Part shown: positions 1-64,000 of the stretch, one piece after another
Layout of the letters: each line of letters begins with the position of its first letter
How positions within the stretch are numbered: position 1 is the stretch's first letter
Origin: Acetobacter pasteurianus subsp. pasteurianus LMG 1262 = NBRC 106471
GTDB lineage: Bacteria > Pseudomonadota > Alphaproteobacteria > Acetobacterales > Acetobacteraceae
Direction of reading: 5' to 3'
NCBI RefSeq assembly: GCF_000285275.1
Contig: NZ_CADO01000139.1
Location: 62,001-126,000 of the forward strand
Length of the DNA stretch: 64,000 nt
Translations under genes and position numbers: made by a program
The notes under the pieces: generated by a model
What the model was told of the DNA's origin: nothing
The model's database searches: none
What the model saw: only the letters and a program-made list of their open reading frames with translations

Positions 1-558
1 TTCTTCCGGGTGCTGCACAATCATGGCCCCAAAGCCGCTGGCGTAGGAAAGGGCCAGCCGCATCAGGCGTGCGGGGTCTAGCGCACGTGCGCCGTCTGTA
101 AAGGCTACGGCACCGGCTTCGTGCAGCAGGCCAATTTCTGCCAGTTCCTTCCCTTCACACCCTTTGGTAAGGGCACCATAGGGCAGAATGGTAATGGCCC
201 CGGTTTCTTCCCCACGGGTGCGCAGCATGCGCACAAGGGCCGGGTTATCTATGGCCGGTTTGCAGGTGGGTAGCACGGCAAGGGTGGTAATGCCCCCGGC
301 AGAAGCGGCCCGCGCGGCGGAGGAAACGGTTTCACGGTATTCGTATCCCGGTTCACCAATTTCTACGCGCATGTCCACAAGGCCGGGGCACAGCACGGCA
401 TTTTTGCCATCAATAACGGTGGCGTTTTCTGGCGTGCCTTCGGCTCCGGCTTTATCTGTGCCTGCAATAACGCCATCGCGCACCAGCAGGCGGCCGGGTT
501 GGTCCAGCCCGGATGCGGGGTCTATCAGGCGGACGTTTTCAAATAAAAGGGTATTCAT
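1..558 (-). CDS. pyrC: PyrC-like (dihydroorotase homologue), probable pseudoenzyme, 3' end outside window
   Basis: The reading frame starts at 558 (ATG AAT ACC) and runs off the left edge, so only about the first 186 residues are visible. Known family: class I dihydroorotases close the pyrimidine ring in the cytosol and carry an N-terminal DxHxH metal motif followed by REPG. Seen here: the matching segment reads [19 protein letters not shown], so both motif histidines are replaced by Arg and Glu, while the EPG and later GAVAFTDG segments are kept. The start codon overlaps the pyrB stop as ATGA, so the two are translationally coupled. Inference: as with the inactive PyrC' partners of some bacterial aspartate transcarbamoylases, it may be structural rather than catalytic, with an active dihydroorotase elsewhere. 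The later metal ligands lie outside the window or cannot be aligned by eye. Confidence 0.82.
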
Positions 559-1496
559 GCGGCGGGCCTGCTGCGGGTAAGGCGGTCCAGAACGGCCATG
601 CGCACGGCAACGCCCATTTCAACCTGTTCCTGAATGACGCTCTGGCTGGAATCAGCGACAAGACTGTCTATTTCCACCCCACGGTTCATGGGGCCGGGGT
701 GCATGACCAGCGCATTCTTGCGGGCCAACTGCAACCGGCGCTGATCCAGCCCGAAAAAGCGGAAATATTCACGCGCGCTGGGGATAAGGCCGGAGGACAT
801 GCGCTCACGCTGCAAACGCAGCATCATTACCACGTCCACGTCCTGCAGGCCTTCTTCCATGTTGTGGAAGATTTCCACCCCGCGTTGCTTCATGGCGCCG
901 GGCACCAGCGTTGGCGGGCCAACAAGCCGCACCGTGCTGCCCATGCCTGTCAGCAGGAAGATGTTGGAGCGCGCCACGCGGGAATGTGAAACATCCCCAC
1001 AAATGGCCACTTTCAGCCCACCCAATGTGCCTAGGTGGCGGCGAATGGTCAGCGCATCCAGCAGGGCCTGTGTGGGGTGCTCGTGCATACCGTCACCCGC
1101 GTTGACTACGCTGGCTTCCACCTTTTGCGCCAGCAGGGCCGGTGCGCCGGATTGGGAATGACGCACCACCAGCAGGTCTGTCCGCATGGCGTTAAGCGTT
1201 GCGGCCGTATCCAGCAGGGTTTCACCCTTGTTCACCGAGGATTGGGCAACGGACATATTGATAACGTCCGCCCCCAAACGCTTACCCGCCAGCTCGAAAG
1301 ATGTGCGGGTGCGCGTGCTGTCCTCAAAGAACAGGTTGATAAGGGTGCGCCCCCGCAGCACATCGCGCGGCACCTTGCGGGAGCGGTTAAGCAGGGCATA
1401 GCTTTCGGCCAGATCCAGCAAAGGCTCGATCTGGTCGGGCGTCATGCCTTCCAGCCCGAGCAGATGCCGGGTGTGGCGGCCGGGAAAGCTAGCCAT
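555..1496 (-). CDS. pyrB: Aspartate carbamoyltransferase catalytic subunit
   Basis: Condenses carbamoyl phosphate with aspartate, the committed step of pyrimidine synthesis, in the cytosol. The 313-residue product is close to the usual catalytic-chain length. It has the carbamoyl-phosphate loop STRTRTS (about residues 60-66), HPTQALLD near residue 145 and the C-terminal HPGPMNRG segment. The start at 1496 ([10 protein letters not shown]) was chosen because it begins just before the conserved domain and overlaps the gltX stop by 8 bases; a longer upstream reading lies inside gltX. The gene ends in an ATGA overlap with the PyrC-like gene, the classic pyrB-pyrC' arrangement, which suggests the two proteins form one complex. 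Confidence 0.95.
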
Positions 1497-2895
1497 GCAG
1501 AACGGCTCCCAAACGGGCGAGGGTTTCATCCTTGCCCAGTGCTTGCAGGGTGGCATCAATGCCGGGGGAGGTGTTGGAGCCTGTTACGGCAGCGCGCACA
1601 GGCTGGGCCACCTTGCCCAGCTTCAACTCATGCTTTTCAGCAAAGTTGCGCAGGGTGGTATCAATGGCTTCTGGCGTAAAGTCTGGCACAGCAGCCAGAT
1701 CACGCGCCAGTTCACCCAGCATGGTGCGGGCTTCTGGTGTCAGCAGCTTCTGCGCTTTGTCATTGAACGCCAGCGGTACCTGACGGCCAAGGAAAGCCGC
1801 ACTTTCTGCCAGCTCAACCAGCGTGCGTGCGCGTTCCTTCAGCCCCGGCATCAGGGCGGCCACGCGGGCGCGGGTGGTTTCATCCACACTTACGTCGTCC
1901 ATTTTCTTGAAGCGTTCCATCACATCGTTGGTCAGGCGTTCATCATCCGCCTGCCGCAGCCATACGGCGTTGATGTGCAGCAGCTTGGCGTAATCCATGC
2001 GGGAAGGAGAGCGGCCAACGCCATCAATATCAAACAGCTTGATCTGCTCTTCACGCGAGAGGATTTCCGCATCCCCGTGGCCCCAACCCAGACGCAGCAG
2101 GTAGTTGCACAGGGCTTCGGGCAGGTAGCCCATTTCACGGAACTCAACCACAGATTGCGCACCGTGGCGTTTTGAAAGCTTTGCGCCATCCGGCCCGTGA
2201 ATGAGCGGCAGATGCCCAAAGCGCGGAAGTTCCCACCCCATGGCGCGGTAGATCATGGCTTGGCGGAAGGTGTTGGTCAGATGGTCATCACCACGGATCA
2301 CGTGGGTAATGGCCATATCGTGGTCATCCACCACAACGGCGTGCTGATAGGTGGGGGTGCCATCAGACCGCAGGATGATCATGTCATCCAGTTCGGCATT
2401 GGCAACGCGCACTTCACCCTGCACGAGGTCATTGATTGTGGCTTCCCCTTCACGCGGGGCTTTAATACGCACGGCAAAAGGTGCGCCAGCCGGGGCTTCG
2501 GATGGGTCACGGTCCCGCCACATGCCGTTATAGCGCGGGGGCAGGCCCTTGGCCTTGGCGTCCTCACGCATCTGGTGCAGCTCTTCAGGCGTACAGTAGC
2601 ATTTATAGGCTAGGCCCTTTTCCAGCAGCTCAAGGGCGACTTCCCGGTGCCGATCCTCACGCGAGGACTGGAAAACGGGTTCTTCATCCGGTTCAATCCC
2701 CATCCAGGCCAGACCGTCAAAAATAACGTCTACAGCCTGTTGGGTGGAACGCTCACGGTCGGTATCCTCAATACGCAGGAGGAACTCGCCGCCGTGATGA
2801 CGGGCAAAGAGGAAATTGAACAGGGCTGCGCGGGCGTTGCCAATATGCAGCAGGCCTGTAGGACTCGGAGCGAAGCGTGTACGGATGGTGGTCAT
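1489..2895 (-). CDS. gltX: Glutamyl-tRNA synthetase
   Basis: Class I aminoacyl-tRNA synthetase that charges tRNA-Glu in the cytosol. The 468-residue product has the HIGH-type signature HIGN at residues 17-20 and KLSKRHG at 239-245, with the GluRS-like FAPSPTG start. The open frame extends to 3360, but that extension is antisense to comEC and low-complexity; the start at 2895 ([12 protein letters not shown]) matches the family N-terminus. It is transcribed divergently from comEC across 38 bases and overlaps pyrB downstream, so translation and pyrimidine genes share a transcription unit here. Alphaproteobacteria often have two GltX paralogues, one charging tRNA-Gln; the sequence alone does not say which this is. 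Confidence 0.95.
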
Positions 2896-2933
2896 GGGGT
2901 GGTTCCATACCATGCGCAAGCGCAAGGAGCCAT

Positions 2934-5132
2934 ATGCCACGCCTGATGTTACACCTGCATTCTTTGCTTGTTCAGGAACAAAGGCGGCTGGTGCTGTGGG
3001 CACCGGTGGGCTTGGCGCTGGGTGCGGTGCTGTATTTTGGCCTGTTGCGTACAGAACCCAGCCTGCTGGAAGGGTTTGTGCTGCCGTGCGGTATGGCTGT
3101 GCTGGCCAGCATTGCGGCGTGGCGTATGCGTTATTCGCTTTGGGGGCGTCTGCTCTGGGGCGGGTGCATAACTGTGGCCCTTGGGTTTGCCGCAGCTTGG
3201 GGTGGCACGCACAGGCATACGCCCATGCCCGATTTGCCCCGTTTTGCCACAGAAATATCGGGCACAGTGGAGGCCATAGCCCTATTACCACTAGCAGATG
3301 GCACTGATGCACTCTTTGAGCGCAGAGTAGATCTGGCGCAGGCCGTTTTTCACAACGCACTGGATGAGGGCATGCCGCCCTTAAGGCGCGTGCTTCCTAT
3401 ATATCTCCAACCCAATGATTCTGTTTCGTTGCAGGCGGGCGACCATCTGAATGTAAAGGCTCTTTTGCAGCCACCTCCATTTCCAGCACTTCCTGGCGCG
3501 CGAGACAGGCAGTTTGAGGCATGGTTTGCCAATCAGGCGGGGAGTGGGCGGGCCTTGGGGCATGTGCAGCTTGTTGCAATGGGGCAAACGGGGCACGGGC
3601 ATAAACTGCAACTGTGGTTTGAAAACCTGCGCGAACGCATCAACACCCGTATCCATACCATTCTCCCCGGCCCGGAGGGTGGTGTGGCGGCCACTGTGCT
3701 GGTGGGAGCTTCCGAAACTGTAGAAAAACAGGTGCGGGAAGATTTTGCAGCCTCTGGCTTGGCACATCTTTTGGCCGTTGCAGGGCTGCATCTGGGCATT
3801 GTGATGGGCCTTGTTATGGCAGCAAGCCGCCTGCTTTTGGCTGCCACGGAATACACAGCCTTGCGTTGGCCCTGTAAGGCCTTGGCCGCCTTATGTGCTT
3901 GGAGTGTAGGGCTGGTTTATGTGCTGCTTACGGGGGCGCATCTGCCCGCCCAACGCAGCCTGTTCATGGGCGCAGTGGCAGTGCTGGGCATTGCAGCAGG
4001 GCGGCGCGTTGTTTCCATGCGTGGCTTGGCGGTGGCGGCCTGCGTGCTGGTGCTGTGTATGCCGCAGGTGGTGATGGGTGTTGCGTTTCAGATGTCCATG
4101 GCGGCGGTTATGGCGCTGGTGGCCGGGTATGAGGTGTTGCAGCCAAAACTTACGCGCTGGCGCGCCAGCACAACGGGGTTTGGGCACTGGCTGGCATGGC
4201 ATGGTGCTGTTTTGGCATTAACCAGTGTGCTGGCAGGCTGTGCCACCTTGCCGGTGGCTATGGCGCATTTTGGCGTTATCCAGCCGTTTTTTGTGGTGGC
4301 CAACATGGTGGCCGTGCCGCTGATGGCTGTGTGGATTATGCCATTAGGCTTGCTGGCCGTGGGCTTCATGCCCTTACATATGGATGCCCCGTTTTTATGG
4401 TTGATGGGTGCAGGTATCCGCCCCGTTATATGGCTGGCGCACATAGTGGCGCACTGGCCTGCCGCGCGCGTGGCTGTGCCACACATGCCGGGGTGGGGGC
4501 TGCTGGCCGTTATGCTGGGCTTGAGCTGGATATGTTTATGGCGGCAGCATTGGCGTTGGGTAGGGTGCGCTGGTTTGGTGTTGGGCATGGCAAGCCCGTG
4601 GTTACTGGTGCAACCAGATGTGGTTATCAGCCCGGATGGCGGGCTGGTGGGGGTGCGGGATTCCGGTAAGGTTTATGTTATCGGCCAATCTCGTGCACAA
4701 CGGCCTATTATGCAGGCATGGGGCCAATATTTTGCCCAACCCGTAGAGATGTTTCCGCCGGAGGGAGAAGCGCCCGATGGCGCGCTAACATGCGGGGCAG
4801 AAGATGCACCAGATACCTGCGTGGCTCTGCTGCGCGGGCAGGATGTAGTGGTACGCAGGCAGGATGCCTCGGATGGGCGCGTGCCATTGTCTGCCGATAT
4901 CTGCACAGGGGCGGATGCGGTTATCAGCACAGCCCCCTTACGCGCTTCCTGCCTGAATGTGCCCATAAGGTTGGATCGGTTTTCAGCGTGGGAAAACGGG
5001 GCGGAAGCCGTGTTTGTGCATCAAAGCAAAAATGTGGTCAGAACAGATCGTGCATGGCGCGGGCAACGCCCGTGGGTGTTAAAGCCCGGTGGCCACGGTA
5101 TGCCTGTTCTGCCACTGGCCCCTTCGGAATAA
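2934..5132 (+). CDS. comEC: ComEC/Rec2-family inner-membrane DNA channel protein
   Basis: ComEC proteins form the inner-membrane channel for single-stranded DNA in natural transformation. The 732-residue product starts at 2934 behind the ribosome site AAGGAG; an ATG at 2877 would run into gltX. An N-terminal membrane pair and soluble segment lead to the competence core (about residues 230-530), with SGLAHLLAVAGLHLGIVMG and many transmembrane helices. The tail of about 190 residues has no HxHxDH metallo-beta-lactamase motif, so the nuclease-like domain of full-length ComEC is absent or highly diverged. No other competence gene is nearby. Identity is good; a role in DNA uptake is only inferred. 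Confidence 0.88.
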   Translation: MPRLMLHLHSLLVQEQRRLVLWAPVGLALGAVLYFGLLRTEPSLLEGFVLPCGMAVLASIAAWRMRYSLWGRLLWGGCITVALGFAAAWGGTHRHTPMPDLPRFATEISGTVEAIALLPLADGTDALFERRVDLAQAVFHNALDEGMPPLRRVLPIYLQPNDSVSLQAGDHLNVKALLQPPPFPALPGARDRQFEAWFANQAGSGRALGHVQLVAMGQTGHGHKLQLWFENLRERINTRIHTILPGPEGGVAATVLVGASETVEKQVREDFAASGLAHLLAVAGLHLGIVMGLVMAASRLLLAATEYTALRWPCKALAALCAWSVGLVYVLLTGAHLPAQRSLFMGAVAVLGIAAGRRVVSMRGLAVAACVLVLCMPQVVMGVAFQMSMAAVMALVAGYEVLQPKLTRWRASTTGFGHWLAWHGAVLALTSVLAGCATLPVAMAHFGVIQPFFVVANMVAVPLMAVWIMPLGLLAVGFMPLHMDAPFLWLMGAGIRPVIWLAHIVAHWPAARVAVPHMPGWGLLAVMLGLSWICLWRQHWRWVGCAGLVLGMASPWLLVQPDVVISPDGGLVGVRDSGKVYVIGQSRAQRPIMQAWGQYFAQPVEMFPPEGEAPDGALTCGAEDAPDTCVALLRGQDVVVRRQDASDGRVPLSADICTGADAVISTAPLRASCLNVPIRLDRFSAWENGAEAVFVHQSKNVVRTDRAWRGQRPWVLKPGGHGMPVLPLAPSE

Positions 5133-5143
5133 ATAAGGGGGCT

Positions 5144-5482
5144 TTATTCCGGCGTATCTTCAAACGCTTCCATCACGCGGCTGGAATATACAAGTGCTGC
5201 CCCGGCATTTAGCGCCACGGCCACGCCAAGGGCTTCGGCAATTTCCTCCTTGCTGGCACCGGCTTTTTTGGCAGCGGCGGAGTGCACGGCAATGCACCCA
5301 TCGCATCGGGTGGTTACGGCTACGGCCAGCGCAATCAGCTCGCGCGTTTTGTCATCCAGATGCTTTTTTTCTGGCAGGGGTGTTTCCAGCGTTTGCAGCC
5401 CTTTAAGAGTATTGGGTGTTAGGGACGCCAGCGTTTTGACATTCTGTGCCATGTTTGCACGGTAAGCATTCCAGTCTGTCAT
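5144..5482 (-). CDS. Carboxymuconolactone decarboxylase / AhpD-like small protein
   Basis: A 112-residue protein with the CMD-family core: KTRELIALAVAVTTRCDGCIAVHS contains the CxxC pair (CDGC) and the following histidine seen in AhpD-type peroxidatic or thiol-reducing members, then a helical AGASKEEIAEALGVAVALNAG stretch. Family members are small cytosolic oligomers acting as alkylhydroperoxidase partners or as lactone decarboxylases. The CxxC favours a redox role over decarboxylation, but no substrate can be named. It converges on comEC (11-base gap) and is divergent from zapE. Confidence is high for the family and low for the exact function. Confidence 0.88.
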   Translation of the reverse strand: MTDWNAYRANMAQNVKTLASLTPNTLKGLQTLETPLPEKKHLDDKTRELIALAVAVTTRCDGCIAVHSAAAKKAGASKEEIAEALGVAVALNAGAALVYSSRVMEAFEDTPE

Positions 5483-5613
5483 GATCGCCTCTCTGAATTA
5501 TGTGGTCTAAACCGATCACAACTGCATCAGATGTGGCGCTTTTTGTCACGACACGGTTAGGAGAGGCTTGTACGCTTGCGGAATGTGCGGTGGAGCCGTT
5601 ATCGGGCAGGATT

Positions 5614-6849
5614 ATGACACAGACAGACATGAACGGGGCATCAGCCGCAACACGGCTGGGGCCATTGGCAGTTTACCAGCAGCGTATTGCCGCGGGGGAA
5701 CTCAAGAGTGATCCAGACCAGCTGCGTGTAATAACGCGGCTGAACACCTTGTGGCAGGAACTGGCAAGCATGCCAGCTTTGGCTGCGCCATCACCCGCGC
5801 AGGGGATGGAAGGCAAGGCCAAAGGCTTGCTGGCCGGGCTGGCCCGCAGGTTGCGCCCGCAGGCAGATACATCTGCCACCCGCCCGGTGCGCCCGCGTGG
5901 GCTGTATATTGTGGGCCGTGTAGGGCGCGGCAAAACCATGGTGATGGATCTGTTCTACGCCTGCGCGCCCGTGCAGAAAAAGGAGCGCATCCACTTTTTG
6001 CGCTTCATGCAGGATGTGCACCGTGATCTGCATGATCTTAAAGCCGCCAACCCCAATATGGCAGACCCCATTCCGCCGCTAGCCAAAACCATTGCCAGCA
6101 AGGCGCAGCTTTTGTGCTTTGATGAGTTTCAGGTGAACGACATTGCCGATGCCATGATTCTGGGCCGGCTGTTTGAGGCCCTGTTTGCAAATGGGGTGGT
6201 GATTGTTGCCACCTCCAACACAGAACCTTCGCAGCTGTTCCAGAACCGCCCCGGCGCAGATGCGTTTAAACCGTTTATTGCCGTTATCCAGCGTGAACTG
6301 GATACGATTGAGCTGGATTCGCCGCGTGATTACCGCCGCGGGCGTGAGCAAGACCGTGAAACATGGCTTGTGCCTGCGGATTCTCAGGCCAAAAGCAGGC
6401 TGGACAGAATTTTTGCCCGCTATGCGGGGGATGAAAAGGCTGGCCCGGTGGACCTGAAGTTCAGCGGGCGGGTGTTTGAAGTGGATCAGGCGGCAGGTCC
6501 GGTGTGCCGGTTTGATTTCAACTCTTTGTGTGGCAAGCCGCGTGGGCCGAATGATTATCTGGCGCTGGCCAAACGCTTTCCGGTGGTCATTGTCGATAAC
6601 ATTCCAAGCATGGGGCAGGATGATGCCAATCTGGCCCGGCGCTTTATCACGCTCATAGATGCCTTGTACGACAACGGAAATCTGCTGTTTGCCTCGGCTG
6701 ATGCGCAGCCCGACCAGCTGTTTACAGATGGGGATGGTGCAGATGCGTTTGCACGCACGGCATCACGTCTCGCTGAGATGGGAAGTGAAAGCTGGCTGGA
6801 GCATGGAGCGCAGGCTGCGCAACAGGCCCACAGCCTCTCTAGAGCGTGA
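5614..6849 (+). CDS. zapE: ZapE/AFG1-family ATPase
   Basis: P-loop ATPase of the AFG1/ZapE family, which in Proteobacteria associates with the cell-division ring under low oxygen or stress. The 411-residue product has Walker A GRVGRGKTM (residues 101-109) and Walker B LLCFDEFQV (166-174), then the family VATSNTEPSQLFQN segment. An open reading begins at 5500, but the start at 5614 was preferred because it follows GGCAGG and precedes the LAVYQQRIAAGEL core; an ATG at 5629 is also possible. It lies upstream of sucA with a 209-base gap, and the same neighbourhood of zapE with TCA-cycle genes is common in Alphaproteobacteria. Confidence 0.93.
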   Translation: MTQTDMNGASAATRLGPLAVYQQRIAAGELKSDPDQLRVITRLNTLWQELASMPALAAPSPAQGMEGKAKGLLAGLARRLRPQADTSATRPVRPRGLYIVGRVGRGKTMVMDLFYACAPVQKKERIHFLRFMQDVHRDLHDLKAANPNMADPIPPLAKTIASKAQLLCFDEFQVNDIADAMILGRLFEALFANGVVIVATSNTEPSQLFQNRPGADAFKPFIAVIQRELDTIELDSPRDYRRGREQDRETWLVPADSQAKSRLDRIFARYAGDEKAGPVDLKFSGRVFEVDQAAGPVCRFDFNSLCGKPRGPNDYLALAKRFPVVIVDNIPSMGQDDANLARRFITLIDALYDNGNLLFASADAQPDQLFTDGDGADAFARTASRLAEMGSESWLEHGAQAAQQAHSLSRA

Positions 6850-7058
6850 CATCCCACGCCCTTGTTCCCGCCACATACGCGGTCTAGCTCTTTGATACAG
6901 AACAAGCCGGAAGCGGGATGGCTTTCCGGCAAAAAGGACACAGGGGACGCTCCGCGCTATGGGGCGGAGTGAAGAAAAAATGGTCCGGTTTACGGTGGAG
7001 AACGACGCAATATCTGGCCAACGGCGCGTATGTGCCCCGTGGCAAGGAGGAATGTGAG

Positions 7059-9932
7059 ATGGCGGTTTCGGACGTACTGGCAACCGCTCTTAACGGTGCC
7101 AATATCGCTTACCTTGCGGATCTGTATGCCCAGTGGGCGAAGGATCCCAAAAGTGTGGATCCGTCCTTCGATATTCTGTTCAGCTCACTGGGCGATGATG
7201 AAGCCGCAGTGCTGAAGGATGCCGTTGGAGCCTCTTGGGCACCACGCCCTTCCATTATCACGGGGGATGAACCCGCACCTGCTCCGAAAGGAAAAGGTGG
7301 CCCGGCTGGTGGGTTGGCCGCGCAGGATAGTCTGGCTATTGCCCGGCTGATCCGTGCGTATCGTGAATACGGCCATCTGGAAGCCTCACTTGATCCGCTG
7401 GGCCTGAAGGTGCCTCATAAAACCGAGGAACTGGACCCCGCCACATACGGTTTTGGTGAAAAAGACCTGAACCGCGAAGTGTTCATTGGGTCACTGCTTG
7501 ATCCGCTGCTCAAGGGCAAGAACACGGCCAAGGTTTCCGAGGTTATTGCGGCACTCCGCTCTGTGTATTGCGAAAGCATTGGCGCGGAATACATGTATGC
7601 CCGTAACCACGAACAGCGCGAATGGCTGCGCAAGCGGCTGGAAGGCGATAACTGGCGCGCCCACGTAACGGTGGAAGAGCAGAAGGTTATCTTGGCCAAC
7701 CTGACAGAAGCCGAAGGTTTTGAGGCTTTCTGCCAGAAGCGCTACGTGGGCGCGAAGCGTTTTGGTCTGGAAGGGGGCGAAATCTCCATTCCTTCCCTGC
7801 ACGCCATTATTGATTCCTGTGCCAGCCAGGGGGTGACATCTGTTGCCATCGGCATGGCGCATCGTGGCCGCTTGAACACGCTGGTTAACGTGGTGCGCAA
7901 GCCTTACGTGGCCATCTTTAACGAATTTGCTGGTGGTTCCTTCAAACCAGACAATGTTGAAGGTTCTGGCGACGTTAAATACCACCTTGGCTCCTCCACA
8001 GATGTGGATGTGGCAGGCAAGGCGGTGCATATCTCGCTCCAGCCCAACCCTTCTCATCTGGAAGCGGTGGATCCGGTTGTGTGCGGCAAGGTGCGCGCCA
8101 TTCAGGATGATGCGGGCGATACGGAAAAACGCCTGTCCAGCCTTGGCGTTATCATCCACGGTGATGCCGCGTTTGCCGGGCAGGGCATTGTTTACGAAAC
8201 CTTCGCCATGTCCCAACTGCCGGGCTACCGCACGGGTGGCACCATCCATATGGTGGTGAACAACCAGATTGGCTTTACCACCAATCCGGAATGTGGGCAT
8301 TCGGGCATTTATGGCACCGATGTTGCAAAATCCATTGAAGCCCCTGTGCTGCATGTAAACGGTGATGACGCCGAGGCGGTGATTTACGTCTCTCGCCTTG
8401 CTGCGGATTACCGTCAGGCTTTTGCAAGTGACATTGTGCTGGATATCGTTTGCTACCGTCGCCACGGGCATAACGAAACGGATGAGCCAGTTTTCACTCA
8501 GCCCGTCATGTATAAAGCCATTGCCGCGCATGATACGCCGCACACGCTTTATGCAAAACGCCTTGTAAAAGCAGGCGTTGTGACGGATGACGAAGTGAAG
8601 GCCCAGTGGGATGCCTTCCACGCCAAGCTGGATGAAGATTACAAGGCTGCCCAGTCTTACAAGGTGAACAAGGCAGACTGGCTGGAAGGTGGCTGGAAAG
8701 GCCTGGTGGCTGCCGGGCATGATCCGGAACGCGCCTTCCCCGAAACCGGTGTTGCACTGGATGCGCTGCGCAAGATTGGCGAAGCTATTACAAAAGTTCC
8801 AGAAGGCTTCAACCTGAATTCCAAAATTGCCCGCCAGCTCAAGGCCAAGGCAAACATGTTCAGCACGGGGGAAGGGTTTGACTGGGCAACCGGTGAGGCT
8901 CTGGGCTTTGGCTCCCTGTTGCTGGATGGCCACCGTGTGCGTCTTTCCGGCGAAGATTGCCAGCGTGGCACGTTCAGCCAGCGTCATGCCGTATGGACGG
9001 ATCAGGTTAACCAGACACCGTTTACGCCGCTGAACCATATTCAGGACAAGCAGGCGAAAATCGAAATCTGGAACTCGCTTCTTTCAGAATACGGCGTGGT
9101 TGGGTTTGAATACGGATATTCCGTGCGCAACCCGCAAACGCTGGTGCTGTGGGAAGCCCAGTTTGGTGATTTTGCCAACTGTGCGCAGGTAATTATCGAT
9201 CAGTTCATTGCCTCGGGTGAAACCAAGTGGCTGCGTATGTCCGGTTTGGTCATGCTGCTGCCGCATGGTTACGAAGGGCAGGGGCCGGAACATTCTTCTG
9301 CCCGTCTGGAACGTTATCTTCAGCTTTGTGCTGAAAATAACATGTTTGTTTGCAACATCACCACGCCCGCAAACTACTTCCACGCCCTGCGCCGCCAGCT
9401 CAAGCTGGATTACCGCAAGCCTATGATCCTGATGGAGCCTAAGTCTCTGCTGCGGCACAAACTTGCGGTTTCCGCTCTGGCAGATTTTGGTCCGGGCACA
9501 CGATTCAAACCCGTGATTGGCGAAATTGATGATCTGGGCGCCGATAACAAGGTGCGCCGCGTGGTGATCTGCTCTGGTAAGGTCTATTACGATCTGCTGG
9601 CCGAACGCCGGGAAAAAGGCATCAAGGATGTTGCCATCCTGCGTCTGGAACAACTCTACCCCTTCCCGGAAGCAGCCCTTGCCGCCGAACTTAAGCGCTA
9701 TCCTGAAGCAGACATTGTCTGGTGTCAGGAAGAAACGGAAAACGGCGGTGCATGGCATTTTGCAGACAGGCGGATTGAAGCAGCCCTTGCTGCCGCAGGC
9801 CATAAGGCAGGCCGCCCGCAATATGTGGGCCGCGCCGCAGCAGCCAGCCCGGCCACCGGCCTTGCCCGTATTCATGCGGCAGAGCAGGCGGATCTGGTTG
9901 AACGCGCATTGGGGCTGAAAAAGTCTGGCTGA
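7059..9932 (+). CDS. sucA: 2-oxoglutarate dehydrogenase E1 component
   Basis: Thiamine-diphosphate E1 enzyme that decarboxylates 2-oxoglutarate and passes the succinyl group to the E2 lipoyl arm. The 957-residue product matches E1o length. It begins with the short E1o helix (LNGANIAYLADLYAQWAKD) thought to bind E2/E3, and has GMAHRGRLNTL, the GDAAFAGQGIVYE cofactor region and MLLPHGYEGQGPEHSSAR. The start at 7059 follows AAGGAGG; an upstream in-frame ATG at 6918 has no comparable site. It heads sucA-sucB-lpd. No succinyl-CoA synthetase genes follow, unlike many Proteobacteria, which is consistent with (not proof of) the acetic-acid-bacterial use of a succinyl-CoA:acetate CoA-transferase. Confidence 0.97.
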   Translation: MAVSDVLATALNGANIAYLADLYAQWAKDPKSVDPSFDILFSSLGDDEAAVLKDAVGASWAPRPSIITGDEPAPAPKGKGGPAGGLAAQDSLAIARLIRAYREYGHLEASLDPLGLKVPHKTEELDPATYGFGEKDLNREVFIGSLLDPLLKGKNTAKVSEVIAALRSVYCESIGAEYMYARNHEQREWLRKRLEGDNWRAHVTVEEQKVILANLTEAEGFEAFCQKRYVGAKRFGLEGGEISIPSLHAIIDSCASQGVTSVAIGMAHRGRLNTLVNVVRKPYVAIFNEFAGGSFKPDNVEGSGDVKYHLGSSTDVDVAGKAVHISLQPNPSHLEAVDPVVCGKVRAIQDDAGDTEKRLSSLGVIIHGDAAFAGQGIVYETFAMSQLPGYRTGGTIHMVVNNQIGFTTNPECGHSGIYGTDVAKSIEAPVLHVNGDDAEAVIYVSRLAADYRQAFASDIVLDIVCYRRHGHNETDEPVFTQPVMYKAIAAHDTPHTLYAKRLVKAGVVTDDEVKAQWDAFHAKLDEDYKAAQSYKVNKADWLEGGWKGLVAAGHDPERAFPETGVALDALRKIGEAITKVPEGFNLNSKIARQLKAKANMFSTGEGFDWATGEALGFGSLLLDGHRVRLSGEDCQRGTFSQRHAVWTDQVNQTPFTPLNHIQDKQAKIEIWNSLLSEYGVVGFEYGYSVRNPQTLVLWEAQFGDFANCAQVIIDQFIASGETKWLRMSGLVMLLPHGYEGQGPEHSSARLERYLQLCAENNMFVCNITTPANYFHALRRQLKLDYRKPMILMEPKSLLRHKLAVSALADFGPGTRFKPVIGEIDDLGADNKVRRVVICSGKVYYDLLAERREKGIKDVAILRLEQLYPFPEAALAAELKRYPEADIVWCQEETENGGAWHFADRRIEAALAAAGHKAGRPQYVGRAAAASPATGLARIHAAEQADLVERALGLKKSG

Positions 9933-9960
9933 ACCGGATTAGGCTGAATTGAAGAAAATA

Positions 9961-10018
9961 GCCCGCAAATACGGGCGCACCCCGGTGCCACTGCCAAAAG
10001 TTTAAAGTGGCACCGGGG
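9961..10018 (+). promoter_or_regulatory. Two adjacent hairpins in the sucA-sucB intergenic region
   Basis: A 5-bp stem GCCCG/CGGGC (9961-9976) is followed by a perfect 13-bp stem, 9980-9992 (CCCCGGTGCCACT) with 10006-10018, around a 13-base loop. No U-run follows, so it is not a standard terminator. Placed 24 bases before the sucB start, it could stabilise sucA mRNA or tune sucB expression. The structure is seen directly; the role is inferred. Confidence 0.65.
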
Positions 10019-10042
10019 ATTTAAAAGAAGATGGGGAACAGG

Positions 10043-11284
10043 ATGTCTGTCGAGATCAAGGTGCCGACACTGGGTGAAAGCGTAACCACAGCAACCGTGG
10101 CCAAGTGGCTGAAGCAGCCGGGCGAAGCGGTGCAGGCAGATGAACCGATTGTTGAGCTGGAAACCGATAAGGTGAGCGTAGAAGTTTCTGCGCCGCAGGC
10201 TGGTATTCTGGGCCCACAGGCTGCCAAGGAAGACCAGGAAGTAGAAGTTGGCGCACTGCTGACCACGCTGGAACCTGCCAAGGCTGGCGCTGCACCAGCC
10301 GCCAAAGCCGCTGTCCCGGAAAAGAAAGCAGAACCCGTAGCGGCTGCTGCTCCGGCAAAAGCAGCTGCACCAGCACCTAAGGCCGCAGCCCCTGCTCCGG
10401 CAGTAGATGCCGGTGCTGCTCTGCCCGCAGCCCGCAAGATGATGGCTGAAAACGGCCTGAGCGCACAGCAGCTTGCAGGCACCGGCCTTGGTGGCCGTAT
10501 TACCAAAGGGGATGTGCTGGGCTTTTTGGCCAACCCGCAGGCTGCAACACCAGCCGCAGCCCCTAAGCCGCCGCGTAATGATGACCCGCGTGAAGAACGC
10601 GTGAAGATGACGCGCCTGCGCCGCACCATTGCCCGCCGCCTGAAGGAAGCACAGAACACGGCGGCCATGCTGACAACGTTTAATGAAATCGACATGTCCG
10701 GCGCCATGGCGCTGCGTGCCGAATATCAGGACTCGTTTGTTAAAAAGCACGGTGTCAAGCTGGGCTATATGTCCATCTTCTCCCGCGCTGTTGTGGCAGC
10801 CCTGAAAGAATTCCCGGCCATTAACGCAGAAATTGACGGTGATGATGTCATCTACCGTGATTTCGTAAACCTCGGCATTGCCGTGGGTGGGCCAAACGGG
10901 CTGGTGGTGCCGGTTATCCGTGATGCCGACAAGATGAGCTATGCCGAAATTGAAAAAACCATTGCAGGTTTTGGCAAGGCAGCGCGTGAAGGCACGTTGA
11001 AGCTGGATCAGCTTTCTGGCGGCACCTTCTCCATCACCAATGGCGGTATTTACGGCTCTCTGCTGTCCACCCCCATCCTGAATGCACCGCAGTCCGGTAT
11101 TCTGGGCATGCACTCCATTCAGGAACGCCCGGTGGCAGTGAACGGGCAGGTGGTGATCCGCCCGATGATGTATATTGCCCTTTCTTATGATCACCGCATT
11201 GTAGATGGCAAGGAAGCCGTCAGCTTCCTTGTGCGGGTGAAGCAGAACGTAGAAGACCCGCGCCGCCTTCTGATTGAAGTCTGA
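10043..11284 (+). CDS. sucB: 2-oxoglutarate dehydrogenase E2 (dihydrolipoyllysine succinyltransferase)
   Basis: Core subunit of the 2-oxoglutarate dehydrogenase complex; transfers succinyl from the lipoyl arm to CoA. The 413-residue product has one lipoyl domain (residues 1-75) with the lipoylated lysine at K43 in ETDKVS, an Ala/Pro-rich linker (about 80-130), a peripheral subunit-binding domain ([18 protein letters not shown]), and the catalytic domain ending in [13 protein letters not shown] with the catalytic HxxxDG. The start at 10043 ([10 protein letters not shown]) matches the family; an ATG at 10031 would add four residues. It sits between sucA and lpd, flanked on both sides by hairpins. 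Confidence 0.97.
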
Positions 11285-11294
11285 TAGCGCGGTT

Positions 11295-11332
11295 GCCGAA
11301 GGGGTGAATACGTGCCCCTTCGGCCAATTTTT
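11295..11332 (+). terminator. Terminator-like hairpin between sucB and lpd
   Basis: A perfect 10-bp stem, GCCGAAGGGG (11295-11304) with CCCCTTCGGC (11315-11324), is followed by CAATTTTT. This has the form of an intrinsic terminator but lies inside the operon, 10 bases after the sucB stop. It probably causes partial termination or stabilises the upstream message, unless lpd has its own promoter. Confidence 0.72.
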
Positions 11333-11364
11333 CTGCATATCCCTACGTGAGCGAGACGAGACCC

Positions 11365-13083
11365 ATGCCTATTGAAATTAAAGTTCCCACACTTGGAGAA
11401 AGCGTTACGACCGCCACGGTGGGGAAGTGGCTGAAGCAGCCGGGTGAAGCTGTAAAAGTAGATGAACCAGTTGTTGAGCTGGAAACAGATAAAGTCAGCG
11501 TGGAAGTGCCTGCTCCGGCATCTGGCCGGCTTGAAAATCATGCCGTTAAAGAAGGTGATGAAGTAGAAGTTGGCGCTGTGCTGGCTACGCTGGAAGCCGG
11601 TGCTGCTGGTTCTGCCCCCGCTGCAAAAGCTGCACCTGCTGCCAAGGCAGAAGAAGCCAAACCAGCCGCCGCACCAGCACAGCAGGCTCCGGCAGAAACA
11701 GATTACGATGTGGTGGTGATTGGTGCTGGCCCCGGTGGGTATGTGTGCGCCATTCGTGCTGCACAGCTTGGCTTTAAAGTGGCATGTGTTGAACAGCGTG
11801 CAACGCTTGGTGGCACCTGCCTGAATGTGGGTTGTATTCCGTCCAAGGCGCTGCTTCAGTCTTCCGAAAACTATCATGCAGCCGGGCACGATTTTGCCGC
11901 GCATGGTGTGGTGATTGATAGCGTAAAGCTGGATCTGGCCCGTATGCAGGCCCGTAAGGCAGATATTGTGGGCGCCAACGTGAAGGGCGTGGAATATCTG
12001 TTCAAGAAGAATGGCATCACCTGGCTGAAAGGCCACGGTAAGGTGGAAGGCACAGGCCGCCTGAGCGTGGATGGCAAGCCGGTAACTGCCAAGCACATTG
12101 TTATTGCCAGCGGCAGCAACAGTGCCAACCTGCCGGGCATTGAAATAGATGAAAAAGTTATTGTCACCTCTACCGGTGCGCTGGAACTTTCCGAAGTGCC
12201 CAAGCGCCTTGTGGTGATTGGTGGCGGCGTAATTGGTCTGGAACTTGGCAGCGTATGGGGCCGTCTGGGTGCCGACGTAACCGTTGTTGAATTCCTCGAT
12301 CGTCTGGTGCCGGGTACGGATAACGAAGTGGCCTCGCAGTTCCAGAAACTGCTGGTGAAGCAGGGCTTCAAGATGAAGCTGGGCCATAAGGTCACCAAAG
12401 CCGAAAAAACCAAAAAAGGCGTGGTGCTGACGGTTGAACCTTCAGCCGGTGGTGCTGCCGAAACGCTTGAGGCCGATGTGGTTCTGGTTGCTGTAGGCCG
12501 CACGGCTGCCAGCAAGAACATGGGTCTGGAAGAAGCCGGTATTGCGCTGGATAAGCGTGGCCGTGTTGAGGTGGATGCCCATTACACCACCAGCGTGCCG
12601 GGCATTTACGCCATTGGCGATGTGATTGCAGGCCCCATGCTGGCCCACAAGGCAGAAGAAGAAGGCGTGGCCTTGGCAGAACTGCTGGCTGGTCAGGCTG
12701 GGCATGTGAATTACGATGCCATTCCGGGTGTGATTTACACATGGCCGGAAGTTGCTTCCGTTGGCTTTACGGAAGAGCAGCTTAAAGACAAGGGCGTGGC
12801 TTACAAAATCGGCAAGTTCCCCTTCATGGCCAATGGTCGTGCCCGCGCTTTGGGCATGACGGATGGCTTTGTAAAGGTGCTGGCAGATAAGCAGACAGAC
12901 CGCGTTCTGGGTGTGCACATTATTGGTCCATGTGCTGGCGAACTGATTGCTGAAGCCACAATGGCCATTGAATTTGGGGCCTCTGCCGAAGATATCGGCC
13001 GCGTGTGCCACGCACATCCAACCCTGAGTGAAGCCGTGAAGGAAGCCGCGCTGGGTGCTGACAACCGCGCGATCAACATCTGA
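11365..13083 (+). CDS. lpd: Dihydrolipoyl dehydrogenase (E3) with N-terminal lipoyl domain
   Basis: FAD disulfide oxidoreductase that reoxidises the lipoyl arm with NAD. The 572-residue product is about 100 residues longer than ordinary E3 because it carries a lipoyl domain (residues 1-75, lysine K43 in ETDKVS) and an Ala-rich linker. The E3 body follows: FAD site [10 protein letters not shown], redox disulfide [16 protein letters not shown]-binding [14 protein letters not shown] and the C-terminal HAHPTLSEA base. The lipoyl domain is almost the same as that of the neighbouring sucB product. The start at 11365 ([13 protein letters not shown]) was chosen over a GTG at 11347. It is the last gene of the suc operon. 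Confidence 0.95.
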
Positions 13084-13148
13084 AAGTTTCCTTCTAACTG
13101 AAAGTGGTGCCATACTCTCTCCTATTCAGAAGATGGGAGAGAGGTGGC

Positions 13149-14183
13149 ATGTTCGTGCCAAGGCATCCAACTGTATGGGCAATGGCTGGTAGCCTGCTTT
13201 TGGCACCGGGCGGGCTTGCTGCGGCCCAAACGCCTGCGCCAGATGCGGCCTCTCAAACCGAAGAATCCCGGCCAGAAAAATCATCCATACAGGGTGATGG
13301 CGCGCAAACACCGGCCCCCACGCAGGAAGCGCCGGATGGCCATGTGCCTTACACACCACCGCCAGAGGAAGCCGCGCAGCTTCCCCCAATGCCTGTGGTG
13401 GATAATGAAGAAGCCCGTAAGGAAGCTGATGGCCTTACGCGGGATTTCCGGCATGAAGTGCCCGTAGCCCTTAAAGTTTCAACCGCACGTAAAACCGCAT
13501 GGATTGCACTGGCCCGCCAGCAGTTGGAGCAGGCCGGATACGTTATTGATCGACCTCAAGTGCTAGTGGTGGTGGATCGTAACCCTTCGGTGCAGCGCCT
13601 GTGTCTGATTCTGGCCTTGCCGAATGATCCAGACTGGCAGGTTATTGGCAGTACCAAGGTTTCTACAGGCACTACGGGGCGCAAGTATTATTACATTACG
13701 CCCACCGGGGTGTTCACCAACACGGCTGATCGGCTTGGCTACCGCGCACTTGGTACCAAAAATGAAAATGGTATTCGCGGTAACGGTATCAAGGGCATGC
13801 GGGTGTGGGATTTTGGCTGGCAGTGGGCTGAAAAAGGCTGGCTACCCAGCCGGGAAAAAGGCCAGATCCGGCTGGAAATGCATGCAACAGATCCCGTTTA
13901 TCTGGAACAACGGCTCGGCCATACGGCATCTGAAGGCTGCATTCGTATTCCGGCATCGTTAAACGTGTTTATTGATAAGCACGGCCTGATAGATGCGGAA
14001 TATGAGCAATGGGCTGCCGTGGATATGCGCTTTAAAGCCCTGTTGCGGCCAGATAGAAAACCCACAGCTATTTCTGGCGTCGCCGTAGTGGTGGTGGATT
14101 CGGCAGATTATCACCCGGATTCAGATAAAACCGCAGCACTTAAGGAAAATGCAGGCCCATCCAAATTAGCTGCGCGTGGGTAA
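13149..14183 (+). CDS. Secreted L,D-transpeptidase (YkuD-family) protein
   Basis: Predicted periplasmic peptidoglycan-modifying enzyme of 344 residues. A signal peptide covers about residues 1-26 (ending GGLAAAQ), then a Pro/Gln/Glu-rich linker (30-95) and a catalytic domain. Seen motifs: a histidine in LEMHATDP and the cysteine region TASEGCIRIP, corresponding to the YkuD HxxG and SxGCxR signatures; the residue before GC is Glu where many members have His. The start at 13149 follows GAGAGGTGG; an ATG at 13104 would place charged residues before the signal peptide. It follows lpd by 65 bases and is followed by a terminator hairpin. Family is fairly secure; the exact linkage made is unknown. 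Confidence 0.82.
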   Translation: MFVPRHPTVWAMAGSLLLAPGGLAAAQTPAPDAASQTEESRPEKSSIQGDGAQTPAPTQEAPDGHVPYTPPPEEAAQLPPMPVVDNEEARKEADGLTRDFRHEVPVALKVSTARKTAWIALARQQLEQAGYVIDRPQVLVVVDRNPSVQRLCLILALPNDPDWQVIGSTKVSTGTTGRKYYYITPTGVFTNTADRLGYRALGTKNENGIRGNGIKGMRVWDFGWQWAEKGWLPSREKGQIRLEMHATDPVYLEQRLGHTASEGCIRIPASLNVFIDKHGLIDAEYEQWAAVDMRFKALLRPDRKPTAISGVAVVVVDSADYHPDSDKTAALKENAGPSKLAARG

Positions 14184-14256
14184 TTAAAGGGCGGGCAGGG
14201 CGTAATGTTTAGCGGCTGAAACCAAACGCCGCCTGTGCCTGCCTTATGCCGCAACA

Positions 14257-14290
14257 AAAAGGCGTGCCGCCCGTAAGCAGCACGCCTTTT
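14257..14290. terminator. Bidirectional intrinsic terminator
   Basis: AAAAGGCGTGC (14257-14267) pairs perfectly with GCACGCCTTTT (14280-14290) over a 12-base loop. It lies between the convergent L,D-transpeptidase and DUF3597 genes, so the A/T-rich arms provide a U-run in either direction. Confidence 0.85.
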
Positions 14291-14326
14291 GTTTTAACCG
14301 GTAAAACTGGTTTTTCTTACCAGATA

Positions 14327-14722
14327 TTACAGGCCAGCAGGCACTTTGCCGCCGTTTTCGGCCAGTTTCTGGCGCACTTCTTTAATCAGCCATACGTTCA
14401 TGGTGGCGCTGTCGTTCGTGTCACCCGTATAGCCCAGTTCGCCAGCCAGTTTCTTGCGGGCATCCAGGGAGCTGTCGAGGCCCAGAAGCTTCAGCAGATC
14501 CACAATGGATTCCTGCCAGTTCAGGTTCTGGCCATTTTTTGCAGCCATATCGGCCAGCACGGCATCAACATTTACCGGTGTGCCAGCAGGCGGAATGGTA
14601 CCCGGAGCAGCAGCGGCAGCAGCAGAAGGCTGTGCACCAGCATTAGCAGGGGATGTGGTGTCTGGCGTGGCAGCCTTGGCATGATGGAAAATGGCGGAGA
14701 GAATGGAGCCAAAAATGCTCAT
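14327..14722 (-). CDS. DUF3597 domain protein
   Basis: A 131-residue protein starting MSIFGSILSAIFHHAKA, typical of DUF3597. A short amphipathic N-terminus is followed by an Ala/Pro-rich linker (about 20-50) and a compact C-terminal domain with VNVDAVLADMAAKNGQNLNWQESIVDLLKLLGLDSS and LGYTGDTNDSATMNVWLIKEV. The start at 14722 was preferred to an upstream ATG at 14812 because the family N-terminus begins there. The function of the family is not known; it lacks enzyme motifs and the C-terminal part looks like a small helical peptidoglycan- or protein-binding module. It stands alone between two terminators. Confidence 0.85.
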   Translation of the reverse strand: MSIFGSILSAIFHHAKAATPDTTSPANAGAQPSAAAAAAPGTIPPAGTPVNVDAVLADMAAKNGQNLNWQESIVDLLKLLGLDSSLDARKKLAGELGYTGDTNDSATMNVWLIKEVRQKLAENGGKVPAGL

Positions 14723-14929
14723 GTTCAGAAATCCTTTCGCAAGAGCCAGCATGACTTTTACAATACAAGAAGCAGAATGCTTAAAGGCAAGCCATGCAAT
14801 ACCCCTAAGCATACAGCAGCATTGCTTGTTGCATAGAGCGCTTAATGCTTTCTGAATATTAAGTTTTTTTACAAGACATGGCCGGAAAAAGGCAGCCTTT
14901 GCCGCACAGGCAAAGCAGGCAGAACATAA

Positions 14930-14970
14930 AAAAAGGGGTATGGGCCAACTGGCAGCCCATACCCCTTTTT
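14930..14970 (-). terminator. Intrinsic terminator of ahcY
   Basis: A near-perfect stem pairs AAAAAGGGGTATGGGC (14930-14945) with GCCCATACCCCTTTTT (14955-14970) around a 9-base loop. It lies just after the ahcY stop on the minus strand and gives a long U-run there. Confidence 0.9.
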
Positions 14971-14988
14971 GTGCACCGATTTAAAAAA

Positions 14989-16278
14989 TCAGTAGCGGTA
15001 GTCGTGGTGCTTGAACGGGCCGTTAACGTGCACGCCAATATATTCAGCCTGCTCTTTGTTCAGCTTGCTCAGATGTGCGCCAACCTTGGCCAGATGCAGG
15101 GCAGCAACCTTTTCATCCAGTTTTTTGGGCAGGGTGTACACTTTGGCTTCGTATTTACCTTCCGGAGCTGTCCACAGTTCAATCTGGGCCAGTGTCTGGT
15201 TGGTGAAGGAAGCGGACATCACAAAGGAGGGGTGGCCCGTGGCGTTGCCAAGGTTCACCAAACGGCCTTCGGACAGAACAATCAGGCGCTTGCCATCGGG
15301 GAACACAACTTCGTCCACCTGCGGCTTGATGTTGTCCCACGTGAAGTTACGCAGCGCGTTGATCTGGATTTCAGAATCAAAGTGCCCGATGTTGCACACA
15401 ATGGCGCGGTTTTTCATGGCGCGCATGTGGTCAAGTGTAATCACGTCCACGTTGCCGGTGGCGGTTACAAAAATGTCACCACGGGGTGCACCTTCTTCCA
15501 TCGTCACCACTTCGTAGCCTTCCATGGCGGCCTGAAGGGCGCAGATGGGGTCTACTTCCGTAACCAGAACGCGGCAGCCTGCATTGCGCAGGGAAGCAGC
15601 AGAACCTTTACCCACATCACCATAACCGGCAACAACGGCAACCTTGCCAGCCATCATCACGTCTGTGCCACGGCGGATTGCGTCCACCAGGCTTTCACGG
15701 CAGCCATACAGGTTATCGAATTTGGATTTGGTAACGCTGTCGTTCACGTTAATGGCCGGAACCTTCAGCGTGCCTTTTTTCTGCATTTCCCACAGGCGGT
15801 GTACACCTGTTGTGGTTTCTTCAGAAAGGCCTTTCACGTTGGCCAGCAGTTCGGGGTATTTGTCGTGCATCAGCACGGTCAGATCACCGCCGTCATCCAG
15901 AATCATGTTCGGGGTCCAGCCATCGGGGCCCTTCACTGTCTGTTCAATGCACCACCAGAATTCTTCTTCCGACAGGCCTTTCCATGCAAATACGGGAATG
16001 CCCGCAGCCGCAATGGCGGCCGCAGCGTGGTCCTGCGTAGAGAAGATGTTGCAAGATGACCAACGCACCGTGGCGCCAAGGGCCACCAGTGTTTCAATCA
16101 GCACGGCGGTCTGGATGGTCATGTGCAGGCAGCCGGCAATGCGTGCGCCTTTCAGCGGCTTGCTCTGGCCGTATTCCTCGCGCAGGGCCATCAGGCCGGG
16201 CATTTCGCCTTCGGCAATGGAAATTTCCTTGCGGCCCCACTCAGCGAGAGAGAGATCCTTAACCTTGTAATCGCTCAT
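14989..16278 (-). CDS. ahcY: Adenosylhomocysteinase
   Basis: Hydrolyses S-adenosylhomocysteine to adenosine and homocysteine, keeping the methyl cycle running, in the cytosol. The 429-residue product matches the family length. Seen are the start [18 protein letters not shown], the substrate region [15 protein letters not shown], the NAD-binding [13 protein letters not shown] and the C-terminal KHHDYRY. It is a single-gene unit with its own terminator, and a 181-base leader precedes it, divergent from plsC. The SAH riboswitch known upstream of ahcY in some bacteria was looked for and not recognised; an unassigned hairpin is present instead. Confidence 0.97.
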
Positions 16279-16322
16279 GTTATCCTGTCTTCCTGTGCAG
16301 ATCGGGCTTTTCTATACAGCGT

Positions 16323-16368
16323 GGGGCAGGTGGATGCCAGCCGAAACCGGCATGGCAGATGCAGCCCC
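16323..16368 (-). promoter_or_regulatory. Unassigned stem-loop in the ahcY leader
   Basis: Nested inverted repeats between ahcY and plsC: outer GGGGC (16323-16327) with GCCCC (16364-16368), and an inner stem TGCCA-GCCG (16335-16343) with CGGC-A-TGGCA (16348-16357) closing an AAAC loop. Read on the minus strand it lies 45 bases upstream of the ahcY start, so it would be in the 5' leader. It does not match the SAH riboswitch core I can recall. Role unknown. Confidence 0.45.
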
Positions 16369-16459
16369 TGCATGCTTGCCGCTTGCATATGGGCTTTTTT
16401 TCTGGTGTCCAGATGCAACATGTCCTGAATGATCTTTGAGGCTACGCCGGGTTTTTTGA

Positions 16460-17170
16460 ATGTCTGTGCTTCGTTCCGTTCTGTTTAATGTTCTGGCTTT
16501 TCTGCTTACGCTGCTTATGGGCGTTGGGGCTTTTCCCATCCGCTGGTTTGCGCATGGGCTGGCGCTGCCTTATGCAAAATTGTGGTCTCGGCTTGTTCTG
16601 GCGCTGTTTCGCAGTATTTGCGGCGTAAAGGTGGAAATTACGGGGCTGGAGCATCTGCCTGCCAATGGTCCGGCACTTATTGCCTCTCAACATCAATCCG
16701 CTTTTGATACGCTGGTATGGATGTTGCTGCTGCCGCGCCCTTGTTATGTCATGAAGGGTGAATTGCGGCGTATTCCCTTGCTTGGCCCCATGCTGGTTTT
16801 AACTGGTATGATGCCCATTGAGCGTGCAGCAGGGGCCAAGGCCATGCGTATGTTGTTGCAGGAAACAGACAGAGCGCTGAAGGCAAACCGGCAGATTATT
16901 ATTTTTCCTGAAGGCACACGCACGGCACCGGGTGAGCACGTGGCGCTTAAGCCGGGCATTGCCGCTATGGCAAACCACGCCAAGCTGCCGGTTATTCCGG
17001 TTGCCACCAATTCTGGCCTGTTCTGGGGGCGCAATGCGTTTTTCAAGCGTTCTGGCGTTTTGCACATTGCCATTGGCCCAGCCGTAGGTCCAGCCAAGCG
17101 CGCCGCCCTGCTGGCGGATATTGAAGCAGGATGGCGCGAACAGGAAAAAACATTCCAGCCCATAGTCTGA
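16460..17170 (+). CDS. plsC: 1-acyl-sn-glycerol-3-phosphate acyltransferase
   Basis: Membrane-bound acyltransferase that adds the second acyl chain to lysophosphatidic acid in phospholipid synthesis. The 236-residue product has an N-terminal hydrophobic anchor (about 5-30), catalytic HX4D as HQSAFD (residues 78-83), the acceptor-binding FPEGTRT segment near residue 150 and the VIPVATNSG block. Length is normal. The start at 16460 overlaps no other gene and has no clear ribosome site. The gene is divergent from ahcY and is followed by a 338-base spacer with two large inverted repeats. Confidence 0.93.
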   Translation: MSVLRSVLFNVLAFLLTLLMGVGAFPIRWFAHGLALPYAKLWSRLVLALFRSICGVKVEITGLEHLPANGPALIASQHQSAFDTLVWMLLLPRPCYVMKGELRRIPLLGPMLVLTGMMPIERAAGAKAMRMLLQETDRALKANRQIIIFPEGTRTAPGEHVALKPGIAAMANHAKLPVIPVATNSGLFWGRNAFFKRSGVLHIAIGPAVGPAKRAALLADIEAGWREQEKTFQPIV

Positions 17171-17310
17171 TGACGGGGGATAAACCCCCAAAGCATGTGG
17201 ATAACTTTGTGGAATTTCTTTTGCCCATATGCGCGATCACATCAGTAATCGGGGCGGTTTTTCTGTAAACATCTGTTAAATGCAAAACGAATACTTTGTA
17301 AATTTTTTGT

Positions 17311-17341
17311 GAAAGACAAAACTGTCGTGTTTTTGTCTTTC
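17311..17341. repeat. Perfect 11-bp inverted repeat
   Basis: GAAAGACAAAA (17311-17321) and TTTTGTCTTTC (17331-17341) form a perfect stem with a 9-base loop. It lies 140 bases after plsC. It may be a bidirectional terminator given its A/T-rich arms, or a protein-binding site. Confidence 0.6.
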
Positions 17342-17350
17342 ATATCAAGG

Positions 17351-17385
17351 GTTTTTTAGGGGGAAGGTGTTTCCCCGTAAAAAAC
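17351..17385. repeat. Second inverted repeat, 14 of 15 pairs
   Basis: GTTTTTTAGGGGGAA (17351-17365) and TTCCCCGTAAAAAAC (17371-17385) pair with one mismatch around a 5-base loop. It begins 9 bases after the preceding repeat, so the two form a tandem pair of hairpins. Each has a GC core or A/T ends compatible with termination, but no separate U-run follows. Confidence 0.6.
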
Positions 17386-17508
17386 AGCATCAGGTTTTCC
17401 CTCCAAATTTGTGTGAATGTGACACAATAAGGGCGAAGCACCCTTGCCTGTGGATAAAAGGCGGGACTCTGTAGAAAACTGCCATGAATGTTCAGGAAAA
17501 GGGTGTGA

Positions 17509-18591
17509 ATGAAAAAAAAGCTTCTTAGTGTTGCAGTGGGGGCTAGCGGCTGCTTTCTGGTTTTAAGTGGCTATTGGTGGGCAAGTGCGCAGTATCTGCA
17601 AAAGCAGGCAGATAACATGCCATCGGGGTGTCAGGCACATTACTCATCCCGCGCGGTAAATGGATGGCCTTGGTATGCGCAGTTGGATACGCAAAATATG
17701 CGCATGGTGTGCACGCCGTTATTAGCTGCGCGGTCTTCTGCTTTTCAGATCATTTATGCTGCGGCCCGCGTTGCGGCAGATACCGCGTTCTGGCGGCCCT
17801 TTTTCGTGCATGTGCGGCTGATTAGCCCAATGGTGATGGAAACCCTCCATAATGAGCAGGAAGGAGAAGATGCTCCCGTTGTGCTGCGTATGGAGGGAGA
17901 CCCCATAGAGCTTGATCTTCCGTTAAGCAGAAAGGCGGCAGGCCATGCCGTTTTTCAGGCACCTTTCCTGCATGTGCTGTTTCCTGCCGGTGCCAGCCAT
18001 ATGGGCGATATGGTTTTGCAAAATGTGCGTGGCAAAGCCTTCTGGAACATGCGGGCTACGCAGGAACAAAGCACGGCTGCTGTTTTTGTTAAGGCTCAAC
18101 GGTGGGGCATAACGGGGTGGCAAACAGTGCTGGAGCATGTGCAGGCTGCTATTGCCATACCGGGGCCAACCACCAATGTGCGCGAAAGCATTTTTCCATC
18201 CAGTGGTGCGGCCGCATGGCCTGATGTGTTGGTGCAGCGTTTTACAGCCCACTGGCGAGACCTTAACCTGAACATGACAGGACAGGTGCGCGGTGGAGAA
18301 CTTTTACACCCTACGGGTGATTTCTGGCTGAGCGTTGCAAACTGGCAGCCCTTTTTAGAAAATTTGCGGCGTGAAGGCACACTCTCTGCGCAGGAGGCCA
18401 CAGGCATGGCCACTATGTTGGCGCGTGTTACGCGGGAGCAGCCGGGCAACCTGCAAATGCCGCTTATGTTGCGTAACGGCACCATGCAGTTGGGAACGCT
18501 GCCTGTTTCTGCTTTGCAACCTGTTTTTCAGGCGGCGCGCCATGCCGCGCAGGAAACCGCAGCACAAGCTGGGCGCGCCCCTGCAAACTGA
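17509..18591 (+). CDS. DUF2125 domain envelope protein
   Basis: A 360-residue protein with an N-terminal membrane anchor or signal (MKKKLLSVAVGASGCFLVLSGYWWASAQYL) and a large extracytoplasmic part. The pattern of CQAHYSSRAVNGWPWYAQLDTQNMRMVC, later FTAHWRDLNLNMTGQV and LPLMLRNGTMQLGTLPV resembles DUF2125, an alphaproteobacterial family of unknown function related in layout to AsmA-like envelope proteins. A run of eight A residues directly follows the ATG. It converges on gloB with a 5-base gap. No function is claimed. Confidence 0.75.
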   Translation: MKKKLLSVAVGASGCFLVLSGYWWASAQYLQKQADNMPSGCQAHYSSRAVNGWPWYAQLDTQNMRMVCTPLLAARSSAFQIIYAAARVAADTAFWRPFFVHVRLISPMVMETLHNEQEGEDAPVVLRMEGDPIELDLPLSRKAAGHAVFQAPFLHVLFPAGASHMGDMVLQNVRGKAFWNMRATQEQSTAAVFVKAQRWGITGWQTVLEHVQAAIAIPGPTTNVRESIFPSSGAAAWPDVLVQRFTAHWRDLNLNMTGQVRGGELLHPTGDFWLSVANWQPFLENLRREGTLSAQEATGMATMLARVTREQPGNLQMPLMLRNGTMQLGTLPVSALQPVFQAARHAAQETAAQAGRAPAN

Positions 18592-18596
18592 AGTGG

Positions 18597-19322
18597 TCAG
18601 AACGTATCTTTTTCGCGGCGCAGTTGGGCAAAGGCTTGCACGTTCTGCGCGCGTAAAAAGGGGTTGGTGGCGCGTTCCATTTCCAATGTGGAAGGCACGG
18701 TGGGTTTGTTTTCTGCCTGCAGGCGGCGCACTTCGGCCACACGTTCCTTCAGGGCCGCATTATGTGGCTCTGCATGCAGGGCAAAGGCGCTGTTGCCCAA
18801 CGTATATTCGTGTCCGCAATATACACGCGTTGCATCTGGCAGCGTATCCAGCTTGTGCAGGCTTTCAAACATCTGTTCGGCAGTGCCCTCAAACAGTCGG
18901 CCACAGCCAAGGCTGAAAAGCGTATCTCCACAAAATAGAGAGGGCGGGTTGGGGAAGTCATAGCAAATATGCCCCAGCGTGTGGCCCGGCACAGCAATAA
19001 CAGTGCCTATGCATGCCCCTACGGCAATGCTGTCTTGGTCATGCAGTGCAATATCCAGTGGTGGCATACGCTGTTGTTCGGCGGCTGGGCCAGCCACACG
19101 GGCATGATAGCGCTGGCGCAGCGCTTCTGCGCCGCCGGTGTGGTCATGGTGATGGTGTGTGAGCAAAATCAGATCCAGCCGCCCGCCTTCCTTTTCAATA
19201 AAGTCGGCAACGGGTGTGGCCTCTCCGGGGTCTACTACTGCGGTTGTGCCTGTTTCCGTATCACGCAGAAACCACGCGTAATTGTCGGATAGAACGGGAA
19301 TGGCCTGAACATCCAAAGGCAT
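18597..19322 (-). CDS. gloB: Hydroxyacylglutathione hydrolase (glyoxalase II)
   Basis: Zinc metallohydrolase that releases lactate and glutathione from lactoylglutathione in methylglyoxal detoxification. The 241-residue product has the metallo-beta-lactamase-fold motif THHHHDH (residues 55-61), VPGHTLGHI, the FCGDTLFSLGCGRLFEG segment and YCGHEYT, all typical of glyoxalase II rather than of general hydrolases. The start at 19322 (MPLDVQAIPVLSDNY) matches the family. It is divergent from the methyltransferase gene at 19406, a pairing common in Alphaproteobacteria, with 83 bases between them. Confidence 0.95.
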   Translation of the reverse strand: MPLDVQAIPVLSDNYAWFLRDTETGTTAVVDPGEATPVADFIEKEGGRLDLILLTHHHHDHTGGAEALRQRYHARVAGPAAEQQRMPPLDIALHDQDSIAVGACIGTVIAVPGHTLGHICYDFPNPPSLFCGDTLFSLGCGRLFEGTAEQMFESLHKLDTLPDATRVYCGHEYTLGNSAFALHAEPHNAALKERVAEVRRLQAENKPTVPSTLEMERATNPFLRAQNVQAFAQLRREKDTF

Positions 19323-19405
19323 GGGGAAAAACTCCTGCTGTGAAAGTTTGGGAATAGGGAAGGCAAATCATGACGGGGTCACAAGCCGTATGATAGACAT
19401 GCAGA

Positions 19406-20179
19406 ATGCTCGATGTCATGCCGCCGGAAAGCAGTTTTTACACAACAGCAAGAGGCCAGTGTTTTCTGGCTCTGGTTGGTGAACGCCTGCGCTGGTTCTG
19501 GCCAGATCTGGGGCAGCAGCACGCCGTGCTGGGTTTGGGGCATGCCGCTGCGTATCTGGAAAAGCTGGAGAGCGGTAAAAACACACCAGCCTGTTTGGTT
19601 GCAGCCAATGCGCCGCAATGGGGCGCGGCACCTCCTTTAGGCAGAAGCTGTGTGGTGGATATGCACAGCCTGCCGTTTCAGCCCGAGCAGTTTGACCGCG
19701 TGCTGATGGTGCACGCACTGGATGATCGCAAACAATCAGTGTCTGTTCTGCGGGCTGCCGGGCAGGTGATGAAGCCCGATGGCAGGTTGCTGTTAATTGT
19801 GCCTAGCCGTTTTGGTGGTCGGGCACGGTTGCAGGGCACGCCATTTAGGCACGATGCGGCTTTTTCGCGCCGATGTCTCAGGCAAATGCTGGCTGCGGCC
19901 ATGCTCAAGCCAGAACAGTGGGATGAAGCCTTTTTTCTGCCCACGGGTGCCATGCGCTGGATGCGCCATAACGGGCGAAAAATGGATATTGCGGGCAAGG
20001 TGCTATGCCCCGGCGCCGGTAGCTTGATACTGGTGGAAGCGGTGCGGGATGAGTATTCAGCACTCTCTCTCCCAGTAAGGCTGCGGCAGCGTTGGCTTTC
20101 CCGTTCCCTGTTGCCGGTAAGGGGCACCGCAAAGGCGATACAGGACAGAAAATACGTTTCACGCATTTCGCGGCGCTGA
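19406..20179 (+). CDS. Class I SAM-dependent methyltransferase-like protein
   Basis: A 257-residue protein with a methyltransferase fold: the glycine-rich AVLGLGHAAAYLEKL replaces the usual ExGxGxG motif I, VVDMHSLPFQPEQFDRVLMVHALD matches the D-x-x-x-L-P-F region, and AAGQVMKPDGRLLLIVP matches the post-II strand typical of the methyltransferase 11 family. Substrate unknown. It is divergent from gloB and 24 bases upstream of the hydrogenase-like cluster. Motif I is weak, so the cofactor-binding capacity is less certain than the fold. Confidence 0.78.
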   Translation: MLDVMPPESSFYTTARGQCFLALVGERLRWFWPDLGQQHAVLGLGHAAAYLEKLESGKNTPACLVAANAPQWGAAPPLGRSCVVDMHSLPFQPEQFDRVLMVHALDDRKQSVSVLRAAGQVMKPDGRLLLIVPSRFGGRARLQGTPFRHDAAFSRRCLRQMLAAAMLKPEQWDEAFFLPTGAMRWMRHNGRKMDIAGKVLCPGAGSLILVEAVRDEYSALSLPVRLRQRWLSRSLLPVRGTAKAIQDRKYVSRISRR

Positions 20180-20203
20180 ATAGATTGTCATTAATCGGCT
20201 GTC

Positions 20204-21937
20204 ATGGTGTTATCCGCCGGATTTCATAGCAGGTTGGGGCCGGGTTCCATTTTCACCTCCTTTGTTCTTTGCAGTTTGCTGGCAATATTTGCTGCGCTGG
20301 GCGTTTTTGCAGTGCTGCCAGACAGGCTTCTGCGCGGCGCTGCGGTTTGGCGGGCAGAAATTATGGGTGGCCTGTGGGCGCTTTCTGGCGTGCTGGCCAT
20401 TGTGGGGGCTGCGTGCAAGCTGGAGGGGGAGCTTAGCTGGTTTCCGGTTTTTGGGCTGGATGGCCCGGCCTTGCCCATGCTTGTTTTGCTGGCGTTTGCC
20501 GGTGGCGTAGCCGGTAGTGGTGCTGCGGCACTGGCCTGCGTGTTTGTGGGTGTGGGCTTTCTGGCCCTTTCGCCTCTTGTTTTCGGGTTGCTTACTGGCA
20601 CGGCATTGGTGCTTCTGGCCGCAGGTGGGTGGCGCAGTGTGTGCCTGCCATTTGCCGTGCTGCCAGCCTGTATTCCCGCAGATAGCCCGTTTTGTGTGCC
20701 GCTTTTGTGCCTGACAGTGCTGCTGATGGGCTGGGCGGTTTCTGTGCAAAAAGGGCCTACGGCTGTGCTGCCCGGCATGGTGGGGCTGTTTTTGCTGGGG
20801 CGTCTGTTGGCAGAGGTGGGTGAACTTTCCGTGCTGCCGCAGGTCATGCTGGTGGCAAGCGGCTGTTTGGTGGCGGCAACAGGCACTCTGCAAGCCATGC
20901 GGGATAAGGGGCTGGCACGTATTGCATCCGGCCTGTGTGCTGCGTGGTATGGCATATTGGTGGTGGCTGTTGCGCTGGCTCTGGTTTCCAGCTTTGGCGG
21001 TATGGAAACATTCCGTATGGCCATTATTCTGGGTATGGGCGCGCCCATGCTGGCCCTTATTGGTTTGCTATGGCTGGCCCAATGGCAGCAGGCAGAACCC
21101 AAGCGCCGCATTGCCTCTCTTTCCGGGCATGTGCTGGTTGCGGGTTTGTTAATGCTGTTTTCCATTATGCCGCCATTTGGCGGGTTTGCTGTTTTATGGA
21201 GCCTGCTTGTTGGCGCGTATGATGCCATTGCCGTGGCGCAACCCGTGGGCGCATTAACCATAATGCTGCTGCTTACGCTGCTGGGCAGCATTATGGTGCT
21301 TATGGGGGCAGGGTTGCTGCGGGCTGGTGCTGCACTGCTGTTTCCTTCCACCGTTTTTCAGCCGCATCAGGCCCCTGTGGCGGCTGAGTTTGTGTGGCCA
21401 AGCTGGATATGTGCCGGAGCGGCCCTGTTGCTTGTGTTGTTGCCGGGGGTATGGCTTTCGCTGGCAGATCATCTGGTGGTCGGGCCTGTTGTGCCGCCGC
21501 TCAAGTGGAACCGCATTGCCACAATCTGGCTGGAAGGCGGAGGAGCCAGCTTTACGCCTGTTTTTACACTGTTGGCATTGGGCGCGGCTTTGGCCGCTGC
21601 CGCCCTGTTGGTGCGGCTGCTGGGCTTTCTGCCTTTTGGGCGTGTTATCAAGCCAGTGCCAGTGTGGCGCCAAGGTGCTCCTATCATCCAGCCTGCTGAA
21701 GGCCATACGGTTTCTTACGAAGGTGCTGCCCCTTTATGGCCCGCCTGCATGGCGCTTTTTGGGCTTGCAACAGAAACCCGAAAGGACAGAAGGCTGGCCC
21801 GCCGTGGCCGCGTGACCCTGCGCTATGGCAGGCGCTGGTTGTTCCGAGGGGCCGAATGGTGTGAAACACAGGGCCTTGTGCTGATTCTGCTGCTTTTGGG
21901 TGGTGGCCTGCTTGTGGGGCTGTTTGTAGGAAAATGA
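20204..21937 (+). CDS. HyfB-like antiporter-type membrane subunit of a hydrogenase-related complex
   Basis: A 577-residue, strongly hydrophobic protein with about 14-15 predicted membrane segments, shorter than HyfB (about 670). It is assigned from topology, its place at the head of a hyfBCEFGI-like order, and the family segment MPPFGGFAVLWSLL, which matches LPPxNGFxSEW of complex I and Mrp antiporter subunits. By eye, charged residues used for proton transfer are missing: the TM5 FWE position reads VFG, and the TM8 NHALFK position reads GAPMLAL. The start at 20204 lacks a clear ribosome site. It overlaps the next gene by 4 bases (ATGA). Inferred role: membrane arm of a complex, possibly without ion pumping. 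Confidence 0.72.
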   Translation: MVLSAGFHSRLGPGSIFTSFVLCSLLAIFAALGVFAVLPDRLLRGAAVWRAEIMGGLWALSGVLAIVGAACKLEGELSWFPVFGLDGPALPMLVLLAFAGGVAGSGAAALACVFVGVGFLALSPLVFGLLTGTALVLLAAGGWRSVCLPFAVLPACIPADSPFCVPLLCLTVLLMGWAVSVQKGPTAVLPGMVGLFLLGRLLAEVGELSVLPQVMLVASGCLVAATGTLQAMRDKGLARIASGLCAAWYGILVVAVALALVSSFGGMETFRMAIILGMGAPMLALIGLLWLAQWQQAEPKRRIASLSGHVLVAGLLMLFSIMPPFGGFAVLWSLLVGAYDAIAVAQPVGALTIMLLLTLLGSIMVLMGAGLLRAGAALLFPSTVFQPHQAPVAAEFVWPSWICAGAALLLVLLPGVWLSLADHLVVGPVVPPLKWNRIATIWLEGGGASFTPVFTLLALGAALAAAALLVRLLGFLPFGRVIKPVPVWRQGAPIIQPAEGHTVSYEGAAPLWPACMALFGLATETRKDRRLARRGRVTLRYGRRWLFRGAEWCETQGLVLILLLLGGGLLVGLFVGK

Positions 21938-22950
21938 AGCAGGATTTGACATGGGGCTGGGCGTTTGGCTGCGTTGCGGCTCTGGCTATTCAGGCGGCCC
22001 TTATGGTGCTGGTGGCGCCGTGGTTTGCTGGGTGGGTGCATCGTCTTGCCGGCCGATTGGTAGGTGAACCGCGCTTTCCCGCAGGGGGGAGATGGCAGGA
22101 AATCTGGCATCAGTTTCGCCGTCCTTCACTATACGGGCGGCAAGATGGGCTGAATGGCGTTTTTTGTGCCTTGGCGTTGGTGCTGGCGGTGTTAGCCTGT
22201 GGGCTGGTGCCTGTATTTACACTCACTATGCCGGGCTTTCCTGCGCCGGGTATGCTGCTTGTGTGCACCATTCTGGTGGCCGTAGGTGTTTTGCTGGATC
22301 TGCCTCAGGCTGTGCAGGAGGCCTCTGCCGCACAACAAGGGTGCGCGGCCATTGTAGCAGATGCGTTGCTATTGCCCGTATTAACCCCCGTGCTGTTGCT
22401 AACCGGAGCGCATGATCTGGTGGCCTTTCTGGGCAGGCTGCATGTGCTTTCTCCCATTACAGAAGGTGCGCCTTATGTTCTGGCAGGTGTGGCGCTGTTT
22501 TTGGCAACGGCCTTGGCAAGGCGGGATGAGCAAACAGCCTCTGCCACACTTTCTGGCCCGGATAGAGCCATGTGGCTTTTGGCCGCAGATTGCATGCAGA
22601 TGTGCTGGGTTACGCTGGCGGCAGATGTGGCATGGGCAGGCAGCTTGGCCATGCCGGGAGAAAGCGGGGCGGAAAACTGGCTGACCCAATGTGTGGAAGG
22701 CTTGGGCCTGTGGATGTTCAAGCTGCTTGTGGCATCCCTTATGCTGGCGGTGTTGCGTATGGCGTTGCTGCCAGCCGGGCGCAGGGCACGGGTGCGGCTG
22801 GGAGCCATTTTTCTGCTGGGCGTTCTGGCATGGCAGGTCACGTCTTCTCACGTTGCTGCTCCACCCGCGGAGCCGGAAAACCACAACGTGGAGGATGAAA
22901 ACACCCAAGGCTATTCCACAGAGCCAGCGCCAGAAGGAGAACCTTCATGA
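21934..22950 (+). CDS. HyfC/NuoH-like membrane subunit
   Basis: A 338-residue hydrophobic protein with about 8 membrane segments and a hydrophilic, Glu/Asn-rich C-terminal tail (from about residue 305). Length and position between the HyfB-like and HyfE-like genes match HyfC (about 320), the NuoH-type subunit connecting the membrane arm to the peripheral arm. The acidic loop motif expected after TM5 (ExGRxPVDxP and later LELT) is not preserved; the region reads LARRDEQTASATLSGPDRAMWLLAAD. Assignment rests on context, so the degenerate motif matters. Start and stop both overlap the neighbouring genes by 4 bases. Confidence 0.65.
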   Translation: MKQDLTWGWAFGCVAALAIQAALMVLVAPWFAGWVHRLAGRLVGEPRFPAGGRWQEIWHQFRRPSLYGRQDGLNGVFCALALVLAVLACGLVPVFTLTMPGFPAPGMLLVCTILVAVGVLLDLPQAVQEASAAQQGCAAIVADALLLPVLTPVLLLTGAHDLVAFLGRLHVLSPITEGAPYVLAGVALFLATALARRDEQTASATLSGPDRAMWLLAADCMQMCWVTLAADVAWAGSLAMPGESGAENWLTQCVEGLGLWMFKLLVASLMLAVLRMALLPAGRRARVRLGAIFLLGVLAWQVTSSHVAAPPAEPENHNVEDENTQGYSTEPAPEGEPS

Positions 22951-23537
22951 CACTGGCTGCCATTCTTATGCCCTTGCTGGCACTGTGCGTTGTGGCGCGC
23001 GGTATCGGGTTTTTGCCTTTGTTGGGCTTGGTTGCAGCCGCCGCCATGTTGGTGGATGGGCATACGCCTTTGCAACAGGCCGGGGCAGCTATGGCCGTGG
23101 TGTTTGCCATCGGGCCGGTTTTGTTTTTGCTACGCTATCAGCATGATGCCGCGCGGGAACGTACGGGAAGTGCCATACCGTTTTTTGCACTGGGGCTGAT
23201 GGTGTTGCTGCTTTTGGCCTGCACGCGCGCAGGTGTTGCGGTGTTTCCTGCCAGTTTATGCGTGGTTGTGGCAGGTCTGGTTTCTGTTATCTGCCGGCAA
23301 AGCATGGTGTGGCAGTGGGCCGGCTTGCTCACCTGCGTTGAAGGTGTGCTGCTGTGCGGCGTGCAGGCGTTTCAGCCCTCTGTGGTGGGTGTGGCTGGGC
23401 TGGCCGGTGCAGTTGTGGCCGTACTTGGGGGCATGTGTATTCACCGTATTATGCCGCGCGTGGTGCCGTTGCGCCCACCTTCTGCACGTAAAAAATCTTC
23501 TCCCGACTCTCCAGAAAAGAACGGAGATGCAGCATGA
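22947..23537 (+). CDS. HyfE/NuoK-like small membrane subunit
   Basis: A 196-residue protein with about 6 membrane segments and a basic, Ser/Pro-rich C-terminus. It has no sharp signature, but size (HyfE about 216) and its place between HyfC-like and HyfF-like genes support a NuoK/MrpC-like subunit. The family Glu residues in the membrane helices are not obvious: ALGLMVLLLLACTRAGVAVF has none. Both ends overlap neighbours by 4 bases, so production is tightly coupled. Confidence 0.6.
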   Translation: MTLAAILMPLLALCVVARGIGFLPLLGLVAAAAMLVDGHTPLQQAGAAMAVVFAIGPVLFLLRYQHDAARERTGSAIPFFALGLMVLLLLACTRAGVAVFPASLCVVVAGLVSVICRQSMVWQWAGLLTCVEGVLLCGVQAFQPSVVGVAGLAGAVVAVLGGMCIHRIMPRVVPLRPPSARKKSSPDSPEKNGDAA

Positions 23538-24667
23538 CAGGCACAGCAGGGGCAGGCATGTTTCTGGCGGCACTGGCATTTGTGTGGCCCTTTTTGGGGG
23601 CAGCAGCCGTATGTGCGGTGCCTGTGGCGCGCAGCCGTGAGCTGGCAATATGGATGTCCGCCATAGGCTGCGTTCTGGCGCTGGCAGTTTTTGTGTTTCC
23701 CGCATCGGGCGCAGTGGCCGCTGGGTGGGATGATGACCCCGTACAGCGTGCCGGGCGTGTGATGCTGGCTTTTGGCCTGCTATTGATGGTGCTTGAAAAC
23801 GGCATCCTGCATGACAGGCTGGTGCGTAGCCTGCCGCATGTTTCCACTGCTTTGGCGGGGCTTGCCTGTATTGCGCCAGACCCTGCTGTGGGTTTGGGTA
23901 TTCTGGAAGCGGCTCTGGCGTGGGGTGTGTTTGTTTTTACCCGCCCAGCCGGGCAGGCCAGAATGGGGTGGGGGCTTATTCGCAATGGCTCGGTTGGCAC
24001 ATTTTTGGTGCTTTCCGGCCTGCTATTGCCAGCTAACACCGTTGTTTCTGGCTTGCTGATGGCCTGTGGTTTGGTTGTGCTTACCGGACTTTCTCCGTTT
24101 GGGCAGTTCTGGCAGGATGAAAACGATACCTTCCTGTTTCTGCCTTTTGCCGGGGCGGCTTTGCTGCTGGCCATGCGCCTGCGCACGCATGGGGGCGAGG
24201 CGTTTGAAACAGCTCTTGTGCTGTGTGGCCTGCTTTCTGTGTGGCTTACCGCCTGTGCTGGGCGCTTTCCAGACAGGCAAAGGCTGTTCCGCACCTTTCC
24301 ATCCGCACTGGCGCTAATAGCCGTTGGTATTCAGGCCGATGTGGCGGCTTTGCTGTTTTTATGCGGCTGGTGCCTTGCTGGTGGTGGGCGTGCGGGCCGT
24401 GGCTGGGCTGTTAACACCTTGGCGTGTTTTCCACCCGGCGCACCGTTTGTGGGGTGCCTGCTTCTGCTTTCCATGATGAGCGATTGGTCATGGCCGTTGG
24501 CGCTGCTGACGGTTGCGGGCATTTTGGCAGCGGTTACGCGGGCTGTGCCTGCGCGGGATATTACGCATCACTTCTGGCCGCAGGATGCTGCCGGGCGTGT
24601 GGCCTGTTCCGTGCTGACAGCAACGGGCCTGCTGGTGCCACTGGCCATGATGCTGGGAGCTTTCTGA
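23534..24667 (+). CDS. HyfF-like antiporter-type membrane subunit, shortened
   Basis: A 377-residue membrane protein with about 10-11 helices; HyfF is about 526 residues, so it is clearly short. SALALIAVGIQADVAALLFLCGWCLAGG lies where antiporter subunits have the sequence around HALFKxLLFL, but without His or Lys. TGLSPFGQFWQDEN resembles the FHxWLPxAH turn. As in the HyfB-like subunit, the pumping lysines appear lost. One base separates its stop from the next start. Assignment is from context and topology. Confidence 0.62.
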   Translation: MTGTAGAGMFLAALAFVWPFLGAAAVCAVPVARSRELAIWMSAIGCVLALAVFVFPASGAVAAGWDDDPVQRAGRVMLAFGLLLMVLENGILHDRLVRSLPHVSTALAGLACIAPDPAVGLGILEAALAWGVFVFTRPAGQARMGWGLIRNGSVGTFLVLSGLLLPANTVVSGLLMACGLVVLTGLSPFGQFWQDENDTFLFLPFAGAALLLAMRLRTHGGEAFETALVLCGLLSVWLTACAGRFPDRQRLFRTFPSALALIAVGIQADVAALLFLCGWCLAGGGRAGRGWAVNTLACFPPGAPFVGCLLLLSMMSDWSWPLALLTVAGILAAVTRAVPARDITHHFWPQDAAGRVACSVLTATGLLVPLAMMLGAF

Positions 24668-24668
24668 T

Positions 24669-26165
24669 ATGAATGCAGCTTCTCATATCTGGGCGGGTGA
24701 AGAAACGGAAACCCCGTGGCGCTTTAGGCTGCAGGAAATGGCATGGCGTGATCTGGTAGATGCGCTCAAGCATGATGATCTGCCATTTGTAGGCCTGTGG
24801 TGCGATGGCACAGATGTGCATGCGCTGTTTCTGCCTGATGGCCAGCCATTGGCGGCCACGTTGGCGCTGGAAGATGGCCGATACCCCGCACTGTCCCCCG
24901 CAAGAGATATTTCCTGCCTGTATGAACGCCGCATTTATGATCTGTATGGCGCAGAAGGCATGTGGGCGACCGATGTAAGGCCCTTGCTGGACCATGATGT
25001 ATGGTCATCCTCAACACCTTTGGCGGAGCATCCGGGTGCAGGGGGGGGGCAAAAAGGACTTATCCATTTCCAGCCCGCCGAGCATATGCCCCAAGAGGGT
25101 GATATGGCAGATGGCTGGGGCCCAGCCACAGGCGGTATGGAACCCCCCTTGCATGTGGCGCTGGCCATGCAAGAAGGGCGTATTCGCGCAGCGGAAACCG
25201 TAACCGGTTATGCGCACAGAGGCATGGAACTGCGCTGGCGCAATAGCCGTGTGGAAGATGCCTGCAAACTTAGTGCACGTGTGGCGGCTGGGCAATCTGT
25301 AGCGCATCAGGTGGCGTTTTGCTTGGCTGTGGAAGATGCATGCAAGGAGCAGGTAGGCCCGGAAATCCGTCTGCTACGTGTTGCGTTGTTGGAACTGGAA
25401 CGTATTTGCCATCATCTTTTTCTGCTGGCGGATATGGCGCGTCTGGCCGGGGCACGGTTGGTTGCTTCTGGCTGCATGGGGTTACGTGAAAAGCTGTTAC
25501 AGGAAGCCGCACCTATTACCGGTTCACGCCTGTTGATGGATGTCTGCGTGCCCGGTGGCCTCTCCCTGCGTCATGCGACGCAAATGGGCGATATGTGCGG
25601 TCGCCTGTGTGAAGTGGCAGAGCGTGACTATCCGGCCTTGCTAGCCTTGTGGCAGGAATATCCGGGCCTTTCCATGCAGTTGGCAGGCATAGGTAAGGTT
25701 ACAGCAGATTTGCTGGAGCGTGTGGGGCTGGATGGCCCCACAGCACGTGCCGCCGGGTGGGATTGTGATGGCCGCCGCATGATGCCGGGTTATGAAGGCA
25801 TATGGCGCTTTACCTCTGGCAGGCAGGACGGCACGGCGGAAGACCGCGCCATGCTTTTGCTGGAAGAAGTGGGCGAAAGCCTGCGTATGCTGGATGAAGT
25901 GGCATCTCGCATCGGGCTGACAGCAGGCGGCAGTGTGCAGCTTTCCATGCAGGATAGTGAAGGCACAGGCATGGTGGAAGGCCCGTGGGGCGGTATTCTG
26001 TACTGGGTGCGTCTAAAAGAGGGGCGGGTGGAACAGGTGTTTGCCCGCAATCCATCTTCTGCTGCTTTGTTAACGTTTGAGGCCATATTGCCGGGGCATC
26101 AGCCAGATGATGTTGCCTTGCTTGCACGATCATTGGATATCAACGCAGCCGCGCTGGATCAGTAA
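24669..26165 (+). CDS. HyfG/NuoCD-like large subunit lacking NiFe ligand cysteines
   Basis: A 498-residue soluble subunit. Residues 1-110 are NuoC-like (ERRIYDLYGAEGMW) and 155-498 are NuoD/hydrogenase large-subunit-like: GPATGGMEPPLHVALAMQEGRI, TGYAHRGMELRWRN, LLELERICHHL. In group 4 hydrogenases the active site is held by RxCGxC near here and DPCxxC at the end. Here they read RVAAGQS (204-210; A206 and Q209 at the cysteine positions) and SLDINAAALDQ (N492 and A495). All four ligands are gone, so a NiFe site is not possible in the usual way. A run of nine G residues lies at 25041-25049. Inference: an energy-converting hydrogenase-related (Ehr-type) complex with another redox partner. Confidence 0.8.
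   Translation: MNAASHIWAGEETETPWRFRLQEMAWRDLVDALKHDDLPFVGLWCDGTDVHALFLPDGQPLAATLALEDGRYPALSPARDISCLYERRIYDLYGAEGMWATDVRPLLDHDVWSSSTPLAEHPGAGGGQKGLIHFQPAEHMPQEGDMADGWGPATGGMEPPLHVALAMQEGRIRAAETVTGYAHRGMELRWRNSRVEDACKLSARVAAGQSVAHQVAFCLAVEDACKEQVGPEIRLLRVALLELERICHHLFLLADMARLAGARLVASGCMGLREKLLQEAAPITGSRLLMDVCVPGGLSLRHATQMGDMCGRLCEVAERDYPALLALWQEYPGLSMQLAGIGKVTADLLERVGLDGPTARAAGWDCDGRRMMPGYEGIWRFTSGRQDGTAEDRAMLLLEEVGESLRMLDEVASRIGLTAGGSVQLSMQDSEGTGMVEGPWGGILYWVRLKEGRVEQVFARNPSSAALLTFEAILPGHQPDDVALLARSLDINAAALDQ
25041..25049 (+). repeat. Run of nine G residues inside the large-subunit gene
   Basis: An uninterrupted G9 tract codes for part of a Gly-rich stretch (GAGGGQKG, about residues 123-130) between the NuoC-like and NuoD-like parts. 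The frame is intact here. Slipped-strand change of one G would cut the protein before its catalytic part, so the tract is a possible on/off site or a sequencing-error hotspot. Confidence 0.85.
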
Positions 26166-26200
26166 GCAGTGCAGGCGGGCGGAATGAAAGGCAAAAACAC

Positions 26201-26698
26201 ATGGGGCTGATACGCGCGGTATTTGATGCAGCCTTCAAGCAGGACATGCGGCGCATGAAGCCCGTAGGCCCACGCTGGCCGCTGCTTCTGTTCCATGTTG
26301 ATACAGGCGGCTGTGGCGGCTGCGGAATGGAACTTCAGGCCCTGCGATATGCGCCATACGATATGGAAGGCGCAGGTTTTGGCTTTGTAACATCGCCCCG
26401 CAATGCCGATGTGTTGCTGATAACGGGTGCGCTTACTCGTGCCATGGCCCCGGTGCTGGAAGCCGCATGGCAGGCCATGCCAACCCCCAAAGGGCTGATT
26501 GCCGTAGGAAGCTGCGCCTTGGATGGCGGCATGTTTCCTGAAAATTATACGGTATTGGGTGGGCTGGAGCGCCGGGTTTCCATAGATTTGAAAATACCCG
26601 GCTGCCCGCCTGCGCCTCAGGATGTTTTAAACGGCCTGTGTTCCCTGTTTGGCAAACAGGCCGTTCCCCCAAAGGAAGCTGAAACCTCAGCCGTGTGA
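26201..26698 (+). CDS. HyfI/NuoB-like iron-sulfur small subunit
   Basis: A 165-residue subunit with the complete proximal [4Fe-4S] ligand set: DTGGCGGCGMELQAL (C38 and C41), VGSCALDGG (C105) and KIPGCPPAPQDVL (C135). It is shorter than HyfI but close to NuoB size, and is preceded by a 35-base gap, the widest in the cluster. Its retained cluster, next to a large subunit without NiFe cysteines, makes it complex I-like in cofactor content. No HyfH-like ferredoxin or formate dehydrogenase gene is nearby, so the electron donor is unknown. Its 3' end overlaps pssA by 12 bases, tail to tail. Confidence 0.85.
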   Translation: MGLIRAVFDAAFKQDMRRMKPVGPRWPLLLFHVDTGGCGGCGMELQALRYAPYDMEGAGFGFVTSPRNADVLLITGALTRAMAPVLEAAWQAMPTPKGLIAVGSCALDGGMFPENYTVLGGLERRVSIDLKIPGCPPAPQDVLNGLCSLFGKQAVPPKEAETSAV

Positions 26699-27592
26699 AG
26701 GTGCTGGGGTTTCTTCTATGTCGTCTTCATCGGTTTGTAGGTCTTCTGCCGCTTTTTTAAGCCGTAGAAAGCTCAGGCGGCTAAGGGGCAGAAGAAAAAC
26801 GTAAATCACGCCCGCAGCGGCCAAAGCGGCCCACGGGTCTGCCACCAGCACTACAGCATACAGCCCCGTGCCCAGCATAAGGGGCAGAACATACTGGGCA
26901 GGCACCTTGAAGTTTTTGAACGACCAGACCGGCAAAGTAGAAACCAGCAGCAGCCCTGTACTTGCCAAGGTGAGCGTGGGAATCCACGGTAGGCGTGTTA
27001 GCCGATAAAGCCAGTCTATCCCCAGCTTTTGTGCTTCCAGCCCCAAAAAGAGAGGGAAAAGAGCCAGCCCGGCACCTGCAGGTGCGGGCACACCGGTAAA
27101 GAAGTTGCTGGCATATTTGGGCTGATGATGTTCACCATCCAGATTGGCGTTAAAGCGTGCCAGCCGGAGCGCCATGCACACGGTAAACATAATGCACGGC
27201 AAAAAGGCATACCGCCCGCCATCCTTCAATGCCCAGAAATACAGCAGAAAGGAAGGCGCTACCCCAAAGCACAAAAAGTCCGACAGGCTGTCAAACTCAG
27301 CGCCAAAGCGGGTGGAACCGCGTAGCAGCCGGGCGATACGGCCATCCAGCCCATCAATAAAAGCGGAAATCAGCAAGGCCACGGCAGCGGCCTGAAAACG
27401 CCCGTCCACCGCAAAACGCATGCCCATAAGGCCACCGCAAAGCCCCAACATGGTGAGAATATTGGGAATGAGCCGGTTAAAGGATGGCCCACGTATTTTG
27501 CTGCGGACCCGCCGCCGCAAACGGCGACGACGGCGCGGTGTTTCGGAAGTCTGCTGCGCAGGAGCAGAAGGAGATGAGGAAGGTTGTGTCAC
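26687..27592 (-). CDS. pssA: CDP-diacylglycerol-serine O-phosphatidyltransferase
   Basis: Makes phosphatidylserine from CDP-diacylglycerol and serine in the inner membrane. The 301-residue product has an Arg-rich N-terminus and the CDP-alcohol phosphotransferase signature DGLDGRIAR...G...D...D (D80 to D105), in a family of about 8 membrane helices. It lies immediately after psd (12-base gap), so phosphatidylserine is made and decarboxylated by adjacent genes. The last 12 bases overlap the convergent hyfI-like gene. Confidence 0.95.
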   Translation of the reverse strand: MTQPSSSPSAPAQQTSETPRRRRRLRRRVRSKIRGPSFNRLIPNILTMLGLCGGLMGMRFAVDGRFQAAAVALLISAFIDGLDGRIARLLRGSTRFGAEFDSLSDFLCFGVAPSFLLYFWALKDGGRYAFLPCIMFTVCMALRLARFNANLDGEHHQPKYASNFFTGVPAPAGAGLALFPLFLGLEAQKLGIDWLYRLTRLPWIPTLTLASTGLLLVSTLPVWSFKNFKVPAQYVLPLMLGTGLYAVVLVADPWAALAAAGVIYVFLLPLSRLSFLRLKKAAEDLQTDEDDIEETPAPSHG

Positions 27593-27604
27593 GATTGCTC
27601 TGTT

Positions 27605-28294
27605 TTACAACCGCGCCATGACGGTTTCACCGCCTACCATTGTCTGCCCGACAGAAACCAGAGGTTCCACACCCGGCGGCAGATACAGATCAGTGCGGGA
27701 GCCAAAGCGGATAATGCCAAAGCGTTCACCAGCTTCCACCTTGTCGCCTTCCTTTACGGAGCAGACAATGCGGCGTGCCACCAGCCCGGCAATCTGCACC
27801 ACAGCCATCATGCGGCCATCGGGCAGGGTAAGGCTGAGGGCATTGCGTTCATTCTGTTCGGAAGCCTTGTCCAAGCTGGCGTTCAGGAACAGGCCGGGGT
27901 GATAGGCCACCCGCGTAACTGTGCCAGCGGCAGGCATGCGGTTAACATGCACATCCAGCACGGAAAGGAAGGTGGCAATGCGCCATACCGGTGCTGTGCC
28001 CATATCCAGTTCTGCTGGCGGGGCTACCTTTTCGATAGAAACAATGTGTCCATCAGCCGGGGCCACAGCCACATCGTTACGGGCGGGGGTGACGCGTTCC
28101 GGATCACGGAAGAAATACAGGCAGAAGCCAAAAAAGCCTGCGCTGGCATGGCCCACATTGCGCAATACCGGGCAGCGCAGTTTACGGCCAGCCCAGTAGG
28201 CCAAAGCAGCCGTGGCACCAGATGCCAGAAGGAAAGGGCGCGCTTCCCGGTGCGGGCGCGCAACAACAAGTTTTAGCGAAGCAAGTAGCGACAT
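27605..28294 (-). CDS. psd: Phosphatidylserine decarboxylase
   Basis: Decarboxylates phosphatidylserine to phosphatidylethanolamine, using a pyruvoyl group made by self-cleavage. The 229-residue product is of the short alphaproteobacterial type: [48 protein letters not shown], and the cleavage site [11 protein letters not shown] with G198-S199. An N-terminal hydrophobic stretch (about 20-70) is consistent with membrane attachment. It is followed by pssA. Confidence 0.95.
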
Positions 28295-28330
28295 GGAGTA
28301 ATCCTTACGCGAAAGCCAACATGAAGGAAA

Positions 28331-28364
28331 GAAAACGGGAAGGCACCAAGGAGTTCCTTCCCGT
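28331..28364 (-). terminator. Intrinsic terminator of alaS
   Basis: ACGGGAAGG (28335-28343) pairs with CCTTCCCGT (28356-28364) around a 12-base loop. Read on the minus strand, a TTTTC run follows the stem. It lies between alaS and psd, 13 bases past the alaS stop. Confidence 0.75.
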
Positions 28365-28376
28365 CTGGCCGATGTT

Positions 28377-31022
28377 TCAGGCCATGGTCTTCAGGGCTTC
28401 ACGCACGGCGGCAAAAGCGGCATCGGCCGCCTGAGCATCCGGGCCGCCAGCCTGGGCCATATCGCGCCGCCCGCCACCACCTTTGCCACCCATGGCAGCA
28501 CTGGCAGCACGCACAAGGGCTACGGCATCTACTTTTTCCACCATTTCCGGGCCAACGGCGGCCACAACGCTGCCTTTGCCATCTGCGGTGGAAATCAGCA
28601 CCACCACATCGGCATTGCCCTGCTTGAGAATGGTTTCGGCCAGCCCTTTGAGTTCACGCGGGGGCGTTTCACCCACATTGCGGGTGGCCAGACGCGCTGC
28701 ACCAATTTTGTCCACACCAGCAGCAGCCACGTTGCCGGTGGCCAGTTGGCGCTGCAGATGGGCAATCTGTTTTTCCATCTGGCGGCGTTCTTCCAGCACG
28801 GCGGCCAGACGTTCTGGGGCATCGGCCACAGAAACCTTCATCATGGCGGCCATCTGGGTCAGGCGCTGTTCGTTAGAAACAGTCAGATCCTGCGCAGCTT
28901 TACCAGCCACGGCCTCAATACGCCGCACGCCAGCGGAAACACCACTTTCTGAAACAATGCGGAACTGCCCGATATCCCCCGTGCGGTTTACATGCGTGCC
29001 GCCACAAAGCTCCATAGACCACGGGCTTTTGTTGTCGGCCCCAGCACCCATGGAAACCACGCGCACTTCATCACCGTATTTTTCACCAAACAGGGCGGTA
29101 GCCCCTTCGGCAATGGCTTCATCCGGTGTCATGGAACGTGTGACAACCTGCGAGTTATCGCGGATACGGTTGTTTACTTCGGCTTCAATGGCTGCCAGTT
29201 CCTCATCCGTAATCGGGCGGGGCTGGCTTACGTCAAAGCGCAGGCGTTCGGCGGTGTTCAGGCTACCTTTCTGGGCCACGTGCGCACCCAAGTGGCGGCG
29301 CAGGGCTTCGTGCAGCAGGTGGGTAGCGGAGTGATGGGCACGAATGGCGCTGCGGCGGTCATGGTCCACCGTGGCAGTTACAGCCATGCCGGGGCGCAAT
29401 GTGCCTTCCGTAACCGTGCCGTAATGCACGATCAGATCCCCAGCTTTTTTCTGCGTATCCGTAATGGCAACTTTAACGCCAGAGGCCGTCAGGAAGCCGG
29501 TATCACCAGCCTGACCACCGCTTTCACCATAGAACGGTGTCTGGTTCAGCAGCACGGCCACTTCAGAACCCACCGGGGCTTCTTTCAGGAATTCATTGCC
29601 AGCAATAACGGCCTGAACTTCACCATCCGCCTGTTCCGTGCTGTAGCCCAGAAATTCGGAAGCCCCGAACTTGTCACGCGCTTCAAACCAGATGGTTTCC
29701 ACGGCTGTATCACCAGAGCCTGTCCATGCTGCGCGGGCGCGTTGGCGCTGCACAGCCATGGCTTCTTCAAAGCCCTTAACGTCCACATCGTGGCCGGAAC
29801 CACGCAGGGCATCCTGCGTTAGATCAAGCGGGAAGCCGAACGTATCATACAGGCGGAAGGCCACATCACCCGGCAGGGATGCGCCACTGGCCAGATGAGA
29901 TTTTTCTTCTTCTAGCAGGTGCAGGCCACGATCCAGCATGGCTTTAAAGCGTTCTTCCTCACCGCGCATGGTTTCACGGATCAGGGCTTCACCGTGCACC
30001 AGTTCAGGATACGCACCGCCCATCTGCTGGATAAGAGCAGGCAGGAGCTTATAGAACGTGGGTTCTGTGGTGCCCATCATGTGCAGATGGCGCATGGCGC
30101 GGCGCATGATACGGCGCAGCACATAGCCTCGGCCATCCTTTGAAGGCAGCACGCCATCGGCAATCAGGAAGGCAGTAGAACGCAGATGGTCGGCCACAAC
30201 GCGGTGGCTGGCCTTGAATGGGCCATCAACTGCCTGATGTGTGAGATCTGCCGAAGCCTGAATAAGGGCTACAAACGTATCTGTATCGTAGTTATCGCGC
30301 TTGCCCTGCATGATGGCGGCAAAGCGTTCCAGCCCCAGCCCTGTATCAATAGAGGGACGCGGCAGCGGAGAGCGTGTGCCCGGTGGGTCTTCGAAATACT
30401 GCATGAACACGAGGTTCCAGATTTCGACAAACCGATCCCCGTCTTCATCGGGGGAGCCGGGTGGGCCACCGGGAACATCCGGGCCGTGATCGAAAAAGAT
30501 TTCCGAGCAAGGGCCGCAAGGGCCGGTATCGCCCATACGCCAGAAGTTATCTGATGTGGGAATGCGGATAATGCGGCTGTCATCCAGCCCGGCAATGGAG
30601 CGCCACAGGCCTGCGGCGTCTTCATCTTCTGCAAATACAGTGACCAGAAGCTTGTCTTTGGGCAGGTTGAAGCCCTTGGTGACCAGATTCCACGCAAATT
30701 CAATCGCTTCGGGTTTGAAGTAATCACCGAAGGAGAAATTGCCCATCATTTCAAAAAACGTGTGGTGCCGTGCTGTATAGCCCACATTGTCCAGATCGTT
30801 ATGCTTGCCGCCGGCGCGCACAACCTTCTGCGCAGTGGTTGCGCGAGAATAGGGGCGCGTTTCCTGGCCGGTAAACACGTTCTTGAACTGCACCATACCC
30901 GCGTTGGTAAACAGCAGGGTGGGGTCGTTCTTGGGAACCAGAGACGATGAAGGTACAATCTGGTGACCGTTGCTGGCAAAATACTCCAGAAAAGCGGTGC
31001 GAATTTCGTTTGTTGTCAGCAT
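28377..31022 (-). CDS. alaS: Alanyl-tRNA synthetase
   Basis: Class II synthetase with editing domain, charging tRNA-Ala in the cytosol. The 881-residue product matches full length. The N-terminal catalytic part has [26 protein letters not shown] and [17 protein letters not shown]; the editing site shows [16 protein letters not shown] with a downstream [16 protein letters not shown]. The C-terminal part keeps [11 protein letters not shown]. The start at 31022 (MLTTNEIR) was chosen over an ATG at 31073 whose extra residues do not match the family. Transcribed with the GtrA-like gene upstream of it, ahead of a terminator. Confidence 0.97.
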
Positions 31023-31194
31023 GGCGTGAGGCAGACGATCCTGAAACTGGTTGGGCACGTGATGCTTCCACACTTGCGGAAAGGGGCCTCACGGCCAGAT
31101 GAAAACGGCAAGGTTCTCTTAACCTGTGTTCCTGATGTAGCGCACACTGCGCTGATCTGAAAGAGGGCAGAGAATGGCCGGTGATATGGCCAAA

Positions 31195-31698
31195 TTATGT
31201 ATCGGATGTTTGATGTGGGGTTGGGGGTGAAATTTCAACTGACATTTCAGCCAATTCCAGCGCAGAAGCTGGCGGTTTTTCCCGAAAGACAATTTTCTGG
31301 CTCATACTGAAATTGGCCAGCATACCGGCCCCGGCCCCTGCGGCTAGCGCAATAATGGGATGCTGCATGCAAAACGGGAAAATATAGAAAAGCAGGTAAA
31401 CAGTGCCGCGGTTGAGGAAAAAACCAAGGCTGTTGGCGCTTAGGAATCTGAGCCACTGCAACACAGGGTGCTCATGATGGCCTGCGCCTTTGAACGTCCA
31501 GATTCGGTTAAAAACCCAGTTAAGCGTGGCTGCCACAAAATAGGCTACCAACGTTGCAGCCGTAAGCCCAATGAGCGGACGCAATGCGTAAACGGTGCCG
31601 GAATCCCACAAAAAACCAAGGCTGCCCACCATGCCAAACTTTATCAGGCGGATAAGCTTGGTTGTGGCGGCAGAAGGAGAGGGGGATGCATTGCTCAT
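31195..31698 (-). CDS. GtrA-family membrane protein
   Basis: A 167-residue protein with four predicted membrane helices and the GtrA-like pattern: LIRLIKFGMVGSLGFLWDSGTVYAL, YFVAATLNWVFNRIWTF and FLSANSLGFFLNRGTVYLLF, then FSMSQKIVF. The family includes flippases or accessory proteins moving lipid-linked sugars for cell-surface glycosylation. The partner glycosyltransferases are not in the window. The start at 31698 (MSNASPSPS) was chosen because upstream residues do not resemble the family. It lies between ompA and alaS. Confidence 0.85.
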   Translation of the reverse strand: MSNASPSPSAATTKLIRLIKFGMVGSLGFLWDSGTVYALRPLIGLTAATLVAYFVAATLNWVFNRIWTFKGAGHHEHPVLQWLRFLSANSLGFFLNRGTVYLLFYIFPFCMQHPIIALAAGAGAGMLANFSMSQKIVFREKPPASALELAEMSVEISPPTPHQTSDT

Positions 31699-31738
31699 GG
31701 CATAAAGCTTTAAACTGGAATGCAGAAAAAGCAGACAT

Positions 31739-31764
31739 AAAAAAAAGAGGTGCCCGAAGGCACC
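31739..31764 (-). terminator. Intrinsic terminator of ompA
   Basis: GGTGCC (31749-31754) pairs with GGCACC (31759-31764) around a CGAA tetraloop, read on the minus strand as GGTGCC-TTCG-GGCACC followed by TC and a U-run (A8 at 31739-31746). It sits 35 bases past the ompA stop. Confidence 0.9.
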
Positions 31765-31798
31765 CCTTTCTTTTTTCCGAAAACCGGAAGCAGGCCGA

Positions 31799-32926
31799 TT
31801 AGTGGAGGATGATTTCCACGCGACGGTTCTGCGGTTCGCGAGTGTTCGGGCCGGTCGGAACCAGCGGGTGAGCTTCACCGTAACCGTGCACGTCAATGGC
31901 GGAAGCCGGAACGCCGTCACGGATCAGTTCTGCCTTCACGCTGTCAGCACGACGCAGGGACAGACCCAGGTTGTACTTTTCACCGCGCGGGCCGGGGTGA
32001 GCAGCGGAGTTATCGGTGTAACCGTTAACTTCGATGCGGGTTGTCTGAACGTGGGTGGAAGCCTGAGCAGCTTCTGCCACGATCTGGCGAGCGCGAGCGG
32101 TCAGGACAGACTTATCCCAATCGAAGAACACCAGGTAGGAGCGAGCCGGCAGCGGAGCCGGAGCAGCAACAACCGGAGCCGGCGGCGGCGGCGGCGGAGC
32201 CGTATCGAACGCATAACGCAGGCCCAGAATGAACTGGTGGTTGAAGCGGTGATCGAAGTTCACGTTACCGCCGGTGCCCTTGGAACCGGAGTAGTGGAAC
32301 GCACCGTCCATGAAGGAGCCCGGCTGACCGATCATGCGGTATTCCGTGGTCACCTGGAAGCCCGGGATGCCCGTGTCATAAGCGGCACCGACGATACCCT
32401 GGTAAGCGAAGCCACCGTTCGTGCCACCGATGCGGGTGTGGGAACCGTTAGCATAGTGGGTGTCGATCGGGTTGTAGTGCTGCCACAGGTAACCGGCACC
32501 AACACCAACAAACGGGGTTACAGGTGCATCAATACCGAACTGCTTCAGGTCGATATCATACAGCACGTTCACGAAACCGCCGTAGGACTGGTCGGAACCA
32601 CGGGTATGGCCAGGAACGGATGTGCCCGGACGGTGGTCAATGTTGGAGTAGTTGTAAACGCCTTCAACTTCAGCGCGCAGGCCGTTGCCGAAGCCCCAAC
32701 CGAACGCACCAAAACCGGTGAAGCCGGTGTTGTGGCGCAGCTGAGAGGAGGTCCCACCCGGAGGGGCACCAGCAGCGTTTGCACCGTTGAGGTGAGCGTG
32801 CTGATTCTGAACCAGGTTATAACCACCGGCCACGTTTACATACGGGCCTGTAATCGTGGTGGCAGATGCGGCCGCCGGAGCCGCTGCCATCAGTGTCGTT
32901 GCAAGTAACGCCGTGCGGAGACGCAT
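31799..32926 (-). CDS. ompA: OmpA-family outer-membrane protein
   Basis: Outer-membrane barrel protein tethered to peptidoglycan. The 375-residue product has a signal peptide (about 1-22, ending AAASATT), an eight-strand-type barrel with aromatic strands (residues 25-245), a Pro-rich hinge (PPPPPPAPVVAAPAPLPA, about 245-262), and an OmpA C-terminal domain with FFDWDKSVLTARARQIVAEA and RIEVNGYTDNS, then NLGLSLRRADSVKAELI. The C-terminal domain ends with the expected NRRVEIILH. The start at 32926 is supported by the signal peptide. Probably highly expressed, with a strong terminator and a 344-base upstream region. Confidence 0.95.
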   Translation of the reverse strand: MRLRTALLATTLMAAAPAAASATTITGPYVNVAGGYNLVQNQHAHLNGANAAGAPPGGTSSQLRHNTGFTGFGAFGWGFGNGLRAEVEGVYNYSNIDHRPGTSVPGHTRGSDQSYGGFVNVLYDIDLKQFGIDAPVTPFVGVGAGYLWQHYNPIDTHYANGSHTRIGGTNGGFAYQGIVGAAYDTGIPGFQVTTEYRMIGQPGSFMDGAFHYSGSKGTGGNVNFDHRFNHQFILGLRYAFDTAPPPPPPAPVVAAPAPLPARSYLVFFDWDKSVLTARARQIVAEAAQASTHVQTTRIEVNGYTDNSAAHPGPRGEKYNLGLSLRRADSVKAELIRDGVPASAIDVHGYGEAHPLVPTGPNTREPQNRRVEIILH

Positions 32927-33270
32927 TTTTTGGTCCTCAATATTTCATCTGTTCGACTAACCCACCAACCATTTCAGCGGGCAGGTCCAGCTAGATGCCT
33001 AAAGCTGTATAAAACGATCAGTTCCAAAATAGGAACCCGAAGCTTCATACTCTTAGTGATTACAAGCCATAACCGTGTTGTATTTGCAACAGTTCATTTC
33101 GTGGGACGAATATGTTTCTGACGCAAAAGTATTTCCACGGTTTCTGGCCCTTTCCATAACATGTTGCAAAAGCATGTATCTCGCCCTCATTCTCGTCTGA
33201 TTAAGGCGGAATTGCGGCAAGGTGACACATTTACAACCCGATAACTTACAGCGGTGTGGTGTAGCTGCTT
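32927..33270. other. Non-coding region upstream of ompA, 344 bases
   Basis: No gene is recognised. The region must hold the ompA promoter on the minus strand, but no -35/-10 pair is convincing. A small inverted repeat, GTTCC (33021-33025) with GGAAC (33032-33036), lies about 95-110 bases upstream of the ompA start. The stretch near 33040-33200 is AT-rich, with TTGCAA-like elements. Confidence 0.5.
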
Positions 33271-35004
33271 TTAAGCCACGCTTCCGTCTGCTTCCAGCAC
33301 CTCTTTTACGGCTGTTGCAGGCACATCCCGCGTGGTGAATGCCTGACCGATTCCGTGCGCCAGCACAAAGGATAGGCGCCCATCCTGCATCTTCTTGTCA
33401 CGCTGCATATGGGCCATCAGATCCTGCGTGCGGAAGGTGTGGGGCAGGTCCCGGATATGTGCGGGCATACCCAAGGCTTCCAGATGGCGATTCACACGCT
33501 CCATGTCTGCACGTGGGCACAGGCCCAGACGGACGGAAAGCGCAAAGGCCAGATTCAGGCCGATAGAAACAGCCTCGCCATGCAAAAGGCGGCCATCATA
33601 ACCCAGTTCGGCTTCCAGAGCATGGCCAAATGTGTGGCCCAGATTGAGCAGGGCGCGGCCATTGCTTTTCTGCTGCTCGCGTTCATCGGCTGCCACAACG
33701 CGGGCCTTGAAGGCACAAGCCTGCTGTACAGCCATTGCCAGCGCTTCCGGGTCCTGATCCAGCACGGCTGCGCCGTTTTCTTCACACCATGTAAACAGGG
33801 CTTCATCGCCAATTAAGCCGGACTTCACGATTTCGGCATAACCGGCTACCAGCTCACGGCGCGGCAAGGTAGCAAGGGTGGAAACATCTGCCAGCACGCA
33901 AAGTGGCTGATGGAATGCCCCTAACAGATTCTTGCCCCAACGGGTGTTGATGCCCGTTTTGCCGCCCACGGAAGAATCGACCTGAGAAAGCAATGTGGTG
34001 GGAATCTGCACAAAGGGCAGCCCACGCAATGTGGTGGCGGCCACGAATCCGGCCAGATCCCCCACCACGCCGCCGCCCAGTGCAATAATGCTGGTGCGGC
34101 GTTCTATGCCGTGCTCCAGAATGTTGTCTGTCAGCTTCTGGTACATCTCCAGACACTTGGTCTGTTCCCCCGGCGGCACGCGCAGGCTGCGAGATGTAAT
34201 ACCGGTTTCCGCCAAAGCGGTTTCAAGCTGATGCAGGTAGCGCGGGGCCACGTTTTCATCCGTAATGATGACCACGTTTTTCTGGGGCAGCACCGGGGCC
34301 AGCAAGGCACCTGCGCGGCTGATCAGATTCGTGCCGATCACGACATCATAAGATGTATGCGCCAAGGTGACAGGTAACCTTAGCGGACGGCGCGAAAGGG
34401 CAAGGGCTTCCATAACGCGCGTGGTTGTGTGCTCCACGTTGTTGTCTCCACAATCAACAATAATATCCGCTTCGGCATAAACCGGATGGCGGATGGCCAT
34501 AAGGTTTTCCAGCACTTCACGCGGGGATGTCGTGTTCAGCAGCGGGCGGTGCGTGCGCCCGCTTACGCGGCGCACCAGCACGGGTAGGGGGCAACGCAGC
34601 CAGATGGAAACTGCACGCTCACGCACCAGGGCGCGGGTGGTGGAATCCATAAACGCACCGCCGCCAGTGGCCAGCACCATAGGTGGGCCTTCCAGCAACC
34701 TGCGAATCACCCGCCGCTCTCCATCACGAAAGGCGGCTTCACCATACAGGCGAAAAACATCTGCAATGGAACAGCCCGCTGCGCGTTCTATTTCTACATC
34801 GGCATCAACAAATGGCAGCCCCAGCCGGGTGGCAAGGGGGCGGCCAATGGTGGTTTTTCCTGCCCCCATAAGGCCCACAAGCACAATGCTGCGGCCAAAG
34901 GGAATGATGCCAGAGCCGTGGCTACGGCTGACCCGTTCCAGATCAAGCGGAATGGGTGGTGGGTCCGTTGTTTCGGAGTGGGGAGAAGAGATACGTGATG
35001 ACAT
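33271..35004 (-). CDS. aroKB: Fused shikimate kinase / 3-dehydroquinate synthase
   Basis: One 577-residue polypeptide combining two shikimate-pathway enzymes. The N-terminal shikimate kinase (about 35-200) has the P-loop [12 protein letters not shown] (44-55), LATGGGAF and the LID region RPLL. The C-terminal 3-dehydroquinate synthase (about 205-577) has [56 protein letters not shown] and [16 protein letters not shown]. Usually these are separate adjacent genes; fusion is known in some Acetobacteraceae. The start at 35004 (MSSRISSPH) was chosen because extended frames upstream lie in another context. It is divergent from the small gene at 35067, next to xerD and accA. Confidence 0.94.
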
Positions 35005-35066
35005 GGAACACAGCTTAACATACAGCAGACAGAACACACCTATATCAGTTAAGGGAGCCAAGCTGC

Positions 35067-35405
35067 ATGAACCGCACGGTTCTGATTGTTGCCGCCGCAG
35101 TGTTTGCGGTTGTTCTGGGCGGTTTTGCCGCGCTGGGCCTAAGCGCACATCCACCCGTCCCCCAGCCAGTGCATCGTGATCTGCCACTGGCTGCCCCGGC
35201 TACATCTGCCGCTGCGCCAAGCGTGGCGGTGCCGGCTGCCCCTCCGGCTCCGGTGGTTTCTACGGTTGTGCCTGCGGCTCCGGCACAGCCCACCATTACG
35301 CCTGCCGCGCCTCCGGCCCCGCCAGCGGCTGTTGCGCCACCAGCACCCGTGGCCCCTCCGCCGCCGGTTGCAGCTCCGGCTCCGGCAGCACCTGCGCATC
35401 CGTAA
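35067..35405 (+). CDS. Small membrane-anchored Ala/Pro-rich protein
   Basis: A 112-residue protein: an N-terminal hydrophobic anchor ([26 protein letters not shown]) followed by an almost pure Ala-Pro-Val sequence. Such tails are seen in TonB-like or periplasm-spanning linkers, but no globular domain follows. It precedes xerD by 3 bases, so the pair is likely co-transcribed, and it may represent a family-conserved small gene. Long Pro-rich coding sequence makes the frame plausible; the function is unknown. Confidence 0.7.
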
Positions 35406-35408
35406 GCC

Positions 35409-36329
35409 ATGCTAAGCGGGGGTGTTGATCTTTTTCTGGAGATGCTGGCTGCCGAGCGCGCAGCCGCCCCCAATACGCTGGCTGCGTATGAAGCAGACCT
35501 GACCTCCTGCGCTGAAAGTCTGGCGCGGGAGGGGCAAACCCTGCAAACGGCCACAACCGAGGGTTTGCAAAACTGGATGGCTGCCTTGGTAGGCAGCGGG
35601 CAGGCGCGGCGCACGGTGGCGCGGCGCTTGTCCTGCATCCGGCAGTTTTACCTGTTCTTGCTACGTGAAGGGATGCGTGCGGATAACCCGGCAGCGCATC
35701 TGGATAGCCCCAAACCCCGCACACCCTTGCCGCGTTTTTTATCCGAATCGGAAGTGCTTGCGCTGCTGAATGCCTGTGCAGAACCCGCAGGAGCATCCTT
35801 GGCCAAAAAACGACGCGGCATTTTGGCCAAGGCAGCGTTGGAACTGCTGTATGCCTCTGGCCTGCGTATTTCCGAATTATTGGCGCTCCCACGCAAAGCC
35901 ATAGCCGGTGACCAACGCATGATTATGGTGCGTGGCAAAGGCGGGCGGGAACGTTTGGTGCCACTTTCAGACAGTGCGCGGGAAGCGGCGCAGGCTTTGC
36001 TGGAAGTGGATGCGCATTTGGAAAGTCCATTCCTTTTTCCCGGCCGTGACCCAGCAAAACCCATGACACGGCAGGCGTTTGACCGGATTCTGCACACAGT
36101 GGCCATACGGGCGGAAATTGATCCGGCGCGTCTTTCCCCCCACGTGCTGCGCCATTCCTTTGCTACGCATTTGCTGGCGCATGGGGCAGATTTGCGGGCC
36201 TTGCAGATGTTGCTGGGGCATGCAGACATCGCCACCACCCAGATTTACACCCATGTACAGACAGAACGCCTGCAAAAGGCCGTGCAGGCGCATCACCCTC
36301 TGGCGGCGGATTCTGCCCACACCAAGTGA
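35409..36329 (+). CDS. xerD: Site-specific tyrosine recombinase XerD
   Basis: Resolves chromosome dimers at dif with a XerC partner. The 306-residue product has the SAM-like N-terminal domain (about 5-95) and the catalytic domain with the Arg in ASGLRISELLAL, Lys in VRGKGGRER, HxxR in SPHVLRHSFATHLL, His in LGHADIATTQ, and nucleophile Tyr in IYTHVQ. The order aroKB, xerD, accA is characteristic of Alphaproteobacteria and supports XerD over XerC. Not a mobile-element integrase: no att-like repeats or cargo are near it. Confidence 0.9.
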   Translation: MLSGGVDLFLEMLAAERAAAPNTLAAYEADLTSCAESLAREGQTLQTATTEGLQNWMAALVGSGQARRTVARRLSCIRQFYLFLLREGMRADNPAAHLDSPKPRTPLPRFLSESEVLALLNACAEPAGASLAKKRRGILAKAALELLYASGLRISELLALPRKAIAGDQRMIMVRGKGGRERLVPLSDSAREAAQALLEVDAHLESPFLFPGRDPAKPMTRQAFDRILHTVAIRAEIDPARLSPHVLRHSFATHLLAHGADLRALQMLLGHADIATTQIYTHVQTERLQKAVQAHHPLAADSAHTK

Positions 36330-36403
36330 AAAATCGACATTCAGATATGTTTGGTTGCATGAAGTGACTTGGTTTTACACGTCATTGTGCTATCGGCTTC
36401 TGC

Positions 36404-37360
36404 ATGCGTCAGTTCCTGGATTTCGAAAAGCCCGTCGCCGAACTTGAAAACAAGATCGACGAGCTGCGGCAAATGACTGACCCCAACGGGGTCAACATAG
36501 AAGAAGAAACGGCCCGTCTTTCTGAAAAGGCGGAAAAGCACCTGCGTGCCATCTATGCCAAGCTTACGCCGTGGCAGAAGGTGCAGGTAGCCCGCCATGC
36601 GCAGCGTCCGCACACGCAGGACTATGTGAATGCGCTGATAACAGATTTTACGCCGCTGGCGGGGGATCGTCTGTTTGCAGATGATAAAGCTGTTATTGGT
36701 GGCATGGGCCGTTTTGACGGTACACCGGTTATGGTGATCGGGACTGAACGCGGTTCAGACCTTGAAACCCGGCTCCAGCATAATTTTGGCATGGCGCGGC
36801 CAGAAGGCTACCGCAAGGCGCAACGGCTGATGCGCATGGCCGGGCACTTTAACATGCCGATTCTGACATTTATTGATACCGCAGGCGCATGGCCCGGTAT
36901 TGATGCCGAACAGCGCGGGCAGGCCGAAGCCATTGCCCGTTCTATTGCCACCTGTTTTGAAGTGCCTGTGCCGCTTGTTGCCACTGTAATTGGTGAAGGT
37001 GGTTCTGGTGGCGCTGTAGCGCTGGGTGCTGGTGACCGGGTGATGATGCTGGAAAACGCCATCTACTCCGTTATCTCGCCCGAAGCCTGCGCCTCTATTT
37101 TGTGGCGTGATCCCAAGCAGGCCAGCACGACAGCAGAAACGCTGCGGCTGACGGCGCAGGATTTGCAGAAGCTGGGCCTGATTGATCGGATTATTCCCGA
37201 ACCCGTAGGCGGCGCACAGCGTGAGCCAACTGTGGCGATCGAATCTGTCCGCACTGCGTTGACAGAAGAACTTAAAACACTTCTGCCAATTGCTCCGGCA
37301 CGCCTGAAAGAACTGCGGCGTGAAAAGTTTCTGGCAATGGGGCGCGAAGCCCTAAGCTAA
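36404..37360 (+). CDS. accA: Acetyl-CoA carboxylase carboxyltransferase subunit alpha
   Basis: Half of the carboxyltransferase that makes malonyl-CoA for fatty-acid synthesis. The 318-residue product begins with FLDFEKPVAELENKIDELRQ, has PWQKVQVARHAQRPHTQDY, the catalytic-domain LTFIDTAGAWPGIDAEQRGQAEAIA, GEGGSGGAVALGAGDRV and SVISPEACASILWRD. Length is normal. It follows xerD by 74 bases, and a hairpin lies 13 bases past its stop. Confidence 0.97.
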   Translation: MRQFLDFEKPVAELENKIDELRQMTDPNGVNIEEETARLSEKAEKHLRAIYAKLTPWQKVQVARHAQRPHTQDYVNALITDFTPLAGDRLFADDKAVIGGMGRFDGTPVMVIGTERGSDLETRLQHNFGMARPEGYRKAQRLMRMAGHFNMPILTFIDTAGAWPGIDAEQRGQAEAIARSIATCFEVPVPLVATVIGEGGSGGAVALGAGDRVMMLENAIYSVISPEACASILWRDPKQASTTAETLRLTAQDLQKLGLIDRIIPEPVGGAQREPTVAIESVRTALTEELKTLLPIAPARLKELRREKFLAMGREALS

Positions 37361-37373
37361 CATACGCAGTGTT

Positions 37374-37406
37374 ACCTCCCCGCTGGCGCAAAACCGACGG
37401 GGAGGT
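37374..37406. terminator. Candidate hairpin between accA and the CinA-like gene
   Basis: ACCTCCCCG (37374-37382) pairs with CGGGGAGGT (37398-37406), nine perfect pairs around a 15-base loop, between two convergent genes. There is no U-run, so termination would depend on stem strength or on another factor. Confidence 0.5.
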
Positions 37407-37416
37407 GCGTAAAGCG

Positions 37417-38172
37417 TTAGACAGGCGGCTCTCCTTCTATGGGGATGCCGCCTTTTGTTTTGATAAGATCATGGATAGCGCTGGCCGCTTCTTCTACCTC
37501 GGCCCGGTTCTGCCCTTTGGCAACAAGGGCTACGCCACGGCGGCCATCTTCACGATGGAAAGGGTAGGAGCCGATATCCAGATCCGGAAAGCGATTCTGA
37601 ATATCCTCCAATCCGTCAGCCAATGTGCCTTCAAAAAGCGATGTGGTGTGCCATGTGCGAGAAAAAACAGGCGCGCCCTTTTGCAGGCTGGGGGCAAGGC
37701 TATCAAACATGCCGCGCATAATGCGGGGCACACCGGCCATAACGTGCACATTGCCAATGCTAAAGCCCGGAGCCAGTGAAACCGGGTTTACAATAGGTGT
37801 GGCACCTTGCGGCAGCTTGGCCATGCGCTGGCGGGCGGCGTTAAATTCTTCCGGCCCAAAATAGGTTTCCAGCAGTTTGAAGGTGGGTGGATGAATCTCC
37901 CACGGTACACCAAAAGCTTCGGCAACACAGGGGGCTGTGATGTCATCATGCGTGGGGCCAATGCCGCCGGTGGTAAAGACCTCATCATACTTCGCGCGCA
38001 TTTCTGTCACGGTGTTGATGATGGTTTCCCGAATGTCCGGAATCACACGGATTTCGCGCAGAGGAATCCCCAGTTCACCTAAGCGGAGGGCTAGAAACTG
38101 GATGTTTTCATCTTTTGTGCGGCCGGAAAGGATTTCGTTGCCAATAAGAATAAGGGCGGAGGTGCGGCGCAT
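37417..38172 (-). CDS. CinA-like / molybdopterin-binding domain protein
   Basis: A 251-residue protein with the MoaB/Mog-type fold of the competence/damage-inducible protein A N-terminal part: SALILIGNEILSGRTKDENIQFLALRLGELGIPL, the TTGGIGPTHDDITAPCVAEAFG motif, and a middle VHVMAGVPRIMRGMFDSLAP. It lacks the C-terminal nicotinamide-nucleotide amidohydrolase domain of full CinA (about 400 residues). The one-domain form is common in Alphaproteobacteria; its role, possibly pyrophosphatase-like on ADP-ribose or cofactor, is not settled here. It is convergent with accA. Confidence 0.87.
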   Translation of the reverse strand: MRRTSALILIGNEILSGRTKDENIQFLALRLGELGIPLREIRVIPDIRETIINTVTEMRAKYDEVFTTGGIGPTHDDITAPCVAEAFGVPWEIHPPTFKLLETYFGPEEFNAARQRMAKLPQGATPIVNPVSLAPGFSIGNVHVMAGVPRIMRGMFDSLAPSLQKGAPVFSRTWHTTSLFEGTLADGLEDIQNRFPDLDIGSYPFHREDGRRGVALVAKGQNRAEVEEAASAIHDLIKTKGGIPIEGEPPV

Positions 38173-38329
38173 GGGTTGGGCCTGTCCTTTGCTGAAGCCT
38201 TCTTGATTTAAGTATAAAGCATGAAACGCAGGGGTGCTAACGTCAATGATTGGTAAAATTTGCCTCTATCCATCCTGTGCTGCGCGTTTTTGGATTGACC
38301 GCAGCGTGTCCAGTTCATAGCTTCCCGCC

Positions 38330-39955
38330 ATGTCAGAAAGCCGATCCGCTCCCGTTTCCGATCTTCCACGTGCCTGGCCTTTTGAGGAGGCGCGTAAACT
38401 AGCCGATCATGTTGGTGTGCGCAGCACCGCCAACGGTGAGGGCGATGCACGCCCGGCGCTGCTGGAAACGGGCTATGGTCCTTCCGGCCTGCCGCATATT
38501 GGCACGTTTGGTGAGGTTGCCCGCACATCTTGGGTGCGGCAGGCCTATACAGCCCTGACAGGCCGCCCCTCGCGCCTGCTGGCTTTTTCCGATGATATGG
38601 ATGCCCTGCGCAAGGTGCCCGATAATGTGCCCCAGCGCGACATGCTGGAAAAATATATCGGTCAGCCTCTTTCTCGCGTGCCAGACCCGTTCGGCACGCA
38701 CGAATCGTTTGCCGCACATAACAACGCCCGCCTGTGCGCATTTCTGGACAGCTTCGGTTTTGAATACGAATTTGCGTCTTCCACCCAGTATTACACCTCT
38801 GGCCGGTTTGATGCCGCACTCCGCCGCGTGCTGGAAGTGCATGATGAGATTCTAAAGGTTATCCTGCCCACCTTAGGGGCAGACCGGCGCGCCACTTATT
38901 CCCCCGTTCTGCCGCTCCACCCCCGTACGGGTGAGGTGATGCAGGTCAAGATGGACGCCATAGATGCTGCAGCCGGCACTGTGCGCTGGACAGACCCTTC
39001 CAACGGTGAGGTGTTTGAAACACCCGTAACCGGTGGTCACGCCAAAATGCAGTGGAAGGCCGACTGGGCCATGCGCTGGTATGCGCTGGGCGTTGATTAT
39101 GAAATGTCTGGTAAGGACCTGATAGACAGCGTGCGGCTTTCTGGCCGTATCTGCAAGATTTTGGGCGGTACCCCGCCAGCCGGGCTGACATATGAGCTGT
39201 TTCTGGATGAAAAAGGCCAGAAGATTTCCAAATCCAAGGGCAACGGGCTTTCTGTTGAAGAATGGCTGCGTTACGCCCCGCCGGAAAGCCTTGGGCAGTT
39301 TATGTTCAACCAGCCGCAGCGCGCTAAGCGGTTGTATTTTGATGTCATCCCCAAAACGGCGGATGAATATCTGACACATGTTGATAAAGCCAAGGTGTTG
39401 CAGGCCGAAAACCCTAAGGGGAATGACCTGCGCGCCAACCCGGCATGGTTTATCCATAAGGGCCATATCCCCGAAGATGCAGGCAGCCCGGTGCCGTTTA
39501 GCATGCTGCTGAACCTTGCCAGCGTGGCCAATGCAGAAACGCCAGAAGTGCTGTGGGGCTTTATCCGCCGGTATGATGCCGCCGTTTCACCCGAAACGCA
39601 CCCCATGCTGGCATGCTTGGTGAAACATGCTGTGGCGTATTACGCAGATTTTGTGCGCCCGGCCAAAACCTTCCGCGCGCCAACCGAGCAGGAACGCGCT
39701 GCGCTGAGTGATCTGGCAGAATGCCTGCGAGGGTATGAAGGTGAAGCCGCAGATGCCGCCACCTTGCAGAATCTGGTGTTCGAAGTAGGCAAGCGCCACG
39801 CGTTTGAACCGCTGCGTAGCTGGTTTACCTGTTTGTATGAAGTTCTGCTGGGCCAGAAGGAAGGGCCGCGCTTTGGTGGCTTTGTTGCGCTGTATGGCGT
39901 GGCAGAAACTGTGGCCCTGATAGATACCGCCCTCCTGCGTGAGACGCAGGTTTAA
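38330..39955 (+). CDS. lysS: Class I lysyl-tRNA synthetase
   Basis: Charges tRNA-Lys with the class I (archaeal-type, LysK) fold rather than the usual bacterial class II enzyme. The 541-residue product has the HIGH-type motif HIGT (56-59) in GPSGLPHIGTFGEV, and KISKSKGN (298-305). The C-terminal helical part (about 380-541) matches the class I anticodon-binding region. Class I LysRS occurs in Alphaproteobacteria and spirochaetes besides Archaea. It is 20 bases upstream of a MprF-like gene, which is striking because MprF enzymes use Lys-tRNA. No class II LysRS is seen in the window. Confidence 0.95.
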   Translation: MSESRSAPVSDLPRAWPFEEARKLADHVGVRSTANGEGDARPALLETGYGPSGLPHIGTFGEVARTSWVRQAYTALTGRPSRLLAFSDDMDALRKVPDNVPQRDMLEKYIGQPLSRVPDPFGTHESFAAHNNARLCAFLDSFGFEYEFASSTQYYTSGRFDAALRRVLEVHDEILKVILPTLGADRRATYSPVLPLHPRTGEVMQVKMDAIDAAAGTVRWTDPSNGEVFETPVTGGHAKMQWKADWAMRWYALGVDYEMSGKDLIDSVRLSGRICKILGGTPPAGLTYELFLDEKGQKISKSKGNGLSVEEWLRYAPPESLGQFMFNQPQRAKRLYFDVIPKTADEYLTHVDKAKVLQAENPKGNDLRANPAWFIHKGHIPEDAGSPVPFSMLLNLASVANAETPEVLWGFIRRYDAAVSPETHPMLACLVKHAVAYYADFVRPAKTFRAPTEQERAALSDLAECLRGYEGEAADAATLQNLVFEVGKRHAFEPLRSWFTCLYEVLLGQKEGPRFGGFVALYGVAETVALIDTALLRETQV

Positions 39956-39975
39956 AACATAGCGCCGCAAGTTAC

Positions 39976-42063
39976 ATGACGCAGACCCCACCCCCACCAG
40001 CTCCCCCTTCTTCGCTTCCGGGCGGAGGGGGATGGAAAAAGTGGCTCAAGCATTTGCCGCATATTCTTGGCCTGCTGCTTATGGTGGCCGCCATTGTGGT
40101 GGTGCAGCATGAACTGCGGCACCTGCGTATTTCAGACATCCGCCACGCCATGGAGGCCATTCCGGCCCGGCAGATGTGGATGGCGGTTGGCTGCACGCTG
40201 CTGTCTTACTTTATCCTGTCCTTTTATGATCGGCTGGCCGTCATTCAGGTGGGGTATAGTAAGCTGCCTTTTCGACGGGCGGCTTTTGCGGCATTCTGTT
40301 CCTACGTGCTTTCGCATAATCTGGGGTTTTCTGCCGTGTCTGGCGCGGCGGTGCGGTATCGGCTTTACCGCAACTGGGGCGTTAATTCCTTTGCCATAGC
40401 CCAGATTATTGCCTTCTGTTCTGCCACCTATCTGTTGGGTGCTGCGGTGCTGATAGGTGCCGTGCTGATCTGGGAACCCACGGTGTTGCCGGGCATTGGC
40501 CACCGTGTGCCTGCATCTGTACTGGCGGTTATTGGCGCATTGATGTGGTGCGGTGTGGCCGCTTACATCGGGCTGGCGTTTAAGGTGCGGGAATTCCGTT
40601 TCCGCAAATGGGTGGTGGAACTGCCATCCCCCCGTATGGCCATTATGCAGACACTGGTGGCCACGGCAGAAGTTGCGGCTACGGCCAGTATTGCTTTTGT
40701 GCTGCTTCCCCCCAGTGCCGGGGTAGATTTTGGCTCGTTTCTGGCCATTTACATTGCGTCTTATACAGCCGGGTTGGTGGCCAGTGTGCCGGGTGGCCTT
40801 GGTGTGTTTGATGGCGCCATGCTGCTGGCTTTAGGCCCCTATATGCCAGCACCGCAGATTTTGGGCATGGTGCTGATTTTCCGGCTTTTCTATTACATCA
40901 TTCCGCTGTTTCTGGCGGGGATCATGTTTGCCGGGCACGAGCTGTTTTTGCGTGGTGATGCCGCTCTGGCAGAAAAGAAAAACCGCAAGATACAAAATAA
41001 CCCGGATGCCGCCACAGCCCCTGCACCCGCGCAGCGCAGGCCCAGCCAAGTGGTACGGGAAAGTGAAGCTGCTTTTTCTGTGGCCGTGGCAACGGGCACG
41101 GTTTCACTGTGCGGGGTTATGCTGATCTGTCTGGTGATGCTGGACCCTGTGCCCAAATTTGCCATGGTGCCAGAAAGCCTTCTGACAATGGCGCGTGTGG
41201 GCGGCAACTATGTGCTTTCCCTTATGGGTGTGGTGCTTATCAGCTTGGCTATTGGGCTTTCCCAGCGGGTTACGCTGGCATGGCGTGGCGCGCTGTATCT
41301 GCTGCTTACCGCTACCGTGCTGACGTTTTTGCGTGGCAATACGTTTTTTGTGCCGGTTATGCTGGGGCTTTCTGCGCTGTTTATTGCGCCGTTCCGCTCC
41401 TGCTATTACCGGCATGCGCGGCTTTTGAGCGAACCCCTTTCTACCGGAACCCTCCTTTCTTTGCTGCTGCTGTTTGGCTGTGTGATCGCACTGGCCACAC
41501 GGCATGATACGTCTGGCAGTTGGTGGCAGATGATGCTGGCCACGCACGCTCGTGGCTCGGTGCGGTGGACAATCGCGCTTTCTGTGGGCTTGGCGCTGTT
41601 TGTGGTGGCGCGGCTGATGTGGCCAGGGCGTATTGCCGTGCGGGAGTGGGATGAAGATGCCTACACCCACTACAAAAATCTGGATCACGCCCTGCCAGAT
41701 ATTCAGGCATTTCAGCCCTATGGCTATGTGACAGGTGAAGCCGGTGAGGCCATGTTGCCGCTGCATCGGCGTGATGCCTATCTGGTGGCATTTGGAGACC
41801 CGGCAGGGGAGGAAGCAGATAGTATTTCTGCCATCTGGAAAATGCGGGATCTGGCCTTGCAGGAAGGGCTAAAACCCGTGTTTTGGCATGTGGGGGATGA
41901 CTTCGTGCGTATTTACGATGATATCGGGCTGAGTGTATGGGCACTTAATGATGGCAGTGGATTTAATTTCTGCTATCCAGCGGACGATATTGCGCAGGCC
42001 TCACGCTTTGTTAAAACGTACAAGGGTGGTGTGGGCAATTTGGTGCCATCAGATTTTTCGTGA
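39976..42063 (+). CDS. MprF-like membrane protein with incomplete catalytic domain
   Basis: A 695-residue protein whose N-terminal ~570 residues form the MprF flippase region: LPG synthase-type helices with SVPGGLGVFDGAMLLALGPYMPAPQ. A hydrophilic loop (residues 330-355) is followed by more helices. The cytosolic part begins near residue 575 and has HYKNLDHALPDIQAFQPYG and DAYLVAFGDPAGEEADSISAIWKMRDLALQEGLKPVFWHVGDD, matching only the first lobe of the two-lobe DUF2156/GNAT-like domain. The stop at 42061 is followed by 57 bases and then marC, so the second lobe is absent, not frameshifted. The protein probably cannot aminoacylate lipid by itself. It follows lysS by 20 bases. Confidence 0.8.
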   Translation: MTQTPPPPAPPSSLPGGGGWKKWLKHLPHILGLLLMVAAIVVVQHELRHLRISDIRHAMEAIPARQMWMAVGCTLLSYFILSFYDRLAVIQVGYSKLPFRRAAFAAFCSYVLSHNLGFSAVSGAAVRYRLYRNWGVNSFAIAQIIAFCSATYLLGAAVLIGAVLIWEPTVLPGIGHRVPASVLAVIGALMWCGVAAYIGLAFKVREFRFRKWVVELPSPRMAIMQTLVATAEVAATASIAFVLLPPSAGVDFGSFLAIYIASYTAGLVASVPGGLGVFDGAMLLALGPYMPAPQILGMVLIFRLFYYIIPLFLAGIMFAGHELFLRGDAALAEKKNRKIQNNPDAATAPAPAQRRPSQVVRESEAAFSVAVATGTVSLCGVMLICLVMLDPVPKFAMVPESLLTMARVGGNYVLSLMGVVLISLAIGLSQRVTLAWRGALYLLLTATVLTFLRGNTFFVPVMLGLSALFIAPFRSCYYRHARLLSEPLSTGTLLSLLLLFGCVIALATRHDTSGSWWQMMLATHARGSVRWTIALSVGLALFVVARLMWPGRIAVREWDEDAYTHYKNLDHALPDIQAFQPYGYVTGEAGEAMLPLHRRDAYLVAFGDPAGEEADSISAIWKMRDLALQEGLKPVFWHVGDDFVRIYDDIGLSVWALNDGSGFNFCYPADDIAQASRFVKTYKGGVGNLVPSDFS

Positions 42064-42120
42064 TTAAACGGTGTTTCCTCGGGTAGAGGGCGGATGCCTC
42101 GGACAGAACGGTGAGGGGTT

Positions 42121-42858
42121 ATGTCAGCTCATTTTCCCGCAATGCTGTTAACGGCAACAGCATTTACATCTTCCATTTCCTCGTTTCTGCTGGCGTTTCC
42201 TGCGCTGTTTTCCATTGTAAACCCGTTTGGGGCTGCGCTTATTTTTGCGCAGGCAACAGCAGGCCGCTCGCAAACTGAAATTATGGCACTGGCGCGGCTG
42301 GTGTCTTTTTACTCTCTCTGCCTCATCATGGCCTCGCTTTGGCTGGGCAGTATGGTGCTGGCGTTTTTCGGTATCACCGTAAATGCGCTGCGCGTTGCTG
42401 GTGGGCTGGTTGTGGCTGTGCGTGCGTGGGATTTGCTGCAAAGCCCGGAAACGGTTGAAGCGCAGAAGGAAAAGCAGGCTCTGCAAGGTGGCCGTACGGT
42501 TATGGCTCCTAACTGGGCCGATGCCGCGTTTTTCCCGCTTGCCATGCCGTTTACAGTGGGGCCGGGCACAATTGCCGTGGCTATTGCTCTTGGTTCTGGC
42601 TGCCCGGCAGATGAACCTTTCTGGGCGTACACCATTGGCACCACGCTGGCTGGTGTGTGCGTTGTGGCTATTGTATGGGCGGCCTATTCCGGCGCAGATA
42701 AGCTGGTATCCATGCTGGGTGTTACCGGCACGCGTATCGTCAGCCGTATGGCAGCGCTGGTGCTGCTGTGCATTGGCGTGCAGATTTTGGCCGCAGGCGT
42801 GCAGGGCTTTGCCACGGATATGTGGCGGCACTTGCTTGCCATAAAACTACACGCATAA
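42121..42858 (+). CDS. MarC-family integral membrane protein
   Basis: A 245-residue protein with six predicted membrane helices. MarC signatures are seen: FPALFSIVNPFGAALIFAQ near the start, FFPLAMPFTVGPGTIAVAIALGS in the middle and GTRIVSRMAALVLLCIGVQIL near the end. Members may be amino-acid or small-molecule transporters; the multidrug association of the family name has not held up. The start at 42121 is an ATG preceded by GGTGAGGGG. It converges on rlmJ. Confidence 0.9.
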   Translation: MSAHFPAMLLTATAFTSSISSFLLAFPALFSIVNPFGAALIFAQATAGRSQTEIMALARLVSFYSLCLIMASLWLGSMVLAFFGITVNALRVAGGLVVAVRAWDLLQSPETVEAQKEKQALQGGRTVMAPNWADAAFFPLAMPFTVGPGTIAVAIALGSGCPADEPFWAYTIGTTLAGVCVVAIVWAAYSGADKLVSMLGVTGTRIVSRMAALVLLCIGVQILAAGVQGFATDMWRHLLAIKLHA

Positions 42859-42876
42859 CGCCGGTAAGGGCGTTAT
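42855..42876. terminator. Short hairpin shared by marC and rlmJ stops
   Basis: ATAACGCC (42855-42862) pairs with GGCGTTAT (42869-42876) around a 6-base loop, between the convergent ends of marC and rlmJ; the marC stop is in the left arm and the rlmJ stop in the right arm. The U-run is short, so this is only a candidate. Confidence 0.45.
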
Positions 42877-43694
42877 TCCTCTACAAGCTGGGTGACGCAG
42901 CTTTCATGCGCGCCCAGCACGTGTTGCAGCCGTTCAAGCTGTGCGCATGCCTTTTCTGCAAAGCCAAAGGGCGGGCGGATAACAAGCAAACCTGCGCCGT
43001 TAAGCTGATCTGGGTTGTGTGGCGGGCGCATGAGTAGTTCTGCCACGCAGATATTGCGGATACCGGTGCCCATAAGCGTTTCATGAAAAATCCGAACCGG
43101 CGTGCGGTGCTTGATGGGGTACCAAATGGCAATAATTGCATTGGCAAAGCGGGCCTGAATGGTTTGCACCGCTTGCGCAAGCCGGTCGAATTCTCCCGGT
43201 TCTTCAAATGGCGGATCAATCAGAATCAGCCCGCGCTTGGCGGTTTTGGGGGGCAGCAGGGCACGCAGGGCCTCGTAAGCATCGCGCTCATGCACCGTGA
43301 CATTGGGAGTGTTGGTAAAGAGCCGGTAGAGGCTGCGTTTATCTTCGGGGTGTTTTTCGCAGCAGATTAACGCATCCTGCGCCCGCAGCATCTGCGCAAT
43401 AATCAGTGGAGAACCGGGGTAAAATTCCGGACCGCCTGCTTTTTTGACTTGTTCCAGCCAATCTGCCAGCGGGCTGGCGGCATCTTCATTCCACAGTTTG
43501 CCAATGCCATCTCGCCATTCCTGCGTTTTTTCGGCTTCAGGGCTGTGCAGATCATACCGGCCGATACCGGCATGTGTGTCCAGCACCATAAAAGGCGCGG
43601 GTTTGCGCAAAAAACTTTGCAGCAGGGTAACAAGCAGGGCGTGCTTCATGCAGTCGGCAAAGTTGCCGGCGTGGTAGGCGTGGCGATAGTTCAT
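42873..43694 (-). CDS. rlmJ: 23S rRNA adenine(2030)-N6-methyltransferase
   Basis: Methylates A2030 in 23S rRNA. The 273-residue product has the family start MNYRHAYHAGNFADCMKHALL, VLDTHAGIGRYDL as SAM-binding motif I, and LILIDPPFEEPGEFDRL as the catalytic DPPF motif IV. Length is normal. The start overlaps the tsaD stop by 4 bases (43691-43694), so the two genes are coupled. Confidence 0.95.
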   Translation of the reverse strand: MNYRHAYHAGNFADCMKHALLVTLLQSFLRKPAPFMVLDTHAGIGRYDLHSPEAEKTQEWRDGIGKLWNEDAASPLADWLEQVKKAGGPEFYPGSPLIIAQMLRAQDALICCEKHPEDKRSLYRLFTNTPNVTVHERDAYEALRALLPPKTAKRGLILIDPPFEEPGEFDRLAQAVQTIQARFANAIIAIWYPIKHRTPVRIFHETLMGTGIRNICVAELLMRPPHNPDQLNGAGLLVIRPPFGFAEKACAQLERLQHVLGAHESCVTQLVEE

Positions 43695-44797
43695 GCGGAG
43701 GGTATTTCTGCTTCAAAACGGCTGGCCATATCTTCCAGTGGCCAGCGTGGGCGAGGGCGTAAGGCGTTATCGTTTATGGGGGGCAGATTGCGCTCTGCGG
43801 CTTCCCGCCATGTTTCCAAGGCTGCCCACCCCACCATAACGGCGTTATCCGTGCACAGGCGCAAAGGGGGGGCTGCAAAGCGCAGGCCACGTTGTGCGGC
43901 TGTTTTTTCTAACGCGGCGCGCAAAACCGTATTTGCAGCCACGCCACCAGCGGCCACCAGAAGTTTGGCTTCGGGCATCATATCCAGTGCGTGTTCAATA
44001 CGGTTAGTGACCACATCGGCCACAGCCTGCTGGAAGGAGGCAGCCAGATCTGCCGCAAACTGGCGGGGCAGAGGTTCTTTGCCAAAAGGTACAAGCTTTT
44101 GGGAGATGGCGGTTTTTAGCCCGGAAAACGAAAAATCGCAGCCTTCACGTCGCCAAAGTGGGCGGGGCAGAGAGATGGCCTTGGGGTTGCCCTCACGCGC
44201 CAGTTTTTCCAGCTCCGGCCCACCAGGCCAGCCAAGGCCCAGCATTTTGGCAACCTTATCAAAGGCTTCACCTGCGGCATCATCAATTGTGCCACCCAGT
44301 TTGCGGTAATGGCCTACGCCTTCTACGGCAATGCACTGGCAATGGCCGCCAGAAACCAGCAGCAGCAGATAGGGGAAGGGCGCGCCATTGGGCACAATGC
44401 CGGGCAGGCGAGCCGTGAGGGCATGGGCCTCTACGTGGTTGACCGCCACAAACGGAATGCCCAGTGCCAATGCCAACCCCTTGGCAAAACCACTGCCCAC
44501 AATCAGCCCGCCAATCAGCCCCGGCCCGGTGCTGGCAGCAATGAAAGATAGAGTCGCCGGGGCGATGTTGGCATCCTGCAAAGTGGCCTTAACCAGATTC
44601 GGCAGCAGGGCCAAATGGGCGCGGGCGGCAATTTCGGGCACCACGCCACCAAAATCTGCATGCCCGTCCTGAGAAATAACACGCTGTGCCAGCACGGTGC
44701 CATTGGGGGCCAGAATGGCGCATGCGGTTTCATCGCAGGAAGATTCAATGGCCAGTATTGGGCCATCTGGCCTGCGGTTTTGTGCGGTTTCGTTCAT
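43691..44797 (-). CDS. tsaD: tRNA N6-threonylcarbamoyladenosine synthase catalytic subunit TsaD
   Basis: Transfers threonylcarbamoyl to A37 of ANN-decoding tRNAs with TsaB/TsaE. The 368-residue product has ILAIESSCDETACAIL, the metal-binding HxxxH in NHVEAHALTA, LLVSGGHCQCIAVEGVG, and DDAAGEAFDKVAKMLGLGWPGGP. The start at 44797 (MNETAQ) was chosen over an ATG at 44812; neither has a strong ribosome site. It is divergent from hemC across 145 bases and overlaps rlmJ downstream. Confidence 0.95.
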   Translation of the reverse strand: MNETAQNRRPDGPILAIESSCDETACAILAPNGTVLAQRVISQDGHADFGGVVPEIAARAHLALLPNLVKATLQDANIAPATLSFIAASTGPGLIGGLIVGSGFAKGLALALGIPFVAVNHVEAHALTARLPGIVPNGAPFPYLLLLVSGGHCQCIAVEGVGHYRKLGGTIDDAAGEAFDKVAKMLGLGWPGGPELEKLAREGNPKAISLPRPLWRREGCDFSFSGLKTAISQKLVPFGKEPLPRQFAADLAASFQQAVADVVTNRIEHALDMMPEAKLLVAAGGVAANTVLRAALEKTAAQRGLRFAAPPLRLCTDNAVMVGWAALETWREAAERNLPPINDNALRPRPRWPLEDMASRFEAEIPSA

Positions 44798-44942
44798 GGA
44801 CGCATCATGCAAAACGGCGTATCCTTACGGCAACGCAATAGATGGACGGGGGCGGAATGTTTTTTCGGTCGCGCAAGTTTTTCAGACCAGCCGGGCATCA
44901 TCACTTCTTGTCCTTTCTCTACTCCCGGTAATAGACACTCTT

Positions 44943-46016
44943 ATGGATTCAGCCTACCCTTCCTCATCCGCCCCTTCTCCTGCGTTGCAGGAACTTGCGG
45001 CGGAAGCGGCGGCCCGCCAGAAAAAGGCAAGTGGCCATTCTGGGCGCCGCACCCTGCCTTTGCGTGTTGGCACGCGGGGTTCGCCCCTCGCGCTGGTGCA
45101 GACGCGCGCCTTCCTTACCACACTGACACGCTTCTGCCCCGTTTTGCGGGATATGGGCGCGTTTCAGGAACACCAGATTAACACCACGGGTGATCAGGTG
45201 CAAAATCGGCGTCTGGCCGAAATTGGTGGTAAAGGCCTGTTTGCAAAGGAAATTCATGAAGCCCTTGCCGATGGGCGGATTGATTTTGCCGTGCACAGCC
45301 TCAAGGATCTGGAAACCACGCTGCCCCCCGGCCTTGTGCTGGCCTGCACGCTCAAGCGGGAAGACGCGCGTGATGCCCTGATCCTCAGTCCCGGCCTTGC
45401 GCAGTCCGACCCGGATGATCCGTATTCTGCGCTGCCAGAAGGTGCGCTTATTGGCTGCGCATCCGTACGCCGTCAGGCGCAGATGCTGCATGTGCGCCCA
45501 GACCTGAAATTTGGCCTGCTGCGCGGCAACGTACAGACCCGACTCGATAAACTCGCGGCCCATCAGTGTCAGGCCACGCTGTTGGCTCTTGCCGGGCTTA
45601 AGCGCCTTGGCATGGCAGAACGTGCCAGCATTGTGCTGGACCCCACAGTTATGGTGCCAGCAGCAGGGCAGGGCATTGTGGGCGTAACCGTGCGCGAAGA
45701 TGATATTGAACTGCGCGAACTGCTCTCTGCGATTGAAGATTATGAGGCCCGTGCCGTCGCCACGGCAGAACGCTCTCTGTTGGCAGAGCTGGATGGCTCC
45801 TGCCGCACGCCTATTGGTGGCTACGCACAGCTTATTCCCATCGTGGCGGGGGAAGACCCCAAACTGCACCTTACGGGCCTTGTTGCGCGTGAAGATGGGT
45901 CCTTCCTGTTAAAGCGCAGCATTACTGGCTTGCCAGAAGATGCAGCAAGGCTGGGTAAGGAGCTTGGTGAAAGCCTGCGTAAAGACAGCCCGTCTGATAT
46001 TTTTGAGGAAAACTGA
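44943..46016 (+). CDS. hemC: Hydroxymethylbilane synthase (porphobilinogen deaminase)
   Basis: Polymerises four porphobilinogens to hydroxymethylbilane in haem synthesis. The 357-residue product has an extra, poorly conserved N-terminus of about 40 residues (MDSAYPSSSAPSPALQ) before LPLRVGTRGSPLALVQT. It has VHSLKDLETTLP, ASVRRQAQ, LLRGNVQTRLDKL and the dipyrromethane-cofactor cysteine in ELDGSCRTPIGG. The start at 44943 was taken as the first ATG after the divergent promoter gap. It is followed by hemD with 9 bases between them. Confidence 0.95.
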   Translation: MDSAYPSSSAPSPALQELAAEAAARQKKASGHSGRRTLPLRVGTRGSPLALVQTRAFLTTLTRFCPVLRDMGAFQEHQINTTGDQVQNRRLAEIGGKGLFAKEIHEALADGRIDFAVHSLKDLETTLPPGLVLACTLKREDARDALILSPGLAQSDPDDPYSALPEGALIGCASVRRQAQMLHVRPDLKFGLLRGNVQTRLDKLAAHQCQATLLALAGLKRLGMAERASIVLDPTVMVPAAGQGIVGVTVREDDIELRELLSAIEDYEARAVATAERSLLAELDGSCRTPIGGYAQLIPIVAGEDPKLHLTGLVAREDGSFLLKRSITGLPEDAARLGKELGESLRKDSPSDIFEEN

Positions 46017-46025
46017 GGTAAGGCC

Positions 46026-46754
46026 ATGCATCCGCGCGGCGTGATTGTCACGCGCCCGGAACCGGGGCTGAGTGAAACAATGGCAGCCGTTGCAGATGCA
46101 GGCTGGCTGCCATTGGCCTCACCCGCACTGGTTGTGCAGCGGCGTATGCTGCGCTTACCGCAAAAATTACCCGCAGCTATACTACTTACTAGTGGGCAGG
46201 CTGTTTCTGCTGCGGTTGCAGCGGCACAGCAGGTCAAATCGCTGGATATACCGGTTTATGCGGTAGGGGATCGCACAGCCCAACGGGCGCGAGATGCCGG
46301 GTTTACGCACGTTAAAAGTGCGGATGGTGATGCCCGTGCGCTTGTTGCGCTTTTACAAACTCACCAACAGCCAGAATGTGGCAGCCTGTTGCTATGCTCT
46401 GGGGCAGGGCAGGGCGTAGAGCTTGCGGCTTGGTGCAGGCAGGCGGGGTTTAAGGTTGTGCGCCGGGTTGTTTATGCAGCCAAACCGATCCAGCATATAA
46501 ACGCTCAAACATGTACAGCCATTCAGGCTGCCAAGGTGGCGGTGGTTCTGTTTTTTTCAGCAGAGAGTGCGGCTGGCTGGTTGGCTGCTTTGCCTGAGGC
46601 AAAACAGAAGCTGTTAGCCGCGCAGGCAAGTGCGGTGGTGATATCTGGCCGTGTAGCCGGTGTGCTGCGTGCCGCCGGTTGGCAGAACATACGTGTTGCA
46701 GACCATGTATCCGCCGCAGCGGTTATGGATGCTTTGGGGACGTATCCCGCATAA
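46026..46754 (+). CDS. hemD: Uroporphyrinogen-III synthase
   Basis: Cyclises hydroxymethylbilane to uroporphyrinogen III, the step after hemC. The 242-residue product is divergent in sequence, as usual in this family, but has the two-domain pattern: GVIVTRPEPGLSETMAAVADAGWLPLASPALV, the VYAVGDRTAQRARDAGF segment and FFSAESAAGWLAALP. The ribosome site AGGTAAGG precedes the ATG at 46026. It is the downstream gene of a hemCD pair and ends at a bidirectional terminator shared with secB. Confidence 0.9.
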   Translation: MHPRGVIVTRPEPGLSETMAAVADAGWLPLASPALVVQRRMLRLPQKLPAAILLTSGQAVSAAVAAAQQVKSLDIPVYAVGDRTAQRARDAGFTHVKSADGDARALVALLQTHQQPECGSLLLCSGAGQGVELAAWCRQAGFKVVRRVVYAAKPIQHINAQTCTAIQAAKVAVVLFFSAESAAGWLAALPEAKQKLLAAQASAVVISGRVAGVLRAAGWQNIRVADHVSAAAVMDALGTYPA

Positions 46755-46788
46755 AAAAACCTCCGCACCCGTAAGTGCGAAGGCTTTT
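46755..46788. terminator. Bidirectional terminator between hemD and secB
   Basis: CCTCCGCAC (46760-46768) pairs with GTGCGAAGG (46775-46783) with one mismatch and a 6-base loop, flanked by A7 on the left and T5 on the right (46785-46789). It lies between the convergent hemD and secB stops. Confidence 0.85.
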
Positions 46789-46816
46789 TGTAACCCTTAC
46801 AACAAGGACAACGCGA

Positions 46817-47314
46817 TTATGCGTGGCCTGCTGCTTCGGGGAATTCTGCGCGGCGTGCCTGCCACAGAGCCACAAAGTCGATCGGCTGCAGCACGATGGG
46901 CGGGAAGCCACCATCACGTGTCACATCGCTGATGATGTTACGTGCGTAGGGGAAGATCAGACGCGGCACTTCAACCAGCAGGATCGGTTCGATCAGTTCC
47001 TGCGGCGGGTTGGTCAGGGTGACCACAGCGGCATAAACCAGCTCGGTCAGGAATACGGTGCGGCCAGCAGGGCCACCTTCCTTTTCCGGGGCTTCCTTGG
47101 CTTCTGCCTTAATGGACAGAACAACCTCGTAAACCATCTGGTCGTCCTGCAGGCGGTTGGCCTGCACATCAATGTTCACGCCAATCTGGGGCTGGCTGCG
47201 CAGGGTGGCAAAAATTTCTGCACCAACCGGCACTTCAAACGACAGATCGCGGGTGTACTGCAGGTTAACGGCAAGCGGCAGTGCGGGTGGGGCACTCTGT
47301 TCTGTTTCAGACAT
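46817..47314 (-). CDS. secB: Protein-export chaperone SecB
   Basis: Cytosolic tetrameric chaperone that keeps preproteins unfolded for SecA. The 165-residue product has the family blocks LPLAVNLQYTRDLSFEVP, LRSQPQIGVNIDVQANRL, YEVVLSIKAEAK, and LLVEVPRLIFPYARNIISDVTRDGGFPPIVLQPIDFVALW. The start at 47314 (MSETEQSAPP) was preferred to an ATG at 47395 whose extra residues are unlike SecB. It lies next to the Tim44-domain gene's neighbourhood, as in many Alphaproteobacteria. Confidence 0.96.
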   Translation of the reverse strand: MSETEQSAPPALPLAVNLQYTRDLSFEVPVGAEIFATLRSQPQIGVNIDVQANRLQDDQMVYEVVLSIKAEAKEAPEKEGGPAGRTVFLTELVYAAVVTLTNPPQELIEPILLVEVPRLIFPYARNIISDVTRDGGFPPIVLQPIDFVALWQARRAEFPEAAGHA

Positions 47315-47440
47315 CGGTTCTGCTTTCGTCAGCTTCAACTTTGGATACCCTTCGCGGTAGCATGCCCGCAGGCATCCGCCAACCGCAAGCGGCACGTTTG
47401 GCAGGGTATCTGGGCTGTGCGCACGCCTTTTTATGCGTGC

Positions 47441-47959
47441 TCAGGGTGAAAAGTGCTGCCAGTCTCCATTTTCAAAACTCTCTCCGGTCAGGCTCAGCAA
47501 AAACCACCAGTGGGAAACCACAAGCGTTTCGGATGCTCTGGCATCCTGCGCCATGATCTGGCGGAACTGTTGTGCCCGGCTTTCCAGGCTTGCACTGCTT
47601 TCTGGCAACGGAGACCACCAGTGCTCATCTATGTGGGCAAAATCCAGATGCGGCCATGCAGATGCCAGAACAGAGGCAGGTGTACCTTTATCGCATGAAT
47701 ACATGCCGCGTTCGCGCACAAGAGGCATAATTTGCGGGGTAATGCCCAAGCGTTGCGCCAGAGGTGTGGCGGTTTGCAGCGCACGGGTGAACGGAGAAAC
47801 CAGTATGCGCCGGATTCCCCTATCTGCCAGTTTCAGGGCCAGATCCTGCGCGTGGGCCTTGCCCTCAGCAGAAAGATGCGGGTCTTCCAACCCGGGGTCT
47901 CCCCCATGAAGGTTGTAATGGCGGTTGAATTCGCTTTCGCAGTGTCGCAGGATGATCAT
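47441..47959 (-). CDS. Histidine phosphatase (phosphoglycerate mutase-like) protein
   Basis: A 172-residue protein of the histidine phosphatase superfamily. It starts MIILRHCESEF, with the phosphorylated H6 after R5, has a second arginine in SPFTRALQTATPLA, and SETLVVSHWWFLL with the later catalytic His. The start at 47959 puts this motif at the N-terminus as in the family; a longer upstream frame has no support. The substrate is unknown. It is transcribed just upstream of secB (126 bases) and divergent from the Tim44-domain gene. Confidence 0.88.
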   Translation of the reverse strand: MIILRHCESEFNRHYNLHGGDPGLEDPHLSAEGKAHAQDLALKLADRGIRRILVSPFTRALQTATPLAQRLGITPQIMPLVRERGMYSCDKGTPASVLASAWPHLDFAHIDEHWWSPLPESSASLESRAQQFRQIMAQDARASETLVVSHWWFLLSLTGESFENGDWQHFSP

Positions 47960-48119
47960 GATACCCGCAAGGTAGGAAGCATAATGCCCCTTTAGCAAGA
48001 GGGCAGGTGATTGTATCCCCCCATGCGCGTGACTATGTGATAAGTAACACGCGATTCTCCGGTTCTGTTTCATGTGCTGTGGCAGAACAGGCGCAAGGTT
48101 TTTGGTGGACGTAAGACAG

Positions 48120-48800
48120 ATGGATTTTTCTCTCGGCCATTTCCCGGTCGATCTGGTGCTTCTGGCTCTGGTTGCAGCATTTCTGGTGCTGCGGTTGCGT
48201 AGCGTGCTGGGCAAGCGCGTGGGTATTCAGCCGGTACAGGTAAAGCTTCAGGTTCGGCCGGATGCAGCGCCCAGAGTAGTGGAAGGCAAGCCAGAGCAGG
48301 CTGAAACCGCGGCGGAATTTGATATTCCTGCTCCGGGCACGCGCGTGGGCTCATTGCTGGCAGATATTCGGCAGAAAGATCCTTCCTTTACACCCCAGCA
48401 GTTTTTGAACGGTGCGCAAATTGCATTCGCGCAGGTGGTGGTTGCCTATGCGCAAGGCAATGTGGATGTATTAAAAACGTATCTGACCCCCGCAGTGCTG
48501 GCTGCGTTTGAGGCCGGTATTACGGCCCGTGCCAATGCGGAAGAAACACAGCGCACAGATGTAAAAGCCATTCGGTCTCTGGCCATTGAGGACGTGCGCA
48601 TTTCCCCTATGGAAGCAGGCACGGCAGCAGCCATTGATGTGCGCATTGTTTCTGACCAGATCAGCCTTGTGCTGAACAAGGAAGGTCAGCCGGTAACAGG
48701 CACGGATGCCGTTACAGAGTTTTCTGATCTGTGGACTTTTGAGCGCCTGCTGGATGTTAACGGCAGCACATGGCGCCTTGCGGCGGCGCGTAGTGCGTGA
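48120..48800 (+). CDS. Tim44/TimA-like domain protein
   Basis: A 226-residue protein with an N-terminal membrane anchor (FPVDLVLLALVAAFLVLRLRSVLGKRVG) and a C-terminal Tim44-like domain: FLNGAQIAFAQVVVAYAQGNVDVLKTYLTPAVLAAFEAGI, then VRIVSDQISLV and DLWTFERLLDVNGSTWRLAAARSA. In Alphaproteobacteria such proteins are commonly encoded near secB and smr, as here, and are thought to work in membrane-protein or export quality control. The start at 48120 was chosen because the anchor follows it; an upstream ATG would add non-matching residues. Its stop overlaps the methyltransferase start. Confidence 0.85.
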   Translation: MDFSLGHFPVDLVLLALVAAFLVLRLRSVLGKRVGIQPVQVKLQVRPDAAPRVVEGKPEQAETAAEFDIPAPGTRVGSLLADIRQKDPSFTPQQFLNGAQIAFAQVVVAYAQGNVDVLKTYLTPAVLAAFEAGITARANAEETQRTDVKAIRSLAIEDVRISPMEAGTAAAIDVRIVSDQISLVLNKEGQPVTGTDAVTEFSDLWTFERLLDVNGSTWRLAAARSA

Positions 48801-49654
48801 AAGCTGCCAAAGGTAACGGGGCATCCCGCGCCAACACCACATCCGCCAAAGCGCCTCGCGCCCGCCGTTATAAAATTGGGCAGCAGGAAATTGTGATGGG
48901 TGACTGCCTGCGTGCGCTTAAGCGCGTGCCGGCAGAATCGGTTGATGTGGTTGTTACGTCTCCCCCCTATAATATCGGCCTGTCTTACCGCAGTTATCCA
49001 GACAGGCGGGAGGAAGAGGATTATCTGGACTGGATGCTGGAGGTTGCGCAGCAGTTGCAGCGCATCCTTAAGGATGATGGTTCGTTCTTCCTGAATATTT
49101 CCGGTTCATCCGCACAGCCTTGGCTACCGTTTGAACTAGCGGTGCGGCTGCGTGATCTGTTTGTGCTGCAAAATCATATCTCGTGGGTAAAATCCATTTC
49201 TGTGGGGGAAGACAGCTTCGGGCACTTCAAACCCATGAACAGCCAGCGGTTTTTGCACCGCGGGCACGAGCATGTTTTCCACTTCACACTGCATGGAGAT
49301 GTGCGGCTTGATCGGCTACGTGCCGGGGTACCGTATAAGGATAAATCCAATATCGCCCGCCGTGGCCACAGGCAGGATAGGCGCTGCCGGGGTGATACAT
49401 GGTTTATTCCGTATGAAACCGTGCGGGGGCGAGCGGAAAAGTTTGATCACCCCGGCACATTTCCCGTAGCGCTGCCTGAACAGTGCATTCTGCTGCATGG
49501 GCGTGAGGGCGCACGCGTGCTTGACCCATTTATGGGTACGGGTACCACACTGCTGGCTGCCCAAAGGCTCGGCTGTTACGGGCTGGGGATGGAACTGGAC
49601 CCCGAATACGTGGCCATTGCCCGCGCCCGTTTGAAAGATGATCTGGCGTCCTGA
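48797..49654 (+). CDS. DNA (N4-cytosine or N6-adenine) methyltransferase, beta-class
   Basis: A 285-residue protein: motif IV TSPPYN (residues 54-59) comes before motif I DPFMGTGTTLLAAQRLG (about 242-258), the order of beta-class amino-methyltransferases; TSPPY is more common in N4-cytosine enzymes but also occurs in N6-adenine ones. A basic N-terminus (1-27) precedes the catalytic core. The GTG start at 48797 overlaps the Tim44-gene stop by 4 bases, so translation is coupled. No restriction nuclease is nearby, so it is an orphan methyltransferase candidate. The target site is unknown. Confidence 0.88.
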   Translation: MKAAKGNGASRANTTSAKAPRARRYKIGQQEIVMGDCLRALKRVPAESVDVVVTSPPYNIGLSYRSYPDRREEEDYLDWMLEVAQQLQRILKDDGSFFLNISGSSAQPWLPFELAVRLRDLFVLQNHISWVKSISVGEDSFGHFKPMNSQRFLHRGHEHVFHFTLHGDVRLDRLRAGVPYKDKSNIARRGHRQDRRCRGDTWFIPYETVRGRAEKFDHPGTFPVALPEQCILLHGREGARVLDPFMGTGTTLLAAQRLGCYGLGMELDPEYVAIARARLKDDLAS

Positions 49655-49709
49655 ACGCCTGATCATCGAAAATTTCAATTATTAAAATAAAAACAATCGT
49701 TTGGACATA

Positions 49710-49723
49710 TTGATATGTATCAA
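49710..49723 (+). promoter_or_regulatory. Perfect FNR/Anr-type binding site
   Basis: TTGATATGTATCAA matches TTGAT-N4-ATCAA exactly. Its centre is 72 bases upstream of the peroxidase start; if it were centred at -41.5, transcription would start near 49758, about 30 bases before the start codon. Activation by an oxygen-sensing FNR-family regulator is therefore likely in a functional promoter. Confidence 0.75.
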
Positions 49724-49788
49724 ACACAATGCAGGTAACAGCGCATAAAAGCTATTCAATCAAGGCGTAGAAATCAGGAGACCGGGTT

Positions 49789-51215
49789 TTGAAACGATTA
49801 ATCGTGTCAGCAGTGGGTGCAGCTCTGCTGGCTTATGGTGGAACAGTCGCTTACCTGCAGCATTTTGACCATATTACAGCACCAGAATTACCAGCATCTT
49901 CCCCCACGCTGAAAGATCCTGTGGCACTGGCAGCGTTTAATGCCCTGCGTGAGGCACGGTGTGATTACTGCCATGCCGAACAGCGTGATCTGCCGTTTTA
50001 CTTCCGCGTGCCGGTTGCAAAAACGCTTATGGAAAAAGACCGCGCCAACGGGCTGCGTCATTTCCGTGTAGAGCCGGTGCTGGATGCGTTTGAACAGGGC
50101 ACAGCCCCTACGGAAGAGCAGCTTTCCCGCATTGAGGAAGTGATTACGCAAAACCGTATGCCGCCAAACCTGTATCTGATGATGCACTGGCACGCCCATC
50201 TGTCTAACGCAGAGCGCGAAGCCGTGTTGAAATGGGTGCAGGATACGCGCCGCAAAAACTACAATAACACCGGTGCGGCAGAGCAGTTTGCAGCAGAGCC
50301 TATTCGCCCTGTGCCAGAAAGCGTGGAAGCCGATCCGGCTAAATGGACGCTGGGGCGCAAGCTGTTCTTTGACAAGAGCCTGTCGGGCGATAACACGCTC
50401 AACTGCGCAAGCTGTCACGGGCTGGATACCGGCGGGGTGGATAATCTGGTTACAGCCACTGGTATTGGTGGGCAGAAAGGCCCCATCAACACGCCTACAG
50501 TGTATGATGCCTACTTCAAGATGGCGCAGTTTTGGAACGCCCGTGCCACCACGCTGGCAGAACAGGCCGCTGGCCCTGTGATGAACCCGGTGGAAATGGG
50601 TTCTCATAACTGGGAGGAAGTGGCCAACAAGCTGAATGCAACCCGGAATACGCACCGCTGTTCCAGGCTGCATTTGGCCCAGATGCCAAGGTTGATGAAA
50701 AAACCATCACCACGGCTATTGGCGAGTTTGAAAAAACGCTGGCTACGCCAAATGGCGCTTTTGATGAATACCTCAAAGGCAAGCCGGATGCCATTAGTGA
50801 GCAGGCCAAACGCGGGTATGAACGCTTTAAGGCCATTGGTTGCTCAGGTTGCCATACCGGCATTGGTGTGGGTGGACGCGGCATGGAAATCATGGGTCTT
50901 GAAGGTGATTACTTCAAAGACCGTGGTGGCAAGCTGACGGACGCTGATGAAGGCCGTTATGCGGTAACGCATGAAGCGAGTGACATGAACCGCTTTGTGG
51001 TGCCCAACCTGCGTAATATTGAGCTGACAGGCCCATACTTCCATGATGGCAGCGTAAAAACGCTGGATGAGGCTGTGCGCAAAATGGCCCGTTACCAAAC
51101 CCCGGATCAGAACATCTCTGATCAGGATGTGGCGGACATTGTGGCCTTCCTGAAAACGCTGACAGGGCGTTACGATGGCAAGTTGCTAACCAACAGCAAT
51201 CCGGCCGCCAAATAG
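49789..51215 (+). pseudogene. Tri-heme cytochrome c peroxidase (YhjA-like), frameshifted
   Basis: Periplasmic, membrane-anchored haem peroxidase reducing H2O2. The start is TTG at 49789 behind AGGAG (49776-49780). Residues 1-24 form a membrane anchor; CDYCH (C58-H62) is an extra N-terminal haem site and CASCH (C206-H210) the second. After residue 284 the frame is lost: near 50640 one A appears missing (GCAACCCGG where GCAAACCCGG would fit), so the downstream NPEYAPLFQAAFG-like sequence, the third haem motif CSGCH (50841-50855) and the end (IVAFLKTLTG) are in another frame. The joined product is about 475 residues, as YhjA. As written, the peroxidase core is broken; a sequencing or assembly error is equally possible. 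Confidence 0.9.
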
Positions 51216-51235
51216 TAAATCTGGTGTGAGAAAAG

Positions 51236-51262
51236 CAGCCTTCCAAATGGGGGCTGTTTTTT
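51236..51262 (+). terminator. Intrinsic terminator downstream of the peroxidase gene
   Basis: CAGCC (51236-51240) pairs with GGCTG (51252-51256), with the stem extended by CC/GG, and is followed by T7. It lies 20 bases after the peroxidase stop. Confidence 0.75.
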
Positions 51263-51276
51263 TCTTTTCTTGAAAG

Positions 51277-51320
51277 ATGGCCCGCAGGCAGGTGATAACC
51301 AAGCCTGACGGGCCATTTTT
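51277..51320 (+). terminator. Second, stronger terminator before smr
   Basis: ATGGCCCG-CAGGC (51277-51289) pairs with GCCTG-A-CGGGCCAT (51303-51316) with one bulged A, followed by TTTT. It makes a tandem with the preceding terminator and insulates smr from the peroxidase gene. Confidence 0.85.
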
Positions 51321-51350
51321 GGTTTTAGGGCATGAAACGTAGAGGGTGAT

Positions 51351-51983
51351 GTGAACAGGCGTCGGCGGCACTTGCAGGAGGGGGAAAAGGCGCTATGGGC
51401 GCTGGTTGTGCGGGATGTTGCCCCCCTGCATGTGGCCGAACTGGTGCCCCCCGCAGCGCAGAATGAGCCAGAGCCACAGGCTATTCCACGCGCGCAGGCC
51501 AAGGCAGGCAAAAAGTCTCAGGCCAGTGGGCTTATGGCGTCTTCATCCGGTGGTGAAAGCGGTATGGCCGCAGCCAATTATGGTTTTATGGCCCCGCGTG
51601 CCCCTGCTGCGGGCCTGCGTGTGCAGCAGGCACCGCGCCCGATAGAAACCATAGGCAAACGCCAACCCGGTGTGGATGATTACAGCTGGCGGCGCTTTAC
51701 CCAAGGCAGCTTTAAGGTAGAGCGGCGGTTGGATCTGCACGGTATGGTGGCGCAGGAAGCCTTCCATCGGCTGATGGAGTTTATGGATGTGGCTACCCAT
51801 CGGGGCCTACGCTGTGTGGAAATTATTACCGGCCTGGGCACAGGTGAGGAAGGCGGCATTTTGCGGCGCGAACTGCCCCATTGGCTGGAAAGGCCAGAAA
51901 TTCGCCGCCGTATTCTGGGGCTTACGTACCCTCATGCAGGGAACAGAGGGTCCGTTCGCGTATTACTCCGTCGGCGGCGTTGA
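51351..51983 (+). CDS. Smr-domain protein
   Basis: A 210-residue protein with a hydrophilic Ala/Pro/Gln-rich N-terminus (residues 1-115) and a C-terminal Smr (MutS2-type) domain: RRLDLHGMVAQEAFHRLMEFMD, VEIITGLGTGEEGGILRRELPHWL, and YPHAGNRGSVRVLLRRRR. Stand-alone Smr proteins are predicted nucleases or RNA-binding factors and often sit near secB and the Tim44 gene in Alphaproteobacteria; mltA, which often lies beside it, is absent here. The start is GTG at 51351. Its last 21 bases overlap the convergent 404-codon-type frame downstream. Confidence 0.9.
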   Translation: MNRRRRHLQEGEKALWALVVRDVAPLHVAELVPPAAQNEPEPQAIPRAQAKAGKKSQASGLMASSSGGESGMAAANYGFMAPRAPAAGLRVQQAPRPIETIGKRQPGVDDYSWRRFTQGSFKVERRLDLHGMVAQEAFHRLMEFMDVATHRGLRCVEIITGLGTGEEGGILRRELPHWLERPEIRRRILGLTYPHAGNRGSVRVLLRRRR

Positions 51984-53084
51984 AAGCAGAGCCGGGGGCG
52001 TGGCATCGCGCCAGCGGGGCAGGCTTTGGGCAAACCAGCGGCGCAGTGCCATCAACACATGCGGTTCAGGCATGAGCGTTTCATAAAACGGAGTGCCTGC
52101 CGTGCCTGCCAGAATGGTCTGATTTTCTGCCGCAGCAGCCTGTTGAATGGCCGGACGGTTTGCGCATATTTCAGCCGCGTGGCGCCAGCGGGCAATGCTA
52201 TCGGGCTGCGTAAGGGCAGGCAGCACAAGCCCTGCATGCAAGCTGCATGCTGCGGCAATAGCGCCCCAAGCTGGTAGCAGAAACGCAGGTTGGGAATATT
52301 TGTGTTCCTGCTGCAGTACAGCCAGCAGATCGGGTGGCAGGTTGGGTTGATGAACCTGCATATCCGGCCGCGCATTATTGACAAACAAGGGTGCAAAACC
52401 CGCAGCCTGTAATGTGGCAATGCGGCTGGGGTAGCTGGCATCCAGCGGCAGTTGAATCACATCGGTCTGGCCTGCCTGCAAAGTAGCCATTGCGGCTTCT
52501 GGTGTGGCATGTCCGGCTACGGGTTGTGGGCGCAGGCCCAGCATATCCAGCGCCAGAACGGTGGTGAGTTCCGGCCCGGTGAGTTTGGAAACAGCAACAC
52601 GCGTAAGCTGCCCGCTCAGCCGTGCGCGGAAAGACTGATGCAGGCTGATGCGCCCCACGGCAACGCTAGGTTGTGCCACCAGAAACACAGGGGCCCAGCG
52701 CCGGTAATCAAAATGAATACGCGGCCCACCCAGCATGGCGGAAAGAATAGCCGTGCCGGGTACTATCAAACCAACAGGGCCGGGGGCAGATTGCTGTTGG
52801 GTATCAAACAGATTGGCCCCGGTTATGCCATCCCACCCGGTTGTAGGGGTAAGTTGCAAAGGGGGGCTAAGGTGCAGTTCTTCTTCAAGTGCTGGTGCCA
52901 GCAGGCTGGCCCAGCGCCCACATTCGGAAGAAGACGTGCCCCCAATAATAAGTGCAGATCCGCCATCTGCACTGGTGGCAAGAGAATCCTCCGCACGTGC
53001 TGTATGCGCACCTGCCATAATGGCAGCAGCACCACCAAGCAGAGTGTTCAGGAACACACGACGCGAAAGCTGCCGTTCAGGCAT
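51963..53084 (-). CDS. Predicted Tat-exported substrate-binding-like protein
   Basis: A 373-residue secreted protein. It begins MPERQLSRRVFLNTLLGGAAAIMAGAHTARA, with a twin-arginine motif (SRRVFL) and an AxA-type cleavage site near residue 31. The mature part has alternating segments as in TctC/Bug-type periplasmic binding proteins (WDGITGANLFDTQ, YRRWAPVFLVAQPSVAVG, LTRVAVSKLTGPELTTVLALDMLG, DVIQLPLDAS), but no exact signature. No transporter genes are adjacent. The start at 53084 was chosen to place the signal peptide at the N-terminus; a GTG at 53177 and ATG at 53150 are alternatives with no clear ribosome sites. It lies downstream of hemF. Confidence 0.62.
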   Translation of the reverse strand: MPERQLSRRVFLNTLLGGAAAIMAGAHTARAEDSLATSADGGSALIIGGTSSSECGRWASLLAPALEEELHLSPPLQLTPTTGWDGITGANLFDTQQQSAPGPVGLIVPGTAILSAMLGGPRIHFDYRRWAPVFLVAQPSVAVGRISLHQSFRARLSGQLTRVAVSKLTGPELTTVLALDMLGLRPQPVAGHATPEAAMATLQAGQTDVIQLPLDASYPSRIATLQAAGFAPLFVNNARPDMQVHQPNLPPDLLAVLQQEHKYSQPAFLLPAWGAIAAACSLHAGLVLPALTQPDSIARWRHAAEICANRPAIQQAAAAENQTILAGTAGTPFYETLMPEPHVLMALRRWFAQSLPRWRDATPPALLSTPPTE

Positions 53085-53187
53085 CACAAAAAGCCGGGGC
53101 TTATCAGCATGGGGCAAGCGCGGGAGATCCTCTTTCTGTTTCCGCCCCATATTAAGCGCATATGAGGCAAGAATCACGCGTGTTTTA

Positions 53188-54102
53188 TTACGGCCATTTT
53201 ACTTCGGGTGGCATGCTCATCAGAATGGCTTCGGTATGGCCACCGGTTTTTAGGCCAAACAATGTGCCTCTGTCGTGCAGCAGATTAAATTCCACATAAC
53301 GGCCACGGCGGATAAGCTGGGCTTCGCGCTGTTCTGGCGTCCACGGTTCCATCATGCGGCTGCGGATAATTTCGGGGTAGGATTTTAGAAAAGCCAGCCC
53401 GACATCTTTTGTAAAGGCAAAGTCTTCCTGCACATCACCACTGTTCAGCCGGTCGTAAAAAATACCGCCCAGACCACGGGGTTCGTTACGGTGGGGCAGA
53501 TAGAAATACTTGTCACACCATGCTTTGAAGCGTGGATAATATTCTGGATCATGCGCATTGCAGGCCTGCGCAAAGGCGGCATGAAAGCGTGCGGCATCAT
53601 CCTGCGCTTCTGCACTTTCGGGGAACATGGGGGTAATATCCCCACCACCGCCAAACCAGCCTTTGGTGGTGATAATCATACGGGTGTTAAAATGCGCGGC
53701 AGGTACTAACGGGCTGCACATATGCGCCACCAAGCTAATACCCGTGGCAAAAAAATGCGGGTCTTCTGCCGCACCGGGAATGGTGGCGGCAAATTCCGGT
53801 GTAAAAGTGCCCTGCACGGTGGAAACGTTTACGCCCACTTTTTCAAAAACACGGCCATGCATCACGCTCATCACACCGCCGCCGCCGGGGCTGCCATCTT
53901 CGTTCAGGCGGTTCCAGTTTTTGCGCTCAAAACGGCCTGCGGCTTCATGGCCGGGCAGAACAGGGCTGTTCTGTTTTACGGCGTCATCCTCAATGGCTTC
54001 AAAAGCAGCGCAAATTTTGTCACGCAGGCTTTCAAACCATTGGCGGGCTGGTTCTCTAAGGGCTTGGTGGGCAGAAACATCAGCGGTGTCGGTGGGCGTC
54101 AT
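53188..54102 (-). CDS. hemF: Coproporphyrinogen-III oxidase, aerobic
   Basis: Oxygen-dependent decarboxylation of coproporphyrinogen III in haem synthesis. The 304-residue product has [36 protein letters not shown], the metal/substrate-site [31 protein letters not shown] and [31 protein letters not shown]. Length is normal. It is divergent from petB with a 178-base gap, so haem synthesis and the cytochrome complex share a regulatory region. Confidence 0.97.
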
Positions 54103-54280
54103 TGAACTGTCTTTTCCTCATCGTCCTTGCCTGAAGCTGCCATCTGCTTACAGGCTTTCAAGGGGTGCGCTTTTAGGCGCGTCATTGCAAGATGAACCCG
54201 AACATCGTTAAACCAACAGCAGCTCTGCGCAGGGCAGAAGCATGTACCCTATAAGTGGCGTAAGGGGAGAAAAGGGCAAG

Positions 54281-55465
54281 ATGGCAGCAACACCGGCCCG
54301 CCATACGGAGCAGGCAGAAAAGGAAGCACATTCCTTTTTACAGCAGGCGGGTGCGTATGCACGGCATTATGGCCGCCTGCCTTTGCCCGCAGATCTGAAC
54401 TGGTGGTGGACCATTGGCGCCATGCTGGTGGCTGTTCTGGTGCTCATGCTGTTATCGGGGCTAACCCTTACACTGGCTTACACACCAGATGCCTCGCTTG
54501 CGTTCGGGTCAGTCGAGGCCATTGAGCGGCGTATGCCCTCTGGCTGGCTGCTACGCGCCATGCATATGACAGGGGCCTCGTTTTTTATGGCGGCCCTGTA
54601 TGCGCATTTATTGCGTGGGCTGTATTACCGCACCTATCTGCCACCTCGGCGCAGCGTGTGGTTAAGCGGTTGTGGCTTGCTGGTGTTGGTGATGGTTACA
54701 GCCTTTGCAGGCTATGTGCTGCCTTGGGGGCAGATGTCTTACTGGGGCGCAGATGTGGCCGCCAAGGCTGTAGGGGCTGTGCCATTTGTGGGGCAGGGGC
54801 TGGAACAGGTTTTTCTGGGCGGTGAAAGCCCGGGCACACCTACATTGCACCGTATGCTCACTCTGCATTTTCTGCTGGCGTTTGTGATTATCGGGCTGGT
54901 TTTGGTGCATGTTGCTGTTGTGCATGCAAAGGGCAGTTCCAGCCCTTCTGTGCAACCCGAAATACGCCGGAAATATCTGCCCTTTTACCCGTATTTTACC
55001 ACGCGGGATATTCTGGCCGTATTGGTTATGTCCTTGGGTTTTGTGGCCGTGATGTGCTTTTGGCCGGGGCTGATAACAGAGCCAGCCAATTATCGCCCAG
55101 CCAACCCATTGCACACACCTGCGGATATTGAACCTGAATGGTATTTTCTGCCGTTTTACGGAATGTTGCAGGTTGTGCCTTCCAAATTCTGGGGGCTGCT
55201 TGTTTCCGGCGGTGCAGTGGCTGTGCTGTTTGCTGTGCCGTGGCTGGATAAAGGTAGGCGCATAGCAAATAGTGGCTTGGCACGGCTGGCAGATGCCGGG
55301 GCGCTGTTGGCCTGCGTAGGGGCTGCGGTTACTGCCGCCGCAGCAGGCGTGCATCATGCTCAAGGTGGGTGGCTTTTGGCCGGGCAGGCTGCCTGTTTAG
55401 TTTATTACCTGTATTTTCTGGTTTTTCTGCCCTTACGTACCCGTTTTGAGGGGAAAGAGGCATGA
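54281..55465 (+). CDS. petB: Ubiquinol-cytochrome c reductase cytochrome b
   Basis: Di-haem membrane subunit of the bc1 complex. The 394-residue product has haem-ligand pairs 14 apart in RAMHMTGASFFMAALYAHLLRG and LTLHFLLAFVIIGLVLVHVAVV, GYVLPWGQMSYWGADV (quinol site), and PEWYFLPFYG (Qo-site PEWY). The start at 54281 was chosen; an ATG at 54242 would add 13 residues. No petA (Rieske iron-sulfur protein) lies upstream, although petA-petB-petC is the usual order; the upstream neighbour is divergent hemF. The stop overlaps petC by 4 bases. Confidence 0.95.
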   Translation: MAATPARHTEQAEKEAHSFLQQAGAYARHYGRLPLPADLNWWWTIGAMLVAVLVLMLLSGLTLTLAYTPDASLAFGSVEAIERRMPSGWLLRAMHMTGASFFMAALYAHLLRGLYYRTYLPPRRSVWLSGCGLLVLVMVTAFAGYVLPWGQMSYWGADVAAKAVGAVPFVGQGLEQVFLGGESPGTPTLHRMLTLHFLLAFVIIGLVLVHVAVVHAKGSSSPSVQPEIRRKYLPFYPYFTTRDILAVLVMSLGFVAVMCFWPGLITEPANYRPANPLHTPADIEPEWYFLPFYGMLQVVPSKFWGLLVSGGAVAVLFAVPWLDKGRRIANSGLARLADAGALLACVGAAVTAAAAGVHHAQGGWLLAGQAACLVYYLYFLVFLPLRTRFEGKEA

Positions 55466-56253
55466 TAGTGCAGAAAATACGCCCCACATTTTGGCTACGC
55501 GGCGGAGGGATGCTGCTTTTGGGCGCTATGATGCTGGGGGCAGATATTGCGCAGCCCGCACAAGCACAACCCGTTAAAGCGCCAGAGCAGAACTGGTCTT
55601 TCAAAGGGCCGTTGGGGCATTTTGACCTGCCATCTGTTCAGCGTGGATACGCTGTGTTTGCGGGAATATGTGCCTCCTGTCATAGTTTGTCGGAGGTGCG
55701 TTTTTCCGATCTCACAGATATGGGGCTGACGCTGGAAGAAGTGGGCGCCGTGGCCGCCACATGGCAGGTGGCAGACGGGCTGGATGCAGAAGGGCGGCTG
55801 AAGCACCGTAATGCTCGGCCAGATGATGCACTTTCTTCCTCCTATTCCGGGCCGGAGGCTGCGCGTGCGGCCAATGGGGGTGTGGTGCCGCCTGATCTTT
55901 CGCGCATAGTGCAGGTTTACCCCGGTGGAGCAGACAGGCTGTTTGCACTGCTCACCGGCTATAAGCCCGATGCAGTGCGTGTGCCGGGTAAAGGGTTTGC
56001 CAATTCCTTCGCTATTGGCCATTACACCGCCATGCCGCCGCCTTTGCGTGAGGGCGCGGTAAAATATGCAGATAACATCCCCGCAACCGTTACGCAGCAA
56101 GCGCGGGATGTTACCACTTTTCTTGCGTGGGTTTCTGCACCGCATCAGGATACCCGCCGCCGTGTTGGCATAGGTGCAGGTTTGTATCTGTGCTTTCTTG
56201 CCGTGTTGTTTGTGATTTTAAACCGGAGACTCTGGTCGCATGTCAGAAAATGA
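55462..56253 (+). CDS. petC: Cytochrome c1
   Basis: Haem subunit of the bc1 complex with a periplasmic domain. The 263-residue product has a signal peptide (about 1-35, ending AQAQP), the haem motif CASCH (C70-H74) in FAGICASCHSLSEVRF, NGGVVPPDLSRI, the axial-methionine region IGHYTAMPPPL, and a C-terminal anchor helix (VGIGAGLYLCFLAVLFVILNRRLW). Starts with an ATGA overlap with petB and ends overlapping mtnP by 14 bases. Confidence 0.95.
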   Translation: MIVQKIRPTFWLRGGGMLLLGAMMLGADIAQPAQAQPVKAPEQNWSFKGPLGHFDLPSVQRGYAVFAGICASCHSLSEVRFSDLTDMGLTLEEVGAVAATWQVADGLDAEGRLKHRNARPDDALSSSYSGPEAARAANGGVVPPDLSRIVQVYPGGADRLFALLTGYKPDAVRVPGKGFANSFAIGHYTAMPPPLREGAVKYADNIPATVTQQARDVTTFLAWVSAPHQDTRRRVGIGAGLYLCFLAVLFVILNRRLWSHVRK

Positions 56254-57124
56254 AACTGTGGAACCCGTTATTGGCCTGATAGGCGGGTCTGGCCTGTATG
56301 ATATTGACGGGTTGGAAGAAAAGGAATGGCGCACGGTAGAAACGCCTTGGGGCCTGCCTTCTGACCAGCTTCTTTTCGGGCGGCTGGATGGCGTGCGCTG
56401 CGTGTTTCTGCCGCGCCACGGCCGTGGGCATCCCATTCCGCCTTCACGCCTGAACTATCGGGCCAATATTGCCGCCATGAAAATTTCTGGCGTAACAGAC
56501 ATTGTCTCGCTTTCTGCTGTTGGGTCTTTGAAAGAAGAACTGCCACCGGGGCATTTTGTGGTGATCGATCAATTTATTGATCGTACCATTGCACGCACCA
56601 AAAGCTTTTTTGATACAGGCTGTGTTGCGCATATTTCTATGGCAGATCCGCTGTGCAACCGCGTGGGCGATGTGCTGAAGGCGCAGGCAGACAAGCTGGG
56701 TATTACCGCTGTGCGTGGCGGCACCTATCTGGTTATGGAAGGCCCGCAGTTTTCAACTCGTGCAGAAAGCGAGCTGTACCGGAGCTGGGGTTGCTCCGTT
56801 ATTGGTATGACCAACATGCCAGAAGCCAGCTTGGCGCGTGAAGCTGAAATCTGTTACGCCACGGTGGCTATGGTGACAGATTATGACTGCTGGCACACGG
56901 AGCATGACAACGTGACAGTAGATAGCGTTGTAAAAACCATGCAGGCGAACTCAGCCAATGCCAAGGCGCTGATTAAAGCTGTTATTCCTGCTTTGGGTGG
57001 CAAGCGCCATAGCTGTAGCGCAGGCTGTGACCATGCACTGGAACACGCTATTATGACGGCACCTTCTGTGCGTGACCCGGAACTGGTAGCAAAGCTGAAA
57101 AGCATTGCCGGCCGCGTTCTGTAA
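56240..57124 (+). CDS. mtnP: S-methyl-5'-thioadenosine phosphorylase
   Basis: Cleaves methylthioadenosine with phosphate in methionine salvage. The 294-residue product has IGLIGGSGLYDI, PRHGRGHPIPPSRLNYRANI, the catalytic VRGGTYLVMEGPQFSTRAESELYR, IGMTNMPEASLAREAEICY and VTDYDCWHTE. Length is normal. It starts inside the petC end (14-base overlap), so it is probably co-transcribed with the bc1 genes; the petBC-mtnP linkage is common in Alphaproteobacteria. An adenine phosphoribosyltransferase gene often follows; here a terminator does. Confidence 0.96.
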   Translation: MSENETVEPVIGLIGGSGLYDIDGLEEKEWRTVETPWGLPSDQLLFGRLDGVRCVFLPRHGRGHPIPPSRLNYRANIAAMKISGVTDIVSLSAVGSLKEELPPGHFVVIDQFIDRTIARTKSFFDTGCVAHISMADPLCNRVGDVLKAQADKLGITAVRGGTYLVMEGPQFSTRAESELYRSWGCSVIGMTNMPEASLAREAEICYATVAMVTDYDCWHTEHDNVTVDSVVKTMQANSANAKALIKAVIPALGGKRHSCSAGCDHALEHAIMTAPSVRDPELVAKLKSIAGRVL

Positions 57125-57138
57125 AAATATAAAAACAG

Positions 57139-57181
57139 GGCATGGAGTATTTGTTTTTGATGCTTCATGCCTTGGGTTTTT
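57139..57181 (+). terminator. Intrinsic terminator of mtnP
   Basis: GGCATGGAG (57139-57147) pairs with CTTCATGCC (57163-57171), with one G-U-type step, followed by TTGGGTTTTTT. It ends the pet-mtn unit 14 bases past the mtnP stop and supports the later start of the next gene. Confidence 0.7.
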
Positions 57182-57226
57182 AAGGTGTTAGCAAAACCGG
57201 CCTTAAAAACAGAAAGAATACGATAC

Positions 57227-57748
57227 ATGGTAAAATCAGCCCGCACGTCTGCCCCTTTGCTTATCATGTGCCTGCTTGTGGGTGGTGTGCATGCAGCGCA
57301 GGCACATCGGGCTGTAAGGTCTTGCAAACCGGCTGATTTATCTGTGCATTTTGAGGACGGGCAGGGGGCGTTTGATGGCATGTCCCATAGCGGGGCGTGG
57401 GTTGTTCTTGCCAACCGCAGTGCCACGCGCTGTGCTGTTCCTGCATTGCCGGATGTGCAGCTTGAAGATGCACAGGATCATGTTCTGGCAATAGGCAAGC
57501 CAGTGCCCCTTTCCCCCCACCAACAGCCAAGCCAGAAAATACTCAAGCCCCATGTACTGTGGCGGGCCAGCATGTATTGGGTTTCTGGCAATGTGTATGA
57601 TGGGGGGCAATGTGTTTCCCCCAATCGTGCTGTATTGACGTTTCCTTTGGGGGATGTGCGCGTTGATTTTCCTGCACGCACTTTATGCGGGCCAGCCCAA
57701 ACACCGCTTACGTTTGAGCAGGGGCTATTACAGCCGGTACCGCGTTAA
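57227..57748 (+). CDS. Secreted DUF4232-like protein
   Basis: A 173-residue protein with a signal peptide (MVKSARTSAPLLIMCLLVGGVHAAQA) and a single domain with two cysteine pairs: SCKPADLSVHFEDGQGAFDGMSHSGAWVVLANRSATRCAVPALPDVQLED, then GGQCVSPNRAVLTFPLG and TLCGPAQT. This layout resembles DUF4232, a small beta-rich extracytoplasmic family of unknown function. The start at 57227 was chosen because a possible ATG at 57167 lies in the mtnP terminator. It stands between mtnP and the LysE-type gene. Confidence 0.75.
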   Translation: MVKSARTSAPLLIMCLLVGGVHAAQAHRAVRSCKPADLSVHFEDGQGAFDGMSHSGAWVVLANRSATRCAVPALPDVQLEDAQDHVLAIGKPVPLSPHQQPSQKILKPHVLWRASMYWVSGNVYDGGQCVSPNRAVLTFPLGDVRVDFPARTLCGPAQTPLTFEQGLLQPVPR

Positions 57749-57890
57749 CAGCGCAAAGCGTATTTAAAACCAAATGCTATGAGTAATGCAGTGGCATCAG
57801 GGGTGTACTGTTTTTTATTACAGCCTGTTCACCTTTTCCGTTTTCTCCTTTAGGACGCTTCCAAACCTTTAACCGGAGAGCCGGATCGTT

Positions 57891-58526
57891 ATGCCGCATG
57901 TTTTCCTTCCTGTGCTGGCGTTTGCTGCTGCATGGGGTGTTCTTGTTTTAACACCGGGCACAGAAACGGCCCTTATTATCCGGCTGAGCATCAGTGTAGG
58001 GCGCACAACCGCCATTGGTGCGGTATTGGGCATTGCTGCGGGCCTGACCCTGTGGGGCATTGGCACGGCATTTGGGTTAAGCGCGCTTATTGCGGCATCT
58101 CACACATTGTATCTGGTGCTGGAATGGGCCTGCGCTGGCTATCTGCTCTCTCTAGCGTTTCGGTTGGCGGTCAATGTCCTGCGCTCCACACCAGAGACGG
58201 AAACAGATTCCGAAAATCAGGCCCCCAAGGCATTTTGGTCGGGCTTTCAGCGTGGGATGTTCACCACAATTCTAAACCCGCTTGTTGGGGTGTTTGATCT
58301 TACAGCCTTTCCACAATTTATTCCCCCAGAAGTAAATGCCGTAACATATGCGCTGCTGTTAACCGTAGTGCAGGCTGCATTAACTCTGACATGGTATTTT
58401 ACACTGGCTTTTACAGCACTTTTCTTCAGCCGCTTTCTTGCCAACCCGGTTGTTATTCGTGTTCTGGATGGGTTAACAGCTTTGGTTTTTGTTATCTTTG
58501 CCATTCGGCTTGTTATAAGCGGCTGA
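57891..58526 (+). CDS. LysE/RhtB-family amino-acid exporter
   Basis: A 211-residue protein with about six membrane helices and the LysE-family signature region: GVLVLTPGTETALIIRLSISVGRTTAIGAVLGIAAG (TPGP is usual; here TPGT). ILNPLVGVFDLTAFPQFI matches the second NPK-type block. Members export lysine, homoserine or threonine; the substrate cannot be named. A GGAGAG ribosome site precedes the ATG at 57891. It converges on a small membrane-protein gene. Confidence 0.88.
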   Translation: MPHVFLPVLAFAAAWGVLVLTPGTETALIIRLSISVGRTTAIGAVLGIAAGLTLWGIGTAFGLSALIAASHTLYLVLEWACAGYLLSLAFRLAVNVLRSTPETETDSENQAPKAFWSGFQRGMFTTILNPLVGVFDLTAFPQFIPPEVNAVTYALLLTVVQAALTLTWYFTLAFTALFFSRFLANPVVIRVLDGLTALVFVIFAIRLVISG

Positions 58527-58536
58527 AGAGGTGCAG

Positions 58537-58890
58537 TTAGGAAAACTTGCGGAGCTTCTGCATGTTTTTCTGAAAGCGGGATTCCTTATTTTTCTGTTGC
58601 ATGGCAATGAAATGCCGGAACGCAAAAGACATAAGGGCACACCCAATAACAAACCCCACAAGGGTAAACATAACCAAGGCAGATGTGCTGTACACAGCCC
58701 ATGATCGGGTATCGGGCAGGGCATCCCATACCGGTTTCAGCCAGCTTATACTGTGCGGATCATGCACCGGTATGTTGGCACGCAGCATGGCATCTTTAAT
58801 AATCACCATTAAGGTTACGGGTAATGAAAGTGCCATTAAAAATGCACCAGATGCCCATATCAAAATGTATCTTCGTTCCTCTGTGCACAT
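58537..58890 (-). CDS. Hypothetical small membrane protein
   Basis: A 117-residue protein with two predicted membrane helices, ILIWASGAFLMALSLPVTLMVII and ALVMFTLVGFVIGCALMSFAF, and a basic C-terminus (QQKNKESRFQKNMQKLRKFS). The loop between them has Trp and Pro but no known motif. Not recognised. It converges on the LysE-type gene with a 10-base gap, and faces a 242-base spacer upstream. Confidence 0.65.
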   Translation of the reverse strand: MCTEERRYILIWASGAFLMALSLPVTLMVIIKDAMLRANIPVHDPHSISWLKPVWDALPDTRSWAVYSTSALVMFTLVGFVIGCALMSFAFRHFIAMQQKNKESRFQKNMQKLRKFS

Positions 58891-59011
58891 TTCTTGTTTT
58901 CCCCTTACATGTTCTTGAGATCATGCAATTGTGCATAAGTAACGCCGCAGCTCTGCTTGAAGTTGCGTGCTACGGAGGGGAAGGGAGGTTTCGGGTTTCT
59001 GTTAGAAAGGC

Positions 59012-59040
59012 GTATTTTCTGAGTATCTACTGGAAAATAC
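59012..59040. repeat. 8-bp inverted repeat in the spacer upstream of the small membrane protein
   Basis: GTATTTTC (59012-59019) pairs with GAAAATAC (59033-59040) across 13 bases, in the 242-base spacer between the small membrane-protein gene and the nitroreductase. It may be an operator for the former or a weak hairpin. Confidence 0.4.
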
Positions 59041-59080
59041 TTGAAAAATTTCTGTTTGCAGTGCGGCTAACTTAGAAAAC

Positions 59081-59125
59081 TAAAATAAAAATGGCGGATG
59101 GCCTGCATGCAGCAGACCGTCCGCC
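59081..59125 (-). terminator. Intrinsic terminator of the nitroreductase gene
   Basis: GGCGGA-T-GG (59093-59101) pairs with CC-G-TCCGCC (59117-59125), and the minus strand continues into ATTTTTATTTT. It lies directly after the nitroreductase stop. Confidence 0.75.
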
Positions 59126-59132
59126 GTGGTTT

Positions 59133-59783
59133 TTAGAGCTGCGTGAACAGGCTTTTTTCTGGCAGACGAGACTTGGGTAGTTTGGCGTTGAAATCTGCAT
59201 CGGAATGATAGCCGAGCGAGACAATAACAGCCGGGGCAAGCCCTTTTTCTTTCAGGCCCAGTTCCTTATCCAGAATGGCAGCATCAAACCCTTCCATGGG
59301 GGTTGCATCCACTCCAAGAAGTGCGGCTGAAAGCAGCAGAAAACCTTGTGCAATATATGTCTGCTTTTGTGCCCAGGTTGCTACATCGCCCATTTGTTCA
59401 TGCAGCCCCACAAAACCATTGCGTCCCTTGGTAATGGAAACTTTGGTGGCTTCATCCGCAAAGCGGCCGTCTTTCTGTTCCTGCTCGGTAATGCTTTCCA
59501 GATATGCGGGCGGCAGGCTTGTGCGAGAGCTCAGCACAATAACATGCGATGCATCCATAACGCGGGGCGCGTTAAACGCAAACATGCCGCTGGTGGCCTT
59601 GGCAATGCGGGCTTTGCCTTCATCATTGTCAGCAACAAAAAAGTGCCACGGCTGAGAGTTTACGGAAGATGGGCTGTAGCGCAGTGCTTCTTGTAACTGA
59701 GCAAAAATATCTGCCGGAATTTTACGGGTTTTATCGTAAGCTTTGGTGGTGTGCCGGTGGGTAAGAGTTTCAAGAAGCGTCAC
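59133..59783 (-). CDS. nfsB: NfsB-type NAD(P)H nitroreductase
   Basis: FMN-dependent flavoenzyme reducing nitro compounds, quinones or related acceptors in the cytosol. The 216-residue product has LTHRHTTKAYD and YSPSSVNSQPWHFFV, the FMN-binding signatures, then AALLGVDATPMEGFD and VSLGYHSDADFN, all NfsB-like. Length is normal. The physiological substrate is not known from sequence. It is one of several metabolic genes without clear operon partners at this end of the window. Confidence 0.88.
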   Translation of the reverse strand: MTLLETLTHRHTTKAYDKTRKIPADIFAQLQEALRYSPSSVNSQPWHFFVADNDEGKARIAKATSGMFAFNAPRVMDASHVIVLSSRTSLPPAYLESITEQEQKDGRFADEATKVSITKGRNGFVGLHEQMGDVATWAQKQTYIAQGFLLLSAALLGVDATPMEGFDAAILDKELGLKEKGLAPAVIVSLGYHSDADFNAKLPKSRLPEKSLFTQL

Positions 59784-59899
59784 GGCTGTTCTCCTCAGCT
59801 TTATACAATGAGTGATGGCAAGCGTAACTTCGTACCCTCAAAAGGTCACGGTGCATTACGTTAATGGATGCTATGCCAAGATATATGAGACACAGGCAG

Positions 59900-60799
59900 T
59901 TATGGCAGCATGGTGCGTGCAACGCGGCAGGCGGCCAGATCCCACACTGCGCACCCAACGGATTTAAAGAACACCGGGCGCGTTGAGTCTGCGGGTGTCT
60001 CCAGCGCTTCTGCCAGAGCGTGCACAGTGCTCCAGTTTACACCTGCTTGCAGAATATCACCGGCTTCGGTTGGGGCGCCAATCGGGTCATCTACATAAAG
60101 CTGGCTGGCCTGTACAATCTGTGGTGCAATTTCTGCCATATCGGGGCGGTAAGCGCCTACACCAATAACAAGGCAGTGCGGGTCGGCTTTGCCATCATAA
60201 ATGGGCGTAGTGCTGGCTGTGGTGGTGATAACAACGTTAAACGGTATTTCTTTGAGGGCTTCTGGGCGCAGTGTCAGAAGGTTTGTTGCATGCTGCTTAC
60301 AAAAATGTTCCGCCCGTTCTGGGCTACGGCCACGGATTGCAACCTCAATGCCCGGATATAGGGCTGAGAGCGCCTCTACATGGGCAATGGCTTGGGTGCC
60401 TGTGCCAACAATCAACACCCTTTTTACAGCGCCACGGGCAAATGTGCGCATACCCAGCATGCTCATGGCGGATGTGCGGCGCATTGTTACGGTGGGACCA
60501 TCAAGATTGAAAAGGAAGCGCCCATTATGCGCATCGGCGCATGTAATCATGCCCTGTATGGTGGGAAGATGCTGCACGGCATTTTTGCCAAAAATTGTGA
60601 GTATCTTTGTGGCAATCAAATCTTCCGCCACGGTTGGCATGCACATCAGCGTGCCATTGCCATCCTGCGTGGGAACAACCGTGCGCGGCGGGCATGTAAT
60701 GCCACCATTTGCGTAATCACGCACCGTGCGGGCCAGCATGTTCACCAATGCAGGAAATGGTAAAAGTGCCTGCGTTTCTGGCGCACCGTAATATTGCAT
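59900..60799 (-). CDS. Ornithine cyclodeaminase-family enzyme, likely 1-pyrroline-2-carboxylate reductase
   Basis: A 299-residue NAD(P)-dependent enzyme. Seen: the catalytic lysine region DLIATKILTIFGKN, the Rossmann motif VLIVGTGTQAIAHVEALS, and VAIRGRSPERAEHF, the ketimine-reductase-type variant of the ornithine-cyclodeaminase/mu-crystallin family. These enzymes reduce pyrroline- or piperideine-2-carboxylate in D-amino-acid or hydroxyproline breakdown, or cyclise ornithine. The start at 60799 (MQYYGAPE) is 43 bases after a promoter with an overlapping palindrome. No hydroxyproline genes are adjacent, so the substrate is only inferred. Confidence 0.8.
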   Translation of the reverse strand: MQYYGAPETQALLPFPALVNMLARTVRDYANGGITCPPRTVVPTQDGNGTLMCMPTVAEDLIATKILTIFGKNAVQHLPTIQGMITCADAHNGRFLFNLDGPTVTMRRTSAMSMLGMRTFARGAVKRVLIVGTGTQAIAHVEALSALYPGIEVAIRGRSPERAEHFCKQHATNLLTLRPEALKEIPFNVVITTTASTTPIYDGKADPHCLVIGVGAYRPDMAEIAPQIVQASQLYVDDPIGAPTEAGDILQAGVNWSTVHALAEALETPADSTRPVFFKSVGCAVWDLAACRVARTMLP

Positions 60800-60836
60800 G
60801 TAAGGCGTGTTCCATGGTTCAGTTTAGTGGGCGTGG

Positions 60837-60870
60837 CGCTTATTGCACTGCGAAGTACAATAAGCGTCAA
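60837..60870 (-). promoter_or_regulatory. Sigma70-like promoter overlapped by a palindromic operator
   Basis: On the minus strand TTGACG (60865-60870) and TGCAAT (60842-60847) are spaced by 17 bases, as -35 and -10 elements. A palindrome, CGCTTATTG (60837-60845) with CAATAAGCG (60858-60866), extended inward by ACT/AGT, covers the spacer and the -10. It lies upstream of the pyrroline-2-carboxylate reductase-like gene. A repressor site is inferred; its regulator is not obvious. Confidence 0.65.
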
Positions 60871-60959
60871 GGGCTGGAACCGCCGATTTTTATTGTGGTG
60901 TAAGGCAAACACTTTAGAAAATTGCTGAATAATGCCCGGTCTTGTTGTGCGTGGCATTC

Positions 60960-62366
60960 TTATCGCAAAAGCAGATTGGTGATGGTATCAGTCAGTTTGT
61001 TGAATGGAGGCTGAAGCAGCGTTGCGGCATTAAAGCGCCCCTGTTTGTAAATGCCGCGGGCATGTGTAAGGGCCATAAAGCCTTCTTTTCCGTGATAGGC
61101 TCCAATGCCACTTTCTCCCACACCGCCAAATGGCAGGGCATCTTGCACGTAATGCAGCAATGTGCCGTTTATGGTCACATTTCCTGAAACCGTGCGTTGC
61201 AGAAGCCTGTTTTGTTCAGCGTGTTTTTCTCCGAAGTAATACAAAGCCAAAGGTCTGGGGCGTGCATTGATAAAAGCAATGGCTTCATCAAGATTTTTGT
61301 AGGTCAGCACAGGTAACACGGGTCCGAAAATTTCTTCCTGCATGACCGCCATTTCAGGTTTAGCGTTGAGTATCAGAACAGGCGCAAGCACATGGTCGGT
61401 TGCGGAATCGCTTCCCATTCGGATAACCCGCGCGCCTTGTTCTTCCGCATCACGGATCAGACCGCTGAGCCGTGTATAATGATGCTGGTTAAGGATGGCT
61501 GTATAATCGGGAGATCCCACATAACTGCCGGGATGCAGCTTTTTCACGGCTGCCTGATAGGCTTCGGCAAAAGCCTGCTGTTGGCTTTCATGCACCAGCA
61601 CATAATCTGGAGCGATGCAGGTTTGCCCAGCATTGGTGAGTTTGCCAAATGCCACGCGGCCTGCCACCCGCTGCATGGAAAAACCGGGCTCGATCACGAC
61701 GGGAGATTTGCCGCCGAGTTCAAGGGTGACGGGAGTGAGATTACGCGCTGCGGCTTCAGCCACTTTTTTTCCAACTGCCGTGCTGCCGGTGAACAGGATA
61801 TGATCAAAGGGCAGGGCCGAGAACGCGGCACCCACTTCGCCATCTCCCGTCACAACAGATACCTGATCAGGCGGAAAGACAGCCTGCACGATCTCGCCAA
61901 TCACTGCCGATGTAGCCGGTGTGAATTCCGATGGTTTCAGCATGGCGCGGTTGCCCGCCGCAATGGCTGTAGCCAGTGGCGTAAGAGCGAGGGAAACCGG
62001 GTAGTTCCACGGTGCGATAATGCCTACAACCCCGATAGGTTGGCGCATCACCCATGCCTTTCCGCACTGGAAATAGGCCGCTATATGCCGACATTCCGGC
62101 TTCATCCAGTGCCCGACATGCCGGATCATATAATTGATCGACTGCACAAGCGGGATGAGTTCCACAATGGCGCTTTCCCGTTCCGAGCGCTGGCCAAAAT
62201 CGGTTTTCAGAGCACGCACGATGTCAATGCGTCGCTTGAGGATTTCAGCTTTAAGGCGGCGCAGATCAGCACGCCGCTGTTTTAAACTGGGCGGCCCGGC
62301 GCGTAGGAACGTGGCGCGTTGGTGATCGAGAATGTCACGCAGATTGGCAGAAGTAACATCAGGCAT
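60960..62366 (-). CDS. Aldehyde dehydrogenase (coniferyl-aldehyde dehydrogenase-like)
   Basis: A 468-residue NAD(P)-dependent aldehyde dehydrogenase. Seen: IIAPWNYPVSLALTPLATAIAAGN, ILFTGSTAVGKKVAEAA, catalytic Glu in VTLELGGKSPVVIEPG, catalytic Cys in NAGQTCIAPDYVLV, and EEIFGPVLPVL. VQSINYMIRHVGHWMKPE is typical of the coniferyl-aldehyde dehydrogenase subgroup that has no large N-terminal extension. The start at 62366 was chosen because GGAG precedes it; the ATG at 62378 lies inside an operator-like repeat. It is divergent from a TetR-type regulator, which probably controls it. Substrate unknown; aldehyde detoxification is likely. Confidence 0.9.
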   Translation of the reverse strand: MPDVTSANLRDILDHQRATFLRAGPPSLKQRRADLRRLKAEILKRRIDIVRALKTDFGQRSERESAIVELIPLVQSINYMIRHVGHWMKPECRHIAAYFQCGKAWVMRQPIGVVGIIAPWNYPVSLALTPLATAIAAGNRAMLKPSEFTPATSAVIGEIVQAVFPPDQVSVVTGDGEVGAAFSALPFDHILFTGSTAVGKKVAEAAARNLTPVTLELGGKSPVVIEPGFSMQRVAGRVAFGKLTNAGQTCIAPDYVLVHESQQQAFAEAYQAAVKKLHPGSYVGSPDYTAILNQHHYTRLSGLIRDAEEQGARVIRMGSDSATDHVLAPVLILNAKPEMAVMQEEIFGPVLPVLTYKNLDEAIAFINARPRPLALYYFGEKHAEQNRLLQRTVSGNVTINGTLLHYVQDALPFGGVGESGIGAYHGKEGFMALTHARGIYKQGRFNAATLLQPPFNKLTDTITNLLLR

Positions 62367-62375
62367 TGTGCGCTC

Positions 62376-62456
62376 CATGTTTACAGGAGAAACTTATACA
62401 GGCAGGGTATGAGCCATAATACTTTGGTGTCAATGAAAGTTTCTTCTGTAAACATG
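62376..62456. promoter_or_regulatory. Long inverted repeat, probable TetR operators
   Basis: CATGTTTACAGGAGAAACTT (62376-62395) and AAGTTTCTTCTGTAAACATG (62437-62456) are inverted repeats, 19 of 20 positions matching, 41 bases apart. Each arm has internal GTTT-N7-AAAC symmetry. They fill the 100-base gap between the aldehyde dehydrogenase and TetR genes, so they are likely the sites through which the regulator controls both. Confidence 0.75.
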
Positions 62457-62466
62457 AGCCTCACGA

Positions 62467-63093
62467 ATGAGTGAAACTACAAACCGCCCTTATCATCATG
62501 GTGATTTACGCCATGCCCTGATCGACACAGCACTTGCCATGCTGGCAGCAGACCAGAACTGGACCTTCACTTTGCGGGAAGTGGCACGGCGCACGGGTGT
62601 TAGCCACGCGGCCCCTTACAAGCATTTCCGGGATAAGGAGGCGCTTTTGCGTGAACTGGCACGCATCGGCTTTGTTCAGCTTGGGCAGAGCATGGCGCAG
62701 GCCATGTCAGCAGATACGTTTTCTGTAAGAGAGAAATTCGTTGCCGCTGCACAGGCTTGTATTGATTTTGCCATCCATAACCCCGGTCTTTACCGCCTGA
62801 TGTTCAGTTCCGATGCGGATAAAACGATAGATTCCCAATTGCATGATGCCGCTATGAACACCTTCGGGCTTCTTCTGCGGCTTTTGGAAGAGGGACAGCG
62901 GGATGGCAGTTTCCGACCCATTGCCATGAGTGCGCAGGCAGCAGCAAGTTGGGCACAGGTGCATGGTCTGGCCATGCTGGCAATCAATCATCAATTACTT
63001 GAGGAAAAGGTGGGGGTAGCCCCAATTCCTGCCGCGCTGGAGGTGTTGCTGGATGGTATGTGCTGCGGAGTAAGTAACCAGCAGAAGCCATAG
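62467..63093 (+). CDS. TetR-family transcriptional regulator
   Basis: A 208-residue regulator with an N-terminal helix-turn-helix (about residues 12-60): LRHALIDTALAMLAADQNWTFTLREVARRTGVSHAAPYKHFRDKEALLRELA. The C-terminal ligand-binding part (FVAAAQACIDFAIHNPGLYRLMFSS) is of the WHG type found in some TetR regulators. The ATG at 62467 lies 11 bases past an operator-like arm. It is divergent from the aldehyde dehydrogenase gene and is its likely local regulator. Confidence 0.93.
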   Translation: MSETTNRPYHHGDLRHALIDTALAMLAADQNWTFTLREVARRTGVSHAAPYKHFRDKEALLRELARIGFVQLGQSMAQAMSADTFSVREKFVAAAQACIDFAIHNPGLYRLMFSSDADKTIDSQLHDAAMNTFGLLLRLLEEGQRDGSFRPIAMSAQAAASWAQVHGLAMLAINHQLLEEKVGVAPIPAALEVLLDGMCCGVSNQQKP

Positions 63094-63283
63094 TCCCCTT
63101 ACGCCGTTTTTATGAGTCCGCATCGTTACATGCTGCAAGTTTCCAAAAATTTGCAGTCTGCATCGTGATATTTGCTTTAGAAACCAGTAGGGTTGTCTTG
63201 CCTTGCTCGGAATCTTGCGTGTTGTATTGAAAGAAACTTATGGGCGGATAAGGTGTTTATACAATCACAGGCAAAGGAAGGGT

Positions 63284-63823
63284 ATGGTGCAGCGCATAAT
63301 TGCCGGAGTGGTGCTTATTGGCCTTCTGTCTTTGAGTGCCAATATTGTGTGTGCTCAGGATACTGGCCAGAATCAGCCAGAAAAACCGCCCACCACCTAT
63401 TACTGGCACAACTGGGCGGATCATAATGGTGTAAGCCATATGACGAAGTGCCCACTTCATCATTACAGCCTCAAGACAATGAACAAGCCTGCGGCTCCTC
63501 AGTGGTCAGACGTGCTTTCCAAAGGAGAGGTGCAAATTATTTCAACAGTGCAGCCGGACCATTGGAACGGCGCATGGCATACCGATCCTAAGGTGCAGTG
63601 GATTATTCCACTGAAAGGCACATGGTTTGTTCAGGCAATGGATGGCACACGTGTTGAAATGGGGCCCGGAGATATATCTTTAGGCGAAGATCAAAGAACA
63701 CTTCCTGATGCGCAGGGGCATAAAGGACACTTGGGCGGGAATGTAACGTCTGGCCCGGTAACGCTGATGGTAATTCAATTGGCAGAAGCGCCTACAGTGG
63801 ATGAGGCATGTCGCTTCAAATAA
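63284..63823 (+). CDS. Secreted cupin-like protein
   Basis: A 179-residue protein with a signal peptide (MVQRIIAGVVLIGLLSLSANIVCAQD) and a cupin-like core: PKVQWIIPLKGTWFVQAMDGTRVEMGPGDISLGEDQ, matching the G(X)5HXH(X)3,4E(X)6G region in shape but without its metal-binding histidines. The following HKGHLGGNVTSGPVTLMVIQLAEA forms the second half. The start at 63284 has AAGGAAG before it; a longer frame from 63203 is less likely. Function unknown. It lies near the right edge after the TetR gene. Confidence 0.75.
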   Translation: MVQRIIAGVVLIGLLSLSANIVCAQDTGQNQPEKPPTTYYWHNWADHNGVSHMTKCPLHHYSLKTMNKPAAPQWSDVLSKGEVQIISTVQPDHWNGAWHTDPKVQWIIPLKGTWFVQAMDGTRVEMGPGDISLGEDQRTLPDAQGHKGHLGGNVTSGPVTLMVIQLAEAPTVDEACRFK

Positions 63824-63838
63824 AACATCACGGCGTAT

Positions 63839-63900
63839 AGAACACATTTTGGATTTGCGACGTCCGCTGATGGAGGCATGGGCTGCGGAGTGTCGTGAAT
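63839..63900 (+). other. Possible integrase C-terminal remnant
   Basis: A short frame after the cupin gene reads RRIEHILDLRRPLMEAWAAECRE and then stops. The pattern (two Arg, then LMxAWA, then Cys) is that of the last helix of phage-type tyrosine integrases with a DUF4102 domain. No catalytic residues are present, and a chance resemblance in about 20 residues is quite possible. Confidence 0.2.
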
Positions 63901-63933
63901 GATCGTCAGCACCATTCAGTATATCGTTTTTGC

Positions 63934-63958
63934 GGTGTTACTGGTGTTATCGGTGTTA
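63934..63958. repeat. Three GGTGTTA direct repeats, 9-base period
   Basis: GGTGTTA occurs at 63934, 63943 and 63952. The stretch can also be read as the membrane-like frame MIVSTIQYIVFAVLLVLSVLP starting at 63899, which runs off the right edge. With so little sequence, neither reading can be settled. Confidence 0.45.
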
Positions 63959-64000
63959 CCGCACATTAAGACCTGCCGAGTGTTATGTTTCCGACTGGAT

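Follow-up and report, generated by a model that had tools for sequence, protein, structure and literature searches.

The coupling of the soluble and membrane arms is a central open question for complex I. The operon described here raises it in an unusual form: what is the role of a member of this superfamily from which both the catalytic metal site and the residues for proton pumping have disappeared? Vinegar bacteria and their relatives keep this six-gene complex under strong selection. To judge from the sequences, the proton-pumping residues are lost along with the metal site while one Fe-S cluster is kept, so that its job is probably one unfamiliar in the complex I family.

Organization of the operon

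The window (the whole 64,000-nucleotide stretch of Acetobacter pasteurianus DNA that was analyzed) carries an intact operon of six genes on the forward strand between positions 20204 and 26698. The order, hyfB-C-E-F-G-I, had been given in an earlier note on this DNA and is borne out by the open reading frames. The genes encode a HyfB-like antiporter-fold subunit (20204-21937, 577 amino acids), a HyfC-like (NuoH-like) subunit (21934-22950, 338 amino acids), a HyfE-like subunit (22947-23537, 196 amino acids), a HyfF-like antiporter-fold subunit (23534-24667, 377 amino acids), a HyfG-like large subunit of the fused NuoC+NuoD type (24669-26165, 498 amino acids) and a HyfI-like small subunit (26201-26698, 165 amino acids). 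The reading frames overlap by four bases at the B/C, C/E and E/F junctions. HyfG and HyfI were recognized by their matches in the PDB. In family scans, which covered 17 window proteins, HyfB, HyfC, HyfE and HyfF had no Pfam or NCBIfam match at E 0.1, and their putative identity is read from the gene order, from iterated profiles and from the predicted fold of HyfF and, weakly, of HyfB. An iterated HMM linked HyfB to the canonical HyfB of loci L051, L058 and L065, and HyfF was reached by an iterated HMM from the HyfF proteins of Rhizobium, Azospirillum and Methylovirgula. No HyfA/HyfH-type gene is found inside the operon, and family matches reveal no NuoE/F/G/I-like gene among the six.

The gene upstream of hyfB (19406-20179, forward strand) resembles class I SAM methyltransferases (Pfam Methyltransf_11, E 4.6e-06). 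It is co-directional with hyfB, ends 24 bp before it and adjoins a gene recognized as gloB (18597-19322, reverse strand). The methyltransferase gene is next to the operon in many relatives and is situated beyond pssA/psd in other genera; it is probably not part of the complex. Downstream, on the reverse strand, are genes recognized by eye as pssA (26687-27592) and psd (27605-28294), of which pssA is convergent with hyfI and overlaps its end by 12 bp. No regulator or partner gene was recognized adjoining the operon.

Forty loci of the family, selected partly as top matches of the window protein and partly by hand, were read. They were divided into 34 pump-less loci, in which HyfB and HyfF lack the proton-path residues (HyfB was available in 25 and HyfF in 31), and six intact ones, a ratio that is not a family-wide estimate because of the way the loci were chosen. 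With blastp at E 1e-8, homologues of pssA/psd turned up in the fetched stretch of 25 of the 34 pump-less loci, but neither in the six intact family loci nor in 20 class-level stretches, of which some are short.

The large and small subunits

HyfG matches formate hydrogenlyase (FHL) subunit 5 (7z0s_E, E 8.9e-17) and NuoD chains in the PDB, and the best match of HyfI is FHL subunit 7 (E 2.6e-30), in agreement with the relation to group 4 hydrogenases that had been proposed. Alignment of HyfG with FHL5 and MbhL places A206, Q209, N492 and A495 at the four NiFe ligand sites, exactly as the earlier note had read them. The RVCGIC motif has become RVAAGQ, and SLDINAAA occupies the position of the C-terminal SLDPCYSC. 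The FHL5 alignment ends at SLDP; the FHL5 terminus CYSC, as we assume, falls at N492/A495. The 30 loci L004-L033 have at most one of the four cysteines (at the second site in L006 and L008, at the first in L009 and L018), and CxxC occurs at neither site in any of 27 class-level loci outside the family. A frame error hiding the cysteines was rejected because the same residue pattern is found across species.

The HyqG protein of Azorhizobium caulinodans has three conserved cysteines, C258, C491 and C497, according to excerpts of PMC3357923. The corresponding columns 259, 491 and 497 of Rhizobium johnstonii HyqG, the first of which would be equivalent to C258, are A, L and I in the window. All three cysteines are absent from 26 of 26 rows (the window and 25 named loci); retention of the triad in the 34 pump-less loci is 0.03, and no such locus has all three. 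The site of the complex I quinone tyrosine is A207.

The pocket residues of the cytosolic proton route are largely preserved in the pump-less loci (H249 in 30/34, R360 in 32/34 and E400 in 30/34). The catalytic-loop histidine is absent from all 34 (33 loci and the window), the equivalent of Nuo-D139 is gone with it, and the canopy arginine, R460 in the window, is kept in just 19 of the 34.

The small subunit keeps its cofactor ligands. Its residues C38, C41, C105 and C135 align with the four [4Fe-4S] cysteines, confirming another reading of the earlier note, and these are present in 32 of 32 pump-less rows (retention 1.00). The CxxC spacing is, as far as the primary structure goes, that of FHL subunit 7.

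The membrane subunits

In Hyq-type rows the proton-path residues are complete in 21 of 22 HyfB sequences, the remaining one being truncated, and in all 24 HyfF sequences. Pump-less loci keep at most two of seven such sites in HyfB or HyfF. The window and 23 named rows have none of six sites in HyfF and none of five in HyfB, with a lysine at the sixth HyfB site, K223, in four rows. The conserved proton-path Glu, Lys and His residues are thus missing from both antiporter-like subunits of the window. The loss extends to all four membrane subunits, which have been stripped of some 80% of their conserved charges: of the charged positions invariant in Hyq, the pump-less rows retain 0.21 in B, 0.18 in F, 0.18 in C and 0.17 in E, against 0.62 and 0.42 in the soluble subunits G and I. 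The window itself keeps 2 of 22 in HyfC, 3 of 14 in HyfE and 6 of 25 in HyfF. Its HyfF is shorter than that of R. johnstonii (377 versus 487 amino acids) and contains no lysine at all.

The predicted model of HyfF (pLDDT 69) matches NuoN/M/L of complex I, with query TM scores of 0.53-0.72 among the 50 matches listed, suggesting an antiporter fold. The HyfB model has a mean pLDDT of 63 and resembles the PDB chains of complex I and FHL HycC weakly; it is too poor to be used as an argument by itself.

The HyfB and HyfF alignments are uncertain at such divergence. The Glu139 site of the window HyfF is Glu in two alignments and Gly in another; the column of HyfB E143 is a gap in most pump-less rows, and the reading at K223 varies between alignments. 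Some charged residues are still present in the hydrophobic cores. An alignment-free count of K, D and E in these cores drops, for example from 3.54 to 2.27 per 100 in F, with overlapping ranges, and the case for pump loss is for that reason built on the aligned residues. From these, the loss of the pump residues can be strongly inferred. Several cysteines of the membrane subunits are invariant in Acetobacter and were considered as a new cofactor site, an idea that was dropped as there is no excess over expectation (p 0.10, 0.65, 0.73 and 0.11 for B, C, E and F).

Distribution and selection

In the survey of relatives that the earlier note had called for, all but one of 25 named Acetobacter/Gluconacetobacter loci (24 of 25) have the B-C-E-F-G-I order; the sole exception, L114, starts inside F at a contig end. 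Loci L109 and L127 (Acetobacter pomorum or Gluconacetobacter diazotrophicus PA1 5) also carry the operon. The operon is not a chance arrangement. In the HyfG tree, where loci were labeled as lost or intact from B and F alone, the pump-less rows lie on one side of a single branch comprising 34 rows from 18 genera (support 100/99), and the branch separates them in 100% of 200 bootstrap trees.

Between the window and the close species G169 the dN/dS ratios are 0.039 (B), 0.022 (C), 0.011 (E), 0.013 (F), 0.031 (G) and 0.036 (I). This is the range of alaS (0.021) and psd, which makes decay of the operon very unlikely. HyfF of L035 and L037 is 93% identical at a dS of 0.86, and internal stops are absent among the matches listed. 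The L045/L046 pair from another genus has dN/dS of 0.25-0.28 in C, G and I, compared to 0.12 in pssA and 0.07 in psd, so that the constraint is weaker in places. Between genera the membrane subunits are strongly divergent.

Hydrogenase machinery and complex I in the genome

The genome contains no second large subunit that could serve this complex: PF00346 finds solely NuoD and the window HyfG, and PF00374, the NiFe large subunit, finds nothing. HypD (PF01924) is absent from it, whereas the E. coli control was positive. In the family, HypD occurs in 53 of 299 genomes and the large subunit in 252, 47 being without a large-subunit match at the cut-off used.

A separate nuo operon is present on another contig (its genes identified by eye, NuoD by PF00346). 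Of 12 genomes hand-picked as likely to lack NuoD, 11 carry the complex with no other PF00346 match, and a role as an accessory to complex I is for this reason unlikely.

Possible function

We give an even chance to the reading that this six-subunit, Hyq-related member of the complex I/group 4 superfamily is a non-pumping, membrane-anchored [4Fe-4S] redox complex. The remaining device would be an electron-transfer unit, in which a cytosolic donor or acceptor might exchange electrons with the HyfI cluster at the HyfG pocket, where the residues of its cytosolic proton route (H249, E400 and R360) are kept. Such a reaction would be scalar, with no coupling to ion movement, because the known path that connects the pocket with the membrane arm (the loop His, the Nuo-D139 equivalent, the HyfC/E charges and the antiporter Glu, Lys and His) has for the most part disappeared. 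As no redox partner was found, the electron-transfer role is argued from the cluster cysteines and pocket residues by themselves. We infer that the subunits assemble, that the complex is redox active and that the loss of residues means loss of pumping.

Alternatively, some redox reaction could still drive the pumping of protons or sodium along residues other than the conserved ones, and the complex would then be a normal Ehr-type member whose paths have been rewired. The retention of all four membrane subunits, constrained within Acetobacter, the antiporter fold predicted for HyfF and the charges left in the cores are in its favor, and the proton path of FHL HycC has been rerouted, according to the part of PMC9474812 consulted. 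Nevertheless, the charged positions were mostly lost from four subunits together, along with the loop His and the Nuo-D139 equivalent, and HyfF has no lysine; we regard continued pumping as unlikely. Similarly doubtful is a pseudoenzyme, a structural or sensory membrane platform that does not turn over and might report redox state via its cluster. The catalytic and coupling residues have disappeared, whereas the subunits are all present, still under purifying selection and with the cluster cysteines intact. This would suit such a platform, but the cytosolic proton-route residues are kept, although these may be structural, and a recognizable regulator or partner gene beside the operon is lacking.

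A relict, still present and under decay, is very improbable. The divergence of the membrane subunits between genera, the family genomes without a match and the higher ratios of L045/L046 count in its favor; the low dN/dS of all six genes, the open frames and the conservation of HyfF between L035 and L037 speak against it. There is equally little to recommend the NiFe-independent H2 chemistry that has been proposed for the Azorhizobium Hyq. Hyq is marked by nif-dependent expression and an H2 phenotype, and deletion of the Cys-less hyq does alter H2 evolution in A. caulinodans (PMC3357923, in excerpt), but the conserved HyqG cysteines are missing here and few genomes of the family have HypD.

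The redox reading has an evolutionary counterpart, to which we would again assign a probability of about one half: an Acetobacteraceae branch of 18 genera may have given up both the catalytic metal site and pumping and kept, by selection, a [4Fe-4S] membrane device for a new role in the cytosol, redox or sensing, that depends neither on complex I nor on hydrogenase maturation. The pump residues and the larger part of the coupling route appear to have been stripped by evolution from all four membrane subunits, yet every subunit is still there, as are the Fe-S cysteines and, to judge from HyfF, the antiporter fold.

Comparison with known systems

Among the results listed in a literature search, judged by title and abstract and largely confined to journals outside subscription, there was no report on the complex in acetic acid bacteria and no description of the loss of pump residues.

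The complex I (Nuo) likeness consists of the predicted antiporter fold of HyfF and the NuoB/C/D-like soluble subunits, but the operon has no NADH module and the quinone tyrosine is replaced. FHL and the Hyd-3 and Hyd-4 hydrogenases, among which FHL subunits 5 and 7 are the best PDB matches, differ in the NiFe cysteines, HypD and HyfA/HyfH-type gene that are absent here; the proximal [4Fe-4S] cysteines of group 4 NiFe hydrogenases are kept in HyfI. In the MBS/Mbx complexes of Pyrococcus the NiFe site is likewise missing and the [4Fe-4S] cluster is itself catalytic (excerpts of PMC7684303); they provide a precedent for NiFe-free chemistry. The membrane modules of MBS pump ions, and three Cys from a shortened loop ligate its cluster, whereas the CxxC spacing of the window is hydrogenase-like.

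The earlier note had called the complex Ehr-type. Marreiros et al. in 2013 reportedly described Ehr complexes as group 4-related and devoid of Ni/Fe ligands. The same definition appears in excerpts of PMC6349859, where they are suspected to be ion translocators on account of their antiporter-like subunits. The label is apt for the missing NiFe site, the retained cluster cysteines and the group 4 kinship of the window subunits, but it is incomplete: the antiporter-like subunits are present here without the conserved proton-path residues.

The closest described complex is Hyq, which the earlier note did not name. As described in PMC2650096 and PMC3357923, hyqRBCEFGI of A. caulinodans and other Alphaproteobacteria encodes an "endo-hydrogenase", and the loss of both CxxC motifs was already published in 2012. 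Our comparison drew on Hyq-type rows of other species. Like the operon of the window, that of Hyq has six structural genes in identical order and no ferredoxin-type or NADH-module genes. Its large subunit is of the fused NuoC+NuoD type and lacks the NiFe cysteines, HyqI has the four cysteines of the Fe-S cluster, and the HyfG sequences of the two share one tree. The operons begin differently: three of four annotated Hyq-type plasmid operons (both from Rhizobium and that of Methylovirgula) start with a helix-turn-helix gene, while in the window hyqR is absent as first gene and the methyltransferase gene stands there instead. The name "hydrogenase 4" or "nickel-dependent hydrogenase" given to Cys-less relatives, such as those on Azospirillum and Rhizobium plasmids, is misleading. 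Hyq-type rows keep the B/F proton-path residues and the HyqG triad, in contrast to the window, which has none of the three cysteines and no proton-path residue except one HyfF Glu in some alignments. The Acetobacteraceae branch went beyond Hyq in losing the HyqG cysteines, the loop His and most of the membrane charges. The Hyq complexes that still have these residues and the branch represented by the window form a natural before-and-after pair.

Operon organization

The six genes that the earlier note had placed in the order hyfB-C-E-F-G-I are borne out as open reading frames between positions 20204 and 26698. They encode a HyfB-like (20204-21937), a HyfC-like (21934-22950), a HyfE-like (22947-23537) and a HyfF-like protein (23534-24667), the large subunit HyfG (24669-26165) and the small subunit HyfI (26201-26698). 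HyfG scores with both NuoD and hydrogenase models and has subunit 5 of formate hydrogenlyase (FHL) as its best PDB match; the best match of HyfI is FHL subunit 7. HyfB, HyfC, HyfE and HyfF of the window have no Pfam or NCBIfam match at E 0.1. Iterated profiles made from the HyfB, HyfC and HyfE proteins extend to their counterparts in other Acetobacteraceae, and the HyfB of locus L051, reached in this way, is a Proton_antipo_M protein according to Pfam. The HyfF profile reached nothing past close relatives at the inclusion limit. The window HyfF was itself reached from Rhizobium, Azospirillum and Methylovirgula HyfF seeds in a search restricted to the frame adjoining hyfG. Its predicted model (pLDDT 69) matches NuoN, NuoM and NuoL of complex I among the 50 listed PDB hits, with a query TM of 0.53-0.72, and the HyfB model (pLDDT 63) has weak matches to the same family (best E 1.7e-4, query TM 0.33-0.50). 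The window HyfF lacks any lysine. HyfE of two other loci, L035 (6484-7686) and L037 (10280-11488), has 400 and 402 residues, respectively, versus 196 in the window, and ends in a long tail rich in acidic residues and proline. Some 7 kb upstream of hyfB, at 11347-13083, lies a gene for a dihydrolipoamide dehydrogenase-like protein that begins with a lipoyl domain.

The NiFe site

The large subunit has A206, Q209, N492 and A495 at the NiFe cysteine sites, and all four cluster cysteines are present in HyfI, both as previously described. A second intact large subunit, which the earlier note had considered, was not found in the genome by PF00346 and PF00374 searches besides NuoD, which belongs to an ordinary nuo operon located on contig 75. 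A HypD search of the same genome gave no match. Taken together, the residues at the four sites, the lack of any other such large subunit but NuoD and the lack of HypD show that the six genes do not encode a NiFe hydrogenase.

Proton-path residues

The proton-path sites, in Rhizobium johnstonii numbering, are E143, K223, H344, H348, K352 and E407 of HyfB and E139, K163, K228, H343, K347 and E402 of HyfF; seven were scored per subunit by adding HyfF H235 and one Thr column of HyfB. Among Hyq-type rows the six HyfB sites are complete in 21 of 22 (the exception, L146, is truncated, and two further rows end before HyfB) and the six HyfF sites in all 24. Within the family, L051, L056, L058, L059 and L065 are complete in both subunits, and L063, read in HyfF only, has two changes among the HyfF sites. 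The remaining 34 family rows, from 18 genera and hereafter called lost rows, have mostly lost these residues, with at most two of seven sites kept per subunit (HyfB readable in 25 rows, HyfF in 31; many HyfB E143 cells are gaps). L069 retains HyfB E143 and HyfF E139 and H235, and L070, a contig fragment, retains HyfF H343 and K347. The window and 23 named Acetobacter and Gluconacetobacter rows, a set that leaves out two contig-end loci, keep no site, save that four of these rows have a lysine in the K223 column; the residue at the HyfF E139 site of the window varies with the alignment, being Glu in two and Gly in the 24-row one.

Charged positions invariant in Hyq are kept in the lost rows at fractions of 0.21, 0.18, 0.18 and 0.17 in HyfB, HyfF, HyfC and HyfE, and of 0.62 and 0.42 in the soluble HyfG and HyfI. 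Gly, Pro and Trp positions of the membrane subunits drop less (0.36-0.42 kept). For the HyfI cluster cysteines the kept fraction is 1.00 over 32 rows; for the HyqG cysteine triad it is 0.03 over 34. Two loci placed close to the base of this group, L069 (genome G147) and L070 (G065), keep HyqG C491, and L070 also C497, while their pump residues are mostly gone; the two are possible intermediates, L070 being a fragment.

The large-subunit pocket

Residue roles in FHL, including those of H284, R395 and E437 of its subunit 5, HycE, on the route to the cytosol, are described in passages of PMC9474812. The equivalents of these three (H249, R360 and E400 in the window) are kept in 30, 32 and 30 of the 34 lost rows, and the canopy Arg in 19. 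The catalytic-loop Glu is kept in 5/34 and the catalytic-loop His in 0/33, the window having T154. The site of the complex I quinone Tyr is A207. The Nqo4 D139 equivalent, assigned by counting along the alignment of the window HyfG with PDB chains, is L259 in the window and is kept in one of 33 other rows.

Distribution and evolution

The HyfG profile, cut off at E 1e-62, finds a match in 252 of 299 family genomes (in 217 of the 250 good ones) and in 87 of 102 genera; a few of the matches, all outside the set of loci read, differ from the cut-off by less than 100-fold. By hand count, 31 non-family genomes of the class survey (385 searched) match at E 1e-80 or better, in a listing that also holds five family members; NuoD scores near 1e-50 in this survey. 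None of the 27 class-level non-family loci read has CxxC at either NiFe site, and most have a cysteine one residue ahead of the third site. Plasmid pRL11 of R. johnstonii 3841, A. thermophilum (Azospirillum), Methylovirgula and Rhizobium NLR16a show this pattern too. Cupriavidus metallidurans CH34 lacks this cysteine. Of the 25 named loci, 14 come from Acetobacter, two of these being MAGs, and 11 from Gluconacetobacter, including G. diazotrophicus PA1 5, and the nearest named relative by HyfG is Acetobacter pomorum LHT 2458 (95% identity).

In a HyfG tree of 64 rows, labelled solely from HyfB and HyfF residues and midpoint-rooted for drawing only, a single branch separates the 34 lost rows from all others (support 100/99; 100% of 200 bootstrap trees). 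L052, L061 and L040 have long branches. With a root inside the Hyq part of the tree, a single loss can be inferred.

Between the window and genome G169, dN/dS is 0.039, 0.022, 0.011, 0.013, 0.031 and 0.036 for hyfB, C, E, F, G and I, with 0.021 for alaS and 0.040 for psd as references; at larger distances hyfB and hyfC evolve faster than alaS. These values argue that within Acetobacter the operon is under constraint and not decaying. For L045/L046, a pair from a different genus, hyfC, G and I give 0.25-0.28 versus 0.12 for pssA and 0.07 for psd, and constraint outside Acetobacter is weaker, yet present.

Convergent with hyfI are genes recognized as pssA and psd, of phosphatidylethanolamine synthesis (26687-28294). 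Their homologues occur in the fetched stretch of 25 of the 34 lost loci, none of the six intact family loci and none of the 20 class-level stretches, some of which are short. Simple vertical inheritance could explain this conserved neighbourhood of the pump-less operon.

Possible function

HypD was found in the genomes of 6/34 lost loci and 1/6 intact loci, a cross-count that assumes an identical set of 299 genomes in each of the surveys, in which most matchless genomes are not listed by name. Twelve genomes were picked since a first look suggested that NuoD was absent; 11 have a single PF00346 match, in a frame of 486-542 residues that fits HyfG, and one of the twelve, G218, has NuoD as well. 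The scarcity of HypD and the single PF00346 matches indicate that the complex depends on neither HypD nor complex I.

By residue pattern, the complex has kept its Fe-S cysteines and a proton route to the cytosol but lost most of the recognized machinery for coupling and pumping. Most simply, it would be a scalar redox unit that does not pump and that is held in the membrane by subunits left with a scaffold role. It is also possible that the complex is a sensor or platform without turnover, or a pump with rerouted paths. If the scalar unit is the true reading, a [4Fe-4S] signal would be expected, and neither H2 chemistry nor ion movement should occur.

Comparison with Hyq

The hyqRBCEFGI operon of Azorhizobium caulinodans is described in PMC2650096 as encoding a NifA-controlled NiFe endo-hydrogenase. 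Sections of PMC3357923 report that both CxxC motifs are absent from HyqG of eight genera, that three other HyqG cysteines are conserved, and that hyq deletion alters H2 evolution. A cysteine-less hydrogenase-like complex is thus not new, because the missing motifs of HyqG were already reported there; among the results listed by a literature search, no paper on the Acetobacteraceae form was found. Public annotations call the cysteine-less HyqG "NADH-quinone oxidoreductase subunit C" or "nickel-dependent hydrogenase large subunit", as in L104 (8959-10473; R. johnstonii 3841 pRL11), L105 (8935-10500) and L107 (8953-10470), and such annotations mislead hydrogenase surveys. The regulator gene is absent from the Azospirillum operon record. 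Both Rhizobium operons and that of Methylovirgula resemble the published hyqRBCEFGI, having a helix-turn-helix gene followed by hyfB-C-E-F-G-I.
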